From Candidatus Mailhella merdavium (GTDB taxonomy: Bacteria; Desulfobacterota; Desulfovibrionia; Desulfovibrionales; Desulfovibrionaceae): a stretch of DNA of 64,000 bases. Numbering within the stretch: the stretch's first letter is position 1; each line of letters begins with the position of its first letter. Location: NCBI GenBank assembly GCA_019119045.1, contig DWXS01000009.1, forward strand, positions 1 to 64,000, given 5' to 3'. The notes beneath the pieces are model-generated. The model had not been told where the DNA came from. It was given only the letters and a program-made list of their open reading frames with translations, and did no database searches. This document shows, piece by piece, positions 1 to 64,000 of the stretch. A program made the position numbers and the translations under genes.

Positions 1-180
1 GGGTAGTGTATTAAAGTCGCCCTTTTTTAAGGATACGGCGGTATCGGGGAGGTATCGCCATGTCCTTTTTCTATATCGCCATATCTTTTAGCTTATCAAA
101 AAAAGCCCGACCGCCGCCGGGAACACTTCTACCCTCATATATGAACTGTCAAATCATCTAAATACCGCTTACAATTCCTT

Positions 181-221
181 TGCGCTTGTCTGCATCTTGC
201 AGACAGGCGCATTTTGCATTT
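181..221 (+). terminator. Leader hairpin / possible attenuator
   Basis: A 14-bp stem (arms 181-194 and 198-211, one G-T pair) with a 3-base loop is followed by TTTTGCATTTT. It lies upstream of the sigma-like gene. In Tn916-type elements such leader hairpins act as transcription attenuators, but that role is inferred here. Otherwise I see no gene in 1-336. Confidence 0.5.
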
Positions 222-336
222 TCGGGAGGTTTTTTCAAAAAAGTTTCGCTTTCATTCGGCGTTTGAAAAAATCGCCTGTATTATCCCGCGAAAAGGGGAG
301 GTACCGCCACCTTTCAACACGAAAGGAGGTGAGAAC

Positions 337-777
337 ATGGAACCTAATCGCGTGGAATTTCAGAAGCAATGTATCTTTCAAAGTTTCTGTAAACGGGTGC
401 TGCACAACGAAGCCTGCAACGCCCACGAGGAAATCCGGCGTCGCAGAGCAAAGGAAGTGTCGTTTTCCGACCTTGCCTTGCATGAGGAACGACAGCTTTA
501 TACGCTTGATAAGTATTTTCAAGACGAAGAAGCCGAGCCGAGCTATCAGCAGGCAGGAAAGAAAATCACGCCGAAGCTGCTGCTTGAAGCAATCCGCACT
601 TTGCCGGAAGAAAAAAGGTAAGCTATCATGCTGTACTATTTCGAGGGCATGACCGACGTGGAGATTGGAAAGTTATTCAATACGTCGCGCAGCACGATAC
701 AGTACAGACGGACAAGCTCTTTTGAAATCTTGAAGAAATATTTGGAGGAACACGCTGATGAATGGGACGAATGGTAA
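337..777 (+). pseudogene. Sigma-70-like regulator of a Tn916/Tn1549-type element, broken by an in-frame TAA
   Basis: The start ATG at 337 has a strong ribosome binding site (AAAGGAGGTGAGAAC). The frame encodes a short sigma-factor-like protein that ends at TAA 619-621 after LPEEKR. The same frame continues immediately as AIMLYYFEGMTDVEIGKLF and QYRRTSSFEILKKYLEEH, a typical sigma region-4 helix-turn-helix, to TAA 775-777. The intact product would be about 146 residues, the usual size for the small sigma-like regulator near xis/int in Tn916-family elements. One base change would restore it. I therefore read it as a nonsense mutant. A true short protein, restart at ATG 628, or a sequencing error are alternatives. 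Confidence 0.75.
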
Positions 778-1015
778 ACAATCTGACTTCCCGGACGTTG
801 CCCTTGTTCCCTATCCTGTCATTGTGGCAGCGACAAAGGGCGACCCGGACGCTATGAAAATTGTCTTGCAGCATTTTAGTGGTTACATAGCGAGCCTTTC
901 CATGCGGAAGCTCTGCGACGAGCACGGAAACGTCTATTTTGGCGTTGACGAGGATATTCGCCAACGGCTGCAAGCAAGACTAATGAGGGCAATCCTCACA
1001 TTTAGGGTTGAATAA
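758..1015 (+). CDS. Small helix-turn-helix protein of the conjugative transposon (Tn916 Orf8-like)
   Basis: This 85-residue protein overlaps the last 20 bases of the sigma-like frame. It contains VIVAATKGDPDAMKIVLQHF followed by YIASLSMRKL, DEHGN and a C-terminal ILTF, the pattern of the HTH_16-type proteins that accompany the sigma-like gene in Tn916/Tn1549 elements. The role is presumed regulatory within the element. The overlap suggests translational coupling to the upstream gene, so the upstream nonsense codon may also lower its expression. Recognition is by family pattern only. Confidence 0.7.
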   Translation: MNGTNGKQSDFPDVALVPYPVIVAATKGDPDAMKIVLQHFSGYIASLSMRKLCDEHGNVYFGVDEDIRQRLQARLMRAILTFRVE

Positions 1016-1442
1016 CTGCACCGATACCGAAACGTCTTAACCCCTTTTCCGTTTCGTATCAATCCGCAGCAGCCCCGTATGTTCCTTGACAAAGAAAGCG
1101 ACGCAAGATAACGGCGACGCAGTATAGGGCAAACCGGGTACGTCCTTTTTGCGCCGAGCCATACGGAGGGTGCGCCATGACGCTATTCCTCTATCGGGAA
1201 AAGCCGAGTGAGAAACACCGCGACGGGAAGCAAGTTAGCAGCTTGCGGGCGACAACACGCATTGAGGGGAGATAAGCCTTTACAGCCACAGTCCGAGCGT
1301 TCAGAGCGTCGCAGGCAATGGGTAAAGCTGCCTTAAATGAGCAGGGGTGCAATTCCCGCGAGGTTGTGCTAACAGCCGCCCGGTTAAAGCCCACTTTTTG
1401 TAACTTGACTTTTTAGCCATTTATGAAAGGGGGTATTTTCCT
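1016..1442. other. Intergenic stretch before xis with one possible tiny ORF
   Basis: There is no convincing gene of normal size here. A 32-codon frame at 1177-1275 on the plus strand (MTLFLYREK start) has a usable ribosome binding site (GGAGGGTGCGCC) but no recognisable motif. The minus-strand ORF in the track at 1191-1394 has no supporting signal. This spacing between the Orf8-like gene and xis is usual in the family. Confidence 0.4.
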
Positions 1443-1679
1443 ATGGCAAAAAAGGAAACAGCAAGCCCCGCTATCCCTGTATTCCCTATGTTAAAGACCG
1501 TTGAGCAAATGAGCAAGATTAGCGGTATCGGGGAAAATAAACTGCGCGAGCTTATGGATAGTGGCGAGCTTGAATATATACAAAATGGAAACCGTCGTTT
1601 GATAGCTGACGCTGCAATCTGGGACTGGTACCACAGGGCAAAGACGACAGCGAAGCCCCCGGCACGACAGGGAGGTTAA
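1443..1679 (+). CDS. xis: Excisionase (Tn916 Xis-like)
   Basis: This 78-residue protein carries a MerR-like winged helix-turn-helix: MLKTVEQMSKISGIGENKLR followed by LMDSGELEYIQNGNRRLI. That pattern is the DNA-binding fold of Tn916-family excisionases, which bind the element ends and direct the integrase towards excision. GGGGG upstream of ATG serves as a ribosome binding site. The stop is 3 bases before the integrase start, so the two genes form one transcription unit, as in Tn916. Confidence 0.88.
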   Translation: MAKKETASPAIPVFPMLKTVEQMSKISGIGENKLRELMDSGELEYIQNGNRRLIADAAIWDWYHRAKTTAKPPARQGG

Positions 1680-1682
1680 GCT

Positions 1683-2987
1683 ATGGCTATATCAACAAGG
1701 CAGGTTAAGAATAAACGCGACAGCAACGGCGTACTGACCGGGCGGCCGGGTACAGTTTACGACGTGAATATAAAGTACACCGCCCCGAATGGGGAAAAGA
1801 AAACCTATTCAAAAAAGGGCTTTCCAACAAAAAAGGAAGCAACGCAGCATGAAGCAGAGATGAAAGCAAAGCTCCATAATCCGGGACAGATTGCGTCTAT
1901 CGCTTCACAGCGGAAACAGACCGTTGCAAGCTATCTGAATGAATGGGTAGAAAGCTATGCAAGAGTGAACTTGCGCCCCTCTACTTACGACGGGTACAAA
2001 AGAACGATTGCAAACTACATCACGCCATATATCGGCGGCGTTGCCCTTAATCAGCTTACCCCCGCTATGGTAGACAAAATGTTTCAGCAGATTATTGACA
2101 AAGGCTTGAAACCGTCCACCGCAGCCGGGGCAAAGCGTGTTTTGAGCGTGGCGTTGAGCCATGCCCGGAAATACCGCTATATCGAAACAAACGCAGCAAA
2201 GGACACGCTTACGAAGTTTGGAAAGAGCGACAAGACCCCCGACCCGTACACGCCGGAACAGGTAAAAGCCCTTATGCAGCGCGTCGAGGGTACCGTTTGG
2301 GAAATGCCCGTTATCTTAGGCGGGCTTTACGGTATGCGCCGTTCTGAAATCCTGGGCTTGCGTTGGCGCAATGTGGATTTGGAAAACAACACCTTTGACG
2401 TTTCCGAGCAGCTACCCTTTAAGGTACCGCCAAAAACAAAAGTCATTGAGGAAATGGCACCGCCGAAATCCAACGGGCGAAAGCTGCCTATCACAGAGCT
2501 TGCCCGCCCGTTCTTTCTCAAACAGTTTGCTATGCAGGAAGCGCAGCGCGAACAGGCAGAAAAGGACGGAAAGCCTTACTATGACAATGACCTTGTTGTA
2601 GCGAAGCCGGACGGTTCCCCTATCTCCGCGTCGTGGGTATCTTCCCAGTTTGGAAAGCTGCTTGAAGATTTGGATATGCCGCATATCCGCTTTCACGATT
2701 TGCGCCATACAGCAGCTACAAATATGCACCAACTGACAGGCGACTTCTACACCGTAGGCGAAGTGTTAGGACATACACTTGCGGGTATCGGCGTATCGCT
2801 TGGGCTGTCTATGAACTTTGAAGCTGTTACCGCCCGTTATGTGGACGTGCGGCTTGAACGCAAAAAAGAAGTCTTAGACGCTTATCATGGGGCGGTCAAA
2901 CAGGCAGACCCGGCAAAGGCAGAGAAAGCCGAGCCGAAGAAAGCAAAGAGCGCGGCAAAGAAAAAGAGCAGCGATTTAGAGCTTTAA
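1683..2987 (+). CDS. int: Tyrosine recombinase / integrase (Tn916/Tn1549 type)
   Basis: This 434-residue site-specific recombinase integrates and excises the conjugative transposon. The N-terminal part (about 1-70, with YTAPNGEKKTYSKKGFPTKKEA) resembles the arm-binding AP2-like domain. A SAM-like core-binding domain follows (about 75-165, SYLNEWVESYARVNLRPSTY). The catalytic domain shows GMRRSEILGLRW (first Arg), FHDLRHTAAT (His-x-x-Arg), LGHT and ARYVDV (nucleophilic Tyr). The C-terminal tail is rich in Lys and Ala. The stop lies near the element end, as expected for Tn916-like elements, and arm-type repeats lie just downstream. Confidence 0.93.
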   Translation: MAISTRQVKNKRDSNGVLTGRPGTVYDVNIKYTAPNGEKKTYSKKGFPTKKEATQHEAEMKAKLHNPGQIASIASQRKQTVASYLNEWVESYARVNLRPSTYDGYKRTIANYITPYIGGVALNQLTPAMVDKMFQQIIDKGLKPSTAAGAKRVLSVALSHARKYRYIETNAAKDTLTKFGKSDKTPDPYTPEQVKALMQRVEGTVWEMPVILGGLYGMRRSEILGLRWRNVDLENNTFDVSEQLPFKVPPKTKVIEEMAPPKSNGRKLPITELARPFFLKQFAMQEAQREQAEKDGKPYYDNDLVVAKPDGSPISASWVSSQFGKLLEDLDMPHIRFHDLRHTAATNMHQLTGDFYTVGEVLGHTLAGIGVSLGLSMNFEAVTARYVDVRLERKKEVLDAYHGAVKQADPAKAEKAEPKKAKSAAKKKSSDLEL

Positions 2988-3038
2988 CCGCTGTATCTCT
3001 TTACCGCTTCTTATATCGTTTTATAGCCCCGCGTGGGA

Positions 3039-3060
3039 TTTGGGCACCATTTGGGCACCA
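3039..3060. repeat. Tandem 11-bp direct repeats, likely integrase arm-type sites
   Basis: TTTGGGCACCA occurs twice back to back, between the int stop and the element end. Tn916-family integrases bind short direct repeats (DR2-like) near each end, so this is the probable arm site. The role is inferred from position. Confidence 0.6.
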
Positions 3061-3097
3061 TTTACCGAAAAAGCACCACTAACACAGGCGATAAAAG

Positions 3098-3150
3098 AAA
3101 CGCCGAGAACGCGCAAAAACATAGAGTTTATGCGGGTTTCCGGCGTTTTC
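3098..3150 (+). terminator. Probable terminator downstream of int
   Basis: AACGCCG and CGGCGTT flank a roughly 35-base interval that itself contains a short CGCA/TGCG pairing, followed by TTTTC. It sits after int, before the element junction. Confidence 0.45.
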
Positions 3151-3189
3151 TAATCCCTCAACCGACCTAAAATCATCTTGCGGCAGAGA

Positions 3190-3212
3190 GAAAAATTCTA
3201 CTATTTTTTATT
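3190..3212. other. Approximate right junction of the Tn916/Tn1549-type element with the chromosome
   Basis: The AT-rich AAATTCTACTATTTTTTATT stretch is followed directly by sequence encoding an internal part of an AraC regulator. Tn916-type elements insert into AT-rich targets with short variable coupling sequences. The exact base cannot be fixed without the empty site. Confidence 0.6.
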
Positions 3213-3802
3213 TGGATACCAAGCTGATTACAGACCTTTCTATGGAGATGCATCAGGAATCCACATCTAAAAATATGGAGTGCGAAGGGGTTACGATTTC
3301 TGATACAGATGTGGAATTGCTTGATGTCGTTCTGCGTTTGCTCAATCTACTTGACAAACCTGAACAGATTCCCATCCGTGCGCCCATGCTCCTACGCGAC
3401 CTGCATTATTTTCTTTTACTTGGCCCATTTGGGAAACTTCTGCGTCAGGTGAATACATTAGGGACACAGAATAATCAGATAGTGCAAATTATTGCATGGC
3501 TGCGCCAAAATTTGGCGCAGCCTGTGCGGGTGGATGAACTGGCACAAAGAGTGAATATGTCCACAGCCACTCTTTATCGCCATTTCAAGAATCTTACAGG
3601 TCTTAGTCCCCTACAGTATATTAAGCACCTCCGTTTACATGAAGCACAACGCTTGATGCTGTTGGAAAATGAGAGGGCTTCCAGCGCAGCTTTGGCTGTG
3701 GGATATGAGAGTATAACGCAGTTCAACCGAGAATATAAGAGTATGTTTGGGGAACCTCCGTATAGAGATGTATCCCAGCGTCGCGAGAATCTTCTCGGTT
3801 GA
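3212..3802 (+). pseudogene. AraC-family regulator, 5' part lost to the mobile element
   Basis: The frame opens at TTG 3212, directly at the element end, and has no ribosome binding site. It encodes 196 residues: the last part of an AraC N-terminal sensory domain (RAPMLLRDLHYFLLLGPFG) and a complete double HTH (RVDELAQRVNMSTATLYRHF, LSPLQYIKHLRLHEA, SAALAVGYESITQFNREYK). Full members of this group are about 300 residues, so roughly 100 N-terminal residues and the promoter are missing. These regulators commonly control alcohol dehydrogenase, flavodoxin and SDR genes such as those downstream. The gene is probably inactivated by insertion; expression from a promoter inside the element cannot be excluded. 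Confidence 0.8.
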
Positions 3803-3836
3803 ATTGCGTCAACTCAATACCCCACAACCTGTTTGC

Positions 3837-4703
3837 CTACTGTTCCGGAACCACGTCATTGACGCAGGCAAGCGCATTCAGGGTACGTGGGAATCCGATG
3901 TATGGCAGACTCTGCGCCAGGGCATCAACCAGATTTTGCTTGCTGTTGCCTACATTGATATTGCCCTGCACATGGCTTTTGACTTGGCTTTCACATCCTC
4001 CGAGCGCGCTGATTGCCGAGAAAATGAGAAGTTCCCGCGTCTTGGCGTCCAGCCCCTTGCGGGTAAATATGTCGCCAAAGCAAAAGGCGGAGAGATAATT
4101 GATGATGATTTCCTTCTGCCCGGCAGGCGCGGCAGCGTGCATTTTGTCGATGGCATCGCCGAAAGTGGACTTCTGCACCGCCAATCCGTCCGCAAAGCGG
4201 CTCTCTTCCGTTACCGTTGCCTGGCTTTCAACAGGCAGAGGGATGCCCTTTTCGGTGAAAACTCCGTTGACTTGACGGAGAGCGGCCTCAACTTTGGGGA
4301 AGCCGATATACGGAGCGCACTGGTAGAGGGCTTCCTTGATTTCCACGGGGCTGAGTCCGATGCGAAGCGCCGCTTCTGTATGGTTTTTGATGTCATTTGT
4401 GCTTTGGCTGGCGGTAAGAACAACCAGCGTAATCAGCTCGCGTTGCTTGTCGTTCAGGCTTCCCTGCTCGGCAATTTCGCCGTACAGGAACCGATCCCGA
4501 ATGGTCGCAAGATCAGGGTCGGTTTTTGCCAACGGGTCTTGAACGCTTCCAAACAGCTTGTTCATATTTTTTTGGGCCAGGACGGGCCGGGTTGACGGAG
4601 TTGTTTCTCCGCGTTCCGCCGCAAATGAACTGTGTTGCATGAAGAAACCTCCTGTCAGAATGGCAGACAATAGCATCACGGACGCTCTATGGAGAATGGT
4701 CAT
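3837..4703 (-). CDS. Exported carboxymuconolactone decarboxylase (CMD) family protein, two domains
   Basis: A signal peptide (LLSAILTGGFFMQHSSFAA) is followed by two CMD repeats. The first has LYGEIAEQGSLNDKQRELI and HTEAALRIGLSPVEIKEALYQCAPYIGFPK; the second has FCFGDIFTRKGLDAKTRELL, SHVQGNINVG and QSLPYIGFPRTLNAL. The family includes AhpD-like peroxidase partners and decarboxylases; usual Cys pairs are not clearly present, so the substrate is unknown. I chose ATG 4703 (GAGGGAAATA before it) over the track start at 4742. It lies downstream of the cupin/tautomerase/flavoprotein genes on the same strand, but a terminator lies between. Confidence 0.78.
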   Translation of the reverse strand: MTILHRASVMLLSAILTGGFFMQHSSFAAERGETTPSTRPVLAQKNMNKLFGSVQDPLAKTDPDLATIRDRFLYGEIAEQGSLNDKQRELITLVVLTASQSTNDIKNHTEAALRIGLSPVEIKEALYQCAPYIGFPKVEAALRQVNGVFTEKGIPLPVESQATVTEESRFADGLAVQKSTFGDAIDKMHAAAPAGQKEIIINYLSAFCFGDIFTRKGLDAKTRELLIFSAISALGGCESQVKSHVQGNINVGNSKQNLVDALAQSLPYIGFPRTLNALACVNDVVPEQ

Positions 4704-4743
4704 TATTTCCCTCGCTATTCCATATATTTTTGAGAGCATCAAA

Positions 4744-4786
4744 CACAGCGGAGCAAACGAATATATAGATGTTTGACTCCGCTGTG
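4744..4786 (-). terminator. Hairpin terminator after the cupin gene
   Basis: The perfect 10-bp arms CACAGCGGAG and CTCCGCTGTG extend inward through CAAAC/GTTTG with a bulge. It lies just after the cupin stop and can end minus-strand transcription; T-rich sequence also follows on the plus strand. Confidence 0.6.
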
Positions 4787-4792
4787 ATGTTT

Positions 4793-5287
4793 TTATTTTC
4801 CGTTATATTGATCGTCAGTGACTTTTTCGAGCCATTCGACGCATGTTCCATCCTTGTCTTCAGCGATGGAAATATGCGTCATGGAACTGTTGGGGGCAGC
4901 GCCGTGCCAGTGCTTTACACCGACAGGACAGACAATGACGTCGCCAGGGCGGATTTCCTGAATCGGCTTGCCCCATTCCTGTGTCAATCCCACACCGGAA
5001 GTCACAATAAGCGCCTGTCCCACCGGATGGGTATGCCAGTTGGAACGGGCTCCCGGCTCAAAGGTGACGCTTGCCCCCACAGAGCGCATCCCGTTGCCTA
5101 CCGGATACCACGGGTCTATCCGCACATTACCGGTAAAAAATTTTTCTGATCCCTTGTAAGGAGTCTGGCTCCCCAGTCGATAGATGACCTGCTCAGCCTT
5201 ATCGGGTTCAGCGGCTACGGCGTTGACGGAAGAGCCGATGAAAGTCGCCAGGGAAAGAACCATCAGTAGTGCGGAGAATTGTTTCAT
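4793..5287 (-). CDS. Exported cupin-domain protein (paralog 1)
   Basis: A signal peptide (MKQFSALLMVLSLATFIGSS) precedes a small beta-barrel cupin with metal-ligand motif SNWHTHPVGQALIVTSGVG and the second motif KHWHGAAPNSSMTHI. Cupins of this type (YhhW/quercetinase-like or ChrR-like) are often paired with CMD proteins and flavodoxins in oxidative-stress loci. The catalytic activity is unknown. ATG 5287 is preferred because AAAGGG lies 7 bases upstream. A close paralog sits at 10416-10910. Confidence 0.82.
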   Translation of the reverse strand: MKQFSALLMVLSLATFIGSSVNAVAAEPDKAEQVIYRLGSQTPYKGSEKFFTGNVRIDPWYPVGNGMRSVGASVTFEPGARSNWHTHPVGQALIVTSGVGLTQEWGKPIQEIRPGDVIVCPVGVKHWHGAAPNSSMTHISIAEDKDGTCVEWLEKVTDDQYNGK

Positions 5288-5359
5288 GTTATTGCCCTTT
5301 ATGTTAATGGTTTTGTGTGTCATAAACAGTGGTGACGAACTTGCCGATATAAAATGAAG

Positions 5360-5563
5360 CTACATGGCTGCTTCGTGTGCTTTCTTTTCTGAAAGTATTT
5401 CTCCTCCAACTCCGATATTGTCCATGCTGTTCTCTTTGAGAAAGACATAGAACCCTTCTTTGGGAATGCCCGTAATTCGAGCGGCGGATTCGGTGAATTC
5501 CAAAACCAATGCCCTCTTTTGCTCTGTACTCAAAGAAGCTGTTTCCAAAGTAATCACCGGCAT
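5360..5563 (-). CDS. 4-oxalocrotonate tautomerase-like protein
   Basis: The 67-residue protein starts MPVITLETASLSTEQKRAL, leaving the catalytic N-terminal Pro after Met removal, and has the GIPKEGFYVFLKE segment typical of small tautomerases. These trimeric or hexameric enzymes catalyse keto-enol tautomerisation of small acids. A good ribosome binding site (AAGGAGGAAGC) precedes ATG. It sits 40 bases after the Tat flavoprotein gene and 72 bases before the cupin, probably one operon. Confidence 0.82.
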   Translation of the reverse strand: MPVITLETASLSTEQKRALVLEFTESAARITGIPKEGFYVFLKENSMDNIGVGGEILSEKKAHEAAM

Positions 5564-5603
5564 AAGGCTTCCTCCTTGTTATGTGATGTTGCTGAACTGC
5601 TGA

Positions 5604-6338
5604 TTACAGGCTGGCGCCCAGCCTGTTGGCCTCGGCGGGAAACGCCGTTCCCTCAATATCCTTGCGGGCGAAGACGTTTTTGGCGAGCACCACGCCCTGA
5701 TCCTCCCAGGGAAGGTACCGCAGCAGTACCTTGTAATGGGCCATGATGGCATCCATATTCCAGTCCGTATTGCTGCCGCAGGTGACGAGCATGGCGGATT
5801 TCATGTGATGTTCCCTCAGCGCCGCCCGCTGCGGCATCATGCGATCCAGAACGGTTTTCAGTTGTGCTGTCATGTTGAAGTAATACAGTGGAGTCACAAG
5901 CACGATCATGTCCGCCGACAGCACTTCCGGCAAAATTTTCTGCATGGCGTCTTTCTGAATACATTCCCCGTTATGTTTTTCGCAGTAATAGCAGGCTCGG
6001 CAGGGGCCGACTTTCTCGAATGCCGTATCAAACCGAACGACGGTATGACCTTTGGCGGTCGCTCCGGCGACGAATTCATCGGCCAGAAGAGCAGACGTTC
6101 CCTGCCTGTGCGGACTGCCTGTAAGCATAACGATTTTCATGGGTTTCCCGCTATTGTCAGCGGCCAACAGGTCGGCGGGGGAAGCCAGATCTGACAAAAG
6201 GCTGAACGCCAGAGCGCCCCCTGCCATTTTTAACAGATGACGGCGCGTCAAAGTTGACTTCCGGGAGTTCTCGAAGTCGTTTGTGCCCGCATGTTCAGGT
6301 GTGAACTGCCTCCGGCCGTCGTCGTTCATGTCGCTCAT
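5604..6338 (-). CDS. Tat-exported NADPH-dependent FMN reductase / iron-sulfur flavoprotein-like
   Basis: The 244-residue product has an N-terminal twin-arginine signal (LTRRHLLKMAGGALAFSLL). The flavodoxin-like domain begins KIVMLTGSPHRQGTSALLAD and includes PCRACYYCEKHNGEC, a C-x2-C-x2-C-x6-C cluster resembling the compact 4Fe-4S motif of archaeal/anaerobe iron-sulfur flavoproteins, and VTPLYYFNMTAQLKTVLDR for FMN binding. It would reduce a substrate or protein in the periplasm using FMN, possibly with an Fe-S cluster. It heads the cluster that continues with tautomerase and cupin. Confidence 0.82.
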   Translation of the reverse strand: MSDMNDDGRRQFTPEHAGTNDFENSRKSTLTRRHLLKMAGGALAFSLLSDLASPADLLAADNSGKPMKIVMLTGSPHRQGTSALLADEFVAGATAKGHTVVRFDTAFEKVGPCRACYYCEKHNGECIQKDAMQKILPEVLSADMIVLVTPLYYFNMTAQLKTVLDRMMPQRAALREHHMKSAMLVTCGSNTDWNMDAIMAHYKVLLRYLPWEDQGVVLAKNVFARKDIEGTAFPAEANRLGASL

Positions 6339-6671
6339 ACTCTAGCTCCTGTAACTTGAATTTTTTTTGGGGTAGGTGCGACAGGGATGAAGCTTGTCAG
6401 CCTTATTTGACGGCGCTGCCATCACCCATCAGCTATGTCACAGAATATCCGTCCAGAGTAGAAGCGGTAGATATAAATTCATCGTTTTGTTGCCTAAATC
6501 TTGCACAAACTGTTTTGGAAGGTATGCCCCATAACCATTTTTCCGCAATCTCCCTGCATTGATATGCGCTGTAACTTTGTCATATGACACAAATAAAAAG
6601 CTCCATTTAATCAATGATGGATCAAATGGAGCTTCTCAGGCACGCTCAATGCGCATTTATGCATCACCCAC
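6339..6671. other. Intergenic region with promoter space for the 6338 operon and a terminator for the SDR operon
   Basis: No gene is visible. The left part is AT-rich upstream sequence for the minus-strand flavoprotein gene. The right part contains the terminator at 6589-6634. No clear promoter hexamers were assigned. Confidence 0.5.
6589..6634 (-). terminator. Rho-independent terminator after the SDR gene
   Basis: Perfect 11-bp arms (AAGCTCCATTT / AAATGGAGCTT, 6598-6608 and 6624-6634) are followed on the minus strand by TTTTTATTTG. This ends the operon that runs leftwards from about 10.9 kb. Confidence 0.8.
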
Positions 6672-7445
6672 CTACGCCCCGACGCCTCCATCCACAGCGT
6701 AATCGGAACCTGTCACAAAACTTGCGGCATCGGAGGCAAGAAAGGCCACAACTGCGGCAACTTCTGCCGGGAGGCCGAATCGTCCAAGAGGCACGGTACG
6801 CTTTACGGCGGCGATATGCTTCTGAGCATCTTCTTCCGACAGTGCCGTCTTTTCGTAAATGGGCGTTTTAATGGGGCCGACACATACCGAATTGACACGG
6901 ATGCCATATTCCGCCCACTCTTTGGCCAGAGCGCGGGTGAATACCTGGATGGACGCCTTGCTCGCAGCATACAGCGTCATGTTTGCCATAGGCTTGCTGA
7001 CAAGGGCTGAAGAAATATTGACAACATTTCCCCGTGCTTCTCTCAGCAAAGGGAAAGCCTGCCTTGTCAAATCCACCACCCCGCGCACATTGACGCTGAA
7101 TACATTGTCGAATTCGTCCATGCTCACTTCAGCCAATGGGCCAACCGGAGCCACTCCGGCATTGTTCACCAGAATATCGAGCTTCCCCCAGTTTTTTTTC
7201 AGCGTCAGAAGAGCCTTTTCAAGCTCTGATGACGATCTGACATCGGCGATAACATATGAAATGTTGTCATGCCGGGCGGTACACTCTTCGAGGACGCTTT
7301 TATCAAGAATGTCAAGGATCATGACTTTTGCGCCTTCATCTGCCAACCGCTTGGCAATAACTTCCCCGATCCCTGAACCGCCGCCGGTGACGAGGGCTAT
7401 TTTGCCCTGAAGACTTGCATTCATGACAGTATCCATCTCCGCCAC
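6672..7445 (-). CDS. Short-chain dehydrogenase/reductase
   Basis: A classical SDR of about 257 residues: nucleotide-binding LVTGGGSGIGE, NNAG motif (LVNNAGVAPVG), catalytic Ser in VNISSAL and YAASK, and the C-terminal DYAVDGGVGA. It should be an NAD(P)H-dependent carbonyl/alcohol oxidoreductase; the substrate is unknown. The GTG start at 7445 has AAGG upstream; ATG codons at 7436 and 7424 are alternatives, the latter giving the family-typical MNASLQGKIALVTG start. It is the last gene before the terminator and begins 6 bases after the flavodoxin stop. Confidence 0.9.
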   Translation of the reverse strand: MAEMDTVMNASLQGKIALVTGGGSGIGEVIAKRLADEGAKVMILDILDKSVLEECTARHDNISYVIADVRSSSELEKALLTLKKNWGKLDILVNNAGVAPVGPLAEVSMDEFDNVFSVNVRGVVDLTRQAFPLLREARGNVVNISSALVSKPMANMTLYAASKASIQVFTRALAKEWAEYGIRVNSVCVGPIKTPIYEKTALSEEDAQKHIAAVKRTVPLGRFGLPAEVAAVVAFLASDAASFVTGSDYAVDGGVGA

Positions 7446-7451
7446 GCTGCC

Positions 7452-7931
7452 TTATTTTTTCAGAGTTTTTACCCATTCCGCCAGTTCGGCGGAGGACGCT
7501 CCGCTCTTCAGGCGTTTACCTTCCAGCCAATGGGCGGCGGGGCAGGTCTTCTTGAGAACCGCACCGGTATTGCCCATACCGCTGCCGCCTGAAGTGGCAA
7601 AGGGAATTACCGTTTTGCCGGAGAAATCATAGCTCTCCAAAAAGGTATGTATGATGCGCGGAGCCTCATACCACCAGATGGGAAAGCCGACAAAAACAGT
7701 CTGATAGCGTTCCATCCCATCAACGCGGTTGGCGATGGCGGGGCGGGAAGACGGGTCATTCATTTCAAGGCTGCTGCGACTGCCCTTGTTGTTTCAGTCC
7801 AGATCGGCGGCAGTGTAGGCTTGTTCTGGTCGCATTTCATAACAATCGCCGTTGACCACCTTTGCAAGCGTTTTCGCCAGGCGGGCGGTTTGGCCGCTGG
7901 CGGAAAAATACGCTACCAATGTTTCGCTCAT
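7452..7931 (-). pseudogene. Flavodoxin gene interrupted by an in-frame TGA
   Basis: ATG 7931 (AAAAGGAGA upstream) starts a flavodoxin: MSETLVAYFSASGQTARLAK, then YTAADLD, then TGA at 7796-7794. Translation continues in the same frame as NNKGSRSSLEMNDPSSRPAI, GFPIWWYEAPRIIHTFLESY and PFATSGGSGMG to 7452. In this flavodoxin group the stop position is normally Trp (LDWNN), so a TGG-to-TGA change explains it. Intact length would be about 159 residues. The second half has an ATG at 7763 but no good ribosome binding site and lacks the FMN phosphate loop, so it is unlikely to work alone. Confidence 0.8.
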
Positions 7932-8003
7932 GACAGGTTCTCCTTTTGACGACATTTCAAATTGGAATGGCTCTGGTGTCATACATACGGACAATATGAG
8001 CAG

Positions 8004-9161
8004 TTACAGGCTCATTTGCAAGATATGGATCACATCCTTTTCGGAAAGCGGCACATACGCATTCTGAAGGCCGCCGATGCGCACGGCTTTTTCCGCCATA
8101 GCGGAAAACTTGCTGTCATCAATACCAAATTCTGACAGGGTTGAGGGGAGGCCGATTTTTTTGAAAAAGGCTTCCGTGGCGTCAATGCCCTGGCGGGCCA
8201 GCGCGAATTTGTCGCCGCCGCGTTCAATCCCCCAGACATTGACCGCATAATCGCAGAACTTGTCCACGGTATCCTCACAAAGGACATGGCGCATCCATTT
8301 CGGCGTCAGGACGGCCAGCCCGGCTCCATGCGTTATATCGTAGATTGCGCTGAGTTCGTGTTCGATGTAGTGGCAGCTCCAGACGAAGTTCTTGCCTGTG
8401 GAGCCGAGGCCGTTCAGGGCCAGAGACGCGGCCCACATCAGTTGCGCTCTCGCCTCATAGTCAGTGGGCGTTTCCAGTGCGATCGGGGCGTATTTGATGA
8501 CGGCGCGCAACAATCCCTCGTTGATGGCATCCGGCACAAATGCCTGCTCGCGATCAAAATAGTTTTCGATGATGTGGGACATGATGTCGGCGGAACCGGA
8601 AGCCGTCTGGAACGGGGGCACTGTATATGTATTTTCCGGATTGAGAACGGCCACCTTCGGGAGAACAAGCGGGGAGAAAAATGGCAGTTTTTCGTTGGTC
8701 TCCGGTTTGGAAATGACGGCCACCGCGTCCGTTTCACTGCCGGTGGCCGCAATGGTCAGCACCACGGCAATGGGCAGGGCTTTGGTTATCCTGTCCATAT
8801 GCAATACCATATCCCAGGCATCGCCTTCATAGTAAGTCGCAGCGGCAATGGCCTTGGAGCAGTCTATGGTGCTGCCGCCGCCCACGGCCAAAATCATGTC
8901 GATGCCTTCTTTTTTGCAGATGGCGACTCCGGCATTGACGGTCTCCACCCTGGGATTGGGTTCGACCCCGCCCAGCTCAAAGATTTCAAAATCTTTCAGC
9001 AGGGTTTTGAGCTTGTCATAGAGGCCGCTTTTTTTGATGCTGCCGCCGCCGTAGGTCAGAAGTATTTTTTTGCCATAGGGGCGCAATTTGGCGGGAAGAG
9101 CAGCTTCCTGGCCCACTCCAAACAGGACGTCGGTCGTTACACAGAACTCAAAACTTTTCAT
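8004..9161 (-). CDS. Iron-containing alcohol dehydrogenase (BDH/YqhD type)
   Basis: The 385-residue protein has the group III ADH pattern: GGGSIKKSGLYDKL, NAD(P)-binding GGGSTIDCSKAIAA, and the metal site with SADIMSHIIENYF and CHYIEHELSAIYDITHGAGL. It catalyses NAD(P)H-linked interconversion of aldehydes and alcohols in the cytoplasm and is typical of aldehyde-detoxification loci controlled by YqhC-like AraC proteins. It starts 3 bases after the flavin-reductase stop, so the two are co-transcribed. Confidence 0.93.
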   Translation of the reverse strand: MKSFEFCVTTDVLFGVGQEAALPAKLRPYGKKILLTYGGGSIKKSGLYDKLKTLLKDFEIFELGGVEPNPRVETVNAGVAICKKEGIDMILAVGGGSTIDCSKAIAAATYYEGDAWDMVLHMDRITKALPIAVVLTIAATGSETDAVAVISKPETNEKLPFFSPLVLPKVAVLNPENTYTVPPFQTASGSADIMSHIIENYFDREQAFVPDAINEGLLRAVIKYAPIALETPTDYEARAQLMWAASLALNGLGSTGKNFVWSCHYIEHELSAIYDITHGAGLAVLTPKWMRHVLCEDTVDKFCDYAVNVWGIERGGDKFALARQGIDATEAFFKKIGLPSTLSEFGIDDSKFSAMAEKAVRIGGLQNAYVPLSEKDVIHILQMSL

Positions 9162-9164
9162 GGC

Positions 9165-9710
9165 TTACTCCTTTCCGAAAGTCATGCACTTTCCAATGAT
9201 TTCGCCCGTCCGCAAATATTCATAGGTGGGCATTTCAAAAAGAACCGGCTTCAGCTTTGCATAATCAATTTTGTTGTTTTCGTTCAACACCTCCTCTTCA
9301 GCATAGGTGTTTTTAATTTTCAGAATAAAATTATCAAATCCTTTTGTTTCATAGATGTCATCCACGCTGCACTCCATGACCAGCGGAGATGCTTCGATTA
9401 TCGGTGCGCCTGCATCTCCCATATGGTGCGGGAAGACGAGCGACTTATCCGTTTTTTTGCCAGTAACGCACCCCACGTAATCCGCCTGCTTCAACATGGC
9501 TTCGTCCACGATGTTGACAGAAAGGATGCGGTTTTCCCTGATGCCCTGATTGGTGTAATGGGACTTTGCGAGACTGATCATGATATGGTCATGCCCCATG
9601 ATGCCCAAATGCCCAACCAGCACCCAGTTCACCCTTCCATCCACCACCGCTCCGACCACGGCCAACGGTGTGGGGTATAAACCCAATACGGAACCGATAT
9701 TTTTCTTCAT
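9165..9710 (-). CDS. Flavin reductase-like FMN-binding protein
   Basis: The 181-residue protein starts NIGSVLGLYPTPLAVVGAVV and contains WVLVGHLGIMGHDHIMISL, SVNIVDEAMLKQADYVG and PLVMECSVDDIYE, matching the flavin-reductase/FMN-binding split-barrel family common in anaerobes. It probably binds FMN and serves as an NAD(P)H:flavin or small-molecule reductase. It lies between a Tat flavodoxin and the iron ADH in one minus-strand operon. Confidence 0.82.
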   Translation of the reverse strand: MKKNIGSVLGLYPTPLAVVGAVVDGRVNWVLVGHLGIMGHDHIMISLAKSHYTNQGIRENRILSVNIVDEAMLKQADYVGCVTGKKTDKSLVFPHHMGDAGAPIIEASPLVMECSVDDIYETKGFDNFILKIKNTYAEEEVLNENNKIDYAKLKPVLFEMPTYEYLRTGEIIGKCMTFGKE

Positions 9711-9749
9711 GTTCGTTTCTCCGTTCAGAGAAAATGTACGTTGTTTTGC

Positions 9750-10337
9750 TCATCGCGCCATGTCGATTTTTTTCAGCCAGGCATCCATGTCGCCGGACAG
9801 GGAACTGCCGCCGCTGGAGCGCACGGACAAACCTTCCGCGATGCTTGCCGAAGGGCAAAGTCTGGTGATGTCGTCGACGCTTCGTCCCAGCCCGCTTCCG
9901 CCGCTGCTGACAAATGGCACGATGGTTTTGCCGGAAAAATCATACTGTTCCAAAAAGGAGGCCACAGGCATGGGAATGGTGCCCCACCAGTTGGGATAGC
10001 CAAGGAAAATGACATCATAACGCGTCATATCTGCGATGCGTGTTTTGAGTTCCGGTCTGGCTCCCTTTTGCTGGTCTTGTTTGGCCTGCTCCAGGCAAGT
10101 GTTGTAGTCGCGGGAATACGGCGTCATTAATTCAAGTTCTACGAGTTCGCCTCCTATCTTTTGCTGGAGCAAACGAGCGATGCCTCGCGTGTTGCCCGAC
10201 CATGAAAAATACACCACCAGTGGGTTTTCGGGCGCGGCGAAAACCGGATGCGGGAACGGCAAAGAGCTGGCGGCAAGCGCACCGAGAGCCACGGCGGTTC
10301 CTTTCAGAAAATGACGGCGGGAGAGATAATGTCCCAT
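9750..10337 (-). CDS. Tat-exported flavodoxin
   Basis: ATG 10337 with CAGGAGGACTGCT before it gives a 195-residue protein with a twin-arginine signal (LSRRHFLKGTAVALGALAA) followed by a flavodoxin domain: PLVVYFSWSGNTRGIARLLQ (FMN phosphate loop), FLGYPNWWGTIPMPVASFL and PFVSSGGSGLGRSVDDI. It is related to the broken cytoplasmic flavodoxin at 7452-7931 but carries an export signal, implying a periplasmic FMN electron carrier. The longer track start at 10406 is rejected because it would place residues before the Tat motif. Confidence 0.88.
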   Translation of the reverse strand: MGHYLSRRHFLKGTAVALGALAASSLPFPHPVFAAPENPLVVYFSWSGNTRGIARLLQQKIGGELVELELMTPYSRDYNTCLEQAKQDQQKGARPELKTRIADMTRYDVIFLGYPNWWGTIPMPVASFLEQYDFSGKTIVPFVSSGGSGLGRSVDDITRLCPSASIAEGLSVRSSGGSSLSGDMDAWLKKIDMAR

Positions 10338-10415
10338 AGCAGTCCTCCTGATGGTATTGTCTGCTTTGGTTAGAATTGTGTTGTCTTGAATTCCGCCCAG
10401 TATCATGCGGAACTT

Positions 10416-10910
10416 TTATTTCTCATACTGCTCGTCACTGACTGGTTCCATCCATTCCACAACTTTACCAGGTTCCTCCGCCTCATTGATTTCAATATGC
10501 GTCATGGATTTATTGGCGGCAGCGCCATGCCAGTGCTTTATGCCCGCAGGGCAGATGACGACATCTCCGGGGTGAATTTCCTGAACCGGTTTTCCCCATT
10601 CCTGAGTGCGTCCCAGGCCGGAAGTGACGATCAAAACCTGACCTACCGGATGAACATGCCAGTGGGTTCGTGCGCCGGGTTCAAATGTTATGCTGGTTCC
10701 ATTGGAACGCATTTTGTTGTTGGCCGGGTAGATACGATCTATGCGGGCATTTCCGGTAAAAATTTTATCAGTGCCTTGGATTGATACCTGTTCCTCATTG
10801 CGGATAATCGTCTGTTCGGTAGCGTTTGATTCCGCAGCAGAGGCGTGAAAACCTGATGCTCCTCCGAGTATGGCAAATGTTGACAAAATCATGATAAATC
10901 TCCTCATCAT
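10416..10910 (-). CDS. Exported cupin-domain protein (paralog 2)
   Basis: The 164-residue product has a signal peptide (FIMILSTFAILGGASGFHASA) and a cupin with HWHVHPVGQVLIVTSGLG and KHWHGAAANKSMTHIEI. It is clearly related to the cupin at 4793-5287 along its length, so the locus contains a duplicated module. ATG 10910 follows AAGGAGTCC. It is the first gene of the operon that continues with the Tat flavodoxin, flavin reductase, ADH, broken flavodoxin and SDR. Confidence 0.85.
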   Translation of the reverse strand: MMRRFIMILSTFAILGGASGFHASAAESNATEQTIIRNEEQVSIQGTDKIFTGNARIDRIYPANNKMRSNGTSITFEPGARTHWHVHPVGQVLIVTSGLGRTQEWGKPVQEIHPGDVVICPAGIKHWHGAAANKSMTHIEINEAEEPGKVVEWMEPVSDEQYEK

Positions 10911-11230
10911 GGACTCCTTCAATAAATACAGTTGAATGTCAAACATATCTTTACCTGTGCCAGAATCAATCTCTTCTCGTCATGGAGAGTTTTATCCGTG
11001 GGTATGGCTTTCTGACAGACATGATTCCTGCAACTTATTGCCTGATTCTTTCATGAAGATGACGGATATGGGGCTGTCCACGGAGAGGCAAGAAAAAAGA
11101 ACCGCCCGATCTTCAGTAGAAGACCGGACGGCACAGTATCGCAAGGAGGAGTTGCAGGAGGGGAATGCCGGACGTTTCGGGCGTGATTCCTATATTTGTA
11201 AAGTTTGCTGAGAGGTTAATGTGTTGCTAT
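10911..11230. other. Intergenic region with terminator
   Basis: This 320-base stretch separates two minus-strand units. It should hold the promoter of the cupin operon and contains the terminator at 11092-11131. The small plus-strand ORFs in the track show no motif or ribosome binding site and are not accepted. Confidence 0.5.
11092..11131 (-). terminator. Terminator after the 11.2-kb flavoprotein gene
   Basis: Arms CCGCCCGATCTTC and GAAGACCGGACGG (13 bp with two imperfect pairs, loop AGTA) are followed on the minus strand by TTCTTTTTTCTT. Confidence 0.7.
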
Positions 11231-11887
11231 CTATACTTGTTTTCCGAGTTGGTAAGCCTGTTCCGGGAACGGGGTACTGTTGATTGCGCCGACAGGCCAG
11301 ACGCCGGGAGCGACAATCCGCCCCGCATCTGTCCAGCCCAGATATTCCAGCAAGACCTCATAATGAGTGAGAATCGGACTTTCATCCCTGCGGGAGTTGT
11401 TGGCGTATGTCATCAGCAATACGGCTTTTTTGGGAACATGGATTTTCCCATTGATGGCATAGAAGCGGTCAATAACGGCCTTGAGCTGTGTGGATATGCC
11501 AAAATAGTACATAGGGGTTGCAAACGCGACCAGATCGGCAGGAATAATATGTTCCCTGACCATTTCAAAATCATCCTGAAAAACGCAAGGCCCATCCATG
11601 CCGCAGGAATTGCAGGCAATACAAGGATGAACGTCACTTGAGGCTGCATCAAAACGTACAACCTGGTGTCCAGCTTCTTCAGCACCTCGTATGAAATTGC
11701 TGGCCAGTATGCTGGAATTGCCGTTTTCTCTGGGGCTGCCGGTCAAGACAAGGATTTTCATTTTTTTACCTCCATTGCTTTGCGCATTTGCTGGCGATGT
11801 GAACAACAGTGTATGGCCGATGATGCCGCTTCCTGCCGCAGTGACTGTTGCAGCCAGGGACGTTTTGATAAAATTTCGTCGATTCAC
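11231..11887 (-). CDS. Tat-exported NADPH-dependent FMN reductase / iron-sulfur flavoprotein-like (second copy)
   Basis: The GTG start at 11887 is supported by AAAAAAGGAGTTCCC. The twin-arginine signal is NRRNFIKTSLAATVTAAGSG. The flavodoxin-like domain has KILVLTGSPRENGNSSILAS, the cysteine cluster PCIACNSCGMDGPC (C-x2-C-x2-C-x5-C) and ATPMYYFGISTQLKAVIDRF. It parallels the protein at 5604-6338, so two exported Fe-S-type flavoproteins exist in this locus. The longer track start at 11962 would overlap the upstream MBL gene and precede the Tat motif. Confidence 0.82.
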   Translation of the reverse strand: MNRRNFIKTSLAATVTAAGSGIIGHTLLFTSPANAQSNGGKKMKILVLTGSPRENGNSSILASNFIRGAEEAGHQVVRFDAASSDVHPCIACNSCGMDGPCVFQDDFEMVREHIIPADLVAFATPMYYFGISTQLKAVIDRFYAINGKIHVPKKAVLLMTYANNSRRDESPILTHYEVLLEYLGWTDAGRIVAPGVWPVGAINSTPFPEQAYQLGKQV

Positions 11888-11934
11888 GGGAACTCCTTTT
11901 TTAGACACTGAGTTTGGGTACAAAAAAGAGGATA

Positions 11935-13071
11935 CTATTGTGACTGGAGGCTGTTCCACCATCTAGACACAGGATTTCCTTTGGTATTGGCTTCCAGTGT
12001 CGTACTCAAAATAAGCGGCTCGCCGATTATGGGCGTAACAAGTCGCCAGTTCTTATCCAGGCTTGCGGCGGTGAGCCTTCTATATGGCTCATCCCAGGAA
12101 TGATACGCGATGGAAAATTTTCCCGAATGAGCAGGGAGAAGTATCGCGGCATGGAGGTCATCGGCTGCTTTTGCTGTCTCCTCCGGCATCATGTGGATAA
12201 GACTCCAGCGTTTGTCATACTGGCCGCATTCCAGCAGCGCAAGATCAAACCTTCCAAATTGTTTTCCCAGGTTCGCAAAATGAGGGCTATAACCGCTGTC
12301 ACCACTGTAAAAGATACGTCGTTGCGGTGATTCCACCACAAAACCGACCCACAGGGTTTTATCGCGGGTCAGTGAACGACCGGAAAAGTGCCGTGCGGGT
12401 GTGAAGTAGATAGTCAGGTCGTCAAGAGTCTCCCTTGCTCCCCAATCACCTTCATGAATAATGCTTTCGGCAAATCCCCATCGTTGTAGATGCGCCCCCA
12501 CGCCAAGTCCGCAGAAAACCTGCCGGATGTGAGGTCGCAGGGCGGTCAATGTGGGATAATCCAAATGATCCCAGTGGTCATGTGAGATAAGCAGAGCATC
12601 AATCTCCGGCAGGTCGTTCGGCGTATACGGATTGCTCCCCGGAAAGGCACGGGTGCTGAAAGAGACCGGTGCGGCATGATCGCTTAGTACCGGGTCAATA
12701 AGGATACGTTTTCCGCCAAGCTGAATGAAAAACGAGGAATGGCCAAGCCAAATCACAATATCCGTATCCCGGTTCAGCGACTTAAGCGAGGTCTTGACTG
12801 CGGGCACTGGGCCTGGCGGTACAGGATTGTCCTTTTTCAAAAAGAATGATTGAAGCAATGCGCCGATAAAACCACTGCCGTCAGTCAACGTCTGTGTCGG
12901 CAGGAGATTATGAAAAGAGCCATCCCCGTAATGAGGTGATTTCTGAATCCGTTCCAGATGTGCGCCTTTCGGCAACGCACCGAATTGCGGGGAGTTCAGA
13001 AAAAGCCAAACGCCAAGAGCCACCGTTCCCAAGGTCAATAAGATCACTATCCGTTTCCAGGGTGTTTTCAC
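11935..13071 (-). CDS. Membrane-anchored MBL-fold metal-dependent hydrolase (NAPE-PLD/UlaG-like)
   Basis: The 378-residue protein has an N-terminal transmembrane segment (IVILLTLGTVALGVWLFL) and a metallo-beta-lactamase-fold domain: WLGHSSFFIQLGGKRILIDP, metal site LLISHDHWDHLDYPT, a later FTPARHFSGR, YSGDSGY and LLPAHSGKF. The arrangement matches the NAPE-PLD-like subgroup of phospholipase D-type hydrolases found on bacterial membranes; the actual substrate is unknown. It is upstream of the second Tat flavoprotein on the same strand. Confidence 0.85.
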   Translation of the reverse strand: MKTPWKRIVILLTLGTVALGVWLFLNSPQFGALPKGAHLERIQKSPHYGDGSFHNLLPTQTLTDGSGFIGALLQSFFLKKDNPVPPGPVPAVKTSLKSLNRDTDIVIWLGHSSFFIQLGGKRILIDPVLSDHAAPVSFSTRAFPGSNPYTPNDLPEIDALLISHDHWDHLDYPTLTALRPHIRQVFCGLGVGAHLQRWGFAESIIHEGDWGARETLDDLTIYFTPARHFSGRSLTRDKTLWVGFVVESPQRRIFYSGDSGYSPHFANLGKQFGRFDLALLECGQYDKRWSLIHMMPEETAKAADDLHAAILLPAHSGKFSIAYHSWDEPYRRLTAASLDKNWRLVTPIIGEPLILSTTLEANTKGNPVSRWWNSLQSQ

Positions 13072-13190
13072 CGTGTCATCCTTTTCTCATTCTGCCTACC
13101 AAGAATTCCTGAGTTTAGTAGTGCTGTAAACAGATCCACCTTCAGGTGGTAGACACAAATTTTGCTTTTTTTTGCCTGTTTTTATCACAC

Positions 13191-13538
13191 TCATAACTCC
13201 TCATCCGCCATATTCAGTTTGATAGCAAATTCTGCAGAGGATTCCGGCTCGTTCCGGACGGTTTTCGCTGCAACTTCCGTCGCAATACGGGCAGAATAGT
13301 TCTGCTTTTCGGGGACTCGTTTTTTCAACAAGGAAAGCGGTAAAAAAACGCCTTCCTCTGCAAACAGAGCGCGTAGTTCTTTCAACGTGTAACCTTTTTT
13401 CAGCGCTCCTTGAAAGGATGGTTCCAAAATTTCGACAGCTTCTTCTCGGCTTTTTATCTCATCTCTCAACGGGAGTTTTTGTAGCCGTTTTTTCAGGGCT
13501 TCAATTTTTTTCAAAGAGATACTTGTCTGCCTTGTCAT
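13191..13538 (-). CDS. Hypothetical mobile-element protein
   Basis: The 115-residue, Lys-rich protein begins TRQTSISLKKIEALKKRLQK and includes EILEPSFQGALKKGYTLKELRALFAEEGV, a pattern reminiscent of small helix-turn-helix accessory proteins encoded next to mobilisation genes. I cannot name a family. It diverges from nikA across the oriT-like region, so it may be a relaxosome or regulatory protein and probably marks the left edge of the conjugative element. The acidic tail (MADEEL) is unremarkable. Confidence 0.55.
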   Translation of the reverse strand: MTRQTSISLKKIEALKKRLQKLPLRDEIKSREEAVEILEPSFQGALKKGYTLKELRALFAEEGVFLPLSLLKKRVPEKQNYSARIATEVAAKTVRNEPESSAEFAIKLNMADEEL

Positions 13539-13629
13539 ATGTCTTCACTCCTTTGCAAATAGTTTCGTCCAATATAGCGCAAAAAGATAAAAACACACAA
13601 TGCTACCACTCTACGAGGCGGGTTCTTCG

Positions 13630-13672
13630 TGGCAGGATGGGGGTTGTGCTACACACAACCCCCATCCTGCCA
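13630..13672. other. Candidate origin of transfer (oriT)
   Basis: A perfect 19-bp inverted repeat (13630-13648 and 13654-13672, 5-base loop) contains CATCCTG|C, the nick-site consensus of MOBP relaxases (RP4 and R64 type). It lies immediately upstream of nikA- and nikB-like genes, where such elements carry oriT. Because of the symmetry either strand could be nicked; the plus-strand motif would be cut after 13669. A smaller pairing (AGAGG/CCTCT) follows. A regulatory palindrome is the alternative. Confidence 0.65.
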
Positions 13673-13740
13673 GAGGACTACGCCCTCTGGACTCCCGGAA
13701 TGCTCGGCGCTTCGCTTCTCGCATTCCAAAGGCGGCAAGC

Positions 13741-14115
13741 ATGAAAGACAAAAATACGGAAGACGGCGGACGAAGTGCCGCTCGGCAATGGGTGACGATC
13801 CGCGTCACCGAAAGGGAAAAAACGCGCCTCACGGAGCAGGCGGAAATCGCCGGGCTGTCCCTGTCGGAATACATGCGGCGACGTTTTTTCGGAGGCAGGC
13901 CGCTTGTGGCCCATACGGACCTGAGTGCCGTAGCGGAATTGCGGCGCATCGGCGGCCTGCTCAAACACAATTTTGAGACGCTTCGGCAGGCCAAAGCTCC
14001 CCCGGACATTCTGGAACGCCAGGAAGACGCCCTGCGGAAACTGGTCTGGGCCATCCAGAAAATTTCACTGCGTTGCCATCATGATCGTCAAGAAAATCAA
14101 GAATACGAAAACTGA
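13741..14115 (+). CDS. Relaxosome accessory protein (NikA/MobC-like, ribbon-helix-helix)
   Basis: The 124-residue protein has RQWVTIRVTEREKTRLTEQA then IAGLSLSEYMRRRFFGG, the ribbon-helix-helix signature of NikA/TraJ/MobC-type proteins that bind oriT repeats, bend the DNA and recruit the relaxase. The C-terminal part (ELRRIGGLLKHNFETLRQ) matches the MobC-like helix. It directly follows the oriT palindrome and overlaps the relaxase start by 35 bases. ATG 13741 was chosen over in-frame upstream starts, which run through the palindrome. Confidence 0.85.
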   Translation: MKDKNTEDGGRSAARQWVTIRVTEREKTRLTEQAEIAGLSLSEYMRRRFFGGRPLVAHTDLSAVAELRRIGGLLKHNFETLRQAKAPPDILERQEDALRKLVWAIQKISLRCHHDRQENQEYEN

Positions 14116-16336
14116 AAAGCCCAAGGCGTGGCAGATAGGCGACCTGGTGGATTACATCCGCTTTCCCCACAACAGGAACCCGCAGGAAAAAATCGAGTGC
14201 GCGGGCGGAAGGAACTTTCTTTCAGCAACCCATACAGGTCAGAAAGCAGAGATGATCGCTCTTGCGCGGGAGTCGGTCCACAGCCACATGCCGGTGCAGC
14301 ACTGGATGTTTTCCTGGCAGGAAGGCGAGCAGCCCACCAGGGAACAGGTGGAGGAAGTGGTGGATATGTTCCTTGAAAAAATGGAGCTGGCCGAACATCA
14401 GACTGTCTATGGGCTGCACTACGATACGGACAATTATCACCTTCATATCGCGGTCAACAGAATGAACCCGGAAACGGGAAAAGTCGTGCTCCCGTTCAAC
14501 GGATTAGACATCCGGGAAGCGCATAAAATCGTGGCTCACATTGAGAGCGGACAAGGATGGGCCAGCGAAGAAAATCCCATGTATGCGGTATTGGAAGACG
14601 GTGAGCTGGTGCGAAGAAGGACGGCCCGTGAAATAAAACCGAAACAGGCCGCGCTGGATTTTGAACACGCCACCGGCGAAAAATCCGCCCAGCGCATCGC
14701 GCAGGAGCGCGGGCATTCCATCATAAAAGACGCGCAATCGTGGCCCGAACTGCACAAAAAACTGGCGGAAGTCGGTTTGCGTTTTGAGAAGAAAGGCTCC
14801 GGGGCCATCATTTTTGTGGGGGAAAAGGCCGTGAAGGCATCCTCCGTAGACCGTGTGTTCAGCATGGGAAAGTTGTGCAAAAGGCTGGGGGAGTTTGAGG
14901 AAGGAACGTACCCGGATGCCTTGGGAAAGATTGCCCCGGAGCCGGTAAGCTCCGTCAATCTGGACGCATGGAAAATGTATCAGGAAGAGTTCGCCGGAGG
15001 CCAGAGAAGGGCAGGAACAGCAGGTAATGCCGAGCTTGCCCGGATGAAGGAACGGCACAGGTTCGAGAGGAAAAAGGCGCTTTCCCACTTGGCGAAATAT
15101 GGTTTGCCGGTTCTGAATATCGCCCGGCATTGCCTGATGGCGCAGCAGAGAGCGGAACGGATTTCCCTGCGGTCAGGCCGGAAAAAAGTGCGTGGAGGCA
15201 AGCCGCGTTTTGAGAACTGGCTGCGGTCACGAGGCATGGAAAAGGAGGCAAATTGCTGGCGGTATCGGGCGGCACGGGAGGAAAAAAGACACACCTCGCC
15301 CCCTGCCGAAAGACGGGAAAAGGGAGTGGAACCCATGCGGGAACTTGCGGATTTCAGAAAGTATGCGGATGCGGTGAATGCGGAACGCTACCGTGTGACC
15401 TGCATAAAGATGGAAGAGGACGGCGGCAAAAAGACCTTTATCCTGGACAAAAAAGGCGGCATGACCAGAGGTTTTTCCCCGGACGAACTGGAGGCTCACA
15501 TACCGGAGATGCTGCGCTTCCAGAAGCGGGGTGAAAATATCTACTACACGCCGCTATCGGATGATCGGCATCACATCCTTATCGACGACATGACCCGTGA
15601 CAGCCTGAAAAAGTTCCAGGAAGACGGCTTCCGGCCTGCCGTGGTGCTGGAAAGCTCGCCGGGCAATTACCAATGCCTGTTGACCATTCCCCGGCAGGGT
15701 ACGGAATTTGACCGGGATGTGGGCAACCGCATTACGGAACGCCTGAACCGGGAGTATGGCGACAAAAAGCTGTGCGGCTGCATCCATCCGCACCGCGCGC
15801 CCGGCTTCGCGAACCGTAAGCCGAAACATAAGCGAGAAGACGGCGGCTATCCCCAGGTGAAGCTGCTGTTCGCGGAGCGCCGCGAATGCGGCAAGGCGCT
15901 GGCGCTGGCCAGAAGGATTGACCATGAGTACGCGGAGGCTGCCGAGAAGCGGAAGGCCGAGCGCCGGACATTCCCGATGTCGGACTTTCGGCCCGGCGAC
16001 CCGGCTTCGGCCTATTATGCCCATCTGGAGAATATCCGCAGGCATCTGACCATTGAAGACTATTCCCGCGTGGATGCGATGATCGCCCTGCGGCTGCGCT
16101 CCAACGGCCACAGCCGGGAAAGCGTGGAAGAAACCATCCGCACCTGTGCCCCGACCATCCGGGAAACGCAGACCGGGCGCAACTGGCAGCGGTACGCCGA
16201 GAGAACGGCGGATTACGCTTTCGGCCCGGCAGGAGACAGAGATCTGGAACGGAATGAGCGGTATCGGGAGTTATGGAGAAAAATTGAGAATGGAGGATAT
16301 AAAGAAAAGAGTAAAACTGGCTTGAGGTTACGGTAA
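14081..16336 (+). CDS. MOBP relaxase with C-terminal primase-like domain (NikB/MobA-type)
   Basis: About 751 residues. The relaxase domain has a start MIVKKIKNTK, and the metal-binding motif HYDTDNYHLHIAVNRMNP near residue 113; it would cleave oriT and stay covalently bound to the 5' end. A Tyr for motif I lies in the N-terminal region (DYIRF). Around residues 500-590, ILIDDMTRDSLKKF, SPGNYQCLLTIP and HPHRAPGFANRKPKH match RepB-type primase domains known fused to IncQ-like MobA. The fusion would let the recipient prime complementary-strand synthesis. ATG 14081 lies inside nikA with a weak ribosome binding site, implying coupled translation. Confidence 0.88.
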   Translation: MIVKKIKNTKTEKPKAWQIGDLVDYIRFPHNRNPQEKIECAGGRNFLSATHTGQKAEMIALARESVHSHMPVQHWMFSWQEGEQPTREQVEEVVDMFLEKMELAEHQTVYGLHYDTDNYHLHIAVNRMNPETGKVVLPFNGLDIREAHKIVAHIESGQGWASEENPMYAVLEDGELVRRRTAREIKPKQAALDFEHATGEKSAQRIAQERGHSIIKDAQSWPELHKKLAEVGLRFEKKGSGAIIFVGEKAVKASSVDRVFSMGKLCKRLGEFEEGTYPDALGKIAPEPVSSVNLDAWKMYQEEFAGGQRRAGTAGNAELARMKERHRFERKKALSHLAKYGLPVLNIARHCLMAQQRAERISLRSGRKKVRGGKPRFENWLRSRGMEKEANCWRYRAAREEKRHTSPPAERREKGVEPMRELADFRKYADAVNAERYRVTCIKMEEDGGKKTFILDKKGGMTRGFSPDELEAHIPEMLRFQKRGENIYYTPLSDDRHHILIDDMTRDSLKKFQEDGFRPAVVLESSPGNYQCLLTIPRQGTEFDRDVGNRITERLNREYGDKKLCGCIHPHRAPGFANRKPKHKREDGGYPQVKLLFAERRECGKALALARRIDHEYAEAAEKRKAERRTFPMSDFRPGDPASAYYAHLENIRRHLTIEDYSRVDAMIALRLRSNGHSRESVEETIRTCAPTIRETQTGRNWQRYAERTADYAFGPAGDRDLERNERYRELWRKIENGGYKEKSKTGLRLR

Positions 16337-16361
16337 ATTCTGCGGATGAGGCAGTTATCTC

Positions 16362-16389
16362 TTGACAATAATAACAAATTTGTTATAAA
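16362..16389 (+). promoter_or_regulatory. higBA promoter and operator
   Basis: TTGACA at 16362-16367 and TATAAA at 16384-16389 are 16 bases apart. The spacer and -10 contain the perfect 16-base palindrome ATAACAAATTTGTTAT (16371-16386), a likely binding site for the HigA-type antitoxin, giving autoregulation. Confidence 0.75.
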
Positions 16390-16412
16390 CATAAGTGACA
16401 AAGGGATATTCG

Positions 16413-16772
16413 ATGTTTGAAGTAGAATTTTATGAAGACAGGTATGGCTCACAGCCGGTAAAAGAAGTTTTGATTGAGCTTCGAGACAAAGCACGGACGA
16501 GCAAAGACGCCCGTATTCAGTATCAAAAAATACTGACACATATACGAGCCTTAGAAACCTATGGGACACGAATTGGAGAACCACAGGTAAAGCATCTAGA
16601 TGGTAATCTCTGGGAAATGCGTCCGTTATCGCATAGAATTTTTTTCTTTTATTGGCGTGATAATAAGTTTGTTTTACTACATCATTTTATAAAAAAGACA
16701 CAAAAGACACCAGCTAAAGAAATAGAGCAGGCTACCAGAAACTTGAAAGACTTTCTTGAGAGGAATAAGTAA
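16413..16772 (+). CDS. higB: HigB-type toxin (RelE superfamily, Gp49-like)
   Basis: ATG 16413 follows AAAGGGATATTCG. The 119-residue basic protein has FEVEFYEDRYGSQPVKEVL, LETYGTRIGEPQVKHLDGNL and WEMRPLSHRIFFFYWRDNKFVLLHHFIKKTQKTP, the phage-derived Gp49/HigB signature of ribosome-dependent mRNA interferases. The toxin gene precedes the antitoxin, as usual for higBA. Base composition is AT-richer than the flanking transfer genes, indicating separate acquisition. Confidence 0.9.
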   Translation: MFEVEFYEDRYGSQPVKEVLIELRDKARTSKDARIQYQKILTHIRALETYGTRIGEPQVKHLDGNLWEMRPLSHRIFFFYWRDNKFVLLHHFIKKTQKTPAKEIEQATRNLKDFLERNK

Positions 16773-16773
16773 T

Positions 16774-17058
16774 ATGTCCACAACAAACTTTCGTGATTTC
16801 TATAACGACGATAATAACGTATCGCCTACTGAGCGCGCAAAAATTGAATTTGAAGTTGAGTTGATTGGTAAGTTGATTGAAGCGCGTGAGGCGAAAGGCT
16901 TAACCCAGGGACAACTAGCGGAAGCGGCAGGTCTAAAACAATCTGCTGTCGCACGACTGGAGCGAATGAAAGTTACACCACAAATAGACACACTTTTTAA
17001 GGTACTCACCCCAATGGGGTACAAACTCACGATTGTTCCACGGGATGAAATGGCTTAA
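16774..17058 (+). CDS. higA: HigA-type antitoxin (XRE helix-turn-helix)
   Basis: The 94-residue protein has an XRE HTH: LIEAREAKGLTQGQLAEAAG then LKQSAVARLERMKVTPQIDT, and ends with the PMGYKLTIVP segment typical of HigA proteins. ATG 16774 lies 1 base after the toxin stop, with GAGAGGAATAAGTAAT upstream. It should neutralise HigB and repress the promoter at 16362-16389. The module probably stabilises the conjugative element. Confidence 0.9.
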   Translation: MSTTNFRDFYNDDNNVSPTERAKIEFEVELIGKLIEAREAKGLTQGQLAEAAGLKQSAVARLERMKVTPQIDTLFKVLTPMGYKLTIVPRDEMA

Positions 17059-17107
17059 CCATCAAATTCAGTATATTTTTAGATAAAATATACTGAATTT
17101 GATGGTT
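17057..17107. terminator. Perfect 23-bp inverted repeat after higA
   Basis: Arms 17057-17079 and 17085-17107 pair perfectly around the loop TAGAT; the sequence is AT-rich and starts inside the higA stop codon. Probably a terminator, active either way, though the length is unusual. Confidence 0.65.
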
Positions 17108-17136
17108 CACTTTTAAAACACCTATGGAGGTGTTGT

Positions 17137-17562
17137 ATGGCTTGGCAGTGTTCTGAATGTGGTCAACCTGTTGATGATGGCGATATGGTAGGATATTTTA
17201 CAGATAGTGAAGGTCGTTATATTCCTGGTACGTTAGGATTCTGGCATTGTAATCCTAGATGTGGACATAGAGATGAGCATTTTGCTGGTATCCGTTTGCC
17301 CCATGACTCCCATATTGGAGAATTTAGGCAGAGAATGGCTCAATTTCTTGCCATGTATGTGTGGGAGGCAAAAACTGAAGAATTTCGTCGGGATTGTGCT
17401 ACTTTTATATTACGGTGCCTTGTAAATGGATATGATGAAGCTTATCCGTATATCAATGAAGCTAAATATGAAGGTGTTATTGAAAGTAATCTCCCAGATA
17501 ATTTGTTATGGGACAATGAAGTTCAGGCTGTATTGAACTGGAAAAATAGTTATAGAAATTAA
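17137..17562 (+). CDS. Hypothetical protein with N-terminal zinc-ribbon-like motif
   Basis: The 141-residue protein begins MAWQCSECGQPVDDGDMVGY and continues with FWHCNPRCGHRDEHF, giving a C-x2-C ... C-x3-C/CGH metal-site pattern. The C-terminal half (EFRRDCATFILRCLVNGYDE) is helical with no recognised domain. A good ribosome binding site (GGAGGTGTTGT) precedes ATG. It is AT-rich, lies between two hairpins, and is a stand-alone cargo gene next to higBA. No function can be assigned. Confidence 0.65.
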   Translation: MAWQCSECGQPVDDGDMVGYFTDSEGRYIPGTLGFWHCNPRCGHRDEHFAGIRLPHDSHIGEFRQRMAQFLAMYVWEAKTEEFRRDCATFILRCLVNGYDEAYPYINEAKYEGVIESNLPDNLLWDNEVQAVLNWKNSYRN

Positions 17563-17595
17563 TTGCCTTAGAATGTAGGGTAATAATTTCCAAAT

Positions 17596-17618
17596 AAGGG
17601 CCTCACAAGAGGCCCTTT
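17596..17618 (+). terminator. GC-rich terminator hairpin
   Basis: AAGGGCCTC - ACAA - GAGGCCCTT is a perfect 9-bp stem with a short T tail. It lies between the convergent zinc-ribbon gene and the rdgC remnant, so it may serve both. Confidence 0.7.
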
Positions 17619-17638
17619 GCTGCTATCTTTATTGACAA

Positions 17639-18531
17639 TTATTCAAATGTCAGTGCCTCTATCATATCCGCCACCCGAGAGCAGATGTCGGCGTTCAGAA
17701 GGAACGTTGCATCTTCTTCTGTATCTTTTTCGGTTTTGGGAAACCGCAGACCGGAAACGGCCAGAGAGGCATCCAGCGTGAACTCCAGTTGCCGGTCGAG
17801 ATCGGCATCGGAAGTCGCTACCAGATGCAGCTTCTGGATAACCATGCCTTCCTCAAGTGCCTAGGCAACGGCATTCAGGCTGTTCTGCACAGCCACGGCG
17901 GCCTTTTCCTCCGCCTGTTCGGAAGCGGCCAGACTGGCGGAACCCATCGGATGCAGTGTGTAGCCTTCACAGGGGTAGCCTTCCCCGCGCAGGATAGTGG
18001 CAAAGAGCTTCGGCATGTCGTCCGCAGGCGTGATGGGCGCGGCATCAATGCCGAACGTGGTCTTGAACAGGTCAAGCACCGGCTGTACCGCCTTGGCTGA
18101 CGCCGAGCCGACAAGCAGGCGTCCCTTCTCCGCATCCCAGATGCAGTCAATGACGGACGGCACAAATTCCGCCCTGCGGTCAGTTTGGCAGTGATGGCCT
18201 CCTTCAGCTCCTTTTTGCGCTTGCTTCCGACCTTTTTGCCGGAAAACCGTTCTTCCCGCACGGCTTCGGCAAGCTGGAGCCGGATAACGGCCCCGGAAGC
18301 CTTGCGGGTATCCAGCCGGAAGGAAAAGCCGGAATAGCGACTATCCACGGCGGCCAGTTCAAAACCGTCCGTATCCAGCGGATCGCCAAGCGCCACCCAG
18401 CCGAGGCGTCTGCCGTCAGCATCAATATCGGGCGTAAAGGCGTGTTGCCGCAGGGCATCCAGTGCAAGCCCGGCTGCGGAATCGGCCTTGCAGATGGTCA
18501 AGGCTGTACTTGAAGACATGAAACCTGACAT
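17639..18531 (-). pseudogene. RdgC-like recombination-associated protein, broken twice
   Basis: The first part (from 18531; FRLDTRKASGAVIRLQLAEA, KVGSKRKKELKEAITAKLTA) matches the RdgC pattern of a KVGRKEK/LKEE-like central segment. A frameshift at about 18180 moves the reading to RAEFVPSVIDCIWDAEKGRLL and PVLDLFKTTFGIDAAP. That frame meets TAG at 17863-17861 and continues in frame as ALEEGMVIQKLHLVATSDAD to 17639. The intact product would be about 297 residues, the usual RdgC size. RdgC binds DNA and modulates RecA; phages and plasmids also carry it. Two separate lesions argue against a sequencing error. Confidence 0.7.
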
Positions 18532-18583
18532 GAATAACTCCTTGTCTTGTCGCGAGGTTAGAGAGAAAAATGATTCATGCCGC

Positions 18584-21500
18584 TTACCTCATGCGCGGAC
18601 GTGAAATCACAAATCCATGTACGCCGCCGGTGGGTGAAGCTGTCTGAACGGCTGCTTTGGCCTGCGGAGTCGTGAGCTGTCTGTATGCCTCCACATGCTC
18701 CAGGGCTTCCGCAAGGCTGTCAAAGGTGGCGTTAACGGTGCGCGCTCCGTTGATGATATGGTTTTTTTCGTACTGGACACGCAGACCGATTTTGTCGTTT
18801 CCCGTCTGAAATACGAGCAGTTCATACATTCCGCCGTCTACCGCATTCAGAGTCAACGCATGTTCGTTTTTGCCGTAGAAATCGCTGCCGGTAGGATGAA
18901 AACCGGCCATGGCAAGCCGTTCACGGAAGGTTTCGCTATCCAGCGCCGACGCTGGCGCGGCGGTTTCGGCGGGCGGCATTTCTTTAAGCCCGCGTTGTGC
19001 AGCGTCACTGCGGGCAACCTGTATGGCTGCTTCCCGCGTCTCGAACTGTTTGAGTTTCATACCGCTCGGCGCGGTCGCCGTGCTGTGCCACTGACCGTCC
19101 TCGTACAGACTTTGCCCCAGGGAACCGATGCTGCTGTTGAAATAGGCGCGGCGCAGGACATACCCGTTTTGCAGTGTATAGCCGTTGTGCTGATTGGATA
19201 CGGTGTATTCCGTTCTCCCTTCACCTTCGCCGTATTTAAGCGTGTGAGCCTGTTTTTCCGGCGGCGCGGCGGGAACTGCGGCAGCGCTGTCCGCCTTCGG
19301 CTGGGGCGCTTCCGTTGTTGTCGGCTGTTCATCGGTCAGAGATGTTTTCGGCGTCCAGGTGGAGACGTAGCTCGAATCATCCTGCATCCGCTGCAATTCC
19401 CGGATGACCGCGCTGTGATTTTCCCGTGCCAGAGCCAGTTCTTCCTGCTGCGGAAACTCCTTGCCCAGAGCGGCCTTGACCGTTTCCAGTTCGGCCTTTT
19501 CCTGCCGGGCTTTCTCCCGCTGCGTTTCCACAGCCTCATCCAGCCCCCTGGACAGAAAATTGTCCATGCGCTGAAACAGACCGGCCAGACTGAACTTTTC
19601 CTCAAAATCGTAGAACAGATTCCCCGGCCGGAACTCCCGTTCACCCGCCCCCCGAAGCGAAAGCTGAAAACCGTCCTTGCCGCTCATGCGTGTTGTCGTG
19701 CGTTCGACAGAGACTTCAAAACCGCGATAGAAGCCGAACGGAAATTCTGCGCTGGAATCGCGGGTGACTTCCTTCACGCCTTCAAGCAAACGGTCTTTTA
19801 TCTTTTCGCTGTCCTTTGCTGTCAATGTCTTGCCGTCAGCCGTCAGCTCCACCAGGATTTTTTCTTTCCCCTTTTCCATGACCGTGCGGGTATGGGAATC
19901 CCTGCGGCGGATGTTTTCCGCATACAGAGTTTCCTCTTTGGCAAGTCGTGTTTCCGTGGAAGCAAGATACTTGAGGCGGTCGCGCATCCGATGCTGGCTG
20001 CGCTGATGCTGCGAATACAGGGCTTCCAGATTGCGCAGATCGGCGGCAAGCTGTACCTGCATGAGAATAAGCGGATTACCGGATGCTGCGGCTTTCATTT
20101 CGGCGGCGTTGGCGGCTTCCGAGGCTACATCGTCAATGACGCGCTGGAGAAGATCGCCCTTGCGAAACTGTTCAATGGCTGCCGATTTGTACTCTATACA
20201 TTGCCACATCCGCGAGTCGTAAGTCATCTTTGTGGCATAGTTGAATATTTTTACAGTAAAAGTATCAGGGTTTCGTTCATAAAACATGTTTCCCTGACGG
20301 ATAATTCTTCCATTGCGTTGCTCCAAATCTGACGGCCGCCACGGCGCATCAAGATGATGCGCGGCCACAAGCCTTTTCTGCACATTCATGCCAGCGCCCA
20401 TCTTGGCGGTTGAGCCAAGAAGAACACGAACACGGCCTGTGTTCATGTCGCTGAACAACTTTGCTTTCCGTATATCCGTGTTGGCATCATGGATGAAGGC
20501 AATTTCATCAGCGGGAATCCCCTTTGCCATGAGTTTTTGCTTCATGTCGTCATACACGGAGAACTTGCCGGACGACATGGCGATGACTTCATCCATATTG
20601 ACGACACCGGCAAGAGCGTCGTCCCCGTCATCTTCGGCCATGTCTTCCTGTTCCGGCGTTTCGCGGACAAGAGTACCGTCCACGTCGATAAGCGCCCCGG
20701 ATTCCAAATTCTGCCGTTCGCTCTGAGCGGATGCCGGAGCCTTCCCTCCCTTGGGCGTGGACAAATCACAAAAGACAAGCTGCGTTCCCTTGTCATTGGT
20801 TGTATCGCGCCAGATGTCGTATATCCGCTCGACAGCCGCATTGAGCTTGGAGCCTTCAAAATCATCGGCGGTCGGCTCTATCAGCCGGTAATCAAGCCCC
20901 GCTTTTCTGGCGTCATTGGTGACTTTGAGAGGATTGTCGATGCGCGGGTCTGGAGGAAGATTCTCCATGCGCTGGATGATCTTGTCCATATACGCAGCCT
21001 GAGCCGGGGAGCGTTCCACCACATCATTATAAGGCTTGCCTCCCTCAATCGGAGGCGTCAGAGGTCGTTCCCCGGCCTGTTTTGCCTGTACATCAAGATC
21101 GGCTTTTGTCACCACATCGGCAAAAGTCCGATACATGGACAGCAGTTCCGGCACGTTTTGGAACTTGGCGAAGCGGCTTTTTAACTTGTAGTTCACGCCA
21201 GTTGCATCCAACTCCCAACCGCTTGTGACCTGCCCGAAAGTTGATGCCCACGCATCAAAATGTTCAATATCCTTGTTTTTCAGTTCATCATACTGCATGT
21301 AGCGTTGCAGGGTATAAACTTCGGCAATGGTATTGCTGATGGGAGTCCCTGTCATGAAGTACACACCGCGCCCGTTGTTCTGACGTTGCAGATAACGACA
21401 CTTGATGAACAGATCGAGTGCCTTGGCGGATCCGGTAACATTGCCGAGGCCGGAGACATTCATGGTAGTCTGGAAGGCGAGATTCTTGAACTCGTGGCTT

Positions 21501-24500
21501 TCGTCGATAAACAGGGCATCCACGCCCAAATCCGAGAAATCCACGGCCCGGTCTTTTTGCCCAGTTCCGGCAAGCAGGGCATTGTAGCGTTCCTCCATTT
21601 TCTCGCGCTGTTTCTCAAGCTGCTTGATGGTGGCCCGTCCGCCTTCAGCGGCTTTGGAAGCCTCAATGGCCTCGATGACCGCGTCAATCTGTTCCCTGAG
21701 AATCTCCTCCTGCACGTCGCGGGGCATGTCGATTTTTTTGAAGGAACTGTGTGCCACAATAACGGCATCCCAATCGCCGGTGGCGATACGTCCAAACAGC
21801 CGTTCCCGGTTCTGTTTGGTGAAGTCCGTCTTGTCGGCTACCAGAATGTTCGCATCGGGATAGAGTTTATAGAATTCATCTTTCCACTGATATAACAAGT
21901 GGTTGGGGACGACAATCATGGGCTTGGAAAGAAAGCCCATGCGTTTTGATTCCATGACAGTAGCGACGCAGGCCAGCGTCTTTCCCGCTCCCACCACATG
22001 GTCAAACAGACAAGTGCCTTCCTGAATGGCCCTCCAGACCGCGTTTTTCTGATGCGGACGCAGTTTGACGGCTTCGGAAGCGCCCACCAGCTCAAGATGG
22101 GAACCATCATAGGTCGGCGGGACGTTTGTGTTGAATTTTTCATTGTAGAGCCTGGTCAGCATGTCGCGCCGTTCATCGTCCGTCCATACCCAATCGAGGA
22201 AAGCCTGTTTGATTTCATCGGCCTTCTGCATGGCGGCGGCTGTCAGTTCCTGGTCGATGACCATGATGGGTCTGCCTTGGTCGTCATGCTGGCCGCTTTC
22301 CTTCTGCACCTTGATGGGCTTGTTCATGAGCAGGGCTTCGATAATCTTTCCGGCGGAATATTCGGGAATGCCCCAGACGCTGGAGGCAAGCGAAGCATCC
22401 CATATACTGACGGACGCTTCCCAGCGGCCCAGCGTCGGCAGATAATTGATGGTCTGCATCCCCTTGCCGCTGTGCAGGTGTTCCACGAAGTCGGCAAAGA
22501 CCTGCGCCGGAACCCAGGAGGAGCCGAACCTGATGCCGATGTCCACGGCCTCGATGTCCGGCGGCATGGCTGCGGACAGGGCCTCCACATTGGGAGCGAA
22601 GCGGGCGTCCGTTTGCGCTGCTTCTTTCGCCCGTGCCAGTTTGGCCCTGACATTGCCGGTCAGGTATCTGTCGCGGATTTCCCATTCCTCGGTGGAAGGA
22701 TTCAGGAAAATCTGTCCCTGCTCGCGCAATTCCGTCTGAATATCCTCAGCCGGACGATGCAGGAGCCGCGACATACGGCTGAAGTCCACCCTGCCGTTTT
22801 CCCGCAGGGCAATAAGCAGGGCATCCTTGATGGTTTCCGCCTGTTCCACCACCTGGGCGGGTCTGAGTACCCGTTGCCGGAAAATGGCGGCTTTTTTCGC
22901 TGACGCCGGACGAGCTTCGCCGCCATGCTTGCGGGCCGTCTCCGGCGACAGGCCCTTGTCGTAATCCAGCTCCAGCGACTCCAGCAGGGAATGTTCCGGG
23001 TCGCTCCGCATGAGGCCGCGATTGGTCTGGGAATTGAGATGGCCATATTTTCTGACAAAGGTATCATACTGCGAATTGAGCCTCTGGCGCAGCGTCGCCA
23101 TCCGACCTTCATCGGCGTTGGCGGACTTTTCCGTATTGAGCAGTTCGCGCAGGGTATCCCGGATTTGAATCATGGAAACCAGACGCAGACGGGCCGTCTC
23201 ATTCTTGACCGGGAAAATGTCGTAGTCGCTTTCACCGAATGCGGCGGCGGTCTTGAAGACAATCTTCCGGCTTTGCGGCTCGACGCACAGGGCGTCCGCT
23301 TTCAGGGACTGGAAATACGGGCTGCGGATGAAGTCGGCGTTGCGTACCCTGACTTCCGTATTGAGCGGATTTTCCTCCTGCGGCACGAAACAGTCCGCCG
23401 GAAGCACATCCAGCCGGGAGGCGATTTCCTGTCCCAAATCCACATGTGCCGGATCAGGCAAACAGGCCAGCGCACCCTCGAACATCCCCCCGGAAAAGGC
23501 CAGTGTGCCGATAATCTGCCGGGGATTTTCCACAAAGTAGCTGTTGACCGTGGCCGGACGCCTGCCGCCGTTTTTGAGGTCATCAACTTCTATGGAGGCG
23601 GTGTTCACCCAATCCCGGCTGTGCAGTTTTTCCCCGGAATTTTTCTGGAAGAACACGATGTCCGTGGTCACATCGGTCAGCGCGTTCTGGCGGAATGCCG
23701 TTTCCGGAAGACGGACAGCCCCCAGGAAGTCGGCGTATTGCGAGATATGCTCACGCGCCGAGGAATCGACGGCATCCATGAAATAACGGCTGACCACAAA
23801 GGCCGCGACGCCGCCTTCCCGCAACAGATTGATGGACTTGGCGAGGAAGTAGTTGTGGACAGAGAACTTTCGCAGTTCGGGAAAGTCCGGGTCGTATAAT
23901 GTTTGGTTGCCGAAGGGGGGATTGCCGACTACGGCGTCTATACCGCCGGAGCGAATTTGACTGTTCTGAAAACCAATATTGAGATGTTGCGCTTTGGGAT
24001 AGAGGTATTGCGCGATGGATGACGTTGTGGGATCGAGCTCAACCGCAAGGAAGTTTGCGTTAAAATCTTCGGGACAGAGGCCGATGAAATTGCCGATGCC
24101 CGCCGAAGGTTCAAGAATACGGAGCGGTTCTCCAGTACCAAGGCCAAGGCGGGAAAGCCCCTCATAGATACCTCTGATAACGGTTTCCGAGGTATAATGG
24201 GCGTCCTGAGTGGAACGGCGGGCGGCAGCGTAGTCTTCCGGGGAAAGCAGGCCCTGCATTTCCCGGTATTCGGTGCCCCATTGCTCGTTTCTGGCGTCAA
24301 AGACCTGCGGCAGGCCGCCCCATCCCACATAGCGAACGAGGACTTTCTGCTCCTCCGGTGTGGCCAGTTCCGCGCCGCTGGTCTGGAGCTGCTTGAGCAG
24401 GCGTATGGCGGCGACGTTATCCGCATATTTGGTTTTCGCGCCGCCAACGCCCAGCCTGTCCTCGGAAGTTATTTGGTAATTTTCAGGCTCATGTCGATGC

Positions 24501-25261
24501 CCATACTCTGCAATATCTCCGAATCCGACATCCCCCGCAGGCTCGCCTGCCGAGCTGTCTCGCTGCTCAAGGCTCTCGCTTCCGTCTGCTGCTGTCCGTA
24601 CACCTTCAGATCGAAGGCTATGCTCCCCATTGCCTCCAGCTTCTTCAGTTCTTCGGGACTGTTCAGCGCCCAGCGATCCAGAATCGAGTAGCCCAAACTG
24701 GTGTACCCGCCGCTTCTCACGTCGTTGATGGTTTCGGGCTTGAGAACTTTTCGTGCGATTTCGAGCGGATAGGTTTGTCTGTCGAGCATGTTGCACCTCC
24801 AGAGAAAGGGTATGAGTGAACTCGGAAATTTCCTGTATGGTCAGATAGTCGTCGGCTCCGGCTTCAAACAGTTTTTCGGGCGTTCTTTTTTCACCGTCAA
24901 GGAACTGCATGATGGCCGTGTTGGGGCTGTACATGCGGGAGCCGTCTTGCAGCTCATATACGGAATCACCCCTTCCATTGATGCCAAGGCGTCTTTTGTC
25001 CCCGTCATTTGTGGGGAAGGGAAAAGGCTTTTCTGTCCGTGCCGGTTCCGGCTGCCGTTCCTCTTCTTTTACCGGTTCCATCTGCAACGACATGGCAGGA
25101 ACAGCCTGTTCCTGTTCAACCTGTGCCGCGGGAGCGGGGATACTTTCCTCCCGCATGTCGTCCTGAATGTTTTCTTCCCGTATTTCCTCGATCTGGTTCG
25201 CCATGAGGTCGAAGAACGACAACTGGCGGGGATCGTGTGTCTGCTTGCGCCGTCTGGCCAT
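18584..25261 (-). CDS. Giant DNA methylase-SNF2 helicase fusion of mobile elements
   Basis: 2225 residues. Residues 1-156 form a small N-terminal module (RQLSFFDLMANQIEEIREEN). Residues about 157-262 are a polar linker that also encodes a second gene in another frame. The methylase domain has ILEPSAGIGNFIGL (about 387) and VVGNPPFGNQTLYD (about 447), an N6-adenine type NPPF site. The helicase has DHVVGAGKTLACVATV (about 1092), FIDESHEFKNLAF (about 1250) and helicase motif VI RNGRIIRQGN (about 1640). A coiled-coil and a C-terminal domain with YTVSNQHNGYTLQNG follow. Such fusions are common on conjugative elements and are thought to modify or protect transferred DNA; the exact role is unproven. 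Confidence 0.85.
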   Translation of the reverse strand: MARRRKQTHDPRQLSFFDLMANQIEEIREENIQDDMREESIPAPAAQVEQEQAVPAMSLQMEPVKEEERQPEPARTEKPFPFPTNDGDKRRLGINGRGDSVYELQDGSRMYSPNTAIMQFLDGEKRTPEKLFEAGADDYLTIQEISEFTHTLSLEVQHARQTNLSARNRTKSSQARNHQRREKRRVHQFGLLDSGSLGAEQSRRTEEAGGNGEHSLRSEGVRTAADGSESLEQRDSSAGEPAGDVGFGDIAEYGHRHEPENYQITSEDRLGVGGAKTKYADNVAAIRLLKQLQTSGAELATPEEQKVLVRYVGWGGLPQVFDARNEQWGTEYREMQGLLSPEDYAAARRSTQDAHYTSETVIRGIYEGLSRLGLGTGEPLRILEPSAGIGNFIGLCPEDFNANFLAVELDPTTSSIAQYLYPKAQHLNIGFQNSQIRSGGIDAVVGNPPFGNQTLYDPDFPELRKFSVHNYFLAKSINLLREGGVAAFVVSRYFMDAVDSSAREHISQYADFLGAVRLPETAFRQNALTDVTTDIVFFQKNSGEKLHSRDWVNTASIEVDDLKNGGRRPATVNSYFVENPRQIIGTLAFSGGMFEGALACLPDPAHVDLGQEIASRLDVLPADCFVPQEENPLNTEVRVRNADFIRSPYFQSLKADALCVEPQSRKIVFKTAAAFGESDYDIFPVKNETARLRLVSMIQIRDTLRELLNTEKSANADEGRMATLRQRLNSQYDTFVRKYGHLNSQTNRGLMRSDPEHSLLESLELDYDKGLSPETARKHGGEARPASAKKAAIFRQRVLRPAQVVEQAETIKDALLIALRENGRVDFSRMSRLLHRPAEDIQTELREQGQIFLNPSTEEWEIRDRYLTGNVRAKLARAKEAAQTDARFAPNVEALSAAMPPDIEAVDIGIRFGSSWVPAQVFADFVEHLHSGKGMQTINYLPTLGRWEASVSIWDASLASSVWGIPEYSAGKIIEALLMNKPIKVQKESGQHDDQGRPIMVIDQELTAAAMQKADEIKQAFLDWVWTDDERRDMLTRLYNEKFNTNVPPTYDGSHLELVGASEAVKLRPHQKNAVWRAIQEGTCLFDHVVGAGKTLACVATVMESKRMGFLSKPMIVVPNHLLYQWKDEFYKLYPDANILVADKTDFTKQNRERLFGRIATGDWDAVIVAHSSFKKIDMPRDVQEEILREQIDAVIEAIEASKAAEGGRATIKQLEKQREKMEERYNALLAGTGQKDRAVDFSDLGVDALFIDESHEFKNLAFQTTMNVSGLGNVTGSAKALDLFIKCRYLQRQNNGRGVYFMTGTPISNTIAEVYTLQRYMQYDELKNKDIEHFDAWASTFGQVTSGWELDATGVNYKLKSRFAKFQNVPELLSMYRTFADVVTKADLDVQAKQAGERPLTPPIEGGKPYNDVVERSPAQAAYMDKIIQRMENLPPDPRIDNPLKVTNDARKAGLDYRLIEPTADDFEGSKLNAAVERIYDIWRDTTNDKGTQLVFCDLSTPKGGKAPASAQSERQNLESGALIDVDGTLVRETPEQEDMAEDDGDDALAGVVNMDEVIAMSSGKFSVYDDMKQKLMAKGIPADEIAFIHDANTDIRKAKLFSDMNTGRVRVLLGSTAKMGAGMNVQKRLVAAHHLDAPWRPSDLEQRNGRIIRQGNMFYERNPDTFTVKIFNYATKMTYDSRMWQCIEYKSAAIEQFRKGDLLQRVIDDVASEAANAAEMKAAASGNPLILMQVQLAADLRNLEALYSQHQRSQHRMRDRLKYLASTETRLAKEETLYAENIRRRDSHTRTVMEKGKEKILVELTADGKTLTAKDSEKIKDRLLEGVKEVTRDSSAEFPFGFYRGFEVSVERTTTRMSGKDGFQLSLRGAGEREFRPGNLFYDFEEKFSLAGLFQRMDNFLSRGLDEAVETQREKARQEKAELETVKAALGKEFPQQEELALARENHSAVIRELQRMQDDSSYVSTWTPKTSLTDEQPTTTEAPQPKADSAAAVPAAPPEKQAHTLKYGEGEGRTEYTVSNQHNGYTLQNGYVLRRAYFNSSIGSLGQSLYEDGQWHSTATAPSGMKLKQFETREAAIQVARSDAAQRGLKEMPPAETAAPASALDSETFRERLAMAGFHPTGSDFYGKNEHALTLNAVDGGMYELLVFQTGNDKIGLRVQYEKNHIINGARTVNATFDSLAEALEHVEAYRQLTTPQAKAAVQTASPTGGVHGFVISRPRMR
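24469..24789 (-). CDS. Gene nested out of frame inside the methylase-helicase gene
   Basis: This 106-residue frame begins at ATG 24789 with a strong GGAGGTGCAAC ribosome binding site. It reads like a real globular protein: LDRQTYPLEIARKVLKPETI, SGGYTSLGYSILDRWALNSP, ELKKLEAMGSIAFDLKVYGQ, SDSEILQSMGIDMS. In the same DNA the long frame gives only a polar linker (ARNRTKSSQARNHQRREKRR). The function is unknown; similar short proteins accompany such fusions in related elements as I recall. This is a clear candidate for dual coding. Confidence 0.7.
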   Translation of the reverse strand: MLDRQTYPLEIARKVLKPETINDVRSGGYTSLGYSILDRWALNSPEELKKLEAMGSIAFDLKVYGQQQTEARALSSETARQASLRGMSDSEILQSMGIDMSLKITK

Positions 25262-25312
25262 GCGTTCCCATCCTTGTCTGAAGGGCGGGAAGGCGGCGCA
25301 ATGCTTGCGGCG

Positions 25313-25492
25313 CTAATCCTTCCCGCCGGAATGTTCATCCGGGGCGAATTTCAGCTTTTCAGCGTTTTCAATGAAAATCCGCCCGTTTTCTTCAAGAAAG
25401 ACAACCTTGTCTCCCGCCTGCACATTGAGTCTTTTGCGGGTTTCAGCGGGAATCGTGATTTGTCCCTTGGTCGTGAGCTTGGCGAGTTCCAT
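25313..25492 (-). CDS. AbrB/MazE/SpoVT-type DNA-binding protein (not in ORF track)
   Basis: A 59-residue swapped-hairpin regulator: ELAKLTTKGQITIPAETRKR then LNVQAGDKVVFLEENGRIFI. ATG 25492 follows AGGAGGCAAAAT. It lies immediately upstream of the methylase-helicase gene on the same strand. An inverted repeat at 25510-25545 in its 5' region is a possible autoregulatory operator. It could be an orphan antitoxin; no toxin gene follows. Confidence 0.88.
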   Translation of the reverse strand: MELAKLTTKGQITIPAETRKRLNVQAGDKVVFLEENGRIFIENAEKLKFAPDEHSGGKD

Positions 25493-25509
25493 ATTTTGCC
25501 TCCTTGTAC

Positions 25510-25545
25510 AGTCTTACTAGTAATGTATTCCTTGAAAGTAAGACT
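25510..25545 (-). promoter_or_regulatory. Possible operator upstream of the AbrB-like gene
   Basis: AGTCTTAC (25510-25517) and GTAAGACT (25538-25545) are perfect inverted arms 20 bases apart; the palindrome TTACTAGTAA overlaps the first arm. Placed 18-53 bases before the start, it fits an operator or promoter region. No firm -35/-10 was assigned. Confidence 0.5.
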
Positions 25546-25565
25546 ATGGCAAAGAGAGGAAGCTG

Positions 25566-26057
25566 TCAAGAGTCTCCATCAGGGGCACGTTTCTGTTTCG
25601 ACTGGCAGGCCAAAAGCCCCGGTGCTGTCGTGGCGTTTTTCGAAGATGGCCACGCGCTCGGAAAGGGGGCGGAAGAACCGGCACCTTCAAAGCGGATACG
25701 CCCGCGCAAGTAATGGATTTCCGCCGCAAAGGGCAGGACATACCTGTGCCACCATGCTGTATCCGTCCGGGCGGGAAGCAGGCAGATCACTCTTTCAGCG
25801 CGTTCCATCTCAATTTCGTTCACAGCCTTGGCCAGCCAATGTGGCAGTGCCCGTCCGTAGGGAGGATTCATCCAGCAGACGCCATGCCAGACCTGGCGCA
25901 GTCCGTCTTCTTCCGGCGAGAAAAAGTTTTCGCACTTGGCGTTCCGCGCCGTGGCGCATACGTCCAGTTCGCACGGCCCGAATCTGGCATTCAGTTCTCT
26001 GAACAGCGGCCAGGGAGTCGCCCAATCATGCTTTTTACTCAGAAAATGCACGTTCAT
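25566..26057 (-). CDS. Phage-type DNA N6-adenine methyltransferase (Dam-like)
   Basis: The 163-residue protein starts MNVHFLSKKHDWATPWPLFR, has ELDVCATARNAKCENFFSPE and the catalytic WMNPPYGRALPHWLAKA, then CLLPARTDTAWWH and RGRIRF. This is the short phage/plasmid Dam family that methylates adenine, often to evade restriction. GAGGGGGAACGC precedes ATG. It sits between the Dsb-like gene and the AbrB-like gene in the long minus-strand operon. Confidence 0.92.
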   Translation of the reverse strand: MNVHFLSKKHDWATPWPLFRELNARFGPCELDVCATARNAKCENFFSPEEDGLRQVWHGVCWMNPPYGRALPHWLAKAVNEIEMERAERVICLLPARTDTAWWHRYVLPFAAEIHYLRGRIRFEGAGSSAPFPSAWPSSKNATTAPGLLACQSKQKRAPDGDS

Positions 26058-26067
26058 GCGTTCCCCC

Positions 26068-26832
26068 TCAAAGAAGCGACTCGTTCAGCAGGCCGCGTGT
26101 TATGATTTGCGAGATTTCGTCTTTTGCCCGCATATCTCCAGAGCGGGCCTTGCGGGCCAGCTCCAGAGCCGCAGGCAGTTCTCCTGCCTTGAAGTCACAG
26201 GCGGGGAAGCGGATGCCGTCCAGAATCCATGTCGGCGTGGACGTGATGCGCGATTGTGCGGCGACAATATCCGCGCTCACCAGAGGAGCGGCGGCTTGCA
26301 GGGCGTCCGCGAAGGCTTCCGGCGCAATGGCGGCTTCCTGAATCGCGGTCTGGAGAGCAGCTTCATAGGGAACCGGAATGCCGAGAGAGGTTTTCGGCAG
26401 AACGGCATCCCAGAAGCGATGCGCCGCATTGGTGGAAAAGCCTCGCAATGCCTCATAGGCCAGGGCTTTTTTCAACGATTCGCCGTATTCATCCGAGGGG
26501 ATATGCCGCACGACGATACACAGACCGGGGTTTTCCCGCTGCGCCTGAAGCGGTTCCTGAATGCCGCAGTACGGGCATTCGAGGTTTGACCAGTATTCAA
26601 GAATGTCGCCCTGAAAGCCGTCCACCGGCCTGCCGTCGAGACAGGTTCTGCCGGAAAGACTTTCGTGCGGGGAGTAAGGGGATGCCAGGTCTTTGGCTAT
26701 CTCGGTTTTTACGTCTGCTTCCACGGCCATCCGGTCTGACATGGGCGTTCCGGCGGAAGCGGTATGGCAAAGTCCAATAAGGCACCAAAAGAAAAGAACC
26801 TGGGCCAATATAATGTTATGCCGCATGGTCAT
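26068..26832 (-). CDS. Periplasmic DsbA/DsbC-like thiol oxidoreductase (TrbB analogue)
   Basis: ATG 26832 with CAGGAGAAACAGT upstream gives 254 residues. A signal segment (IILAQVLFFWCLIGLCHTASA) is followed by a thioredoxin-fold domain with the active site LECPYCGIQEPL and a late cis-Pro loop (TSTPTWILDGI). It should make or isomerise disulfides in the periplasm. In IncI plasmids a DsbC-like TrbB lies between the DotM-like TrbA and DotL-like TrbC; here it follows dotL and overlaps its end by 17 bases. Likely it folds cysteine-containing transfer proteins. Confidence 0.85.
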   Translation of the reverse strand: MTMRHNIILAQVLFFWCLIGLCHTASAGTPMSDRMAVEADVKTEIAKDLASPYSPHESLSGRTCLDGRPVDGFQGDILEYWSNLECPYCGIQEPLQAQRENPGLCIVVRHIPSDEYGESLKKALAYEALRGFSTNAAHRFWDAVLPKTSLGIPVPYEAALQTAIQEAAIAPEAFADALQAAAPLVSADIVAAQSRITSTPTWILDGIRFPACDFKAGELPAALELARKARSGDMRAKDEISQIITRGLLNESLL

Positions 26833-28591
26833 ACTGTTTCTCCTGAGAAAACTGTAGAAGTTGAGGAACGCGCAGTTGCGCCTTTTTGAGAGAAGGATTG
26901 GCGAAGAACATATCGCCCCGGACAATCTGCCCGGAGAAGACAAAGTGGGCTTCGCCTTCTATCTGTTCCTGCAAGTCGCGCAGGACGACGCGATCTTCCT
27001 GCTCCACCGTGGTGGAGTTGGCGTCGCGGTAGCCGGAACTGATCTGTTCGTTGACGTTGAAACCTGTGGTACGCAGGACAGTGCTTTGTCCCGCCTGTCC
27101 GCGTATCAATTCCCATGTCTTTTCCGCGTCCTGCATCTTCATGAAAATTTTGATGGACGTATTTGCCACCATCTGCTGTGCGCCTTTCTTGTCAGCCTCC
27201 ATGATGCCTGCATAGTCCTGGGAGGCTACAATGGCGGCGATGCCAAGACCGCGCCCTTGTGTCAGCACGACTTCAAAACCCGGCGTCACGATAGCCGCGT
27301 ACTCGTCCACGATGCACAAGTACGGCCCGATGCCTATGGCATCAGTGGGCAGAGCTTCCAGTACATCAGCGGCGTCGCCCTCGATATTCGCGCCGAGGCC
27401 AACGGCGCAGGCATTGCGGATGGCGGAAAGGCTGATTTTACCGAGGCTGGCGAGTTCGGCGGGCGCTTTTTCCAGAGAAGGCAATAAAACCACGAGGATG
27501 CGTCGCTGCATGATGCTGTCGGCAAAGTCCACTTCCCCATCTTCCGCGCCGTAGATGTGGCTGTAGGTATCCGTCAGGCTGGACAGAGCCTTGCCGAAGT
27601 AGGATTGCGCGTAGCCGAACTGTTCCGCGAAGGATTCCGGCTGCTCTTTCAGGTCACGACCGGCAATCCAGCCGGAGGTGGCAAGAGCCGCCTGAATGGA
27701 CGCGCGGGACTCTTCATCCAGTTCAGGATGCAGGGCCAGAGCCACACATTTTTCCAGAGCCAGAGAATCGCGGATAATGGAGGTGGAGAGCTTGAGCAGC
27801 CCTTTGTCCCGCAAGTCCACCAGCGCGTACATGACGCCGGAAATCAGGGCCTGCGCCTTGTCCGCGAAAATGGAATTGGCTCCATCCGACGCGGGCATGA
27901 GGGAAACAAGAAGCTGCGTCAGAGCCTCGGCGCTCCCAAAGGTAAAGGGATTGTTGGTATTGGAAAGGCGGCGCGGGCTTTTCCCTTTTACTTTTCCGCT
28001 TGTGCCATAGTTCAGCACGCGGAAGTCGTCATCCCGGCCAAGGAACCGGGCCATCTGCCATATCTGGACAGCCAGCTTGGGACTGGCCTTGGGGTCGATG
28101 TAGAACAGCCCGCTTCCTGTGGCCAGCGCGTTGTAGGAAAGAGAAACCAGCGTTTCCGTCTTGCCGGAACCTGTCGTGCCGAAGAGCAGACAGTGCGTGA
28201 GGATGTCCTTGGCTTTCAGCCAAAGCTCCTGTTTGTCCTGAAGCCGGTTGCCGAGAAAGAAGATGCCTTCCGGTCTGGCAAAACCGCCCCGTCCGGGCAG
28301 GGGATCGCCTCTGTCCGTACCGGACAGACCCATCGGCATACGGAACGGCAGGCGTTCCTTGTTGATACAGGCGCAACGTGCAAGGAACAGTGCGATACCG
28401 GCCAAAAACAACGGCGTCGCCAGAACGGGGAAAAGGAACAGACACACCCCCGCGCCGAACATTCCACCGATTTGCACCTGGCCGAGCTTGAGAGCGTCCG
28501 CGAGACGTTGCGAGGGGGAGCGTACATCACGGTGCAGACGTTTACGTTCCTGTGTTTCGTGGTCTTCCAGACCTCTGATGGTTCTGTTCAT
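26816..28591 (-). CDS. dotL: Type IV coupling protein DotL/IcmO/TrbC-like
   Basis: 591 residues. Two N-terminal transmembrane segments (about 40-75) are followed by an ATPase domain with Walker A LLFGTTGSGKTETLVSLSYN and Walker B LCIVDEYAAIV. QTGEM-like features and ARF-type sequence IAAIVASQDYAGIMEADKKG match the DotL/TrbC subgroup. It recruits the relaxase-DNA complex to the secretion channel. It starts 11 bases after dotM, its usual partner. Confidence 0.93.
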   Translation of the reverse strand: MNRTIRGLEDHETQERKRLHRDVRSPSQRLADALKLGQVQIGGMFGAGVCLFLFPVLATPLFLAGIALFLARCACINKERLPFRMPMGLSGTDRGDPLPGRGGFARPEGIFFLGNRLQDKQELWLKAKDILTHCLLFGTTGSGKTETLVSLSYNALATGSGLFYIDPKASPKLAVQIWQMARFLGRDDDFRVLNYGTSGKVKGKSPRRLSNTNNPFTFGSAEALTQLLVSLMPASDGANSIFADKAQALISGVMYALVDLRDKGLLKLSTSIIRDSLALEKCVALALHPELDEESRASIQAALATSGWIAGRDLKEQPESFAEQFGYAQSYFGKALSSLTDTYSHIYGAEDGEVDFADSIMQRRILVVLLPSLEKAPAELASLGKISLSAIRNACAVGLGANIEGDAADVLEALPTDAIGIGPYLCIVDEYAAIVTPGFEVVLTQGRGLGIAAIVASQDYAGIMEADKKGAQQMVANTSIKIFMKMQDAEKTWELIRGQAGQSTVLRTTGFNVNEQISSGYRDANSTTVEQEDRVVLRDLQEQIEGEAHFVFSGQIVRGDMFFANPSLKKAQLRVPQLLQFSQEKQYDHAA

Positions 28592-28602
28592 AAGTGGAAC
28601 CT

Positions 28603-29961
28603 CTAGTAGTATTCGTCAGCTAAATGTTCATCTTCATTGGCATCGTATTCGGGGTTTTCTTCCGGGGGGCAGAGAACCACATCCGCGTCCGGCGGCGATT
28701 CAATGGAAGAAGTTTCAGTCTCGGAGTTTGAGGGTTCGGCGGCGTCAGCGGGCGGAACCGGGATTGTTTCCGGCATGGGCGGCACAAAGATTTCCGTCAG
28801 CCAGCCCTGGGCGGAAAGGGCTTCCTTGAGACTTGCCACGGCGGGAGCCACATGCGGTTCAGTCAGAGCCTTCCCTTCCTGTTCTTCCGCCATATAGTGC
28901 GCCCATGCCGCAAAGCCTTCGGCCCATGCCGCCCGTCCACCACATTGATTGAGTGCATACCAGAGCGGCCTGTCCATCGGGCGAAGCCACAGGAACTGCG
29001 AACCGGCCAGCACGCCTTTTTGCCGCGCCCGGTACAGCAGCGCCATGAACCACGGCAGCTCATAGGCGGCATGAGTGGCCATGCTCTTCTCGGACAGAAC
29101 ATCCTTGTGCCGCGCCCATGTTTTTTTCAAACGCTTCTCAAATGCGGAGTCCGTCAGCACGGGACAATCCGCGTTCCCGTCAATTTCGTTGTAGGAACTG
29201 GAAACCATGTCCAGCATACTGACGCAGCCCTTCTTGTCTCCATTGGCGTAGGCCAGAAAAGCGACGGCCAGAGCGCGGCGGCACGGCGAGAAGCCCTCAT
29301 AGCCCTCAAAGGATTTGCCGAGCTGTTCCGTCAGCACGGCAAGGGCCTTTTTTTCATCCAGCCGGGCGTTGCCCCATGCGGGCAGTTCCGTGGACGGCAG
29401 GCCGTTTTTCAGGGCCTGTTCCGGCGTGAACGGCTCCCCGGCGTCATTGACCAGCAGGCCGTGTTCCAGCGCGAACTGCGCGGGCGTCCGGGCGATTTTC
29501 CACGGCCCGGAATCATGGGATTCCGGCGAGAGCAGATACTTGCCGCGCCCCACCACAGGCCGCAGGCAAGGGAAGGACTCCGCGTTGTTCCGGAGCAGAC
29601 TTTCCATATTGAAGCGGCGGACAAGACCACCCACGCGCCCCATGAAGATGGCAGCCACGCCGAACAGAACGAGCAGCAGCGCAAAAGGCCAGCGAATCCA
29701 TGAGCCGGTGTAGTGCAGGACTTTTTGCATGGTTTCCCATGACAGAGAAGCCGGATCAGCTTCCTCAATGCGTGTCCAGGCTGTTTGTGCTTCATCAAAG
29801 AAGGGCGTGAAGACCTGAATCTGGGCTTTGGCCAGGGCAAGCAGCGGCCTGTTCACGCTATCGGCATGAGCGATATACAGGGCGGGCAGCACCACAAAGA
29901 CAAGAATCAGGAAGGCGCACCATAAGAAAAGGTGGTCATCCCTGTTATCCCGACCGTTCAT
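28603..29961 (-). CDS. dotM: DotM/IcmP/TrbA-like coupling-complex protein
   Basis: 452 residues with an N-terminal transmembrane segment (FLWCAFLILVFVVLPALYIA), a second hydrophobic segment (WPFALLLVLFGVAAIFM), and a large cytoplasmic domain containing CRRALAVAFLAYANGDKKG and TDSAFEKRLKKTWARHKDVL, typical of DotM/TrbA. It forms the coupling platform with DotL. The C-terminus is Pro/Ser/Glu-rich and probably disordered. ATG overlaps the stop of the lytic transglycosylase (ATGA). Confidence 0.9.
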   Translation of the reverse strand: MNGRDNRDDHLFLWCAFLILVFVVLPALYIAHADSVNRPLLALAKAQIQVFTPFFDEAQTAWTRIEEADPASLSWETMQKVLHYTGSWIRWPFALLLVLFGVAAIFMGRVGGLVRRFNMESLLRNNAESFPCLRPVVGRGKYLLSPESHDSGPWKIARTPAQFALEHGLLVNDAGEPFTPEQALKNGLPSTELPAWGNARLDEKKALAVLTEQLGKSFEGYEGFSPCRRALAVAFLAYANGDKKGCVSMLDMVSSSYNEIDGNADCPVLTDSAFEKRLKKTWARHKDVLSEKSMATHAAYELPWFMALLYRARQKGVLAGSQFLWLRPMDRPLWYALNQCGGRAAWAEGFAAWAHYMAEEQEGKALTEPHVAPAVASLKEALSAQGWLTEIFVPPMPETIPVPPADAAEPSNSETETSSIESPPDADVVLCPPEENPEYDANEDEHLADEYY

Positions 29962-30473
29962 TGTCCCGCCTCCCGCTCAAGAACGGAGAGCGTGAAAATC
30001 CCTTCCCGGCTCAGACGTTCCAGATTGGCTTGTACTCGCCGGATATAGGCATCCCGGCGATGCGGCGTCCGGGAGTGATACGCGCCGATGGCCCGCCAGA
30101 GACTGCCCGTGCGCTGATATTCCTTCCGCAACAGCCAGGCCGCCGCATACGCATTGACGCGGCCATCACGGAGTACGGCGTCAGGTGAAATGCCCATCGC
30201 GGCCAACTCGTTAAGATGAATGGTGTTGACCTGAAACGGCCCCAGGTCCCATGTGCCGTTTCCATTGCTCAGGGCTTCCCCGGTTTTGCCGCCTTCCGTG
30301 GCGAGGATGGCGAAGAGCGCGGCGACGGGCATTCCGCTGATGCGGGCGGCGTCCAGAACGCAGTCAGCCGTCAGCGGTCGCATGGACGGCAAAACAACTC
30401 TTGTCCGGTCAGCGGCAAAGGCCGCATCCGGCAACAACCACAGAGCGGCGAAAAGAAAGATTACCGTTCTCAT
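29958..30473 (-). CDS. Exported lytic transglycosylase (VirB1/PilT-like)
   Basis: ATG 30473 overlaps the previous stop (ATGA). The 171-residue product has a signal peptide (TVIFLFAALWLLPDAAFA) and an SLT-like domain with catalytic Glu in LFAILATEGGKTGE, GTWDLGPFQVNTIHLNELAA and AIGAYHSRTPHRR. It would open peptidoglycan locally for assembly of the transfer apparatus. The longer track start at 30623 only adds a Gln/Arg-rich run that is a shadow of the upstream gene. Confidence 0.9.
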   Translation of the reverse strand: MRTVIFLFAALWLLPDAAFAADRTRVVLPSMRPLTADCVLDAARISGMPVAALFAILATEGGKTGEALSNGNGTWDLGPFQVNTIHLNELAAMGISPDAVLRDGRVNAYAAAWLLRKEYQRTGSLWRAIGAYHSRTPHRRDAYIRRVQANLERLSREGIFTLSVLEREAGQ

Positions 30474-30886
30474 TGAAGTTTTCCCGTAATTTTGACGACA
30501 TAATCCCCACCGGTGCCGTAGACCTTGAAGGGGTTGTTGCCGCCCATGCCGTTGACGGCGTTGTTGACCTGATTGTGAGCCTCGTTGATTTTCCGGTTGA
30601 TGTAGGAATTGACCTGACTGCACATGCCCGCGACAATCTGATCCATGCTCGGCAGAGTCACGCCGAGAGAGAAAGCATCACCGATGGCATTGACGGAGCC
30701 GAGGCAGCCGGAAAGCGCGTCCCGTTCGGTTTCCGGGTCGGGCATGAGAATGTCGTGCGAGTCCGATACCCTGTTGTTGCGTTCCTGAATCGCGCCGCTC
30801 ACGGCCTCCTGCATGTCCTGGCAGGAACCGGCAAAGCACGGCGCGACCAGAACCATGCACAAGAGAAACATGGCAATATATTTCAT
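30470..30886 (-). CDS. Small exported transfer-associated protein of unknown function
   Basis: 138 residues with a signal peptide (YIAMFLLCMVLVAPCFAG) and three cysteines in the mature part (SCQDM, GCLGS, GMCSQV), which could be substrates of the DsbA-like protein. The C-terminal segment has NRKINEAHNQVNNAVNGMGG. It is first in the lytic-transglycosylase/dotM/dotL unit. I do not recognise a family; an envelope component of the transfer apparatus is the best guess. Confidence 0.7.
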   Translation of the reverse strand: MKYIAMFLLCMVLVAPCFAGSCQDMQEAVSGAIQERNNRVSDSHDILMPDPETERDALSGCLGSVNAIGDAFSLGVTLPSMDQIVAGMCSQVNSYINRKINEAHNQVNNAVNGMGGNNPFKVYGTGGDYVVKITGKLQ

Positions 30887-30912
30887 GTCGCTGTCTCCAA
30901 ATAATGGGGGTC

Positions 30913-30959
30913 AAGGGGCATCATGCCCCTTGTGGGGGGAGTGGGGGCAGCGCCCCCAC
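30913..30959 (-). terminator. Two GC-rich stem-loops between topB and the next gene
   Basis: AAGGGGCA-TCA-TGCCCCTT (30913-30931) and GTGGGGGC-AGC-GCCCCCAC (30941-30959) are perfect stems without T tails. They may slow or partly terminate transcription after topB, or protect mRNA ends. Confidence 0.5.
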
Positions 30960-30969
30960 ATCTTCCGTT

Positions 30970-33090
30970 CTATTTTCCTCTTTTCTTTGCGTTGAAATCA
31001 GGAGCGCCGTTCGGAGCGACGGGCCAGCTCTTTTTGCATCCGGGGTAGCCGGAGCAGCCGTAGAACTCGCCTTTCGCGCCGGAGCGTTTGACGAGGGGCT
31101 TGCCGCAGTCCGGGCAGGCGTATTCCGAAAGCGCGGGTTTGGGCCTGGCCTTGCCGGGCCTGCCGTTTTCGTCGGGCAGGATGACCTTGCAGTCGGGATA
31201 CGCCGTGCAGCCCCAGAACCACGAACCGTCCTTCTTGCGCCTGCGGCGGTTCAGGGCCGCGCCGCAGGAAGGACAGGGAAACGCGGGCCTGCCGTCGCCC
31301 AGAATGGGGGCAAGGAGTTCCGGCAGAATCTTCTTTTGTTCCGCAAGAAAGGCGTCGAGCGTTTCCCTGCCCTGGGCGATGGCCTCAAGGCGGGACTCCC
31401 ATTCCGCTGTGGTGATGGGGTCTTTGAGTACGGGCGGGGTGAGGTCGATGATTTCCCGGCCCAGCGGCGTGGAAACGATGGACTTTTTGTCAAGCGCCAG
31501 ATAGCCGCGCTCTTTCAGGGTTTCGAGAACCTTGGCGCGGGTGGCCTCGGTTCCGATGCCTTTGGTTTCCCTGAGCGTGGCTTTGGCCTCGGCGTCGCCC
31601 ACAAAACGGTGGACGTTGGCCATCGCCTCGATGAGCGTGCCCTCGGAGAAACGGGAAGGCGGGGAAGTTTTTTTCTTCACGCTTTCCACTGTGCGGCAGG
31701 TCACGGCATCGCCCTGTTCGACCGGCGGCAGGGATTCCTCTTCCTGCCTGTCGTCTTCCTCGTCTTTGGAGAAGGCCGTCCATCCGGCGTCCACCATGCG
31801 CCGCCCCGTGACCTCCCAACGGGTATCAGCAAGGTTGACCGCGATTTTTCGCGCTTCATAACGCATGGGCGGATGGAATTGCAGACAGAACGCCGTGGCA
31901 ATCATGAAATAGAGAGAGCGTTCCTCCGGTTTGAGGTTGTCCGGGGGCAGTTCGCCCGTGGGTGCGATGGCGTGGTGTGCGGTGACTTTCTGCGTATTCC
32001 ACGCGGCGCTTTTGAGCGAGGCGTCAGCCGTTCCCGCGATCTGCTCCAGACCGGGAAGCGAGGAAAGCGCGGCCAGCACGGCGGCGGCATCCTGATATTG
32101 CTCAACCGGCAGATAGCGGCAGTCCGTCCGGGGATAGGTGGTCAGTTTGCGCTCATAGAGGGATTGCGCGGTATCCAGCACTTCCTGAGCCGACATGCCG
32201 AATCGGGATGACGCCGCTTTTTGCAGGGAAGAAAGACTGTGCGGCAGAGGCGCGGCCTTGCTTTTGTTCTCCCGCAGGGATTCCGTGACAAGGCCCTCCA
32301 CGCCGTTGACCTGTTCAAGCACAGCGGCAACCTGGGTGAAATCCACGAGCCGCCCGGAAGCGTCCAGACCGGCCTGCGTCTCGGAAGGAACAAAGGTGGC
32401 CGTAAATTCTCCGGCGGCATGGGTGAGTGAGGCCCGCAGCACGAAATAATCCACGGGCTTGAAGTTGGTAATCTCTCTGTCGCGGGCAACGACCAGAGCG
32501 AGGGTGGGAGTCTGGACGCGGCCCAAAGACAGCACTTCAGAGCGTCCGTTATCCCTTCCCTTGATGGTCAGGGCGCGCGTGGCGTTGATGCCTACCAGCC
32601 AGTCGGCCAGACTTCTGGCGCGGGCGGCGTCGCGCAGCGGCGCATAGGGCGCGTTGTCCCTGATGCCGTTCAGGGCGATGTGGACGGATTTGTCATCCAA
32701 GGAAGGAAGCCAGATGCGGGCTACCGGGCCGCAATAGCCAAAATGTTCCAGCACCTCATCGACGAGTAACTGGCCTTCGCGGTCGGGATCGCCCGCGTTG
32801 ACCACGGAATCGGCCTCACGCAGCAGGGAACCGATGACGGCAAGCTGTTTGGCGGAATCCTTTTTGACCTTGTATTTCCATTCAGAAGGAATGATGGGCA
32901 GGTGTTCGCGCCGCCATTGGGCATATTCGGGCTTGTATTTCTGCGGCCAGGCAAGTTCGAGCATGTGCCCGAAGCACCATGTCACCGTATCGTCGCCGCA
33001 GCGGATGCAGCCGTTCTCCGTGCGGCCGTTGCCCAGACCATTGGCGATGGCTTTTGCGAGATTGGGTTTTTCGGCAATGAAAAGTCGCAT
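30970..33090 (-). CDS. topB: DNA topoisomerase III
   Basis: 706 residues, type IA topoisomerase. The TOPRIM domain has LFIAEKPNLAKAI and NAGDPDREGQLLVDEV; the catalytic Tyr lies in KLTTYPRTDCRYLP; SLGRVQTPTL, HHAIAPTG and GIGTEATRA are the usual core motifs. Two C-terminal zinc-ribbon-like repeats (FPCPSCGAALNRRR, YACPDCGKPLVKRS) follow. Plasmid-borne TopB (like RP4 TraE) resolves single-stranded or intertwined intermediates in transfer and replication. It is 1 base from the ArdC-like stop, so co-transcribed. Confidence 0.95.
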   Translation of the reverse strand: MRLFIAEKPNLAKAIANGLGNGRTENGCIRCGDDTVTWCFGHMLELAWPQKYKPEYAQWRREHLPIIPSEWKYKVKKDSAKQLAVIGSLLREADSVVNAGDPDREGQLLVDEVLEHFGYCGPVARIWLPSLDDKSVHIALNGIRDNAPYAPLRDAARARSLADWLVGINATRALTIKGRDNGRSEVLSLGRVQTPTLALVVARDREITNFKPVDYFVLRASLTHAAGEFTATFVPSETQAGLDASGRLVDFTQVAAVLEQVNGVEGLVTESLRENKSKAAPLPHSLSSLQKAASSRFGMSAQEVLDTAQSLYERKLTTYPRTDCRYLPVEQYQDAAAVLAALSSLPGLEQIAGTADASLKSAAWNTQKVTAHHAIAPTGELPPDNLKPEERSLYFMIATAFCLQFHPPMRYEARKIAVNLADTRWEVTGRRMVDAGWTAFSKDEEDDRQEEESLPPVEQGDAVTCRTVESVKKKTSPPSRFSEGTLIEAMANVHRFVGDAEAKATLRETKGIGTEATRAKVLETLKERGYLALDKKSIVSTPLGREIIDLTPPVLKDPITTAEWESRLEAIAQGRETLDAFLAEQKKILPELLAPILGDGRPAFPCPSCGAALNRRRRKKDGSWFWGCTAYPDCKVILPDENGRPGKARPKPALSEYACPDCGKPLVKRSGAKGEFYGCSGYPGCKKSWPVAPNGAPDFNAKKRGK

Positions 33091-33091
33091 A

Positions 33092-34459
33092 TCACATCCT
33101 CATACGCCGCGCGGAAGCGGCTTTCTGTTCGTTCAGGGGAAGGGGATTTTCCACAGCGCCCGGCGCGGACTGGAGTCGTGCGTCCAGTTCCATGTGCAGC
33201 GTTTGAGACACCTGATCGCAGAGCGCGGCCAGTTCCCTGGTGGCGGAAGGGTCGAGCATGAGCGCCATGTTCAGGAAGTCGGGATTCTGGAGAATCAGGC
33301 GGGCCTTGACGGTCAGGTCGTCCGTTTCTTCAAATGCCCTGACGGATTCGGACAGAGAACGCGAAGCGGTATTGCCGGGCGCGGGACGAGGCACGTCGGA
33401 ACCGGCCTTTTCCCGGAAGGACACGCCGGTCACGGCATCCCGCTGTTTCTGCATCTCCATGAGTTCCAGCCAGGCTTCGCGTTTGGGGAACCATCGGGCG
33501 GCGGGCTGTTCGCCCGCTTCAAACTGGCGCAGGGTTGTCAGCGCCCGCGCGGCTTCCGAGGCGGCCCGGAAAAGCGCCCTGGATTCCCCGCCGGAAAAGG
33601 TCTGGTTCCAGAGCCTGAGCCGTTCCGCAGAACCGTGTTCCGGCATGGGCAGGCCGAATTTCGCCCCGGCCAGCATGGAGAACATTTCCGCCCGCATTTC
33701 CTCGAAGGCGCAGCTTTTGAGTGTTTGGGCCTTTACAGGCCGTCGGGCTTCCCGTGATGTATGGCCAGTGGCCTTGAAGAACTCCCGCAGCTTCGCGGCG
33801 TAGTAAGCGCCGGAACTGTGAAAATTCTCTGGGTACGGCAGCCTGACGGTATCCGTCCTGTGGTCGAAGCGCGGAACGCCCTTGCCGTGTTCGACAGCCA
33901 CACCGGAACTGGCGACAAAGCGTTCCAGCAGTTCGTTGCGCTGGGCTTCGCTCATGACGGGCGCGGGCTGTTCCCTAGCAGGAAAGTTTTCAATCTGGGC
34001 CGCATTGAAGACCGTGAAGGGATACAGCAGTGTATGACGCTGCACATCAGGAAGGCCCTTTGCCTGCTCTTCGGAAACAAAGTTCCACTTTCCGTCCTTT
34101 TCCACCGTGAAGAACACGTCCTCCGGGCGCAGCACGGTGACGCCGTGTTCTCCTTTTCGGATGCGGATGTTCAGGTCGGGATGTTCCTCCCTGACCGCCT
34201 GGAGCTGCTTGAACGTAAGCCAGCGGTTGTCGTCGTAGCCCTTTTCCATAGCGGTCAGCGTCAGACGCACCATGTTCGCGCCGCTGTATTCCTTGCCGGT
34301 CACGGGGCAAAAAGGCGTTTCAGCTACAGACGGCTGACTTTGTTCAGCGTTTTCGGCCAGCGCCAACATGGTCTGGGCAATGCCGTTGACAAATTCCTCC
34401 TGAACTTCCCGGCTGAGCTGAAAACGGCTCTTCTTTTCATTCTGTGGCGTCTGGCTCAT
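33092..34459 (-). CDS. ArdC-like protein with a degenerate zincin domain
   Basis: 455 residues. The N-terminal domain (about 45-150: PFCPVTGKEYSGANMVRLTL, NRWLTFKQLQA, IRKGEHGVTVLRPED) is the ssDNA-binding ArdC/DUF1738 type. The following region retains the zincin surroundings (AYYAAKLREFFKATGHTSRE) but the expected HExxH is replaced by KLREFF-like sequence. The C-terminal 170 residues are unlike standard ArdC. ArdC proteins protect incoming DNA from restriction. The missing motif suggests a non-enzymatic role. ATG overlaps the next gene's stop. Confidence 0.78.
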   Translation of the reverse strand: MSQTPQNEKKSRFQLSREVQEEFVNGIAQTMLALAENAEQSQPSVAETPFCPVTGKEYSGANMVRLTLTAMEKGYDDNRWLTFKQLQAVREEHPDLNIRIRKGEHGVTVLRPEDVFFTVEKDGKWNFVSEEQAKGLPDVQRHTLLYPFTVFNAAQIENFPAREQPAPVMSEAQRNELLERFVASSGVAVEHGKGVPRFDHRTDTVRLPYPENFHSSGAYYAAKLREFFKATGHTSREARRPVKAQTLKSCAFEEMRAEMFSMLAGAKFGLPMPEHGSAERLRLWNQTFSGGESRALFRAASEAARALTTLRQFEAGEQPAARWFPKREAWLELMEMQKQRDAVTGVSFREKAGSDVPRPAPGNTASRSLSESVRAFEETDDLTVKARLILQNPDFLNMALMLDPSATRELAALCDQVSQTLHMELDARLQSAPGAVENPLPLNEQKAASARRMRM

Positions 34460-34671
34460 TTCCGTTCCTCCCTGATGTCCACAATCACGGCATCCTGTTC
34501 GTCATACGGATTGAGAAATCCGGCGGCGACGGCTTCCTCGCGGTTCATAAAAAACGCGCCCTTGTCGAGCTGACGTTCGATGTCAGCCTGGGTGAGTGTG
34601 ACGCGCTTTTTTTCGTGGCTTCGTATAGGAGTGTCGAACAGTCCGAAAGCATTTCGTTTTTGTTCTGTCAT
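34456..34671 (-). CDS. Small hypothetical protein upstream of the ArdC-like gene
   Basis: 71 residues, start MTEQKRNAFGLFDTPIRSHE, with VTLTQADIERQLDKGAFFMN and DEQDAVIVDIREE. It is soluble with no recognised domain. GGAG lies upstream. Its stop overlaps the ArdC-like start (ATGA), so the pair is translationally coupled and probably functionally linked. Confidence 0.7.
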   Translation of the reverse strand: MTEQKRNAFGLFDTPIRSHEKKRVTLTQADIERQLDKGAFFMNREEAVAAGFLNPYDEQDAVIVDIREERK

Positions 34672-34698
34672 GGTTTCATTGCTCCTTATTCTTCCCTG

Positions 34699-35100
34699 TC
34701 ATATAACTGCCTCGATCAGCAGAAATAGTTCTTCTTCTGCTTCTTCAGAAAGATTGTGCTTGCGGCAAAAATTCATCGCTTCGGAATGGCCGGACAAAGA
34801 GAAACACTTAGTCTCCGTTCTCTTATCGTCGCCATATAACCAAAGGTGGCGCAGAGCCTTTTTGCCAGAACTGGATTTCAGAATATCACCGACGGCTTCC
34901 TCGCATTTATAGGTTTTCAGCATTCCATTCTCCTGAAGCGTGCTGAGCGCGACTGTTAGCGCCGCATATTCAGTCTGCCCATAACCAAGTAGAATAGAAT
35001 GCAATACTGTGGGTTGCAGATCATAATTAAAGAGTTCATCCAGTTGCAGACAGTGGGAATCAGCATCTTCAAGGTTCAAAAGCGTAACGTAATGTTCCAT
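34699..35100 (-). CDS. Hypothetical protein of the transfer operon
   Basis: 133 residues, acidic and cytosolic, with helical patterns such as YAALTVALSTLQENGMLKTY and KHNLSEEAEEELFLLIEAVI. AAAAGGAGTTGTC before ATG is a good ribosome binding site. It sits between icmT and the small protein at 34456. Base composition is slightly AT-richer than the dot genes. No function can be assigned. Confidence 0.65.
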   Translation of the reverse strand: MEHYVTLLNLEDADSHCLQLDELFNYDLQPTVLHSILLGYGQTEYAALTVALSTLQENGMLKTYKCEEAVGDILKSSSGKKALRHLWLYGDDKRTETKCFSLSGHSEAMNFCRKHNLSEEAEEELFLLIEAVI

Positions 35101-35118
35101 GACAACTCCTTTTCGAGA

Positions 35119-35388
35119 TTACCAGCGGCAGCGTTTGCGCCACTGACTTTCAGTGTTTCGTGTTTCGCGTCTCCGTCCCATGCAGGCCACGCGGATGGCG
35201 CGGAAGTAGGCGGCGGGAGTCATACCGGTGCGTTGCACCAGATAGAGCGCAACAATGGCGGCAAGCGCCAGTCCAGCCGTCCACCAGGCCCAATGAAAGA
35301 GCCACAGGGCCAGGGGAAAAACGGCGCGGGCGTCCAGAATGAAGATTTTGGGCGTGAGCGCGGTATCGCGCCAGAGAACGTCAGCCAT
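35119..35388 (-). CDS. icmT: IcmT/DotK-position inner-membrane protein (TraK-like)
   Basis: ATG 35388 with AGGAGGTGGAC gives an 89-residue protein starting MADVLWRDTALTPKIFILDA, followed by AVFPLALWLFHWAWWTAGLA and AAIVALYLV transmembrane segments. The WRD...FFLDA pattern and length match IcmT/R64 TraK, a small essential component of I-type secretion systems. The start overlaps the PAPS-reductase-like stop by 8 bases. Confidence 0.85.
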   Translation of the reverse strand: MADVLWRDTALTPKIFILDARAVFPLALWLFHWAWWTAGLALAAIVALYLVQRTGMTPAAYFRAIRVACMGRRRETRNTESQWRKRCRW

Positions 35389-36154
35389 TGTCCACCTCCT
35401 CCGCAAAGCGGGCATCCAGAGCAGAGACGCTGGAATCCTTGAAACGCCGTCTGTTTTCCGGCAGCCAGGATTCCATCATCAGCATCCGTTGCCACAGGTC
35501 AGGGAAGTAGCTGCGAAGTGTCCGCAGTTCATCAAGAGGCTGTAAAGGACAGCAGAAGCAACTGACGCGACTGAAGAAATGGTACAGTCCGCCCCAGGTG
35601 AAGCCACGTTTGTAGCAGTAAGCCAGAGCGTCGGCCTCCGTAACGCCCCATTCCACCAACGGATACCGCTGTACATAATAGGTACTGCCCTTTTTGGTGG
35701 GGCCATCCAGCCGATGCCGTTCATCGGCGGCAAAGCCGATACACTTGCACAGGGGCAGCTCAAGGCCGCTCTGGTGTGTGAGTGCCAGCAGGTGAGCTTT
35801 CAGAGCATCCTGCTTACGTCCCGTACACCAGCGAACGGGAGCATTGGGCCATCCGCGCCCGACTATATGCACCTGACGTGTTCCCCGCCTGGCCACCGGA
35901 TATTCGGAGAGCATCCAGTCAAAGGGCGATTTGTCCGTTTCCACATCTACCGGCAGTCTGGGGCGCAGGCGCGTAATTTTCAGGCCGGTAAAGGCTTCAA
36001 GTTTTTCCAGATGTTCATACATTTCCGGGAATTTCCATCCGGTATCAAAAAACATGACATCGGCCACGGATTCTCCGTGTTCAAGGAGCATGAGCAGCAT
36101 GGCTGTGCTGTCTTTTCCGCCCGACAGGGAAACGATGTTAGAGAATTGTTTCAT
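35381..36154 (-). CDS. PAPS-reductase-family protein inside the transfer operon
   Basis: 257 residues: PP-loop IVSLSGGKDSTAMLLMLLEH, FFDTGWKFPEMYEHLEKL, VRWCTGRKQDALKAHL, and a Cys-rich C-terminal part (FFSRVSCFCCPLQPLDEL). These are adenylate-binding and Cys features of the phosphoadenosine-phosphosulfate reductase/DndC-like superfamily; the protein is shorter than DndC. ATG 36154 (GGAAGGA six bases upstream) lies inside the end of dotB, and the 3' end overlaps icmT. Tight placement argues for a transfer-linked role such as DNA or RNA thiolation or anti-defence; this is inference. Confidence 0.82.
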   Translation of the reverse strand: MKQFSNIVSLSGGKDSTAMLLMLLEHGESVADVMFFDTGWKFPEMYEHLEKLEAFTGLKITRLRPRLPVDVETDKSPFDWMLSEYPVARRGTRQVHIVGRGWPNAPVRWCTGRKQDALKAHLLALTHQSGLELPLCKCIGFAADERHRLDGPTKKGSTYYVQRYPLVEWGVTEADALAYCYKRGFTWGGLYHFFSRVSCFCCPLQPLDELRTLRSYFPDLWQRMLMMESWLPENRRRFKDSSVSALDARFAEEVDNG

Positions 36155-37199
36155 GGTCATTCCTTCCCTTGTCTTTGCGTTCCGCCAGAATCGCCAGACA
36201 GCTTTCTCTGGTGATGTTTCCGTTTTGATAGGCGGTTTGGGCGGCATCCTGAATCCGCTGACCGGAAGCGGCCAGCAGGTCTTCGGTTTTCAGAATCAGA
36301 CGTTCCAGCGGAGTTTCCAGCAGCATTTCCCGAATCTCCGGCGTAAAGGCCAGATACTCGCGCAGGGCGATACGTCCGTTGTTGTCCGGCAGGGGAAGCA
36401 GACGTTGCGAGATGACCAGCCGCAGACTGGAAAGCAGCGTGGCTGCAACTTGCAGTCGTTCAGCGAAGGGAAAGACGTTGATGATACGGCTCAAGGTTTC
36501 CGGCACGGAGCGGGTATGCACGGTGGAATAGGCGGCGACGCCGATTTCCGCGCTCTCCATCATGCCCCGCAGGGTATCGGGATCGCGGCTTTCCCCGATA
36601 AGCACCACGTCCGGGGCTGTGCGCGTACTGTTGCGCGTGGCCGTCAGAAACGATTTCAGGTGTTCGGGAATCGTGCTTTGCGAAACAGGCCCGCCGGGAT
36701 TGGGCACGGCATCAAAGTCGAACTCAATGGGCGCTTCGTAGGTGCTGACGTTACGCCCGCCGGTTTCGATGATGCGCCGCAGAATGGCGGCCAGCAGCGT
36801 GGATTTGCCCGAACCCATGACGCCCGTGACCAGCACCAGTCCGTTGGACGGCATGGCGTGGTCAAGGATGCCCTGTTCGACGTTCAGGTCTTCCAGAGCG
36901 GGCGGCATGGAAGGAATGGTGCGGAAGACAATCTTGACGCCGGTTGAATACCCGTCCGCCACCGGCGTGGCGTTGCCGCGAAAACGGCGGCGCACGCCGC
37001 GCGATTCCTCAATTTCGTGAGCAAAGTCGTAGTCTGACTGGCCGGACTTGATGAGAGCGGACACGGAATTGTTTTTGGTCAGCCGCTCCAGCGCGGCCAG
37101 CAGCTCATCGGTCGTGATGGCCCGCTGCGTGACCTTCCGCCATAAGCCGTTCAACCGCATCCATGCGGGCAGACCGGAGCGCAGATTGAGGTCGGACAT
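36138..37199 (-). CDS. dotB: DotB/TraJ-type secretion ATPase
   Basis: 353 residues from ATG 37199. VTGVMGSGKSTLLAAILRRI is Walker A, VVLIGESRDPDTLRGMME covers the Asp box/Walker B and AAYSTVHTRSVPETLSRI the His box of PilT/DotB ATPases. It powers assembly or substrate transfer. The frame extends upstream without a usual start codon as RIRWTHTELNDLLLWGTHCG, which looks like authentic DotB N-terminal sequence, so the true start may be non-canonical (for example ATT or CTG) or a base may be wrong. It is followed by the PAPS-reductase-like gene. Confidence 0.9.
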   Translation of the reverse strand: MSDLNLRSGLPAWMRLNGLWRKVTQRAITTDELLAALERLTKNNSVSALIKSGQSDYDFAHEIEESRGVRRRFRGNATPVADGYSTGVKIVFRTIPSMPPALEDLNVEQGILDHAMPSNGLVLVTGVMGSGKSTLLAAILRRIIETGGRNVSTYEAPIEFDFDAVPNPGGPVSQSTIPEHLKSFLTATRNSTRTAPDVVLIGESRDPDTLRGMMESAEIGVAAYSTVHTRSVPETLSRIINVFPFAERLQVAATLLSSLRLVISQRLLPLPDNNGRIALREYLAFTPEIREMLLETPLERLILKTEDLLAASGQRIQDAAQTAYQNGNITRESCLAILAERKDKGRNDHETIL

Positions 37200-37292
37200 G
37201 CCGCAGTGGGTTCCCCAGAGCAGCAGGTCGTTGAGTTCCGTATGCGTCCAGCGAATACGGGGTTCATGAGGGTAGAAATCGCTGGCCCCATG

Positions 37293-38555
37293 CTATTTCC
37301 CTCCTTTCTTCCGGGACGCGGGCGTCGCGACCGTGAACGCGGAAGGGGCGGTAATTCTGTACACCTTCTGGCCGATGTTCAGCTTGTTGCCGTTGTCGGA
37401 TCGGCGCGTCCCCAGGTCGGAGGACGCGGTATTGACCCGGCTCAGAAGGTGCTGCGCGGTGAGCAGGTGATAGAGCATGACGCCGCGATAGCTCCGCGCC
37501 ATGCGGGACACGTTGTCGGCATAGAGCTGGTCGGCCTCGGCCAGCCCCTGTGCCCATGCCTCGCGCACGGCGGCTCGCCAGATGGCGCGTTCTTCCGCGT
37601 TCTTCGGCAGCACGGCGGGATGAGGCTCTTCCGGCGAGGGAAATTCATCCGCCATGAGGAATTCCCGCCAGTTGGGGACAACAGCGATGTACCGGGCCGG
37701 TTCCAGCAGTTCATAGGTTGTTTTGGCGGCTGTGGCCGTGGCCCCGTCCTCGATGCGCATGGACGCGCCCGCCCGCGCGATTTGCGGCGGCATGATCAGG
37801 GCTTCACCCTGAGTGAGCATGAGGGGCGCAAAGTTGAAAGCCGTATCCATAATGGCGCTGTAGCGTTCCGTTTCCTCCAGGAGTTGGCCGTAACGCCAGG
37901 ACATGGCTGTCTGGAAGGTGACAAGCCGCGCCGCTTCCCGGATGGCTTTGGGGCGCATAAGCTGAACGGCGGTTTTCTCTTTGCCGGTCGCCGTACCTGT
38001 CATTTCCAGCAGTCCCGCAAGTTCGGCGGGATCGCCGTGACGCGGCCCGGAGGCCGGGTCTGCGGGAATATGGACGGCAAGGTACTGCCCGGAACCGTCT
38101 TCCCGGTACGCGGCGTCATAGGGAGTGAAGGCTCCTTCTTTGGTTACACCATCGGCAGGCTTCGGCGCATTGGCTATTTCCGGCGGCACGGGCGCGGGAT
38201 TGACGGCTTCACCTTGTCTGACGGCGCAGCCGGTCAAACCGGCGCAGAGCAGAAACGGCAAAACAAGTACAGCCAGCTTTTGTGATGCGTTTTTTGAGGA
38301 CAGTTCAACCTGCTGAAAACGCTGACAAAGGATGTTCACCACGCGCGAGGCGTGACGCATGACCACGATGCAGGCAATCAGCAATGCCAGGATACCGCTT
38401 CCACAAAGAACGACGCCGGGCGTGGACAAGTCGGCGGCGGCAAAGCCGTCCTGAAAACCTTCCCGAAATCCTTTTTGATAACTTCCCATGTGGATGGGAG
38501 CCTCACGCAAATCAGGTAACGGCTCGTTGGGGAGAAGGATGGCGGGAGCTTTCAT
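37293..38555 (-). CDS. dotC: DotC/TraI-type core protein with extra N-terminal membrane segment
   Basis: 420 residues; ATG 38555 with GGAGGCACGGTC overlaps the dotD stop (ATGA). The DotC core has AARLVTFQTAMSWRYGQLLE, FNFAPLMLTQGEALIMPPQI and YIAVVPNWREFLM. Upstream of it sits a lipoprotein-like signal (VLVLPFLLCAGLTGCAVRQG) at about residues 90-110, preceded by a different module with a transmembrane helix (VVLCGSGILALLIACIVVM). The internal lipobox suggests either fusion of a small membrane protein to DotC or a second internal start. DotC forms the outer-membrane core with DotD and DotH. Confidence 0.88.
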   Translation of the reverse strand: MKAPAILLPNEPLPDLREAPIHMGSYQKGFREGFQDGFAAADLSTPGVVLCGSGILALLIACIVVMRHASRVVNILCQRFQQVELSSKNASQKLAVLVLPFLLCAGLTGCAVRQGEAVNPAPVPPEIANAPKPADGVTKEGAFTPYDAAYREDGSGQYLAVHIPADPASGPRHGDPAELAGLLEMTGTATGKEKTAVQLMRPKAIREAARLVTFQTAMSWRYGQLLEETERYSAIMDTAFNFAPLMLTQGEALIMPPQIARAGASMRIEDGATATAAKTTYELLEPARYIAVVPNWREFLMADEFPSPEEPHPAVLPKNAEERAIWRAAVREAWAQGLAEADQLYADNVSRMARSYRGVMLYHLLTAQHLLSRVNTASSDLGTRRSDNGNKLNIGQKVYRITAPSAFTVATPASRKKGGK

Positions 38556-39022
38556 GACCGTGCCTCCGCGCCGGAAGTTCTGGCCAGTGTCAGTACCCGG
38601 TTGACGGAATCGACGCGCACTACGGCCTGCGGCTGAATCTGCCATGCGATGTCTTCCAGCAGTTCATGCGCCGGACGGTTCAAACCGCGCACCACGACCG
38701 TTAAAGCCTGCGCGGAAGGAGTCCCCGCCTCTTTATAACGGTAGCCGAGTTGCAGGCAGATTTCCTTGAGCGCCCCAGACGCTTCGCCAGTCCAGGCAAG
38801 GGAAACGGGCATGGTCAGCGAGAGATCGGCTGGCGGCAGCAGCGGCTGTAAGCCCTGTCCGCGCAGTCTGGCGAGCATGGCGAGTTCGCCGTGGGCCTGT
38901 TCCGCAGCCTGTCCAAGCGTAGCTGATACGAAATCGACTTCATGAGGAACCGGAGGCGCTGTTTTCTCCGCGCAGGCCGCAAGAGCCAGACAGGACAGTA
39001 TCAATAGGGTTCTGGGAAACAC
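38552..39022 (-). CDS. dotD: DotD/TraH-type outer-membrane lipoprotein
   Basis: 156 residues from GTG 39022 (AAGGAGTAGCTTC upstream). The lipobox LILSCLALAAC is a clear signal peptidase II site. The mature domain (SLAWTGEASGALKEICLQLG, VVRGLNRPAHELLEDIAWQI) resembles the secretin N-domain fold known for DotD. It should assist outer-membrane insertion of DotH. Next genes are dotC and dotB, the conserved dotDCB order. Confidence 0.9.
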   Translation of the reverse strand: MFPRTLLILSCLALAACAEKTAPPVPHEVDFVSATLGQAAEQAHGELAMLARLRGQGLQPLLPPADLSLTMPVSLAWTGEASGALKEICLQLGYRYKEAGTPSAQALTVVVRGLNRPAHELLEDIAWQIQPQAVVRVDSVNRVLTLARTSGAEARS

Positions 39023-39069
39023 GAAGCTACTCCTTCATAATTAAGGTTAAGAGAGACACACCCCGCCCG

Positions 39070-39498
39070 CTACGGGCGTTTGCGGAAACGCAACAACCAG
39101 CGGCACAGCGGCGTAAAGCGACGGTGACGCAAAATGGAAATACGCCAGAGCGTCGTGACCATGCCGAGCAGACAGGGCGGTGCAACGCAGGCCAATGACA
39201 GGAGGAAAACCGGACTGTGCGACCATGCCGCCGTAATGAGGCAGGCCAGCATCGGAACGGCGAACACCGGCAGACGCAGGCGCAAGGCCGAGATGACGCC
39301 GGGAATATCCGCGTCGGCAATACCCCAAGCCGCAAGAACGAGGGAGAAATCTTCTTCCAGCGCGGCCTGTTCCGAGGCCGCGCGGTTCCGCCGGAAAGCG
39401 GCCAGCCGGGAACTGAAACCGGAACGGAGTTCCGTCAGGTGCTGACGGGATTCACCGGCGAGAGCCAGAACGCTTGAAAGGGAAACGGGCGTTTTCAT
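39070..39498 (-). CDS. Transfer-operon membrane protein, unidentified
   Basis: 142 residues from ATG 39498 (GGAGGTCGGC upstream). The N-terminal half is helical and charged (SRQHLTELRSGFSSRLAAFR); the middle has hydrophobic segments (FAVPMLACLITAAW, VFLLSLACVAPPCLLGMVT); the tail is basic (RHRRFTPLCRWLLRFRKRP). Position between the C5-methylase and dotD suggests an inner-membrane accessory of the I-type system. I cannot assign an Icm/Tra name. Confidence 0.65.
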   Translation of the reverse strand: MKTPVSLSSVLALAGESRQHLTELRSGFSSRLAAFRRNRAASEQAALEEDFSLVLAAWGIADADIPGVISALRLRLPVFAVPMLACLITAAWSHSPVFLLSLACVAPPCLLGMVTTLWRISILRHRRFTPLCRWLLRFRKRP

Positions 39499-40136
39499 GC
39501 CGACCTCCAACCGGGACAGTTCGCCTCAAACACCGCACGGGCAAAGCCCATCGGCGTGGCGCTGCGGAGGTTCGCTCTTTCCGGTGAAGGAGGAAGCCGG
39601 TGCATCCTGCTGCCCTGTACCGGCTCAAGGCGTTTGGGCGGCGGCATGATGAATCCGCCGCCTGTCCAGAGGCAGGTTTTCTTGGTGTACAGGTCGTTTT
39701 CACCACCCGGATAGCCCGCGTAATCACAGGGATCGAAGGTGAAGTCCGGCTTGCGCCAGTAGGTGGAGATGGTGGAAACGGGGTTTTCGATAAGGTACGG
39801 CGCTCGTGTCCATTCCGCGATACGGATGGAGGAATAGAACAGGCGTATGGACTGGAACAACGCGAACAGCCCCTTGTCCCTGAACCATCTTGCCCCGGAA
39901 ACGGCCACATCCGTGCAGGGCGGGAAGAAGGCGGCAAAGGTGATGGGTCTGAACGGCGGCAGCCAGTCGCGCATGTCCGCGCCGACACGGATAATGTTTC
40001 CCTGTCTCTTTTCTCCCTGCGGATGCTGTATATCGACGCAGTAGCAGAGGTATCCCGCTTCCGCCCAGGGACGTACCATGTTGCCGGTCAAATCAAAGCA
40101 ACTGATGACGGTTTTTTCCTTGTCGAAAATATCCAT
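39495..40136 (-). CDS. Short C5-cytosine DNA methyltransferase-like protein
   Basis: 213 residues. ISCFDLTGNMVRPWAEAGYL is a motif-I-like SAM site; FAAFFPPCTDVAVSGARWF holds the PC catalytic dipeptide; APYLIENPVSTISTYW is the ENP motif. The length is far below standard C5 methylases, as in phage-type small versions, so target recognition may be minimal. The stop overlaps the next start (ATGA). It follows dotA by 2 bases, so it belongs to the transfer operon, where self-methylation could protect against restriction. Confidence 0.85.
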   Translation of the reverse strand: MDIFDKEKTVISCFDLTGNMVRPWAEAGYLCYCVDIQHPQGEKRQGNIIRVGADMRDWLPPFRPITFAAFFPPCTDVAVSGARWFRDKGLFALFQSIRLFYSSIRIAEWTRAPYLIENPVSTISTYWRKPDFTFDPCDYAGYPGGENDLYTKKTCLWTGGGFIMPPPKRLEPVQGSRMHRLPPSPERANLRSATPMGFARAVFEANCPGWRSA

Positions 40137-40137
40137 A

Positions 40138-42243
40138 TCAGCTCCTGAAATTCTGTTGCGTCAGTCCCGGCCTGGGGCTGGACGCAGGGGGCTGCGGCGT
40201 TGAAGTCCGGGCGTTGCCCGCGCCGGGGTTGTTCCATTGCCGTGAAATGTCGCCGCGCAGTTCCCGCGCTCCATGAGCGCCGGAAGAAACCGCATTGGTG
40301 GAACCGACAAAGACGTTTTTCACGCCCGCCTGGTCTTCCTTCTCGCCGAGGGCGTGGAACTGCTGGCCTATCCAGTTGGTGACGTGTTCGGGCAGGTAGT
40401 GGATGAGGCTGAAAAATTTGTTGGCCGTCATGATGACCACGATGCCGAGGATGACCAGCATGGCGAATGTACCGGTGATGCCGATGATTTTTGTCTGCAT
40501 GGTTCCGCCGACAAATATCTCGAAACCCGCGCCGAGCAGTCTTCCCACTACGTTCATGAGGATGACGGCGGCGAAGAATCCGCAGACCATAAGCGGCGGG
40601 CGGATGAGGATGCCGAGCAGCAGGAAGTAGCCCCGTTTGCCGTGCTGTCCCGCAGCGCCGTCCCCTTCGGGCAGGGCATGGGCGCAGAGCCAGAGGGGAG
40701 CGGCCACAAGAGCTTCTACCACCAGAATAATCCAGCCCGCCAAGGCCGAAATCCAGCGGATGAACGGAATGGCAGGCAGATAATAAGCCAGCGCCAGGCC
40801 ATAGAGCAGGAGCGGCAGAAAGACCGTGAACAGAGCGAAACTGATGTACTTGTCCAGATTGGGAACGGCCTTGCCCACAAACGGCAGCGCCTTGCCCATC
40901 GAGTGCGCCACGTCCACGATGCCGAGCGCCGAGGCCAGCCCCCAGGCCGAGCCGATGAGGTAATCCCCCACATTGGACACGGCCATAATCGGGTCTTGGC
41001 TGGAGAGCTTTTCCACCGCAATGGGCAGAATGTTTCCGGCTACAAGCTGATTCAACGTAGCCCGCAGCCAGTTGCAGATTTCGTCGAAAGCCCGGCCTTC
41101 GTCCGTGACGGACGGTGTGGCCGTGGTGTCGGAAATGCCGCGCCGACTGGCGTAGGCGGTCTTGACGTAGTTGGCTACCCTTTCTTTGGCGGCTTCATAG
41201 TCCCGAAGACCGTGCATCAGCGCCTGAAGCTCCGACACGGTATATTCATGCGGACTGTAGGTGACGCCGGAGTACATGGCTTCCCGGACTTCCTGATTGA
41301 TCCAGGCGATTGACCAGTAGGATGAGCCTGCTGCGAACCAGCCGTATTGCGCGGCGTTTTCCCTGAACTCGTTGAGCTTGCCCTGAAGCTGTCCCTGTTG
41401 CGCGTAGCTTTGCAGGCCGGAAAGGATGGTCGTGTTGACCTGATTGGCCGCATCGTACAGGGCGCGAGGCTCGATGGAAGACGCGGGCGTATCGGGATCG
41501 GCAAGCTGTTGCGCCAGCGGCGAGAGCGCGGAAATGGCCGCGCCCACGGCATTGACCTTACCCCGGCATAAGGCGTCGCCTTCGTCCACGCAGGAAACCG
41601 TGATGCTTCCCGCATTGCCGTTGAAGATGAATTTGTATTCGCCCCCGGACTGGAACCAGTTGCCGCTGTATTTCCATTCTCCGCCCGGCGTGATGTTCAG
41701 ACCGCGCCGTTCGTTCAGGTAATACTGGAGCGTCAGCGATTCCAGAGCGCCGTTGGTGATGGACGCATACTGCGTGACGTTCTGATCCGGAGCCTGGGGA
41801 GAAAGCTGCCCGCCATGCTCCACAAAATAATCCGTACCCAGCTCCCAGACGTAGTTGCCAAGATTGATGGAAAAGCCGATGCAGGCCAGAATCGCCACCT
41901 GAAACAGACTCACTCCCTTGAAGATGGGAGCCAATGCCCCCATTGCGCCCACAAAACGCAAGGGCATCCACAAGGAACTGTATCGCTTGCCGAAAGGCGT
42001 TCCCTCGTGCGCTGTTCCGGCCACGGCAACGGCCAGCACCCAGATGAACAGGGCCGACACCACAGCCAGCGCGATCAGGTTGAAGGCGCTGAACATTTCA
42101 AGCATCAATTCCGATGCCTGCGAACCTCCGAGACTCGTGCCCCAGGTATCCCATCCCTGACCGAGAAAGGTATCAAGGATATGTTTACTGGCATCGGTCG
42201 GGAGCAGGACTTCCGAAGTCGCGGGAAGGTCAGACGAGGCCAT
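40138..42243 (-). CDS. dotA: DotA/TraY-type polytopic membrane protein
   Basis: 701 residues from ATG 42243, chosen for GGAGGGCAGTC upstream; the track start at 42336 lies beyond. Membrane segments include LIALAVVSALFIWVLAVAVA, FQVAILACIGFSINLGNYVW, LFTVFLPLLLYGLALAYYLP and MLVILGIVVIMTANKFFSLI, around a large periplasmic region (TQYASITNGALESLTLQYYL). This is the DotA/TraY pattern. The C-terminal 60 residues are Pro/Ser-rich. A toxin-antitoxin cassette lies between this gene and the one upstream. Confidence 0.92.
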   Translation of the reverse strand: MASSDLPATSEVLLPTDASKHILDTFLGQGWDTWGTSLGGSQASELMLEMFSAFNLIALAVVSALFIWVLAVAVAGTAHEGTPFGKRYSSLWMPLRFVGAMGALAPIFKGVSLFQVAILACIGFSINLGNYVWELGTDYFVEHGGQLSPQAPDQNVTQYASITNGALESLTLQYYLNERRGLNITPGGEWKYSGNWFQSGGEYKFIFNGNAGSITVSCVDEGDALCRGKVNAVGAAISALSPLAQQLADPDTPASSIEPRALYDAANQVNTTILSGLQSYAQQGQLQGKLNEFRENAAQYGWFAAGSSYWSIAWINQEVREAMYSGVTYSPHEYTVSELQALMHGLRDYEAAKERVANYVKTAYASRRGISDTTATPSVTDEGRAFDEICNWLRATLNQLVAGNILPIAVEKLSSQDPIMAVSNVGDYLIGSAWGLASALGIVDVAHSMGKALPFVGKAVPNLDKYISFALFTVFLPLLLYGLALAYYLPAIPFIRWISALAGWIILVVEALVAAPLWLCAHALPEGDGAAGQHGKRGYFLLLGILIRPPLMVCGFFAAVILMNVVGRLLGAGFEIFVGGTMQTKIIGITGTFAMLVILGIVVIMTANKFFSLIHYLPEHVTNWIGQQFHALGEKEDQAGVKNVFVGSTNAVSSGAHGARELRGDISRQWNNPGAGNARTSTPQPPASSPRPGLTQQNFRS

Positions 42244-42275
42244 GACTGCCCTCCATGTCGATGTCGGGGGTAAAG

Positions 42276-42303
42276 TTGACTTTATGCTCATGTGAGCTAC
42301 AAT
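42276..42303 (+). promoter_or_regulatory. Promoter and operator of the relB/yafQ-type module
   Basis: TTGACT (42276-42281) and TACAAT (42298-42303) are 16 bases apart. GCTCATGTGAGC (42286-42297), arms GCTCA/TGAGC, lies in the spacer as a likely antitoxin operator. The promoter faces against the dot operon. Confidence 0.7.
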
Positions 42304-42325
42304 GTTGAAAACAAGGAGAAGACCT

Positions 42326-42586
42326 ATGCCTGCCAATGACTATGTTCGTGCCAGAATTGACCCGGTCATCAAGAATGAAGCGGCAACCGTGCTTGCGAAA
42401 ATGGGCCTGACGGTATCCGACCTCTGTCGTATCGCTCTGACCAGAGTAGCCCATGAAAAACGCCTGCCGTTCAACCTGGAAATCCCCAATGAGGAAACCA
42501 GAAAGGCATTTGAGGCTATTGATAAGCGTGAAGGGCTGCATTACGCCAAAGATGCGGATGACATGTTCAAACAGTTGGGCATATAA
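42326..42586 (+). CDS. RelB/DinJ-type antitoxin
   Basis: 86 residues from ATG 42326 (AAGGAGAAGACCT). YVRARIDPVIKNEAATVLAK then MGLTVSDLCRIALTRVAHEK is the ribbon-helix-helix N-terminus of the RelB/DinJ family; the C-terminal tail (LHYAKDADDMFKQLGI) binds the toxin. It neutralises the downstream YafQ-like toxin and represses the shared promoter. The stop abuts the toxin start (TAAATG). Confidence 0.92.
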   Translation: MPANDYVRARIDPVIKNEAATVLAKMGLTVSDLCRIALTRVAHEKRLPFNLEIPNEETRKAFEAIDKREGLHYAKDADDMFKQLGI

Positions 42587-42862
42587 ATGCTTCAGCCTGT
42601 ATTCACGACCCCTTTTCAAAAAGACGTTAAACGTGTTGAAAAACGCGGTTACGACATGGAAAAATTGAAGGCGGTGATAAGGCTTGTCCTGCTTAATCAA
42701 AGGCCATTGCCGCAAACGTATAGAGACCATCCTCTTAAGGGAAAGTGGAAACCAAAATGGGAACTGCATATTGAGCCTGATTGGTTGTTGATTTATCAAA
42801 TCTCCGGGGAGCAATGCTTTTTTGCCAGAACCGGCACCCACGCCGACCTTTTTTCGTTGTAG
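42587..42862 (+). CDS. YafQ/RelE-type toxin
   Basis: 91 residues: TTPFQKDVKRVEKRGYDMEK, LPQTYRDHPLKGKWKPKWEL, HIEPDWLLIYQISGEQCFFA and GTHADLFSL form the YafQ RelE-superfamily signature, an mRNA interferase. It ends 18 bases from the convergent end of the traW-like gene. The cassette sits antisense inside the transfer operon, between traW-like and dotA, and probably stabilises the element. Confidence 0.92.
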   Translation: MLQPVFTTPFQKDVKRVEKRGYDMEKLKAVIRLVLLNQRPLPQTYRDHPLKGKWKPKWELHIEPDWLLIYQISGEQCFFARTGTHADLFSL

Positions 42863-42880
42863 TTGTCGCATGATCTCCCC

Positions 42881-43981
42881 CTACTGTTGAGCGCCGACCA
42901 TGCGCGTGTAGAGGTCATCCATTTCCTTGCCGGTCGTGCCCTCCATGCGTGTGAGGTAGTCCAGCGAGGCAATGACGGTCAGCCTGTCGAGCAAATCCGT
43001 ATTCTTGCGCGTCAGCTCCATCTGAAACGCCTGCATGATGACCAGTTCCCGCAGCAGGCCGGTATCCGTGGCCGTGGCGATTTGTGCGAACCAATTCGGA
43101 TTGCCTACGCGCATTTGTGAGAGGAGCTTGTGCAGCCCGGCTTCCGAGAGCCTGCCGTCCACAATGCCGGGCGGCGTGCCGCTCCCGCCCGCTTCCGACC
43201 ACTGGTTTTCTGCCCAGGCCGTGACATCCTCCGGCAGCGTGGGAGCGTGATAGACCACATGATTGTTCAGGGATTCCATGACGGCGGCCACACGTTCCTC
43301 ATGGATTTTCCGCGCCGCCGCATAGGTCTGCCCGGCGGGCGTTTCCTTCTGCTCCTCCGTCACCACCGGCAACGGGCGGGGATTGGCCAGTGTTTTGACG
43401 GTTTCATGGGCCTGCGCCACCTGATCCTCGGTCAATGTACTTTGCAGCGGAAAGAGCGCGTCCAGACTTTCCTGTTCGGAAGGCTGGTCATCGGCCAGTA
43501 CGCGCTGGAGAAATTCCACCGGTTTTTTACCCGGCGTATTGGCATGGGCAAGCTGTTTTTCACGCATGGCCGCGTGGATTTCCCGTCCGGCCTGAGCGCC
43601 GAGCTGGATGCCTGCGCCCAGAGAACTGCTTCCGCACAGTCCGGCGGGCTGCGCGGCCTTGCCGTACATATCTTCGGTTTTCATGGCTTCGCCCGCCACG
43701 GCCTGTCCTTTGAGCGTGGCGGCGTTGCTTTCCTTGAGCGCGACCAGCGCCCGCACGATGGTGGCCGATTCCGTCTTGATGGTGCCGATGATGTTCTGCG
43801 CGGCCAGCAGGATTTCCGAACGGATGGCTTCCGCTTCCGCAGCGGTATAGGCATTGACCGCCTGAATGGTTTCCGACTTTGCCGCGCTGATCATGGCGTT
43901 GATGGAACCGCAGCCGCAGCCCCCGGCCCATGCCGAAGCCGGAAGCAGGACAAGCGCCAGGGCAAAAAAGAGCTTTTTCAT
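42881..43981 (-). CDS. Exported transfer protein in the TraW/IcmX position
   Basis: 366 residues with a signal peptide (LFFALALVLLPASAWAG) and then GGCGCGSINAMISAAKSETI, YTAAEAEAIRSEILLAAQNI and a long helical region. Later parts include TLTEDQVAQAHETVKTLANP and ELVIMQAFQMELTRKNTDLL. In IncI plasmids traW (icmX homologue) follows traU (icmB); this gene occupies that position but sequence similarity to IcmX is not obvious. The start overlaps the icmB stop (ATGA). A periplasmic pilus or channel component is likely. Confidence 0.7.
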   Translation of the reverse strand: MKKLFFALALVLLPASAWAGGCGCGSINAMISAAKSETIQAVNAYTAAEAEAIRSEILLAAQNIIGTIKTESATIVRALVALKESNAATLKGQAVAGEAMKTEDMYGKAAQPAGLCGSSSLGAGIQLGAQAGREIHAAMREKQLAHANTPGKKPVEFLQRVLADDQPSEQESLDALFPLQSTLTEDQVAQAHETVKTLANPRPLPVVTEEQKETPAGQTYAAARKIHEERVAAVMESLNNHVVYHAPTLPEDVTAWAENQWSEAGGSGTPPGIVDGRLSEAGLHKLLSQMRVGNPNWFAQIATATDTGLLRELVIMQAFQMELTRKNTDLLDRLTVIASLDYLTRMEGTTGKEMDDLYTRMVGAQQ

Positions 43982-46956
43982 TGTTCCCCCGCTACTTCGT
44001 TGGCAATTTCCTGGATGACGTTGACGACTTTCCCATCGACGTCGCTCTGGTCTTCGACCTTGCGCCTGCGGCGTTCTACTTCGGCCTTGGCTGAACCGCC
44101 GGGAAAACGAGCGGCCAGCCGCCGCAGGGTTTCGGACGGCCCCAGGCGCTGATAGAGATTGTTGCGGATAGCCACGTCTTCCGTGGTGGTGGAAAAGGCC
44201 CAGAGGGATTGCGGGCCTATGGTCAGGCTGAGGACAAGCTGGGACATGCCCGAACCAGTCCTGAACAGGGCAATGAGATTGGAACCGGCCTTGCCGGGCT
44301 TGCCCAGCCGCGAGAGCGCATGGCGGCAGGCTCCGTTCAGACCAAAGCGTTCCGAGAGATTGTCGATGCTTTTCTCGGTTCCGGAACCGAGGATGACCAC
44401 CGTGGTGGCAAGCTCGTCCGTGATGATTTTGGGAATGTCGTCAATGGACTGCGTGTACAGCCCAATGGACAGGTTCCACTTGCGTGATTCCCGCGCCATT
44501 GTGGTCATATCGGCCTGAAGCTGGCCTGCCACCGAGACGTTGTTGGTCACACGGTGAGCCTCGTCGTAGCACAATCTTTTGGGGTCTTCCCGGATGGCCT
44601 CAATGCGTCCGGCATGGTAGTCCTGATAGTATTCGGGCATGAGCTGCACATCAGCGGGCATCAAAAAGAAGCGCGAACCAAGAACGTGTCGGGCCAGCAT
44701 GTACATGACCGCCGACTGTCTGTCCGCCGTGGCACCGCCGCGCGGAGCCACTTCGTCCAGGTCGAGACTGACGATCTGCGCGTCGCCCAAATCGAACCGC
44801 GTGGGTTCCTTCAGGATGACATACGCTTCAATGGCATCCAGCAGAGAGCGCCAGACATTGTTGATGGTATGTTCCTCATAGGTGTTCTGGATGCCCTTGT
44901 TCTGCCGGATTTGCGCGCCCACATCGGCCAGCAGCGGCACGGCATAGCGTTGCGCCTGCAATGCCTCATGCACATGACCCCGTTCAAAAAGTCCATCCAC
45001 CACTTCCCACCATGAGGTTGAAGCGTCGCGGCTGATACCTTCATGGACAATAAGTTCGTGCAGTTCCGGCAGGACGTTGGGCTGATAGAGCCGGGGATGA
45101 TTGCCGTCCGAGAGTTCCTCATAGGCAAGGTCAATGGCCCGGCCTATCAGACCCGGCACGCCGTCCGCCGGAGCCGTTACATCCAGCGGCGTGGCCAGCA
45201 GCGACAGCAGGTTGACCAGAAACGCCTTGTGCGAGGGCAGGGGCTTGCGGCACCCCAACGGCGTGTCAAAGGGATTGACGGCATAGTCCGGCGTCATCCT
45301 GAGCCGGTGATAGGCGGCAAGGTGCTTTTTCCCTTCGGGCAGGTTTTCTTTCAGGAGCGTGATAAGGCCGGAGGAAGACGGCCCCACGTCCACGATGGAC
45401 AGCCACGGCAGGCGGGACAGCCCGGCCTGCGTGACAAAGGCGAAGTTCATGGCGTTGAGGAAAACTGACTTCCCGCCGCCCATCGGAGCTACCCCCAGAT
45501 CAATCCATGCGGCCTGCTCCGAGGAATTGGGCGCAAAGGGCATGATTTTGCCGTCCTGCGTGCGGAACAGAAGGCTTCCTTCTTTCCACGGCGAAGCCGA
45601 ACGCAAGGGCCACATGCCGATGGCGTCCTGAAGCGGCGCGGCTGTGACCGGGGCCGGACTGGACGGCATCAGGCCGGGCAGGGTCGCGGTAACGCCGAGC
45701 AGCGGGTCGCCAAGAGCTTCCGTTACATCACACGTTCCCCATCCCTGAACAGCTTTGGAGAGTTCCGCCATCCGTCGCCTGAGCAGAAGATGAGCCTCCC
45801 GTTCACTTTCCCGCACACAGGCCCAGGTGCAGAGGCAGATGCGGAACTTCACGCAGCACACGCCTTCCAAATCCAGTGTGCGCAAGGTTTCCACAGCATT
45901 ATTGAGACGTTTGTTGTCCGCGTTTGTGAACGCCAGAATCGCTGCCAGCAACGGCTTGAGACCCATGTTCAGGCCGCCGTCTTCCAGCAGAAAAGACATT
46001 CGATACGGCAACCGCTCGTCCCGCCGAGCCAGCACCCGGAAGAAGTCCTGGAAGGGTTTGGGCGTCTGCGGCATGAGCGTCATAATCAGCGGCCCATAGA
46101 TGCGCTCGCCTATTCGGATTGCGCTCCGCGACACCATGTTCCCCTCGCGCGGCCAGAGCTGCGTTCTGAAGTCCGGGTACAGGACGTTATGCAATTCCTC
46201 TCTTTTGCCCGTGTCCGGGTCAGGCAGACGGAGCGGCAGGGGATCGCCGGGCACAAGCGCCCGCCATGCCCGGTTGGTGAACTCCGGCGCGATGCACAGG
46301 CGAATGTCACGCAGGGCGTCATGCGCCGTGAGCGGCCAAGCCAGCAAATCCGCCTGCCGGAAGGCATCAAGAACACCAGTGAGAAAGCCGTTGTGCGCGT
46401 CATGCAGGGCGGCGACGGCACGGGCAATCTGCTGACAACCTGCAAGTGTGGGCATTTTGGACATGGCCGTGTCGCGTTCCTTCAGCGCCGTCTTCCGCAG
46501 AGTGTCGGGCAACACGGCGGGCCGCGTCCACAGTACAATCCAGCATTTTTCAAGGGCGCAGTAGCGTTGCAGCGCATGGCCCCAATCCTCCAGCAGCGGG
46601 CCGATATGCAGGCCGAGGTTGTGCGCCGTCAGACGGGACGGCTGGAGCAGTTCGGCAATTCGTTCCCCGCTGCTTTCCGGGTCATATTCAAAGACCACCT
46701 GAAGCGCATGGCCCGGTTTGGAAAGCGTGGCCTGGAGCTTTTCCGTCAGACCGGAGACGATGGCCGCGTATTCTTCCACCCCCACATGCTTCAGCGAACC
46801 TTCCAGATGCAGGAGACTGACAAGGCTCCCGTCATCGGCCACCAGTACGCCGTTATCCACGGTTTCCAGCCTGCAATAGCTGTGAACCGGCCCGGCGAAT
46901 GCTTCCGAGAGAGCGCGGATGCCGCGATCCACGCCGTTGACAAGTATATCAAGCAT
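43978..46956 (-). CDS. icmB: IcmB/DotO/TraU-type ATPase
   Basis: 992 residues from ATG 46956, which overlaps the dotI stop (TAATG); the longer track start at 47115 is rejected. LVNGVDRGIRALSEAFAGPV and DGSLVSLLHLEGSLKHVGVE open the protein. Walker A is DLGVAPMGGGKSVFLNAMNF and Walker B LCYDEAHRVT; SIGLYTQSIDDIPKIITDEL follows. It is the VirB4-like ATPase of I-type systems and works at the inner membrane with DotB and DotL. Confidence 0.93.
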   Translation of the reverse strand: MLDILVNGVDRGIRALSEAFAGPVHSYCRLETVDNGVLVADDGSLVSLLHLEGSLKHVGVEEYAAIVSGLTEKLQATLSKPGHALQVVFEYDPESSGERIAELLQPSRLTAHNLGLHIGPLLEDWGHALQRYCALEKCWIVLWTRPAVLPDTLRKTALKERDTAMSKMPTLAGCQQIARAVAALHDAHNGFLTGVLDAFRQADLLAWPLTAHDALRDIRLCIAPEFTNRAWRALVPGDPLPLRLPDPDTGKREELHNVLYPDFRTQLWPREGNMVSRSAIRIGERIYGPLIMTLMPQTPKPFQDFFRVLARRDERLPYRMSFLLEDGGLNMGLKPLLAAILAFTNADNKRLNNAVETLRTLDLEGVCCVKFRICLCTWACVRESEREAHLLLRRRMAELSKAVQGWGTCDVTEALGDPLLGVTATLPGLMPSSPAPVTAAPLQDAIGMWPLRSASPWKEGSLLFRTQDGKIMPFAPNSSEQAAWIDLGVAPMGGGKSVFLNAMNFAFVTQAGLSRLPWLSIVDVGPSSSGLITLLKENLPEGKKHLAAYHRLRMTPDYAVNPFDTPLGCRKPLPSHKAFLVNLLSLLATPLDVTAPADGVPGLIGRAIDLAYEELSDGNHPRLYQPNVLPELHELIVHEGISRDASTSWWEVVDGLFERGHVHEALQAQRYAVPLLADVGAQIRQNKGIQNTYEEHTINNVWRSLLDAIEAYVILKEPTRFDLGDAQIVSLDLDEVAPRGGATADRQSAVMYMLARHVLGSRFFLMPADVQLMPEYYQDYHAGRIEAIREDPKRLCYDEAHRVTNNVSVAGQLQADMTTMARESRKWNLSIGLYTQSIDDIPKIITDELATTVVILGSGTEKSIDNLSERFGLNGACRHALSRLGKPGKAGSNLIALFRTGSGMSQLVLSLTIGPQSLWAFSTTTEDVAIRNNLYQRLGPSETLRRLAARFPGGSAKAEVERRRRKVEDQSDVDGKVVNVIQEIANEVAGEQ

Positions 46957-47663
46957 TACGCATCCCTCTTGAGTACGACTTGCTGAATGACCACGCCGCG
47001 CGGCGTCTTTGCCGTGGACGCGCGGCAAACAAGGACTGTGGCAAGGAGTTTTTGCGTGCTTTCCACGCCCTGGCTGGATTCGTAGGAAACAATCAGGGGA
47101 AACTCGACTTTCCATGTGGCCTTGCCGCCCACCAGACCGGAAGCGATGATTACCGGGGCGCGTGTGGCGACGGCGGAAGCGGAAAGTCGCTTGTCCCGGA
47201 TCATGTCCAGAACGCCGGAACTTTGCAGGGAAGCCAGAAAAGACTTGTAGGCCGCGTCATCAAAATGGGGCCGAATGGTTTCCAGCTTCTCGCGCCACTC
47301 AAGGAAGTTGAGCGACATGGCCCCGGTGATGGCGTTCGACGCCCAGGTCAGCAGGCCCTCCTGCGTGAGCAGCGGCTGGTCGAGCGGTACCATAGGCGCA
47401 AGCCGCAAGTCCGGCGTGGCCGCGAAGTATTGCGGCTTCGGCTGGTTCAGGAGCAGGATGGCGGCAACGCCCAGACTGGCGCACAAGGCCACGGTCAGAG
47501 CGAGAGCCAGTTTCATGGCCCGGCGGAACTGTGCCCTGTACCAGTTCAGCCCCCCAATGACGGCGGCGGCATCCGGGGTGGGCGACGAGGCATGAGCTTC
47601 CTTCATGCCTTGAGCCTGTTCCTGAGACTCCGGGGCGTCTTTTTGTTTTTTGAAAAGGTTCAT
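46956..47663 (-). CDS. dotI: DotI/IcmL/TraM-type inner-membrane protein
   Basis: 235 residues. A cytoplasmic N-terminus is followed by one transmembrane helix (LALALTVALCASLGVAAILL) and a periplasmic NTF2-like VirB8-type domain: QPLLTQEGLLTWASNAITGA, SLNFLEWREKLETIRPHFDD, AYKSFLASLQSSGVLDMI. This is the IcmL/TraM signature. It forms the inner-membrane scaffold with other components. It is coupled to icmB by overlap. Confidence 0.93.
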   Translation of the reverse strand: MNLFKKQKDAPESQEQAQGMKEAHASSPTPDAAAVIGGLNWYRAQFRRAMKLALALTVALCASLGVAAILLLNQPKPQYFAATPDLRLAPMVPLDQPLLTQEGLLTWASNAITGAMSLNFLEWREKLETIRPHFDDAAYKSFLASLQSSGVLDMIRDKRLSASAVATRAPVIIASGLVGGKATWKVEFPLIVSYESSQGVESTQKLLATVLVCRASTAKTPRGVVIQQVVLKRDA

Positions 47664-47680
47664 GCCTCATCGCCTCACGC

Positions 47681-48070
47681 TTACAGGCCCAATTCGCCCA
47701 TGCCGGAAGTCTGGTCGCTTCCGAACAGCGTCGCGGAACCGGAACCGAGGAGTTCTCCCAGACCGAGCGCCAACGCTCCGATAACCACCTTGGTCAGACC
47801 GCCCGCGTAAGTGCTTTGTCCCTGATTTTTCGTGGCCTTATACATATCCACGGTGCCCCATACGCCCATACCCGCTCCGGCAGCGTATCCGGCAAGTGTG
47901 ATGCCTTTGGCCACGCCCTTGGCGTTGTCAGCCACGTTTTCACCCATTTCGCCAAACGTGACGGCGGCATGGACTATTTCGGGAGCGAACAGCCAGACAG
48001 CGGCCATGCCCATGAAAACGGCGGTGAAACGAAGGGGAGAGATGGAAAAGGTATTCTTGACGATATTCAT
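47681..48070 (-). CDS. icmD: IcmD/DotP-like small membrane protein
   Basis: 129 residues with an N-terminal hydrophobic signal (FTAVFMGMAAVWLFAPEIVHA), then VTFGEMGENVADNAKGVAKG, GYAAGAGMGVWGTVDMYKAT and a second hydrophobic segment (GGLTKVVIGALALGLGELLG). Length, Gly-rich central part and position before dotI agree with IcmD/TraQ-R-type proteins. It is an inner-membrane component. Assignment between IcmC- and IcmD-like types rests mostly on order. Confidence 0.72.
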   Translation of the reverse strand: MNIVKNTFSISPLRFTAVFMGMAAVWLFAPEIVHAAVTFGEMGENVADNAKGVAKGITLAGYAAGAGMGVWGTVDMYKATKNQGQSTYAGGLTKVVIGALALGLGELLGSGSATLFGSDQTSGMGELGL

Positions 48071-48082
48071 GGTTTTTCTCCA

Positions 48083-48589
48083 TTAGCCAAGGATGTTGGC
48101 GATATATGTTTGCACGTCGCCTCCTATGGTGGCTCCGATGCCGCGCAGGAAGGTGACGAGGTTGACGGCGAGTATTCCGCCGAACAGATGAACGAGGCCC
48201 CGGCTGAGGTTCATGGGCTGATTGGGGGTGTCGCGCATGAGACACAGCCCCCGCGCAATACCGATGAGGCCCACCGTGGCGATGGCGTACACCGCGAACT
48301 GGATGTAGACGGAACCGGGTGAGGACGGCGGGCTGTAGCTCAATGACTGTTCCGAGCTTTGGTTGAATACCGTCATGGAAAGGGAATCCATGAGTGCCGG
48401 TAAGTTGAGCAGCAACACAGCGCAGACGAATGTCCATACTGCTGTGGAGCGGTTGAAGCGGTGCTTGTGACTGATGGCCTGCCCAAGCGAAACCACGGCG
48501 AAGGCGACGCCCACCAGGTAGGCCAGCCGGACAAGCACCGGCCACCATTGCTGCAAGTGCGGGATGACGTTGGCGACGTAGTTGTCCAT
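48083..48589 (-). CDS. icmC: IcmC/DotE-like membrane protein
   Basis: 168 residues with several membrane spans: WPVLVRLAYLVGVAFAVVSL, AVWTFVCAVLLLNLPALM, YIQFAVYAIATVGLIGIARG and LVHLFGGILAVNLVTFLRGI. These features and the IGATIGGDVQTYIAN end match the DotE/DotV/IcmC (TraR/TraQ) family. It lies between dotG and icmD with short gaps, as in IncI and Dot/Icm gene orders. Confidence 0.78.
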   Translation of the reverse strand: MDNYVANVIPHLQQWWPVLVRLAYLVGVAFAVVSLGQAISHKHRFNRSTAVWTFVCAVLLLNLPALMDSLSMTVFNQSSEQSLSYSPPSSPGSVYIQFAVYAIATVGLIGIARGLCLMRDTPNQPMNLSRGLVHLFGGILAVNLVTFLRGIGATIGGDVQTYIANILG

Positions 48590-48593
48590 GATC

Positions 48594-49706
48594 TCACCTG
48601 TCCTTGACGTTCAGGACGAGAACGCCCACGGGAGTGCCGCTTTCCAGTCGGACGGTCGGCGGACGGTCAAAGCCCTTTTCAAAGATTTTTCCGGCCTTTT
48701 CCCCTACCTTCCCGGCGGCTATCCATGCCTGGTCTTCCACGCTGTAGGTGTTCCAGACCATCTGGTCAGTAGTGTCATTGCCGTAGCCGTAGATGGTGCT
48801 TTGTGCGCCGCTGTAGCGTTTGGCGCTTCCCAGGCCCTCAAGGAAGGCGGACGCGACAAGCCCGCCCCAGCGTGAGAAAAAGTGGGTATCCACGGAACTG
48901 GCGACCGAGGCTTCCGAGGTGGACGGGTCAACGGCATAGGCTTCAAGCTGAACCGTTTCGCCGGAAGGCAGAACGGCCCGGTTGAAGGCCAGCACAAGGC
49001 GTTCGTCATGCCGTTGGAAACTGCCCATCAGGCGGGCATTTTTGTATTCCCCAGAGGTGACTGTCGCCAGCACGGCGGACGGCACATCCGAGTTTACGCC
49101 CACATCCACAATGGCATAGAGCAGATCGCCCGGCTTGAGCGTCACGGCGGGAGGCGTGTTCCCTGACTGCGTTGTCTCTGACGTTGCCGCAACAGGCGTG
49201 GCGACAGGAGCTGTTTCCTCCGAGAAGTCGCGCAGGTAGATAATCCTGCCTTCACCCACGGCAACGGCGGACAGTTTCGTATCCAACGCCGTCAAATCAT
49301 CCATCATGCGCTTGAGCATGGTATTGTCCGTGCGGGGCGTCTGGACGGGCGCGGTTCGCACCGGCGCGACCGGGGGCACGGGCGGGGGCGTGTCTTCCTT
49401 TTTCATCACCACCGACTTTCGTTGCCCTACAGGCGTGGGGATAAAACTCTCGCCTGTTTTGAGGGCTTCATTAGCCTGCCGAGCATCGTGTTCTTTCAGC
49501 TTCTGATTATATTCTTCCGATCCTTCGCCTCCCGCCTTGCCGCTGATGGCGTCCGTCCTTGCCGAAGTCAGGCTGGCCGTGGCGAACGGTTTTTCCGGGG
49601 AGAACAGGAAAAAGGACGCGAGAAGTATGGAGACGGCGAGCGCAACCCCCAGAAGGCTGAACAGGATGAGCCGCCGCTTTTTTTCCGTGCTTGTCATATC
49701 GCTCAT
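48594..49706 (-). CDS. dotG: DotG/IcmE/TraO-type channel protein
   Basis: 370 residues from ATG 49706 (GAGGATACGCC). A short cytoplasmic tail and one transmembrane helix (LILFSLLGVALAVSILLASF) precede a Pro-rich linker and a VirB10-like domain: VTLKPGDLLYAIVDVGVNSD, AVLATVTSGEYKNARLMGSF, VQLEAYAVDP and RLESGTPVGVLVLNV. It spans the envelope and joins inner and outer complexes. It is much shorter than Legionella DotG, lacking the long repeat region, as in plasmid TraO. Confidence 0.93.
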   Translation of the reverse strand: MSDMTSTEKKRRLILFSLLGVALAVSILLASFFLFSPEKPFATASLTSARTDAISGKAGGEGSEEYNQKLKEHDARQANEALKTGESFIPTPVGQRKSVVMKKEDTPPPVPPVAPVRTAPVQTPRTDNTMLKRMMDDLTALDTKLSAVAVGEGRIIYLRDFSEETAPVATPVAATSETTQSGNTPPAVTLKPGDLLYAIVDVGVNSDVPSAVLATVTSGEYKNARLMGSFQRHDERLVLAFNRAVLPSGETVQLEAYAVDPSTSEASVASSVDTHFFSRWGGLVASAFLEGLGSAKRYSGAQSTIYGYGNDTTDQMVWNTYSVEDQAWIAAGKVGEKAGKIFEKGFDRPPTVRLESGTPVGVLVLNVKDR

Positions 49707-49715
49707 GGCGTATCC

Positions 49716-50657
49716 TCATTTGGAAACTTGCAGGCGGATTGTCTGGATTTGTCCGTTTCTGGAAATCATCAACCGTGACGTGACCGGAATCTCGTAGCAT
49801 CTGGTATTGCCCGCACCGTTGACCACGGCTGTCCAGGCGGGCCACATCAGGCTGTGGCTGGTTCTGACGTAGTGCTTGCCGTTGTGACTCCAGACAAGCA
49901 CGTCATCAGTCTCCGGTTCCACGCGGACGCGCACGGCTTTTTTCGGCGGAACGCGATCAAGAAAGGCCAGCATGGAGGAATCCGCCGTTTCCTTGATGTC
50001 TCTGATAATCGGGAGGGCGGCTTTCGGGCCGTGATGGGCAAGTTGGAACAGCACCAGCGCGTCCGCCTTGCGTTCCGGCGCACGCACGGAATCCGATTCC
50101 AGCCGAACGACCAGCGGCATGTCCCGGCCTTCCAGCGTCACCACAATGGTGGACGTGGCATACCCCTGCGTGGGCATAACGTTGAGCAGGTTTCCGTCCG
50201 GCAGTTCCGGGCGCAGCACCTGAAAGAAGGACGGCCCACCGTTGGTCACGGAGGTGATCGGCCAGGGCTGACCAGTGGAATCATGGAACACCAGCGAGGT
50301 AGCGACATTGGCCGTAGTGTGGACAGCCACGGGAGAGCGGCCCGGCTCCAGCGTCACGCGCACCGTGCGTGTGTTCAATGTCGGAGACACGGGCAGCAGG
50401 GCGCGGTCGCGCTCATCCGAACGCGAGCGATATTCCTGTATCTGCTCTTGATCCAGCGGCATCATCTGCCGCAGACTCTCTTCAAACAGGGCTTGGGCGT
50501 CCCGCGCTTTTTTGTCCGCCGTGTCCTGGGCGGCGTTCTTTTCCGTCTGTCCGAGAACCGTGTTTTGTTTTTCGGGCGGCGTGGCGGGCGTCTCATCCGC
50601 AAACGCCGGTCGCCCGGCGAGGACGGTCAAGGCCAGAAGACAGCATATTTTCTTCAC
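49716..50657 (-). CDS. dotH: DotH/IcmK/TraN-type outer-membrane core protein
   Basis: 313 residues with a signal peptide (ICCLLALTVLAGRPAFA). The pattern RTVRVTLEPGRSPVAVHTTA, ATSLVFHDSTGQPWPITSVT and LNVMPTQGYATSTIVVTLEG is the DotH/IcmK/TraN signature; the VirB9-like C-terminal domain has VLVWSHNGKHYVRT. It forms the outer-membrane ring with DotC and DotD. It heads the main transfer operon just after the rep-like gene. Confidence 0.93.
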   Translation of the reverse strand: MKKICCLLALTVLAGRPAFADETPATPPEKQNTVLGQTEKNAAQDTADKKARDAQALFEESLRQMMPLDQEQIQEYRSRSDERDRALLPVSPTLNTRTVRVTLEPGRSPVAVHTTANVATSLVFHDSTGQPWPITSVTNGGPSFFQVLRPELPDGNLLNVMPTQGYATSTIVVTLEGRDMPLVVRLESDSVRAPERKADALVLFQLAHHGPKAALPIIRDIKETADSSMLAFLDRVPPKKAVRVRVEPETDDVLVWSHNGKHYVRTSHSLMWPAWTAVVNGAGNTRCYEIPVTSRLMISRNGQIQTIRLQVSK

Positions 50658-50667
50658 GATGAATCCC

Positions 50668-51834
50668 TTATGTGTAAGCGGTTATGGGAAAATCAGGCGC
50701 ACCGAAGACGCTTTCCCTACGGAACGTCGCGCCCATGCCCTTCAGAATTTCTCCCACTGAACGACACGGATTTCCGCCGTTCTTTCGGACAACCAGCGGC
50801 GCTTCCCGTTGCATCCGGTATTCGACAGTCTGGCGGCGTTTGTAATCCTGGAGAAACTCGCTGATGCTCAGGGTATTTCCTGGTGGCACATCGTCCGCCG
50901 ATGGCGCGCGGTCTTGGGAATGCAGGTGCAGCCAGATGCCGAACGGCATGGCATCATTGGCGACAGGCGGAAATTTCGCCGCAAATGCATCGAACAGAGG
51001 CCGCAGTCGCGCCTTGTTCGCGATCCATGCCTCATGCTGGCGTTGTTCACGCTCCTCCCGTGCCTGCATTGCCCTCCGCAGGTCTTGCGTGCGTTCCTGT
51101 CCTGTCTGACCGGAGGGCCGCACCGGATCGAGCCAGCGTTGTCCGCGCAGCCAGTTGCCCATTTGCGGTACGAAGCGTCCCTGTTCGCGTTGCCAGCTTT
51201 CCGAGGAAGCAAAGCGTCGAATGGCGGCATGAAGTTCAGCCAAAGGCGGCAGCTCTCCACTTCGCAGGAGCTGGAGCCAGGCCAGACGTGCGAAGCCCTT
51301 GGCCTCCTTTTTGGGGTACATGGCCCAGGTGGATTCAAAATCCTGAAGAGAAGAAGCCGCACACCCCGCCGCAGGCGTTCCGACCATGCGGCGAACAGGA
51401 TTGACCGTCTCTCCGGGCATATGGGGGGAAAGGGGGGAGTATTTTTCTTTTCTTTGTTTGCTAAGATTGTTTAAGTAGCCAGATTTTGTCTCATGGCAGC
51501 CAGCTTCTGACTGCTTGTCGGCAAAATGTGTCTCTTGCTTTTTGGTCAGTTCTTCAGGGCGCAGAAGATAGTAAACAGAAGAACGGTATTGCTCCCGTTT
51601 GATGGAAATGAGTTTTTCTCTGACAAGTTCAGCAATGTAGTTTTTGACGCTGCTGATGCTGCATGAAAGTCGTTTGGCAAGCGTTGCCTGTGAAGGCCAG
51701 CAATGGTCTTTATCGGCGGCATAATCACACAAAATCGCGTACATGGTTTTTGCTCCAAACGTAATGGACATTTGCAGAACAAACTGTGGCAGAATTGGGC
51801 CGTAAATATTTCCCTTTGGGGCAAACGTCTCCAT
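50668..51834 (-). CDS. Replication-initiator-like winged-helix protein
   Basis: 388 residues. The N-terminal part (about 25-95) has FGAKTMYAILCDYAADKDHC and PSQATLAKRLSCSISSVKNY, a helix-turn-helix typical of phage/plasmid replication proteins. The central region WAMYPKKEAKGFARLAWLQL and FVPQMGNWLRGQRWLDP resembles phage replisome-organiser proteins. It is separated from dotH by 10 bases and preceded by an origin-like region with palindromes and repeats, so a plasmid Rep role is likely; a transcription-regulator role remains possible. Confidence 0.7.
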   Translation of the reverse strand: METFAPKGNIYGPILPQFVLQMSITFGAKTMYAILCDYAADKDHCWPSQATLAKRLSCSISSVKNYIAELVREKLISIKREQYRSSVYYLLRPEELTKKQETHFADKQSEAGCHETKSGYLNNLSKQRKEKYSPLSPHMPGETVNPVRRMVGTPAAGCAASSLQDFESTWAMYPKKEAKGFARLAWLQLLRSGELPPLAELHAAIRRFASSESWQREQGRFVPQMGNWLRGQRWLDPVRPSGQTGQERTQDLRRAMQAREEREQRQHEAWIANKARLRPLFDAFAAKFPPVANDAMPFGIWLHLHSQDRAPSADDVPPGNTLSISEFLQDYKRRQTVEYRMQREAPLVVRKNGGNPCRSVGEILKGMGATFRRESVFGAPDFPITAYT

Positions 51835-51917
51835 TTTTTCTTTCTCCCGGCCCGAAAAAAGACAAAAACAGCAGATTCGTTATTGACAACGATGAACCTT
51901 ACGGTTACTGTTGTTCT

Positions 51918-51982
51918 CACATTGCATTAGTAAGAACACAGTTCTGCAAGAAGCCGTTGAGTTGCCGCTCGACGGCTTTTTT
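51918..51982 (+). ncRNA. Candidate antisense (countertranscribed) RNA in the rep leader
   Basis: A plus-strand promoter-like pair TTGACA (51883-51888) and TACTGT (51906-51911, 17 bases apart) precedes a stem-loop (GTTCTCAC/GTAAGAAC) and a terminator-like hairpin AAGCCGTTGAG / CTCGACGGCTT (51951-51961, 51968-51978) with a T run. It would be antisense to the 5' leader of the rep-like gene, as in copy-control RNAs. The -10 is weak, so this is a hypothesis. Confidence 0.45.
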
Positions 51983-52194
51983 GTTTTCCTGGGCTTGTGC
52001 TATTTCCTTAATGGAAAGTCCTCGTGAGGCGAGTTGGCGAATCATTCAAACGTGGGCATCACGCATAGCCGTGGAAGCAGCGCCGGGGAGGCTTCCGGCG
52101 TCTGCCCGGAGTACGGTGCGGCCAGTGGAGGCGCACGTATGCGTGGGTGGGCGTCTGGAACCGAAGAAAGAAGGACGTGGCCGTATATGAAAAA

Positions 52195-52235
52195 AACTCC
52201 CGCCGACCATGTGGGACACATGGTCACAAGGAGTT
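52195..52235. repeat. Nested inverted repeat
   Basis: GACCATGTG/CACATGGTC (9 bp, 3-base loop) lies inside outer arms AACTCC/GGAGTT. It could form a cruciform or hairpin near the putative origin. Confidence 0.75.
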
Positions 52236-52242
52236 CTGTACG

Positions 52243-52302
52243 GAGAACAAAAAGGAACACATCCGAAAAAAGTGAAATTTTTTCGGAAAAATTTTTGTTC
52301 TC
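52243..52302. repeat. Second nested inverted repeat, AT-rich
   Basis: Outer perfect 11-bp arms GAGAACAAAAA/TTTTTGTTCTC (52243-52253, 52292-52302) enclose perfect 9-bp inner arms CCGAAAAAA/TTTTTTCGG (52263-52271, 52278-52286). Two-level symmetry of this kind fits an origin or a strong bidirectional terminator. Confidence 0.8.
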
Positions 52303-52346
52303 GATAACTACGGTATATTCTTGGGGAAATAAAAGCTGACTGGCAA

Positions 52347-52370
52347 AAAACGGATAAGAAAACGGATAAG
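52347..52370. repeat. Two tandem 12-bp iteron-like repeats
   Basis: AAAACGGATAAG occurs twice directly adjacent. Initiator proteins often bind tandem repeats near their origin; only two copies are present. Confidence 0.6.
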
Positions 52371-52488
52371 CAACCAAGGAAGAAAGCCGGTAAAACCTGT
52401 CAGGCTCCGGCTCCGGTATCTTCCTATAAATATAAGAAATTAAAGAAAAACTGTCCGCATTGGACGTATTAGTCCGATATGTGAGGGA

Positions 52489-52510
52489 CTCTCTCTCTCT
52501 CTCTCTCTCT
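52489..52510. repeat. (CT)11 microsatellite
   Basis: Eleven uninterrupted CT units in the noncoding region; no gene nearby for phase variation, so function unclear. Confidence 0.9.
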
Positions 52511-52575
52511 CATTCTTTTTTTCCTGGATATTTGTTATATTGTTATTCTATTGTAAACTGTTCTTATGTGTATGT

Positions 52576-53271
52576 CTAGGGTGTGTCTGCAAACCCTCTT
52601 CACAAAAAAAGGAAGTCTGGTTAGGTAAGTTTTTTATCGTGCTACGACAGGGAAATGTGCTACTATGACATCCCTGAAGACCTCTGGCTCAGACTTGAGC
52701 CTATACTGCCGACAGAAGCTTCTCCTCGTGGAGGGCGACCGACTGGTGACGTCAGAAACTTTCGCAATGCTGTATGTACATTGGATGCTGCGAACCGGAT
52801 CTCCATGGCGAGCTTTGCCAGAGAAATACGGTTCGTGGAAAACTGTATATTCCCGTTTCAGGCGTTGGCAGAAAAGAGGATATCTAACTGCTATTCTTTA
52901 GTTCTTATCTTACTATCACGGCAGGACAATCCTCCGAGTATCCACAAGCCAGTAACCTTCTAATACGGTATCATAACACAACAATTCCAGCCGATAAGGG
53001 GTATGACAGCAGGAGTCTCATCGATGCGCTTTACCATCAGGGATGTGAAGCAGTTATTCCCTCCGAAAGGACGAATCGTCATCCCCGTACCATCGACAGA
53101 CATCTCTGCAAGGAACGCCATCTTATAGAGACGTTTTTCAACAAGATCAAGATTAAAGAATATCGTAAAATTGCAACTTGTATGACAAACTGGTAGAAGT
53201 TTTTGCGGGCTTTGCATACCTGGCTGCTTCACTTATCTGGCTTCGATAAGAGGTTTGCAGACACACCCTAG
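52576..53271 (+). mobile_element. Decayed IS5-family insertion sequence
   Basis: Terminal inverted repeats CTAGGGTGTGTCTGCAAACC (from 52576) and its complement ending at 53271 match over about 24 bases with one indel. CTAG at both tips may be the duplicated target. The transposase frame on the plus strand is fragmented. At about 0.69 kb it is shorter than usual for this group (about 0.8-0.9 kb), suggesting internal deletion. Confidence 0.85.
52655..53250 (+). pseudogene. IS5-family transposase, frameshifted
   Basis: CYYDIPEDLWLRLEPILPTE opens as in IS5/IS1031-group transposases. The reading then shifts to DRLVTSETFAMLYVHWMLRT, GSPWRALPEKYGSWKTVYSR, and later to HLCKERHLIETFFNKIKIK and FRALHTWLLHLSGFDKRF in further frames. 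The DDE region is not intact: part between the N-terminal DNA-binding domain and the ERHLIE end is missing. The product cannot be active. Confidence 0.82.
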
Positions 53272-53327
53272 TCAAGAATCCAGAATTTACCATGCAGCCC
53301 TGACGTGCTTCAGGAGGAATTTCCCCC

Positions 53328-55493
53328 ATGTCGGAACAGTCCGGTCCATTCTCCGGGGGAGGGAGCGTGCGTCGCGCCCTCAGCCTCGGTATATGCTATG
53401 TCCTCGGAACTTTTAACGATAATTTTTTCAAGCAGGGGGCCTTGCTTCTGGCCTTGGCTGCAGGCAACACTTCTTTTCCCGCATGGGCGACCGTTCTTTT
53501 TTCACTGCCTTTCGCCCTGTTTTCCGTATGGGCCGGCTGGCTGGCGGATCGCTTTCCCAAAAAGAATCTTGTCATGGGGGCCAAAACGCTGGAGCTTGCC
53601 GCCATGCTTGCCGGAGCCTGGGGACTGCTTGCCATGAACTGGGCGGGGCTTGCCGCCATGCTGTTCTGTATGGGGCTTTCTTCCACGCTTTTCAGTCCGG
53701 CTCTGAACGGCTCCATTCCCGAACTTTTTCCGATTCAGTTGGTGCCGAGGATCAACGCGCTGTTCAAGCTGGCAACAACCGCTTCTATTCTTCTTGGTAT
53801 ATCTCTGGCCGGAATCGTACTTGATATGAATGTTCCCCGGGCGGAGGAGCTTTCTTCTTCTCTGCCGCCGGGAATACCTCTGCTGGCTTTCGGCGTGGTG
53901 GGAGTCGCGCTGCTGGGCTTGTGCTGTTCCCCGCTTATCCCACGCCGTCCGGCGGCGGCAGCGAATACCCCCTTTCCGCGTCTTGCGCTGCTGGAAGCTC
54001 CCTCTCAGCTGCGGGAATTAGGCCAGGATCGCCCCCTCTTTCTTGCGGTATGGGGCGAGGTTTTCTTCTATTTTCTTTCGTCCCTGCTGCTATTGGAGAT
54101 CAATGCGCTGGGAGAACTCGAGCTGGGCTTTTCTCACAGTGCGACAAGCCTTATGCCTGCCGCTCTGCTGGCAGGCATATGTCTGGGGTCGTTGTTTGCC
54201 TCGCGCGGTACGCCTGAAAGCTGGATGAACTGGCTGGTCCCCTCCTGCATCGGGATAGGTCTTCTGTTGTGTCTGGCCGCCTGCGTGCCCTTTCTGCCGC
54301 AGAGCATGCAGCACGCCTTCCTGTTCGCCGTGTATCTCTGCGCCGGAGCCTGCGGCGGCTTTTATCTGATTCCGTTGACAAGCTTCATTCAGGTGCGTCC
54401 CGCCCCGGATCGCAAGGGGAGAGTGCTTGGTCTGGATAACTGTCTTGTTTTCAGCGGTATTATGCTGGCCGGGCCGGCGTACTATGCGCTTTCCTTTTTG
54501 TCGCCTTCAAAAGGGCATATTGTCCTCGGCGCGCTGGCTCTGCTTGCCGCGCTGTGCTTTGGGCTGGCTGTCGGAAGCTTGGAGGAACGGAAACGAAAGA
54601 GCTGCGCTGTGCGCCGGGCAGGGCCGTTGTATGCCGTGTTGGCCGGGTTTGTCCGGGCATGCCTGGGGCTGCGCTACAGGGTGACTGTGCGGGGTCTGAA
54701 AGAGCTGGATGCCGCGGATGACGGCCGCCCCATATTTTTTCTGGCGTCTCATCCGGCATTAACCGATCCGGTCATACTTTCCGCCCTGCTGTGGCGTTAT
54801 CGTCCCCGTCCTCTGTCTGATGAAGGTCAGGGCGGGCGTCCTGTCATCCGGCAGATAATCTCTATTGTTCATCCGATATATATCCCCGATGTGGGGAATA
54901 CGGGGCGGGACGATCGCAGAAAGGCCGCTCAGGCTGTCCGCGAAGGACTGCGGCGCGCTGCTGCGGCTCTGCGCGACGGCGACTGCGTACTGCTGTATCC
55001 TTCAGGGCGTCTGACATCCGACGGGCTGGAGCATCTCGGCAGTAACGGCGGCGCCTGGCATGTGCTGGAAGAAGCTCCGGAGTGTCGGCTGGTTCTCATA
55101 CGCACGCGGGGCCTGTGGGGCTCCTCCTTCAGCAGGTGGGGCAGCAGGTGGGGCAGCAGGAAGAATGTCGGGGAAGGAGAGCCTCTGCCCACGCCGGACT
55201 TTTTCGTCGCATTTTTCAGGGCAATGCGGGATCTGCTGCTTAATTGCGTCGTTTTCATGCCGCGCCGCAATGTGCGTATTTATATGAAGGAAATCCCGCG
55301 CTCTCGCTCCGCGGGTGGAGACGCTTCCTCGCTCCTGCGCGATAGAAAGAGCCTGAACCGTATGCTGGAGCATTTTTTCAATGCGCGAGATGAAAGCGGG
55401 GATATGAGTATGGATACGGAGAATCTCTCCCCGGTTCCGCCCGAGGAAACGCCCCGTTATTTCTGGCTTGCCTCAGGGCGGAAACGGAGATGA
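53328..55493 (+). CDS. MFS transporter-acyltransferase fusion (LplT-PlsC-like)
   Basis: 721 residues. The first 430 form an MFS carrier related to lysophospholipid transporter LplT: CYVLGTFNDNFFKQGALLLA, FSVWAGWLADRFPKKNLVMG and many membrane spans. The C-terminal part is a PlsC-like acyltransferase: IFFLASHPALTDPVILS (H-x4-D) and VLLYPSGRLTSDG. The pair resembles Aas/LplT without the AMP ligase domain, so it may flip and reacylate lysophospholipids at the inner membrane. GGAGG upstream of ATG. This is ordinary chromosome. Confidence 0.9.
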   Translation: MSEQSGPFSGGGSVRRALSLGICYVLGTFNDNFFKQGALLLALAAGNTSFPAWATVLFSLPFALFSVWAGWLADRFPKKNLVMGAKTLELAAMLAGAWGLLAMNWAGLAAMLFCMGLSSTLFSPALNGSIPELFPIQLVPRINALFKLATTASILLGISLAGIVLDMNVPRAEELSSSLPPGIPLLAFGVVGVALLGLCCSPLIPRRPAAAANTPFPRLALLEAPSQLRELGQDRPLFLAVWGEVFFYFLSSLLLLEINALGELELGFSHSATSLMPAALLAGICLGSLFASRGTPESWMNWLVPSCIGIGLLLCLAACVPFLPQSMQHAFLFAVYLCAGACGGFYLIPLTSFIQVRPAPDRKGRVLGLDNCLVFSGIMLAGPAYYALSFLSPSKGHIVLGALALLAALCFGLAVGSLEERKRKSCAVRRAGPLYAVLAGFVRACLGLRYRVTVRGLKELDAADDGRPIFFLASHPALTDPVILSALLWRYRPRPLSDEGQGGRPVIRQIISIVHPIYIPDVGNTGRDDRRKAAQAVREGLRRAAAALRDGDCVLLYPSGRLTSDGLEHLGSNGGAWHVLEEAPECRLVLIRTRGLWGSSFSRWGSRWGSRKNVGEGEPLPTPDFFVAFFRAMRDLLLNCVVFMPRRNVRIYMKEIPRSRSAGGDASSLLRDRKSLNRMLEHFFNARDESGDMSMDTENLSPVPPEETPRYFWLASGRKRR

Positions 55494-55502
55494 GCGACGG
55501 AA

Positions 55503-55865
55503 TCACATGCGTTTGTTCCAGCGGCTTTCCCAGTGAAAATCGGGACGGATCACCCTGTCTTCCATGCGCTGTATGCGCTTGTCCAGACGCAGGATACGTT
55601 CTTTCAGATCCCGCATCAGGCGGGCGCGATCGACATGCGGCTCAGAGCCGTATCCTCCGGCAGAGGGCGCATCCTGCGGGGCTGCGGCTTCCATGAGGGC
55701 TGCGGCAAGAATGTACAGTGCGATCCCCGGCCAGAAGCCCGTGATCATGATCAGCACTATGGCAGCGAGCCTTACAACGACGACGGGAAGATTCCGGGAA
55801 CGTGCAATTCCCTTGCATACTCCGAGGAGCATGCCGTCCGGGGCGCGTTGGAGATTGAATATCAT
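55503..55865 (-). CDS. pspC: PspC-domain membrane protein
   Basis: 120 residues beginning NLQRAPDGMLLGVCKGIARS and RLAAIVLIMITGFWPGIALY, the PspC signature, followed by a cytosolic coiled-coil tail (RARLMRDLKERILRLDKRIQ). It senses or relays envelope stress in the psp system. Convergent with the acyltransferase gene, 9 bases apart. Upstream 55866-56121 shows no convincing gene. Confidence 0.88.
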   Translation of the reverse strand: MIFNLQRAPDGMLLGVCKGIARSRNLPVVVVRLAAIVLIMITGFWPGIALYILAAALMEAAAPQDAPSAGGYGSEPHVDRARLMRDLKERILRLDKRIQRMEDRVIRPDFHWESRWNKRM

Positions 55866-56121
55866 GACACCCCTCCTGGAGTGACGTATGTCGGGAAAAG
55901 AAAGGAACGGATTCTGTCCGTCAGATCCGGATGCCGCCGTCTGCGTCCGTATGAGCGATGGACGTCACCTTTCCGTCTGAATCTGCGGTCGTCCGCCCGT
56001 CTGGACGGCGTGAGCGGCACGGCTTTACCCGCTGTGTTTCCGTTCAGGAGCAGGTCGGGGCATATACATCGTCCGGGCAGGTTCACGACACTCTGGCTTC
56101 AAAAAGAAACAGAGTGCCGCA

Positions 56122-56409
56122 TCAGAGGCGCGAGTCATGGTGCGAAAAGTCGGAATCTCTGCCGGAAGGGCTTTTTCCATCATGTCGATCCAGCAGTGTT
56201 TCCAATACGTCTATACGCTTTTCAAGCTTCTCTACGATATTGACGAGCGTTTGCAGATCTGCTTCCGTATCGTCCGCCGTACCCCTGCGTTCCCTTGCAT
56301 GCGATGAGTTCGGAGACGCATTGCTGCGGGTCAGCGTTCTGAGTGCGCAGAGAAGGACGATCAGCCCTGCGGCCAGCAGGCACACAATGAGAACGAGAAG
56401 AACGTTCAT
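56122..56409 (-). CDS. PspB-like small membrane protein
   Basis: 95 residues: one N-terminal membrane helix (VLLVLIVCLLAAGLIVLLCA) and a cytoplasmic coiled coil with DLQTLVNIVEKLEKRIDVLE then LLDRHDG, resembling PspB, which with PspC antagonises PspA. AAGGGAACTTCTG precedes ATG. It sits between pspA and pspC on the same strand. The middle has a low-complexity Ser/Arg stretch not usual for PspB, so the call is moderate. Confidence 0.68.
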   Translation of the reverse strand: MNVLLVLIVCLLAAGLIVLLCALRTLTRSNASPNSSHARERRGTADDTEADLQTLVNIVEKLEKRIDVLETLLDRHDGKSPSGRDSDFSHHDSRL

Positions 56410-56548
56410 CAGAAGTTCCCTTGCGGTTTCAACCGGCTTCCTTCGGGGAGAGTGGAGCTGAATGCTCCCAGCCGGGTTCAGTCATATTAATGTTCCCGTC
56501 CGGGACGGGCAAGCCTTTTCCGGGGAAAGGGAACTTCAACGGAAAGGC

Positions 56549-57202
56549 TTATTTTTCCATTCTGCGCCGGAGAGCCGCCAGCTCTTCGTCAATGGCGGCG
56601 TCCCGCTCCATGTCCCGAAACGCGCTGTGAGAGGTCGGGCGGGGCGTACTGAGTTCGGCTTCATTTTCCATGCGGTTGATCCGTTGTTCAAGATCGGCAA
56701 AGCGGCGCATGACGTCGGAATTGTCTGCGGAACTGATGGTCTGATGCGCCTGATGACGCATCCTGGCCTGATTATGCCGCTCTATCAGCAGACGCTGGCG
56801 TTCCCGGGTGTTGACAATGCGTTCTTCCAGAATCTGAATATCTTCACGGCATTTGTCCACCATATGATCGTATTCTTCTCTGTTGCGCGTGAGCTGGGCC
56901 GCCTTTTCCTGCGCCTGGATCTTTTCCGCAAGAGCTTCTCTGGCCATATCTTCCCTGTCGGCACGCAGCGCGAGTTCCGCCCGCCGCTCCCATTGCCGTA
57001 CTTCTTCTTCTGCCTCGCGTTCCACCTTTGCAGCCTTGTCGGCCTCGGCCATGGTGGCCGCGCAGCCCGACTTGAGTTCGACAAGTGTTTCTTCCATTTC
57101 CCGCAGCATGAGCCGAATCAGCTTTTCCGGATCTTCCGCGTCGTCAAGCATGCTGTTGATATTTGACGTGATGATGTCCTTGAAGCGGGAGAAAATACCC
57201 AT
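56549..57202 (-). CDS. pspA: Phage shock protein A
   Basis: 217 residues from ATG 57202 (GGAGG 7 bases upstream); the track's longer start at 57340 is rejected. MGIFSRFKDIITSNINSMLD and DPEKLIRLMLREMEETLVEL are the canonical N-terminus; long coiled coils follow. PspA is a peripheral ESCRT-III-like membrane protein that stabilises damaged inner membrane and inhibits PspF. A sigma-54-like promoter is placed at 57266-57281, consistent with PspF control. Confidence 0.95.
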   Translation of the reverse strand: MGIFSRFKDIITSNINSMLDDAEDPEKLIRLMLREMEETLVELKSGCAATMAEADKAAKVEREAEEEVRQWERRAELALRADREDMAREALAEKIQAQEKAAQLTRNREEYDHMVDKCREDIQILEERIVNTRERQRLLIERHNQARMRHQAHQTISSADNSDVMRRFADLEQRINRMENEAELSTPRPTSHSAFRDMERDAAIDEELAALRRRMEK

Positions 57203-57265
57203 AACATGCCTCCATGTGCATTCTTTTACGTCATGAAACAGAAACGGTCGTTTCGTTTCAGTATA

Positions 57266-57281
57266 TGCCCGAATCATGCCA
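57266..57281 (-). promoter_or_regulatory. Sigma-54 promoter of pspA
   Basis: On the minus strand TGGCATGATTCGGGCA matches TGGCACGN4TTGCW at 9 of 12 fixed positions, with GG and GC correctly spaced. It lies about 65 bases before the pspA start and faces it; pspF, the sigma-54 activator, is divergent next door. Confidence 0.75.
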
Positions 57282-57408
57282 TATTTATAAAAAATGTGGA
57301 AATACAGTATATTATGATATTGTTTTTTGAAAATGGACAAAAATAAATAAGCGGGTATAGGTATAGATACACAGAAAAAGGTTTTTAAAACCTGAAAATG
57401 GTTAAATT

Positions 57409-58452
57409 ATGCAAAGTACGATTGTTGATGCTCTGGGAACTTCGGAAGCCTTTCTGGCTTTTCAGGAAAATGTGGCGCGGGCAGCGCGGGCGGATCGTCC
57501 TGTACTGATCCTTGGAGAGAGGGGGACCGGTAAGGAACTGGCCGTACAGAGGCTGCATTATCTTTCTCCCCGCTGGGAAGGCCCGTTTGTGACGGTACTT
57601 TGTCCCGCGCTCAGTCAGACGCTGCTGGAATCTGAGCTTTTCGGACATGAGGCGGGGTCCTTTACCGGAGCGCGGGGCAGGCACGCCGGATATTTTGAGC
57701 GGGCCGACAGAGGGACGCTGTTTCTGGACGAAGTGGCGGATATGCCTCTGCCCGTGCAGGACAGGCTGTTGCGTGTGCTGGAATACGGGGAATTTGAGCG
57801 TGTTGGGGGGAGTGCGCCTGTCCGGGTCGATGTGCGCGTGGTTGCCGCGGCCAATCGCGATCTTCCCCGGCTTGTGGAAGAAGGCCGTTTCCGGGCGGAT
57901 CTGCTGGATCGTCTGGCCTTTGAAGTTCTGCATGTGCCGCCTTTGCGGGAAAGGGGAGAAGACAGGCTGCTTCTTGCCCGACATTTTGCCGCGCGCATGG
58001 CGGCGGAACTGGAAGAACGGGATATGGCCCGCGTGCCCGGAGCGGAGGTTCTGTTCGGAGAAGAAGCTCTGCGGCAACTGGACGCCTATTGCTGGCCCGG
58101 CAATGTGCGGGAACTGCGGAACACCGTGGAGCGCAGCGTCCTCCATGCCGAGTGTGTGGGAGGGAAGATCAGGGTGGAGCGGCTGGAACTGAATCCCTTC
58201 GCGTCTTCTGCGCTATCGTCTGCGCCACGGCAAGGAACCGTCTCTTCCGGCCCGGAGACGCAAACGGAGCTGTTTCCGGCGGATTTTTCTCTGCATGAAG
58301 AGCTGGCCCGCCGGGAACGGGAGTTCCTGCAACGCGCTTTGAAGCAGGCCCGTTACCGGCAGACGGAAGCGGCGCGTCTGCTTGGCTTGACCTACCATCA
58401 GTTTCGCGCCCTGTACCGGAAATATGAGGCTCTGGAGAAAGGAAAGAAGTGA
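57409..58452 (+). CDS. pspF: Sigma-54-dependent activator PspF
   Basis: 347 residues. It lacks a receiver domain, as PspF does. The AAA+ domain has Walker A LGERGTGKELAVQRLHYLSP, the sigma-54 loop EAGSFTGARGRHAGYF (GSFTGA instead of GAFTGA), Walker B GTLFLDEVADMP and FRADLLDRLAFE; RKYEA ends an FIS-type HTH (QTEAARLLGLTYHQFRALYR). Divergent from pspA. The Ser in the GAFTGA loop is a conservative change. Ribosome binding site is weak. Confidence 0.93.
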   Translation: MQSTIVDALGTSEAFLAFQENVARAARADRPVLILGERGTGKELAVQRLHYLSPRWEGPFVTVLCPALSQTLLESELFGHEAGSFTGARGRHAGYFERADRGTLFLDEVADMPLPVQDRLLRVLEYGEFERVGGSAPVRVDVRVVAAANRDLPRLVEEGRFRADLLDRLAFEVLHVPPLRERGEDRLLLARHFAARMAAELEERDMARVPGAEVLFGEEALRQLDAYCWPGNVRELRNTVERSVLHAECVGGKIRVERLELNPFASSALSSAPRQGTVSSGPETQTELFPADFSLHEELARREREFLQRALKQARYRQTEAARLLGLTYHQFRALYRKYEALEKGKK

Positions 58453-58459
58453 AGCGGAA

Positions 58460-58489
58460 CCGGGCGGGAACTTCAGCGTTCCTGCCCGG
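58460..58489. terminator. Hairpin between pspF and serS
   Basis: CCGGGCGGGAAC / GTTCCTGCCCGG (12 bp, one G-T) in the 45-base gap of convergent genes; likely a shared terminator though T runs are short. Confidence 0.6.
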
Positions 58490-58497
58490 CCGGAGTC

Positions 58498-59775
58498 TTA
58501 TGCCTTTGTAATGACTTTCAGGCCGCCCATGTAGGGCTGGAGAACGTCGGGAACGCGGATGGAACCGTCTTCCTGCTGGTAGTTTTCCATGACGGCCACG
58601 AGGGAGCGGCCCGTGGGCAGGCCGGAGCCGTTGAGGGTATGAACGAATTCAGGTTTGCCGCCGCCCTTGGGGCGGAAGCGGATGTTGGCGCGGCGGGCCT
58701 GGAAGTCGGTGCAGTTGGAACAGGAGGAAATTTCCCTGTAGGTATTCTGACCGGGCAGCCACACTTCGAGGTCATAGGTTTTTGCGGAGCCGAAGCCCAT
58801 GTCGCCGGTACACAGGGTAATGGCACGATACGGCAGTTCTAGGCGTTCCAGCAGCATTTCCGCATAACGGCACATGGTTTCCAGCTGTTCCCAGGAGCGG
58901 GAGGGGTGGGCGAAATGCACCATTTCCACCTTGATGAACTGATGCTGACGGATCAGACCTTTCGTATCCTTGCCGTAGGAACCTGCTTCGGAACGGAAGC
59001 AGGGCGTTCCCGCCGTGTATTTGATGGGCAGATCCGCCTCGTCCAGCACTTCTCCGGCGTGGAGGTTGGTCAGGGGCACTTCGGCAGTGGGGATGAGGTA
59101 ATGATCCCAGCCCTGAATTTTGAAAAGATCTTCCTCGAATTTGGGAAGCTGTCCGGTGCCCTGCATGGTGGTGCGGTTGACCATGTAGGGAGGCATGATT
59201 TCGGTATGGCCGAATTCCTGCGTCTGCGTGTCGAGATAGAAGTTGAACAGGGCGCGTTCCAGGCGGGCAATGGCTCCGCGCGATACGGAAAAGCGCGAAC
59301 CGGCCAGTTTGCCCGCGCGTTCAAAATCCAGTCCGCCGAGAGCCGCGCCCAGTTCCCAGTGTTCCTTCACGGGGAAGGAGAATTTCGGCTGATCTCCCCA
59401 GCGGTGTACTTCCACGTTTTCCGTTTCGTCCTTTCCGACGGGCACGCTGGCGTCCGGAATATTGGGGACGGAGAGCATCCACTGATACACTTCTTCCTTG
59501 ATGGCCTCGGCTTCAGCGTCAAGAGCCTTGATTTTATCGGAAAGTTCGCCCAGTTCGGCGACGAGTTCCGCCGTGTCCTCGCCGGCTTTTTTGCGGCGCG
59601 CAACTTCCGCGGATTCGGTGTTGCGGCGGCTTTTCAGGCTTTCCACCTCGGCCAGAGCGGCGCGACGGCGTTTGTCCATATCCAGAAATTCATCCATCGA
59701 GATGCTGGAATTGCGCGCTTTCAGCGCGGCGGCCACGGTTTCCGGGTCTTTTTGCAAAAGCTTGAGATCGAGCAT
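58498..59775 (-). CDS. serS: Seryl-tRNA synthetase
   Basis: 425 residues from ATG 59775 (CAAGGAAGGAACC). [20 protein letters not shown] opens the coiled-coil tRNA-binding arm (to about 110). Class II motifs follow: GRS-like [18 protein letters not shown] (motif 1 region), [20 protein letters not shown] (motif 2) and [20 protein letters not shown] (motif 3). It charges tRNA-Ser. The track's longer start at 59841 is not supported. Stand-alone housekeeping gene. Confidence 0.97.
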
Positions 59776-60015
59776 GGTTCCTTCCTTGAAGAAAAGGGCT
59801 GGCCGGAGCGGAAAAGAGCCGCGCCGTAACGTTGCCGGCAATATATCTTCCCGTCTGTGTAGCTCCGGGCGGAGCGCACGTCAACAAAAGGGGGCTGCGG
59901 CGTCAGCGGAAAGGCGAGACTTGCTTCTTCCCCCTGTACGGGCAATATGGTAGGAGAAAACATTCCCGGGGCTTTCCGTGAATTCTCTGTTTTTTCGCCG
60001 AGGAGGGGCGTATCC

Positions 60016-60732
60016 GTGCGAAACAGCGTTCCCGCAGTGCTGTGCTGTGCCGTCTGGCTCGGTCTGGCATCATTATGTTCCGGCGCGCCCGCTCTTTCCC
60101 TGCCTGATCCCCGTATAGTGGAAATTGCACGGGATCAGGCCGTGCGTGAGGTCAATGCCCAGACGGCCATGCCGGAGTCCGAGGAAATGACCGTGACGGC
60201 GAAGAAAAAGAAGATGCCATCCGGCGAGGGCAAAATCGATATAGATATTGTGACGCTGTCCCGATGGCTGCTGTGGGGAGCAATCATCGTCATCGTCGCT
60301 GTGGTGCTTTTTCACTTGCGCGATAATCTGTGGAGTTTCAGCCGGGTGCGCGACGTGAGAGGAAAACGCAGCCCGGAGCAGGCGCCGGAGGCCGCAGCCG
60401 CAGCGGCCGCGCGCATGGAAAAGGCGGGCGGAGAGGCGGATGCTCTTGCCGGAGAAGGCAGGTATGCCGAGGCCATTCATATTCTTCTGTTACAGACGCT
60501 GGAAGAGCTGAGGCGGCGCTCGGAGGTCGGCTTCGCCGCATCCCTGACCAGCAGAGAACTGCTCCATTCTCTGGAAATGCCGCCGGAGCAGCGGCATCTG
60601 TTCGGAGCGATCATCAGCAGGGTGGAAGTGTCCTGGTTCGGGCCGCATGACCCGGACGGAGAGGAATATGCCGTCTGCCGTCGCGATTTTGAACGCTTGA
60701 AGGGCCTGATCCGGGCAGGGGGTGCGGCATGA
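60016..60732 (+). CDS. DUF4129-type exported/membrane protein of the MoxR operon
   Basis: 238 residues from GTG 60016 (GAGGAGGGGC upstream). A signal peptide (VPAVLCCAVWLGLASLCSGA) and a central transmembrane segment (LLWGAIIVIVAVVLFHL) frame a periplasmic part; the C-terminal domain (EGRYAEAIHILLLQTLEELR, GFAASLTSRELLHSL, SWFGPHDPDGEEYAVCRRDF) matches DUF4129. These proteins go with DUF58 and MoxR ATPases in envelope or protease-related operons. ATG 59947 (track) lacks a ribosome binding site. It overlaps the next gene by 4 bases. Confidence 0.78.
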   Translation: MRNSVPAVLCCAVWLGLASLCSGAPALSLPDPRIVEIARDQAVREVNAQTAMPESEEMTVTAKKKKMPSGEGKIDIDIVTLSRWLLWGAIIVIVAVVLFHLRDNLWSFSRVRDVRGKRSPEQAPEAAAAAAARMEKAGGEADALAGEGRYAEAIHILLLQTLEELRRRSEVGFAASLTSRELLHSLEMPPEQRHLFGAIISRVEVSWFGPHDPDGEEYAVCRRDFERLKGLIRAGGAA

Positions 60733-61985
60733 AAAGCTCGCCGTTTTCCCGATCTTCGCTGATATTGTTGTTTTCCTGCGCGTTGCTGCTGTTTGCCCTT
60801 TCCGTGCTGCTGCCTGCCTATGACGACAGCCCGCGCGGCGATTTCCGAACCCGGGTCAGCAGTTACGACGCTTCCGCCATAGGCCATGCCGCGTTTTACG
60901 ACATGCTCCGGCGGCTTGACTTTCCTGTGAGCAGGCGACTCGGCGGACAGTCTCCCGCTATGGGAAAAGGCTCCCTGCTGGTGATGATTGAACCGGACGG
61001 AATATTTGCGGATGACGATTCCTCCGAGCTGCTTGCCGTACCCTCCCGGCTGGTCGTACTGCCGAAGTGGAAGGGCGTGCGGGATGAAAGGCGTCCAGAC
61101 TGGATTTCCCGGGCCTATCCTTCCGACGTAAGGGAGGCCAGCCTGTGCTGTCAGCAGTTTGCCGACGGCACGGCGGAAGTGGTTCGCACCCTGTGGCCCG
61201 CAACCTGGAAAACCAACGAACTCGGCATTGTTCCGAAGGGCGGGGAGGTCGTCCAGCTGGTTCGCTCGCCGCGTATGCGGGCCGTGGTGGGGACGGATGA
61301 AGGCATTCTGGTGGGGGAAACCTGGGACGGAATGGGGAGCGTATGGGTCTTGTCCGATCCTGATCTGCTGTCCAATTCCGGGCTGGTTCAGGGGGACAAC
61401 GCGTTCTTCATGGTCAGGCTGATTTCCACCATACGCGGGGAAGGGCCGGGCCGTCTGGGGCCCCCGGTGATGTTCGACGAGGGACTGCACGGCTTCACCC
61501 TGCCGGAGAATACCTCGATTCGTCAGCTCTTCCGCTTTCCCTATTCTCTGGTTGTGCTGCTTGTCTGTCTTTCCGGAGCCTTGCTGGCTCTGGCCGGTTC
61601 TCTCCGCTTCGGGAAGCCGCAGCGTATCGGATCTGCCTGTCTCTACGGCACGGAGGAGCTGATCGTCAACGGAGCGAGAATGCTGGATTATGCCGGTTAT
61701 CAGGACATGATCCTGCGCAGGCACGCGCGCATGACGCTGCGTGCCGCGGGAGATGCCCTGCATGCGCCTTCCGGGCTGGGAGACGGCGAACTGGCCGTCT
61801 GGCTCGATCGCATAGGACAGGCGCGCGGAGTGGAGCTTTCCTGCGCGGAACTTCTGCGCGACATAGAGAGAACGCCTTCCGGCGGACGCCGCGATCTGGA
61901 GCGGCTGTTTGCCCTTGTCGGAAACATGTATCAATGGAAAAGGGAGATACTGCATGACTCTGGAACATGTGGACAGACTCGTTGA
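60729..61985 (+). CDS. DUF4350-type membrane protein
   Basis: 418 residues: N-terminal membrane anchor ([20 protein letters not shown]), then [20 protein letters not shown] and [11 protein letters not shown], a DUF4350 pattern, a C-terminal membrane segment ([20 protein letters not shown]) and a cytosolic tail. ATG overlaps the DUF4129 stop (ATGA). The 3' end overlaps the MoxR start by 32 bases, so all are coupled. The role is inferred to be shared with the MoxR/DUF58 system. Confidence 0.78.
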
Positions 61986-62910
61986 CGCGCTCCGGGCGGA
62001 GATAGGCAAAGTCATCATCGGCCAGGATGAGGCCGTGGAGCTGCTGCTCACCAGTCTGCTGTGCGGGGGCCATGTGCTGCTGGAAGGGGTGCCGGGAACC
62101 GGCAAGACCTTTCTTGTTCAGAGCTTTGCGGCCGGTCTGGCTCTGGAATTCGGGCGCATCCAGTTTACGCCGGACATGATGCCCGGAGACGTTCTGGGGA
62201 CGAACCTGTTCAATTTCCAGACCAATACCTTCACGTTGACGCGGGGGCCGATTTTTACGCAGATACTGCTGGCCGACGAAATCAACCGCACTCCGCCCAA
62301 GACGCAGGCCGCGCTGTTGCAGGCCATGGGCGAACGGGCCGTGACCATTGATCGCCAGACCTTTGATCTGGGACAGGACTTCATGGTCGTGGCAACCCAG
62401 AACCCTGTTGAACAGCAGGGAACCTATCCTCTTCCTGAAGCGCAGCTGGACAGATTCCTGTTCAAGATAGTCGTGGATTATCCCGGACTCGAAGAAGAAA
62501 GGAAAATCGTTGCCCTGCACGGAACATCCTCCGCCATGCCGCATATGGCCGACTTCGGCGTGAGGCCTGCGGTGACGCGGGAAGAGCTTGCGGAGGCACG
62601 CAGAATCTGCGCCGGGATTCTGCTTTCCGAACCTCTGGTGGAATATATTGTGGATATTGTGCGGGGCACGCGCAGCCATCCCGCCATTGAGGTTGGGGCG
62701 TCCACCCGTGCGGCAACCATGCTGGCCGCAGCCGCCCGCGCTCATGCCGCCGTCTGCGGACGCGAGTTCGTCATTCCCGACGATGTGAAGCGTCTGGCCC
62801 TGCCTCTGCTGCGGCATCGCATCATCATGACTCCTGCGGCGGATATCGAGGGGCTGAGCGAGATGGACGTGCTGCGCGAAATCGTCGATCAGACGGCGGC
62901 GCCGCGATGA
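61954..62910 (+). CDS. MoxR-family AAA+ ATPase
   Basis: 318 residues from ATG 61954 (AGGGAGATACTGC); the track start at 61909 is longer. [20 protein letters not shown], Walker [35 protein letters not shown], Walker [21 protein letters not shown] and [13 protein letters not shown] are the MoxR signature. MoxR proteins act as chaperones for metal-centre or VWA proteins encoded alongside. The stop overlaps the DUF58 start (ATGA). Confidence 0.95.
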
Positions 62911-64000
62911 AAGACAGGGCGAAGATGCAAAGCGATTCCGCCGGAGCGGGCAGGGTGCGTCGAAGCCTTCTGCCTACCCTGCGCTTTGTGCTGATTTTTG
63001 CCGTTTCCGCTCCGCTGGCTCTGCTGATACTCTCCCTGCGCCCCGAGGGATGGCGTTTCACGCTGCTGTATCCTGTGGCCGTACTGGTGCTGTTTGCCGC
63101 AGATCTGACCATGACTCTGCCCTGGAAACGGCTGGGCGTCACGGTTCACGTCCCGCCGCGTCTGACGCCGGCCTCGCGGGGAAAGCGCAGAGAGGAATGC
63201 GTGAAGATTTCGCTCGACGCGGGAGATTGGGATCGGCCCGTGAACGTGGAAATCCTGCCCGAACTGAGCGGGGACGCGCTGGAGCCTCTTCCTGTCCGGG
63301 GAGAGCTGGCGGGCAGGACGGACTTTTTCTGCCCTCTTGCACCGACGCGCAGGGGGCGGCTGCTTCTCGATGCGCTGTGGCTGCGCTGGCGCGGCCCCTG
63401 GGGGCTGGCGGAAATGCGGCTGCGTCAACCAGTCGGAGAAGCCGTCGACGTTGTTCCCGATGTGCGGGGACTTCATGAAGATGCCCTGCGCTTTTTTACC
63501 GGAGATACGATTTTCGGTTCAAAAGTCCAGCGTGCGCGCGGCGAGGGAACGGAATTCGAAGCTCTGCGCGAATTTGCGCCGGGCATGGATACGCGCCTCA
63601 TCGACTGGAAGCGATCCGCCCGACATCGCAAACTGCTGGGCAGGGAATTCAGGCAGGAGCGCAATCACCTGATTGTCGTGGGCTTTGATACGGGCAGGCT
63701 GATGCTGGAGAGTGTGGACGGACAGCCCAAGCTGGATCATGCCGTTCGCGCGGGGCTTCTGCTGGCGCGTGTTTCGCTGCATGCCGGAGATCTGATCGGC
63801 GCCTGCGGCTTCGACGCCAGGTTTCGTCATTTTCTGCCTCCGGAACGGGGGAACGCACAGTTTTCGCGCTTTCAACGTTTTTCCGCCTCGCTGGAATATC
63901 GCGAGGACGAAACGAATTTCACGCTTGCGCTGGCGGAACTCAACAGCCGCCTGAGGCGGCGTTCTCTCATCGTGCTGTTCACCGACTTTGTCGACGCGGT
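62907..64000 (+). CDS. DUF58 (VWA-like) protein, runs off the window
   Basis: ATG 62907 overlaps the moxR stop. The first 364 residues are present: two membrane spans ([39 protein letters not shown]), a periplasmic part and the DUF58 motif [20 protein letters not shown] with [15 protein letters not shown] following, a VWA-like fold. It is the usual partner of MoxR. The frame stays open to 64000, so the C-terminus is outside the window; it is not in the ORF track for that reason. Confidence 0.92.

Follow-up and report, generated by a model that had tools for sequence, protein, structure and literature searches.

Probable insertion of a Firmicutes-type conjugative element into an AraC-family regulator gene of Candidatus Mailhella merdavium

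The window, by which we mean the whole stretch of 64,000 nucleotides analysed here, spans the first 64 kb of the 101-kb contig C44 in a 3.0-Mb draft genome of Candidatus Mailhella merdavium that consists of 91 contigs and is 87.8% complete. The contig begins within a mobile element, a conjugative element of Firmicutes, whose integrase end occupies positions 1-3211 (plus strand). All genes of this end lie on the plus strand. They encode a sigma-like regulator (337-621), an HTH_16 regulator of the Tn916-family type (758-1015; PF12645, 1.4e-27), an excisionase-like protein preceding the integrase gene (1443-1679; TIGR01764 4.6e-05 and HTH_17 2.1e-05, both weak matches under the curated cut-off) and a tyrosine integrase of 434 amino acids (1683-2987; PF00589 5.5e-15, PF14657, PF14659). 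The sigma-like gene is truncated by a TAA codon at 619-621, whereas in three Firmicutes copies base 619 is different and the frame continues; this nonsense codon might keep the element in place. The integrase shares 100% amino acid identity over all 434 residues with several Firmicutes copies from public genomes. A terminator-like hairpin 3′ of the integrase gene (3097-3153, plus strand) is preserved among element copies and retained even in diverged ones, and the segment 3085-3165 has a folding energy of -32.4 kcal/mol (z -5.8). A simple terminator scan did not list this hairpin; it probably ends transcription coming from the element. An integrase and an excisionase-like gene at one end, with sigma-like and HTH_16 regulators upstream, is the arrangement of Tn916/Tn1549 elements in the broad sense, the excisionase match being weak.

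Directly after the element lies the 3′ remnant of an AraC-family regulator gene (3212-3802, plus strand). AraC_N-type AraC/XylS regulators are recognized by PF06719 together with HTH_18, and both are present here, of PF06719 just profile positions 79-149 of 150, that is, the C-terminal half of AraC_N. HTH_18 is nearly full (PF12833, 1-74), and the HTH domain is intact. Convergent with the remnant is a gene of the carboxymuconolactone decarboxylase (CMD) family (3837-4742, minus strand; PF02627, 4e-37), and the neighbouring island comprises putative redox genes (flavodoxin, cupin, SDR and alcohol dehydrogenase, the last of which we take to resemble E. coli YqhD).

The boundary between element and host could be placed to the base. 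We gathered integrase copies from public genomes and found that the right ends of more than 20 element copies have ...TTCTACTA-TTTTTTAT in common (3196-3211 in the window), directly after which the sequences diverge; since the flanks differ from copy to copy, the terminus is fixed. It consists of CTACTA and an 8-bp core, TTTTTTAT (3198-3211 on the plus strand, core 3204-3211), which represents the right attachment core. Comparison of copies in Anaerostipes, Pseudoruminococcus and Oscillibacter gave TTTTTTAT-TGATTTGATAGACG as the left end, so that both ends of the element carry the core. Full copies measure 48.9 kb in Anaerostipes and 41.7 kb in Pseudoruminococcus, and a shorter copy in Oscillibacter 11 kb. 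Host sequence starts at 3212 with TTG, the first codon of a 196-codon AraC frame. The end of the element and the break in the AraC gene thus agree at 3211/3212, as expected from the earlier note, which had proposed an insertion inside an AraC regulator gene.

The break lies within a T-rich motif, (F/L)Y|LD, that is conserved in AraC homologues, and the window reads IFY|LD over the junction. In a set of 27 homologues, the octamer that precedes the break point matches TTTTTTAT at 4.6 of 8 positions on average, against a background of 1.7 within their own genes. One homologue from the same genus matches at all eight, reading exactly TTTTTTAT|CTGGAT. Judged from these sequences, this is the kind of site that would be chosen by an integrase acting on matching T-rich cores.

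Intact homologues from the genus and family total mostly 303-316 amino acids, with 107-110 residues ahead of the equivalent break point. About 108 N-terminal residues are therefore missing from the visible gene, in line with the roughly 100 suggested before, and the promoter and start codon are lost as well. The same comparison speaks against the possibility, named in the earlier note, that complete homologues have only about 196 residues. That note had also described a frame starting abruptly at the element end without a ribosome binding site. The frame is in fact open back into the element to about 3125 (225 codons), with no in-frame ATG, GTG or TTG before 3212, and neither TTG 3212 nor the following ATGs are preceded by a suitably spaced Shine-Dalgarno sequence. 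A null or loss-of-function allele is the most likely outcome, expected because no start has a ribosome-binding site and because the conserved terminator-like hairpin would shield the remnant. An internal ATG may nevertheless serve as a start within the remnant. It is unlikely, in our estimation, that read-through or such an internal start yields an unregulated DNA-binding protein of the MarA/SoxS kind that keeps the island constitutively on. The intact frame and HTH domain, a match to single-domain structures of the MarA/SoxS type, and transcription of the integrase gene in the same direction would all suit such a protein, but it would have to be made without a start codon that has a ribosome-binding site and from behind the hairpin.

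In eight relatives an intact AraC gene stands tail to tail with the CMD gene, either adjoining it or separated from it by a single flavodoxin gene. This conserved pairing supports, though it does not prove, the link between regulator and redox island that had been suggested from the window. Deregulation of the adjacent genes, which the earlier note considered possible, is conjectural, and four further full-length AraC_N genes occur in the host genome (on contigs C26, C38, C55 and C68; 43-62% identical) and could substitute for the broken regulator. Effects on the flavodoxin/cupin/SDR/ADH island are probably partial, because these four paralogues remain. A flavodoxin gene of the island (7452-7994, minus strand) contains an in-frame TGA at 7794-7796, where the paralogue on C68 has tryptophan; this is either a second sign of decay of the island or a consensus error.

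The insertion inside the gene stands, whereas a search of the whole draft assembly did not recover the missing 5′ part; the gene may be split, as the earlier note had it, or may have lost its 5′ end. Both the PF06719 profile and the 109 N-terminal residues of the intact homologue from one relative (G021) retrieved four complete paralogues only. Other parts of the element were equally absent from the assembly. The 14-base terminus pattern occurred in the host genome as a right end only, with no left end; the 726-bp left end of the Anaerostipes copy had no significant match in the 91 contigs; and the CD1110-family VirB4 of the element was not found. In draft genomes, such missing parts are common with repeated elements. 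A deletion may also have occurred at the insertion.

The core also bears on whether the insertion could be undone. Excision would rejoin TTTTTTAT in frame and restore the regulator, leaving a mixed population. The core is identical at both ends of full copies and in frame with the FY|LD codons of the homologues, and the integrase is 100% identical to that of other copies. Nevertheless we regard a reversible insertion as doubtful: the nonsense codon at 619-621 may lower excision, an empty arrangement was not present in the host assembly, and conjugation genes were not found there. Further-reaching, and less probable still, is the idea that in a new phylum the element reversibly switches a redox regulator, targeting a core-like motif and restoring the frame by seamless excision. 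On this view, protein constraint maintains the core-like target motif in some members of the AraC_N family.

The sequence upstream of the junction is nearly identical to copies in Firmicutes. Aligned over 3206-3211 bases, window positions 1-3211 share 99.72-99.78% identity with the copies in Anaerostipes 992a, Oscillibacter ER4 and Firmicutes UBA1702, which corresponds to 7-9 differing positions in the 3.2 kb of element. The serS gene of this contig shows 93% identity to that of a genus member, and DsrA of the host genome has its closest match in 2v4j, presumably the protein of D. vulgaris. By this evidence the contig is apparently chromosomal Desulfovibrionaceae DNA. It is very improbable that the junction is an artefact of metagenome assembly, with the element stemming from a co-resident Firmicute. 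Such errors might be suspected in a draft of 91 contigs where a contig begins inside a repeat common to Firmicutes; the join, however, coincides exactly with the element terminus, intact homologues show a matching target sequence at this point, 98 kb more follow on the same contig with serS at 93% to the genus, and on two other contigs related element ends are likewise linked to host-type genes.

None of 198 other sampled genomes of the family Desulfovibrionaceae contained the integrase. For the right end of the element, matches in plasmids were more distant relatives only, and none was found in E. coli. The proposal of a recent transfer from Firmicutes has thus held up, and recent passage of the element across phyla is well supported by sequence comparison, the direction from Firmicutes to Desulfovibrionaceae following from where copies occur. 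In a survey of gut mobile elements, no cluster of conjugative elements was seen to span two or more phyla (PMC6907783). Against this pattern, 3.2 kb with an intact, identical integrase and a base-exact junction are found in both Firmicutes and a Desulfovibrionaceae chromosome, which shows that the element is capable of integrating in a Gram-negative sulfate reducer. The gene disruption is of an ordinary kind, and so is its local consequence, in which one of five AraC_N regulators is lost; as an instance of such an element crossing phyla, however, it is unusually clear and recent. An integrase 77% identical was seen in a Treponema MAG, another possible cross-phylum case.

Other mobile elements are present in the window and in the host genome. 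At 13191-51834 a conjugative element adjoins the island; it has type IVB secretion genes (DotH, DotI and a T4SS TraI-like protein) besides those for a relaxase/RepB primase and a topoisomerase III, and no integrase was seen in it. In the two nearest genus members synteny left of serS is lost, and an empty site of this 13-52 kb element is therefore not shown. Two different Firmicutes-type element ends occur on contigs C55 (1-3154 of locus L137) and C26 (26736-27037, which is 6736-7037 of locus L139), with 75-76% identity to window positions 92-1398. The C55 end, which encodes a large serine recombinase, is situated about 2.4 kb from another flavodoxin/MBL/AraC island; in the gut survey, serine integrases of ICEs were seen only in Firmicutes (PMC6907783).

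Taken together, we consider it very probable that a recent conjugative element from Firmicutes recombined its core into an AraC_N regulator gene and left a loss-of-function allele. A CTn4-like element belonging to the wider Tn916/Tn1549 family, lately resident in gut Firmicutes, would have entered a Desulfovibrionaceae cell. Its tyrosine integrase would then have recombined the 8-bp core TTTTTTAT of the circular form with the matching T-rich stretch at the FY|LD codons of the AraC_N-type gene, a site indicated by the exact terminus and the homologue sequences. Lacking a usable start and lying behind the terminator-like hairpin, the remnant would most likely give no protein, and the redox island would probably be affected in part, the four paralogues staying.

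In its gene content the element end resembles Tn1549 and the CTn4-like elements of C. difficile, whose right end likewise combines a tyrosine integrase and an excisionase-like gene with HTH_16 and sigma-like regulators. A CD1110-family VirB4 is encoded by the Anaerostipes copy, which is 99.8% identical at its right end, and full-length copies carry this VirB4 together with a CD1107-like protein; both names come from genes of C. difficile element CTn4 (PMC3158075). In contrast, the integrase is only distantly related to Tn1549 Int (6emy; phmmer 30 bits, E 2e-6). Tn916 likewise has a tyrosine recombinase that uses many AT-rich targets and can insert within genes, with the target consensus TTTTTA[AT]4AAAAA (PMC12084037). 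Whereas that motif consists of a T-run, about 6 bp and an A-run, the present element has a single TTTTTTAT core, and none of 20 right flanks showed an A-run after it. The label Tn916/Tn1549-type given in the earlier note thus suits the regulators and the VirB4 of full copies, but not the integrase and target core, and the element is best placed in the wider Tn916/Tn1549 (CTn4-like) family, not with Tn916 or Tn1549 proper. On the side of the host gene, the closest parallel we considered is the YqhC-type of AraC regulators (E. coli yqhC/yqhD), with AraC_N and HTH domains and redox enzymes nearby, as here. Mutations in the N-terminal region of yqhC increase yqhD expression (PMC8262776), so both loss and gain of function are conceivable in the present case. 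The Mailhella regulator differs in belonging to another phylum, and its targets are putative.
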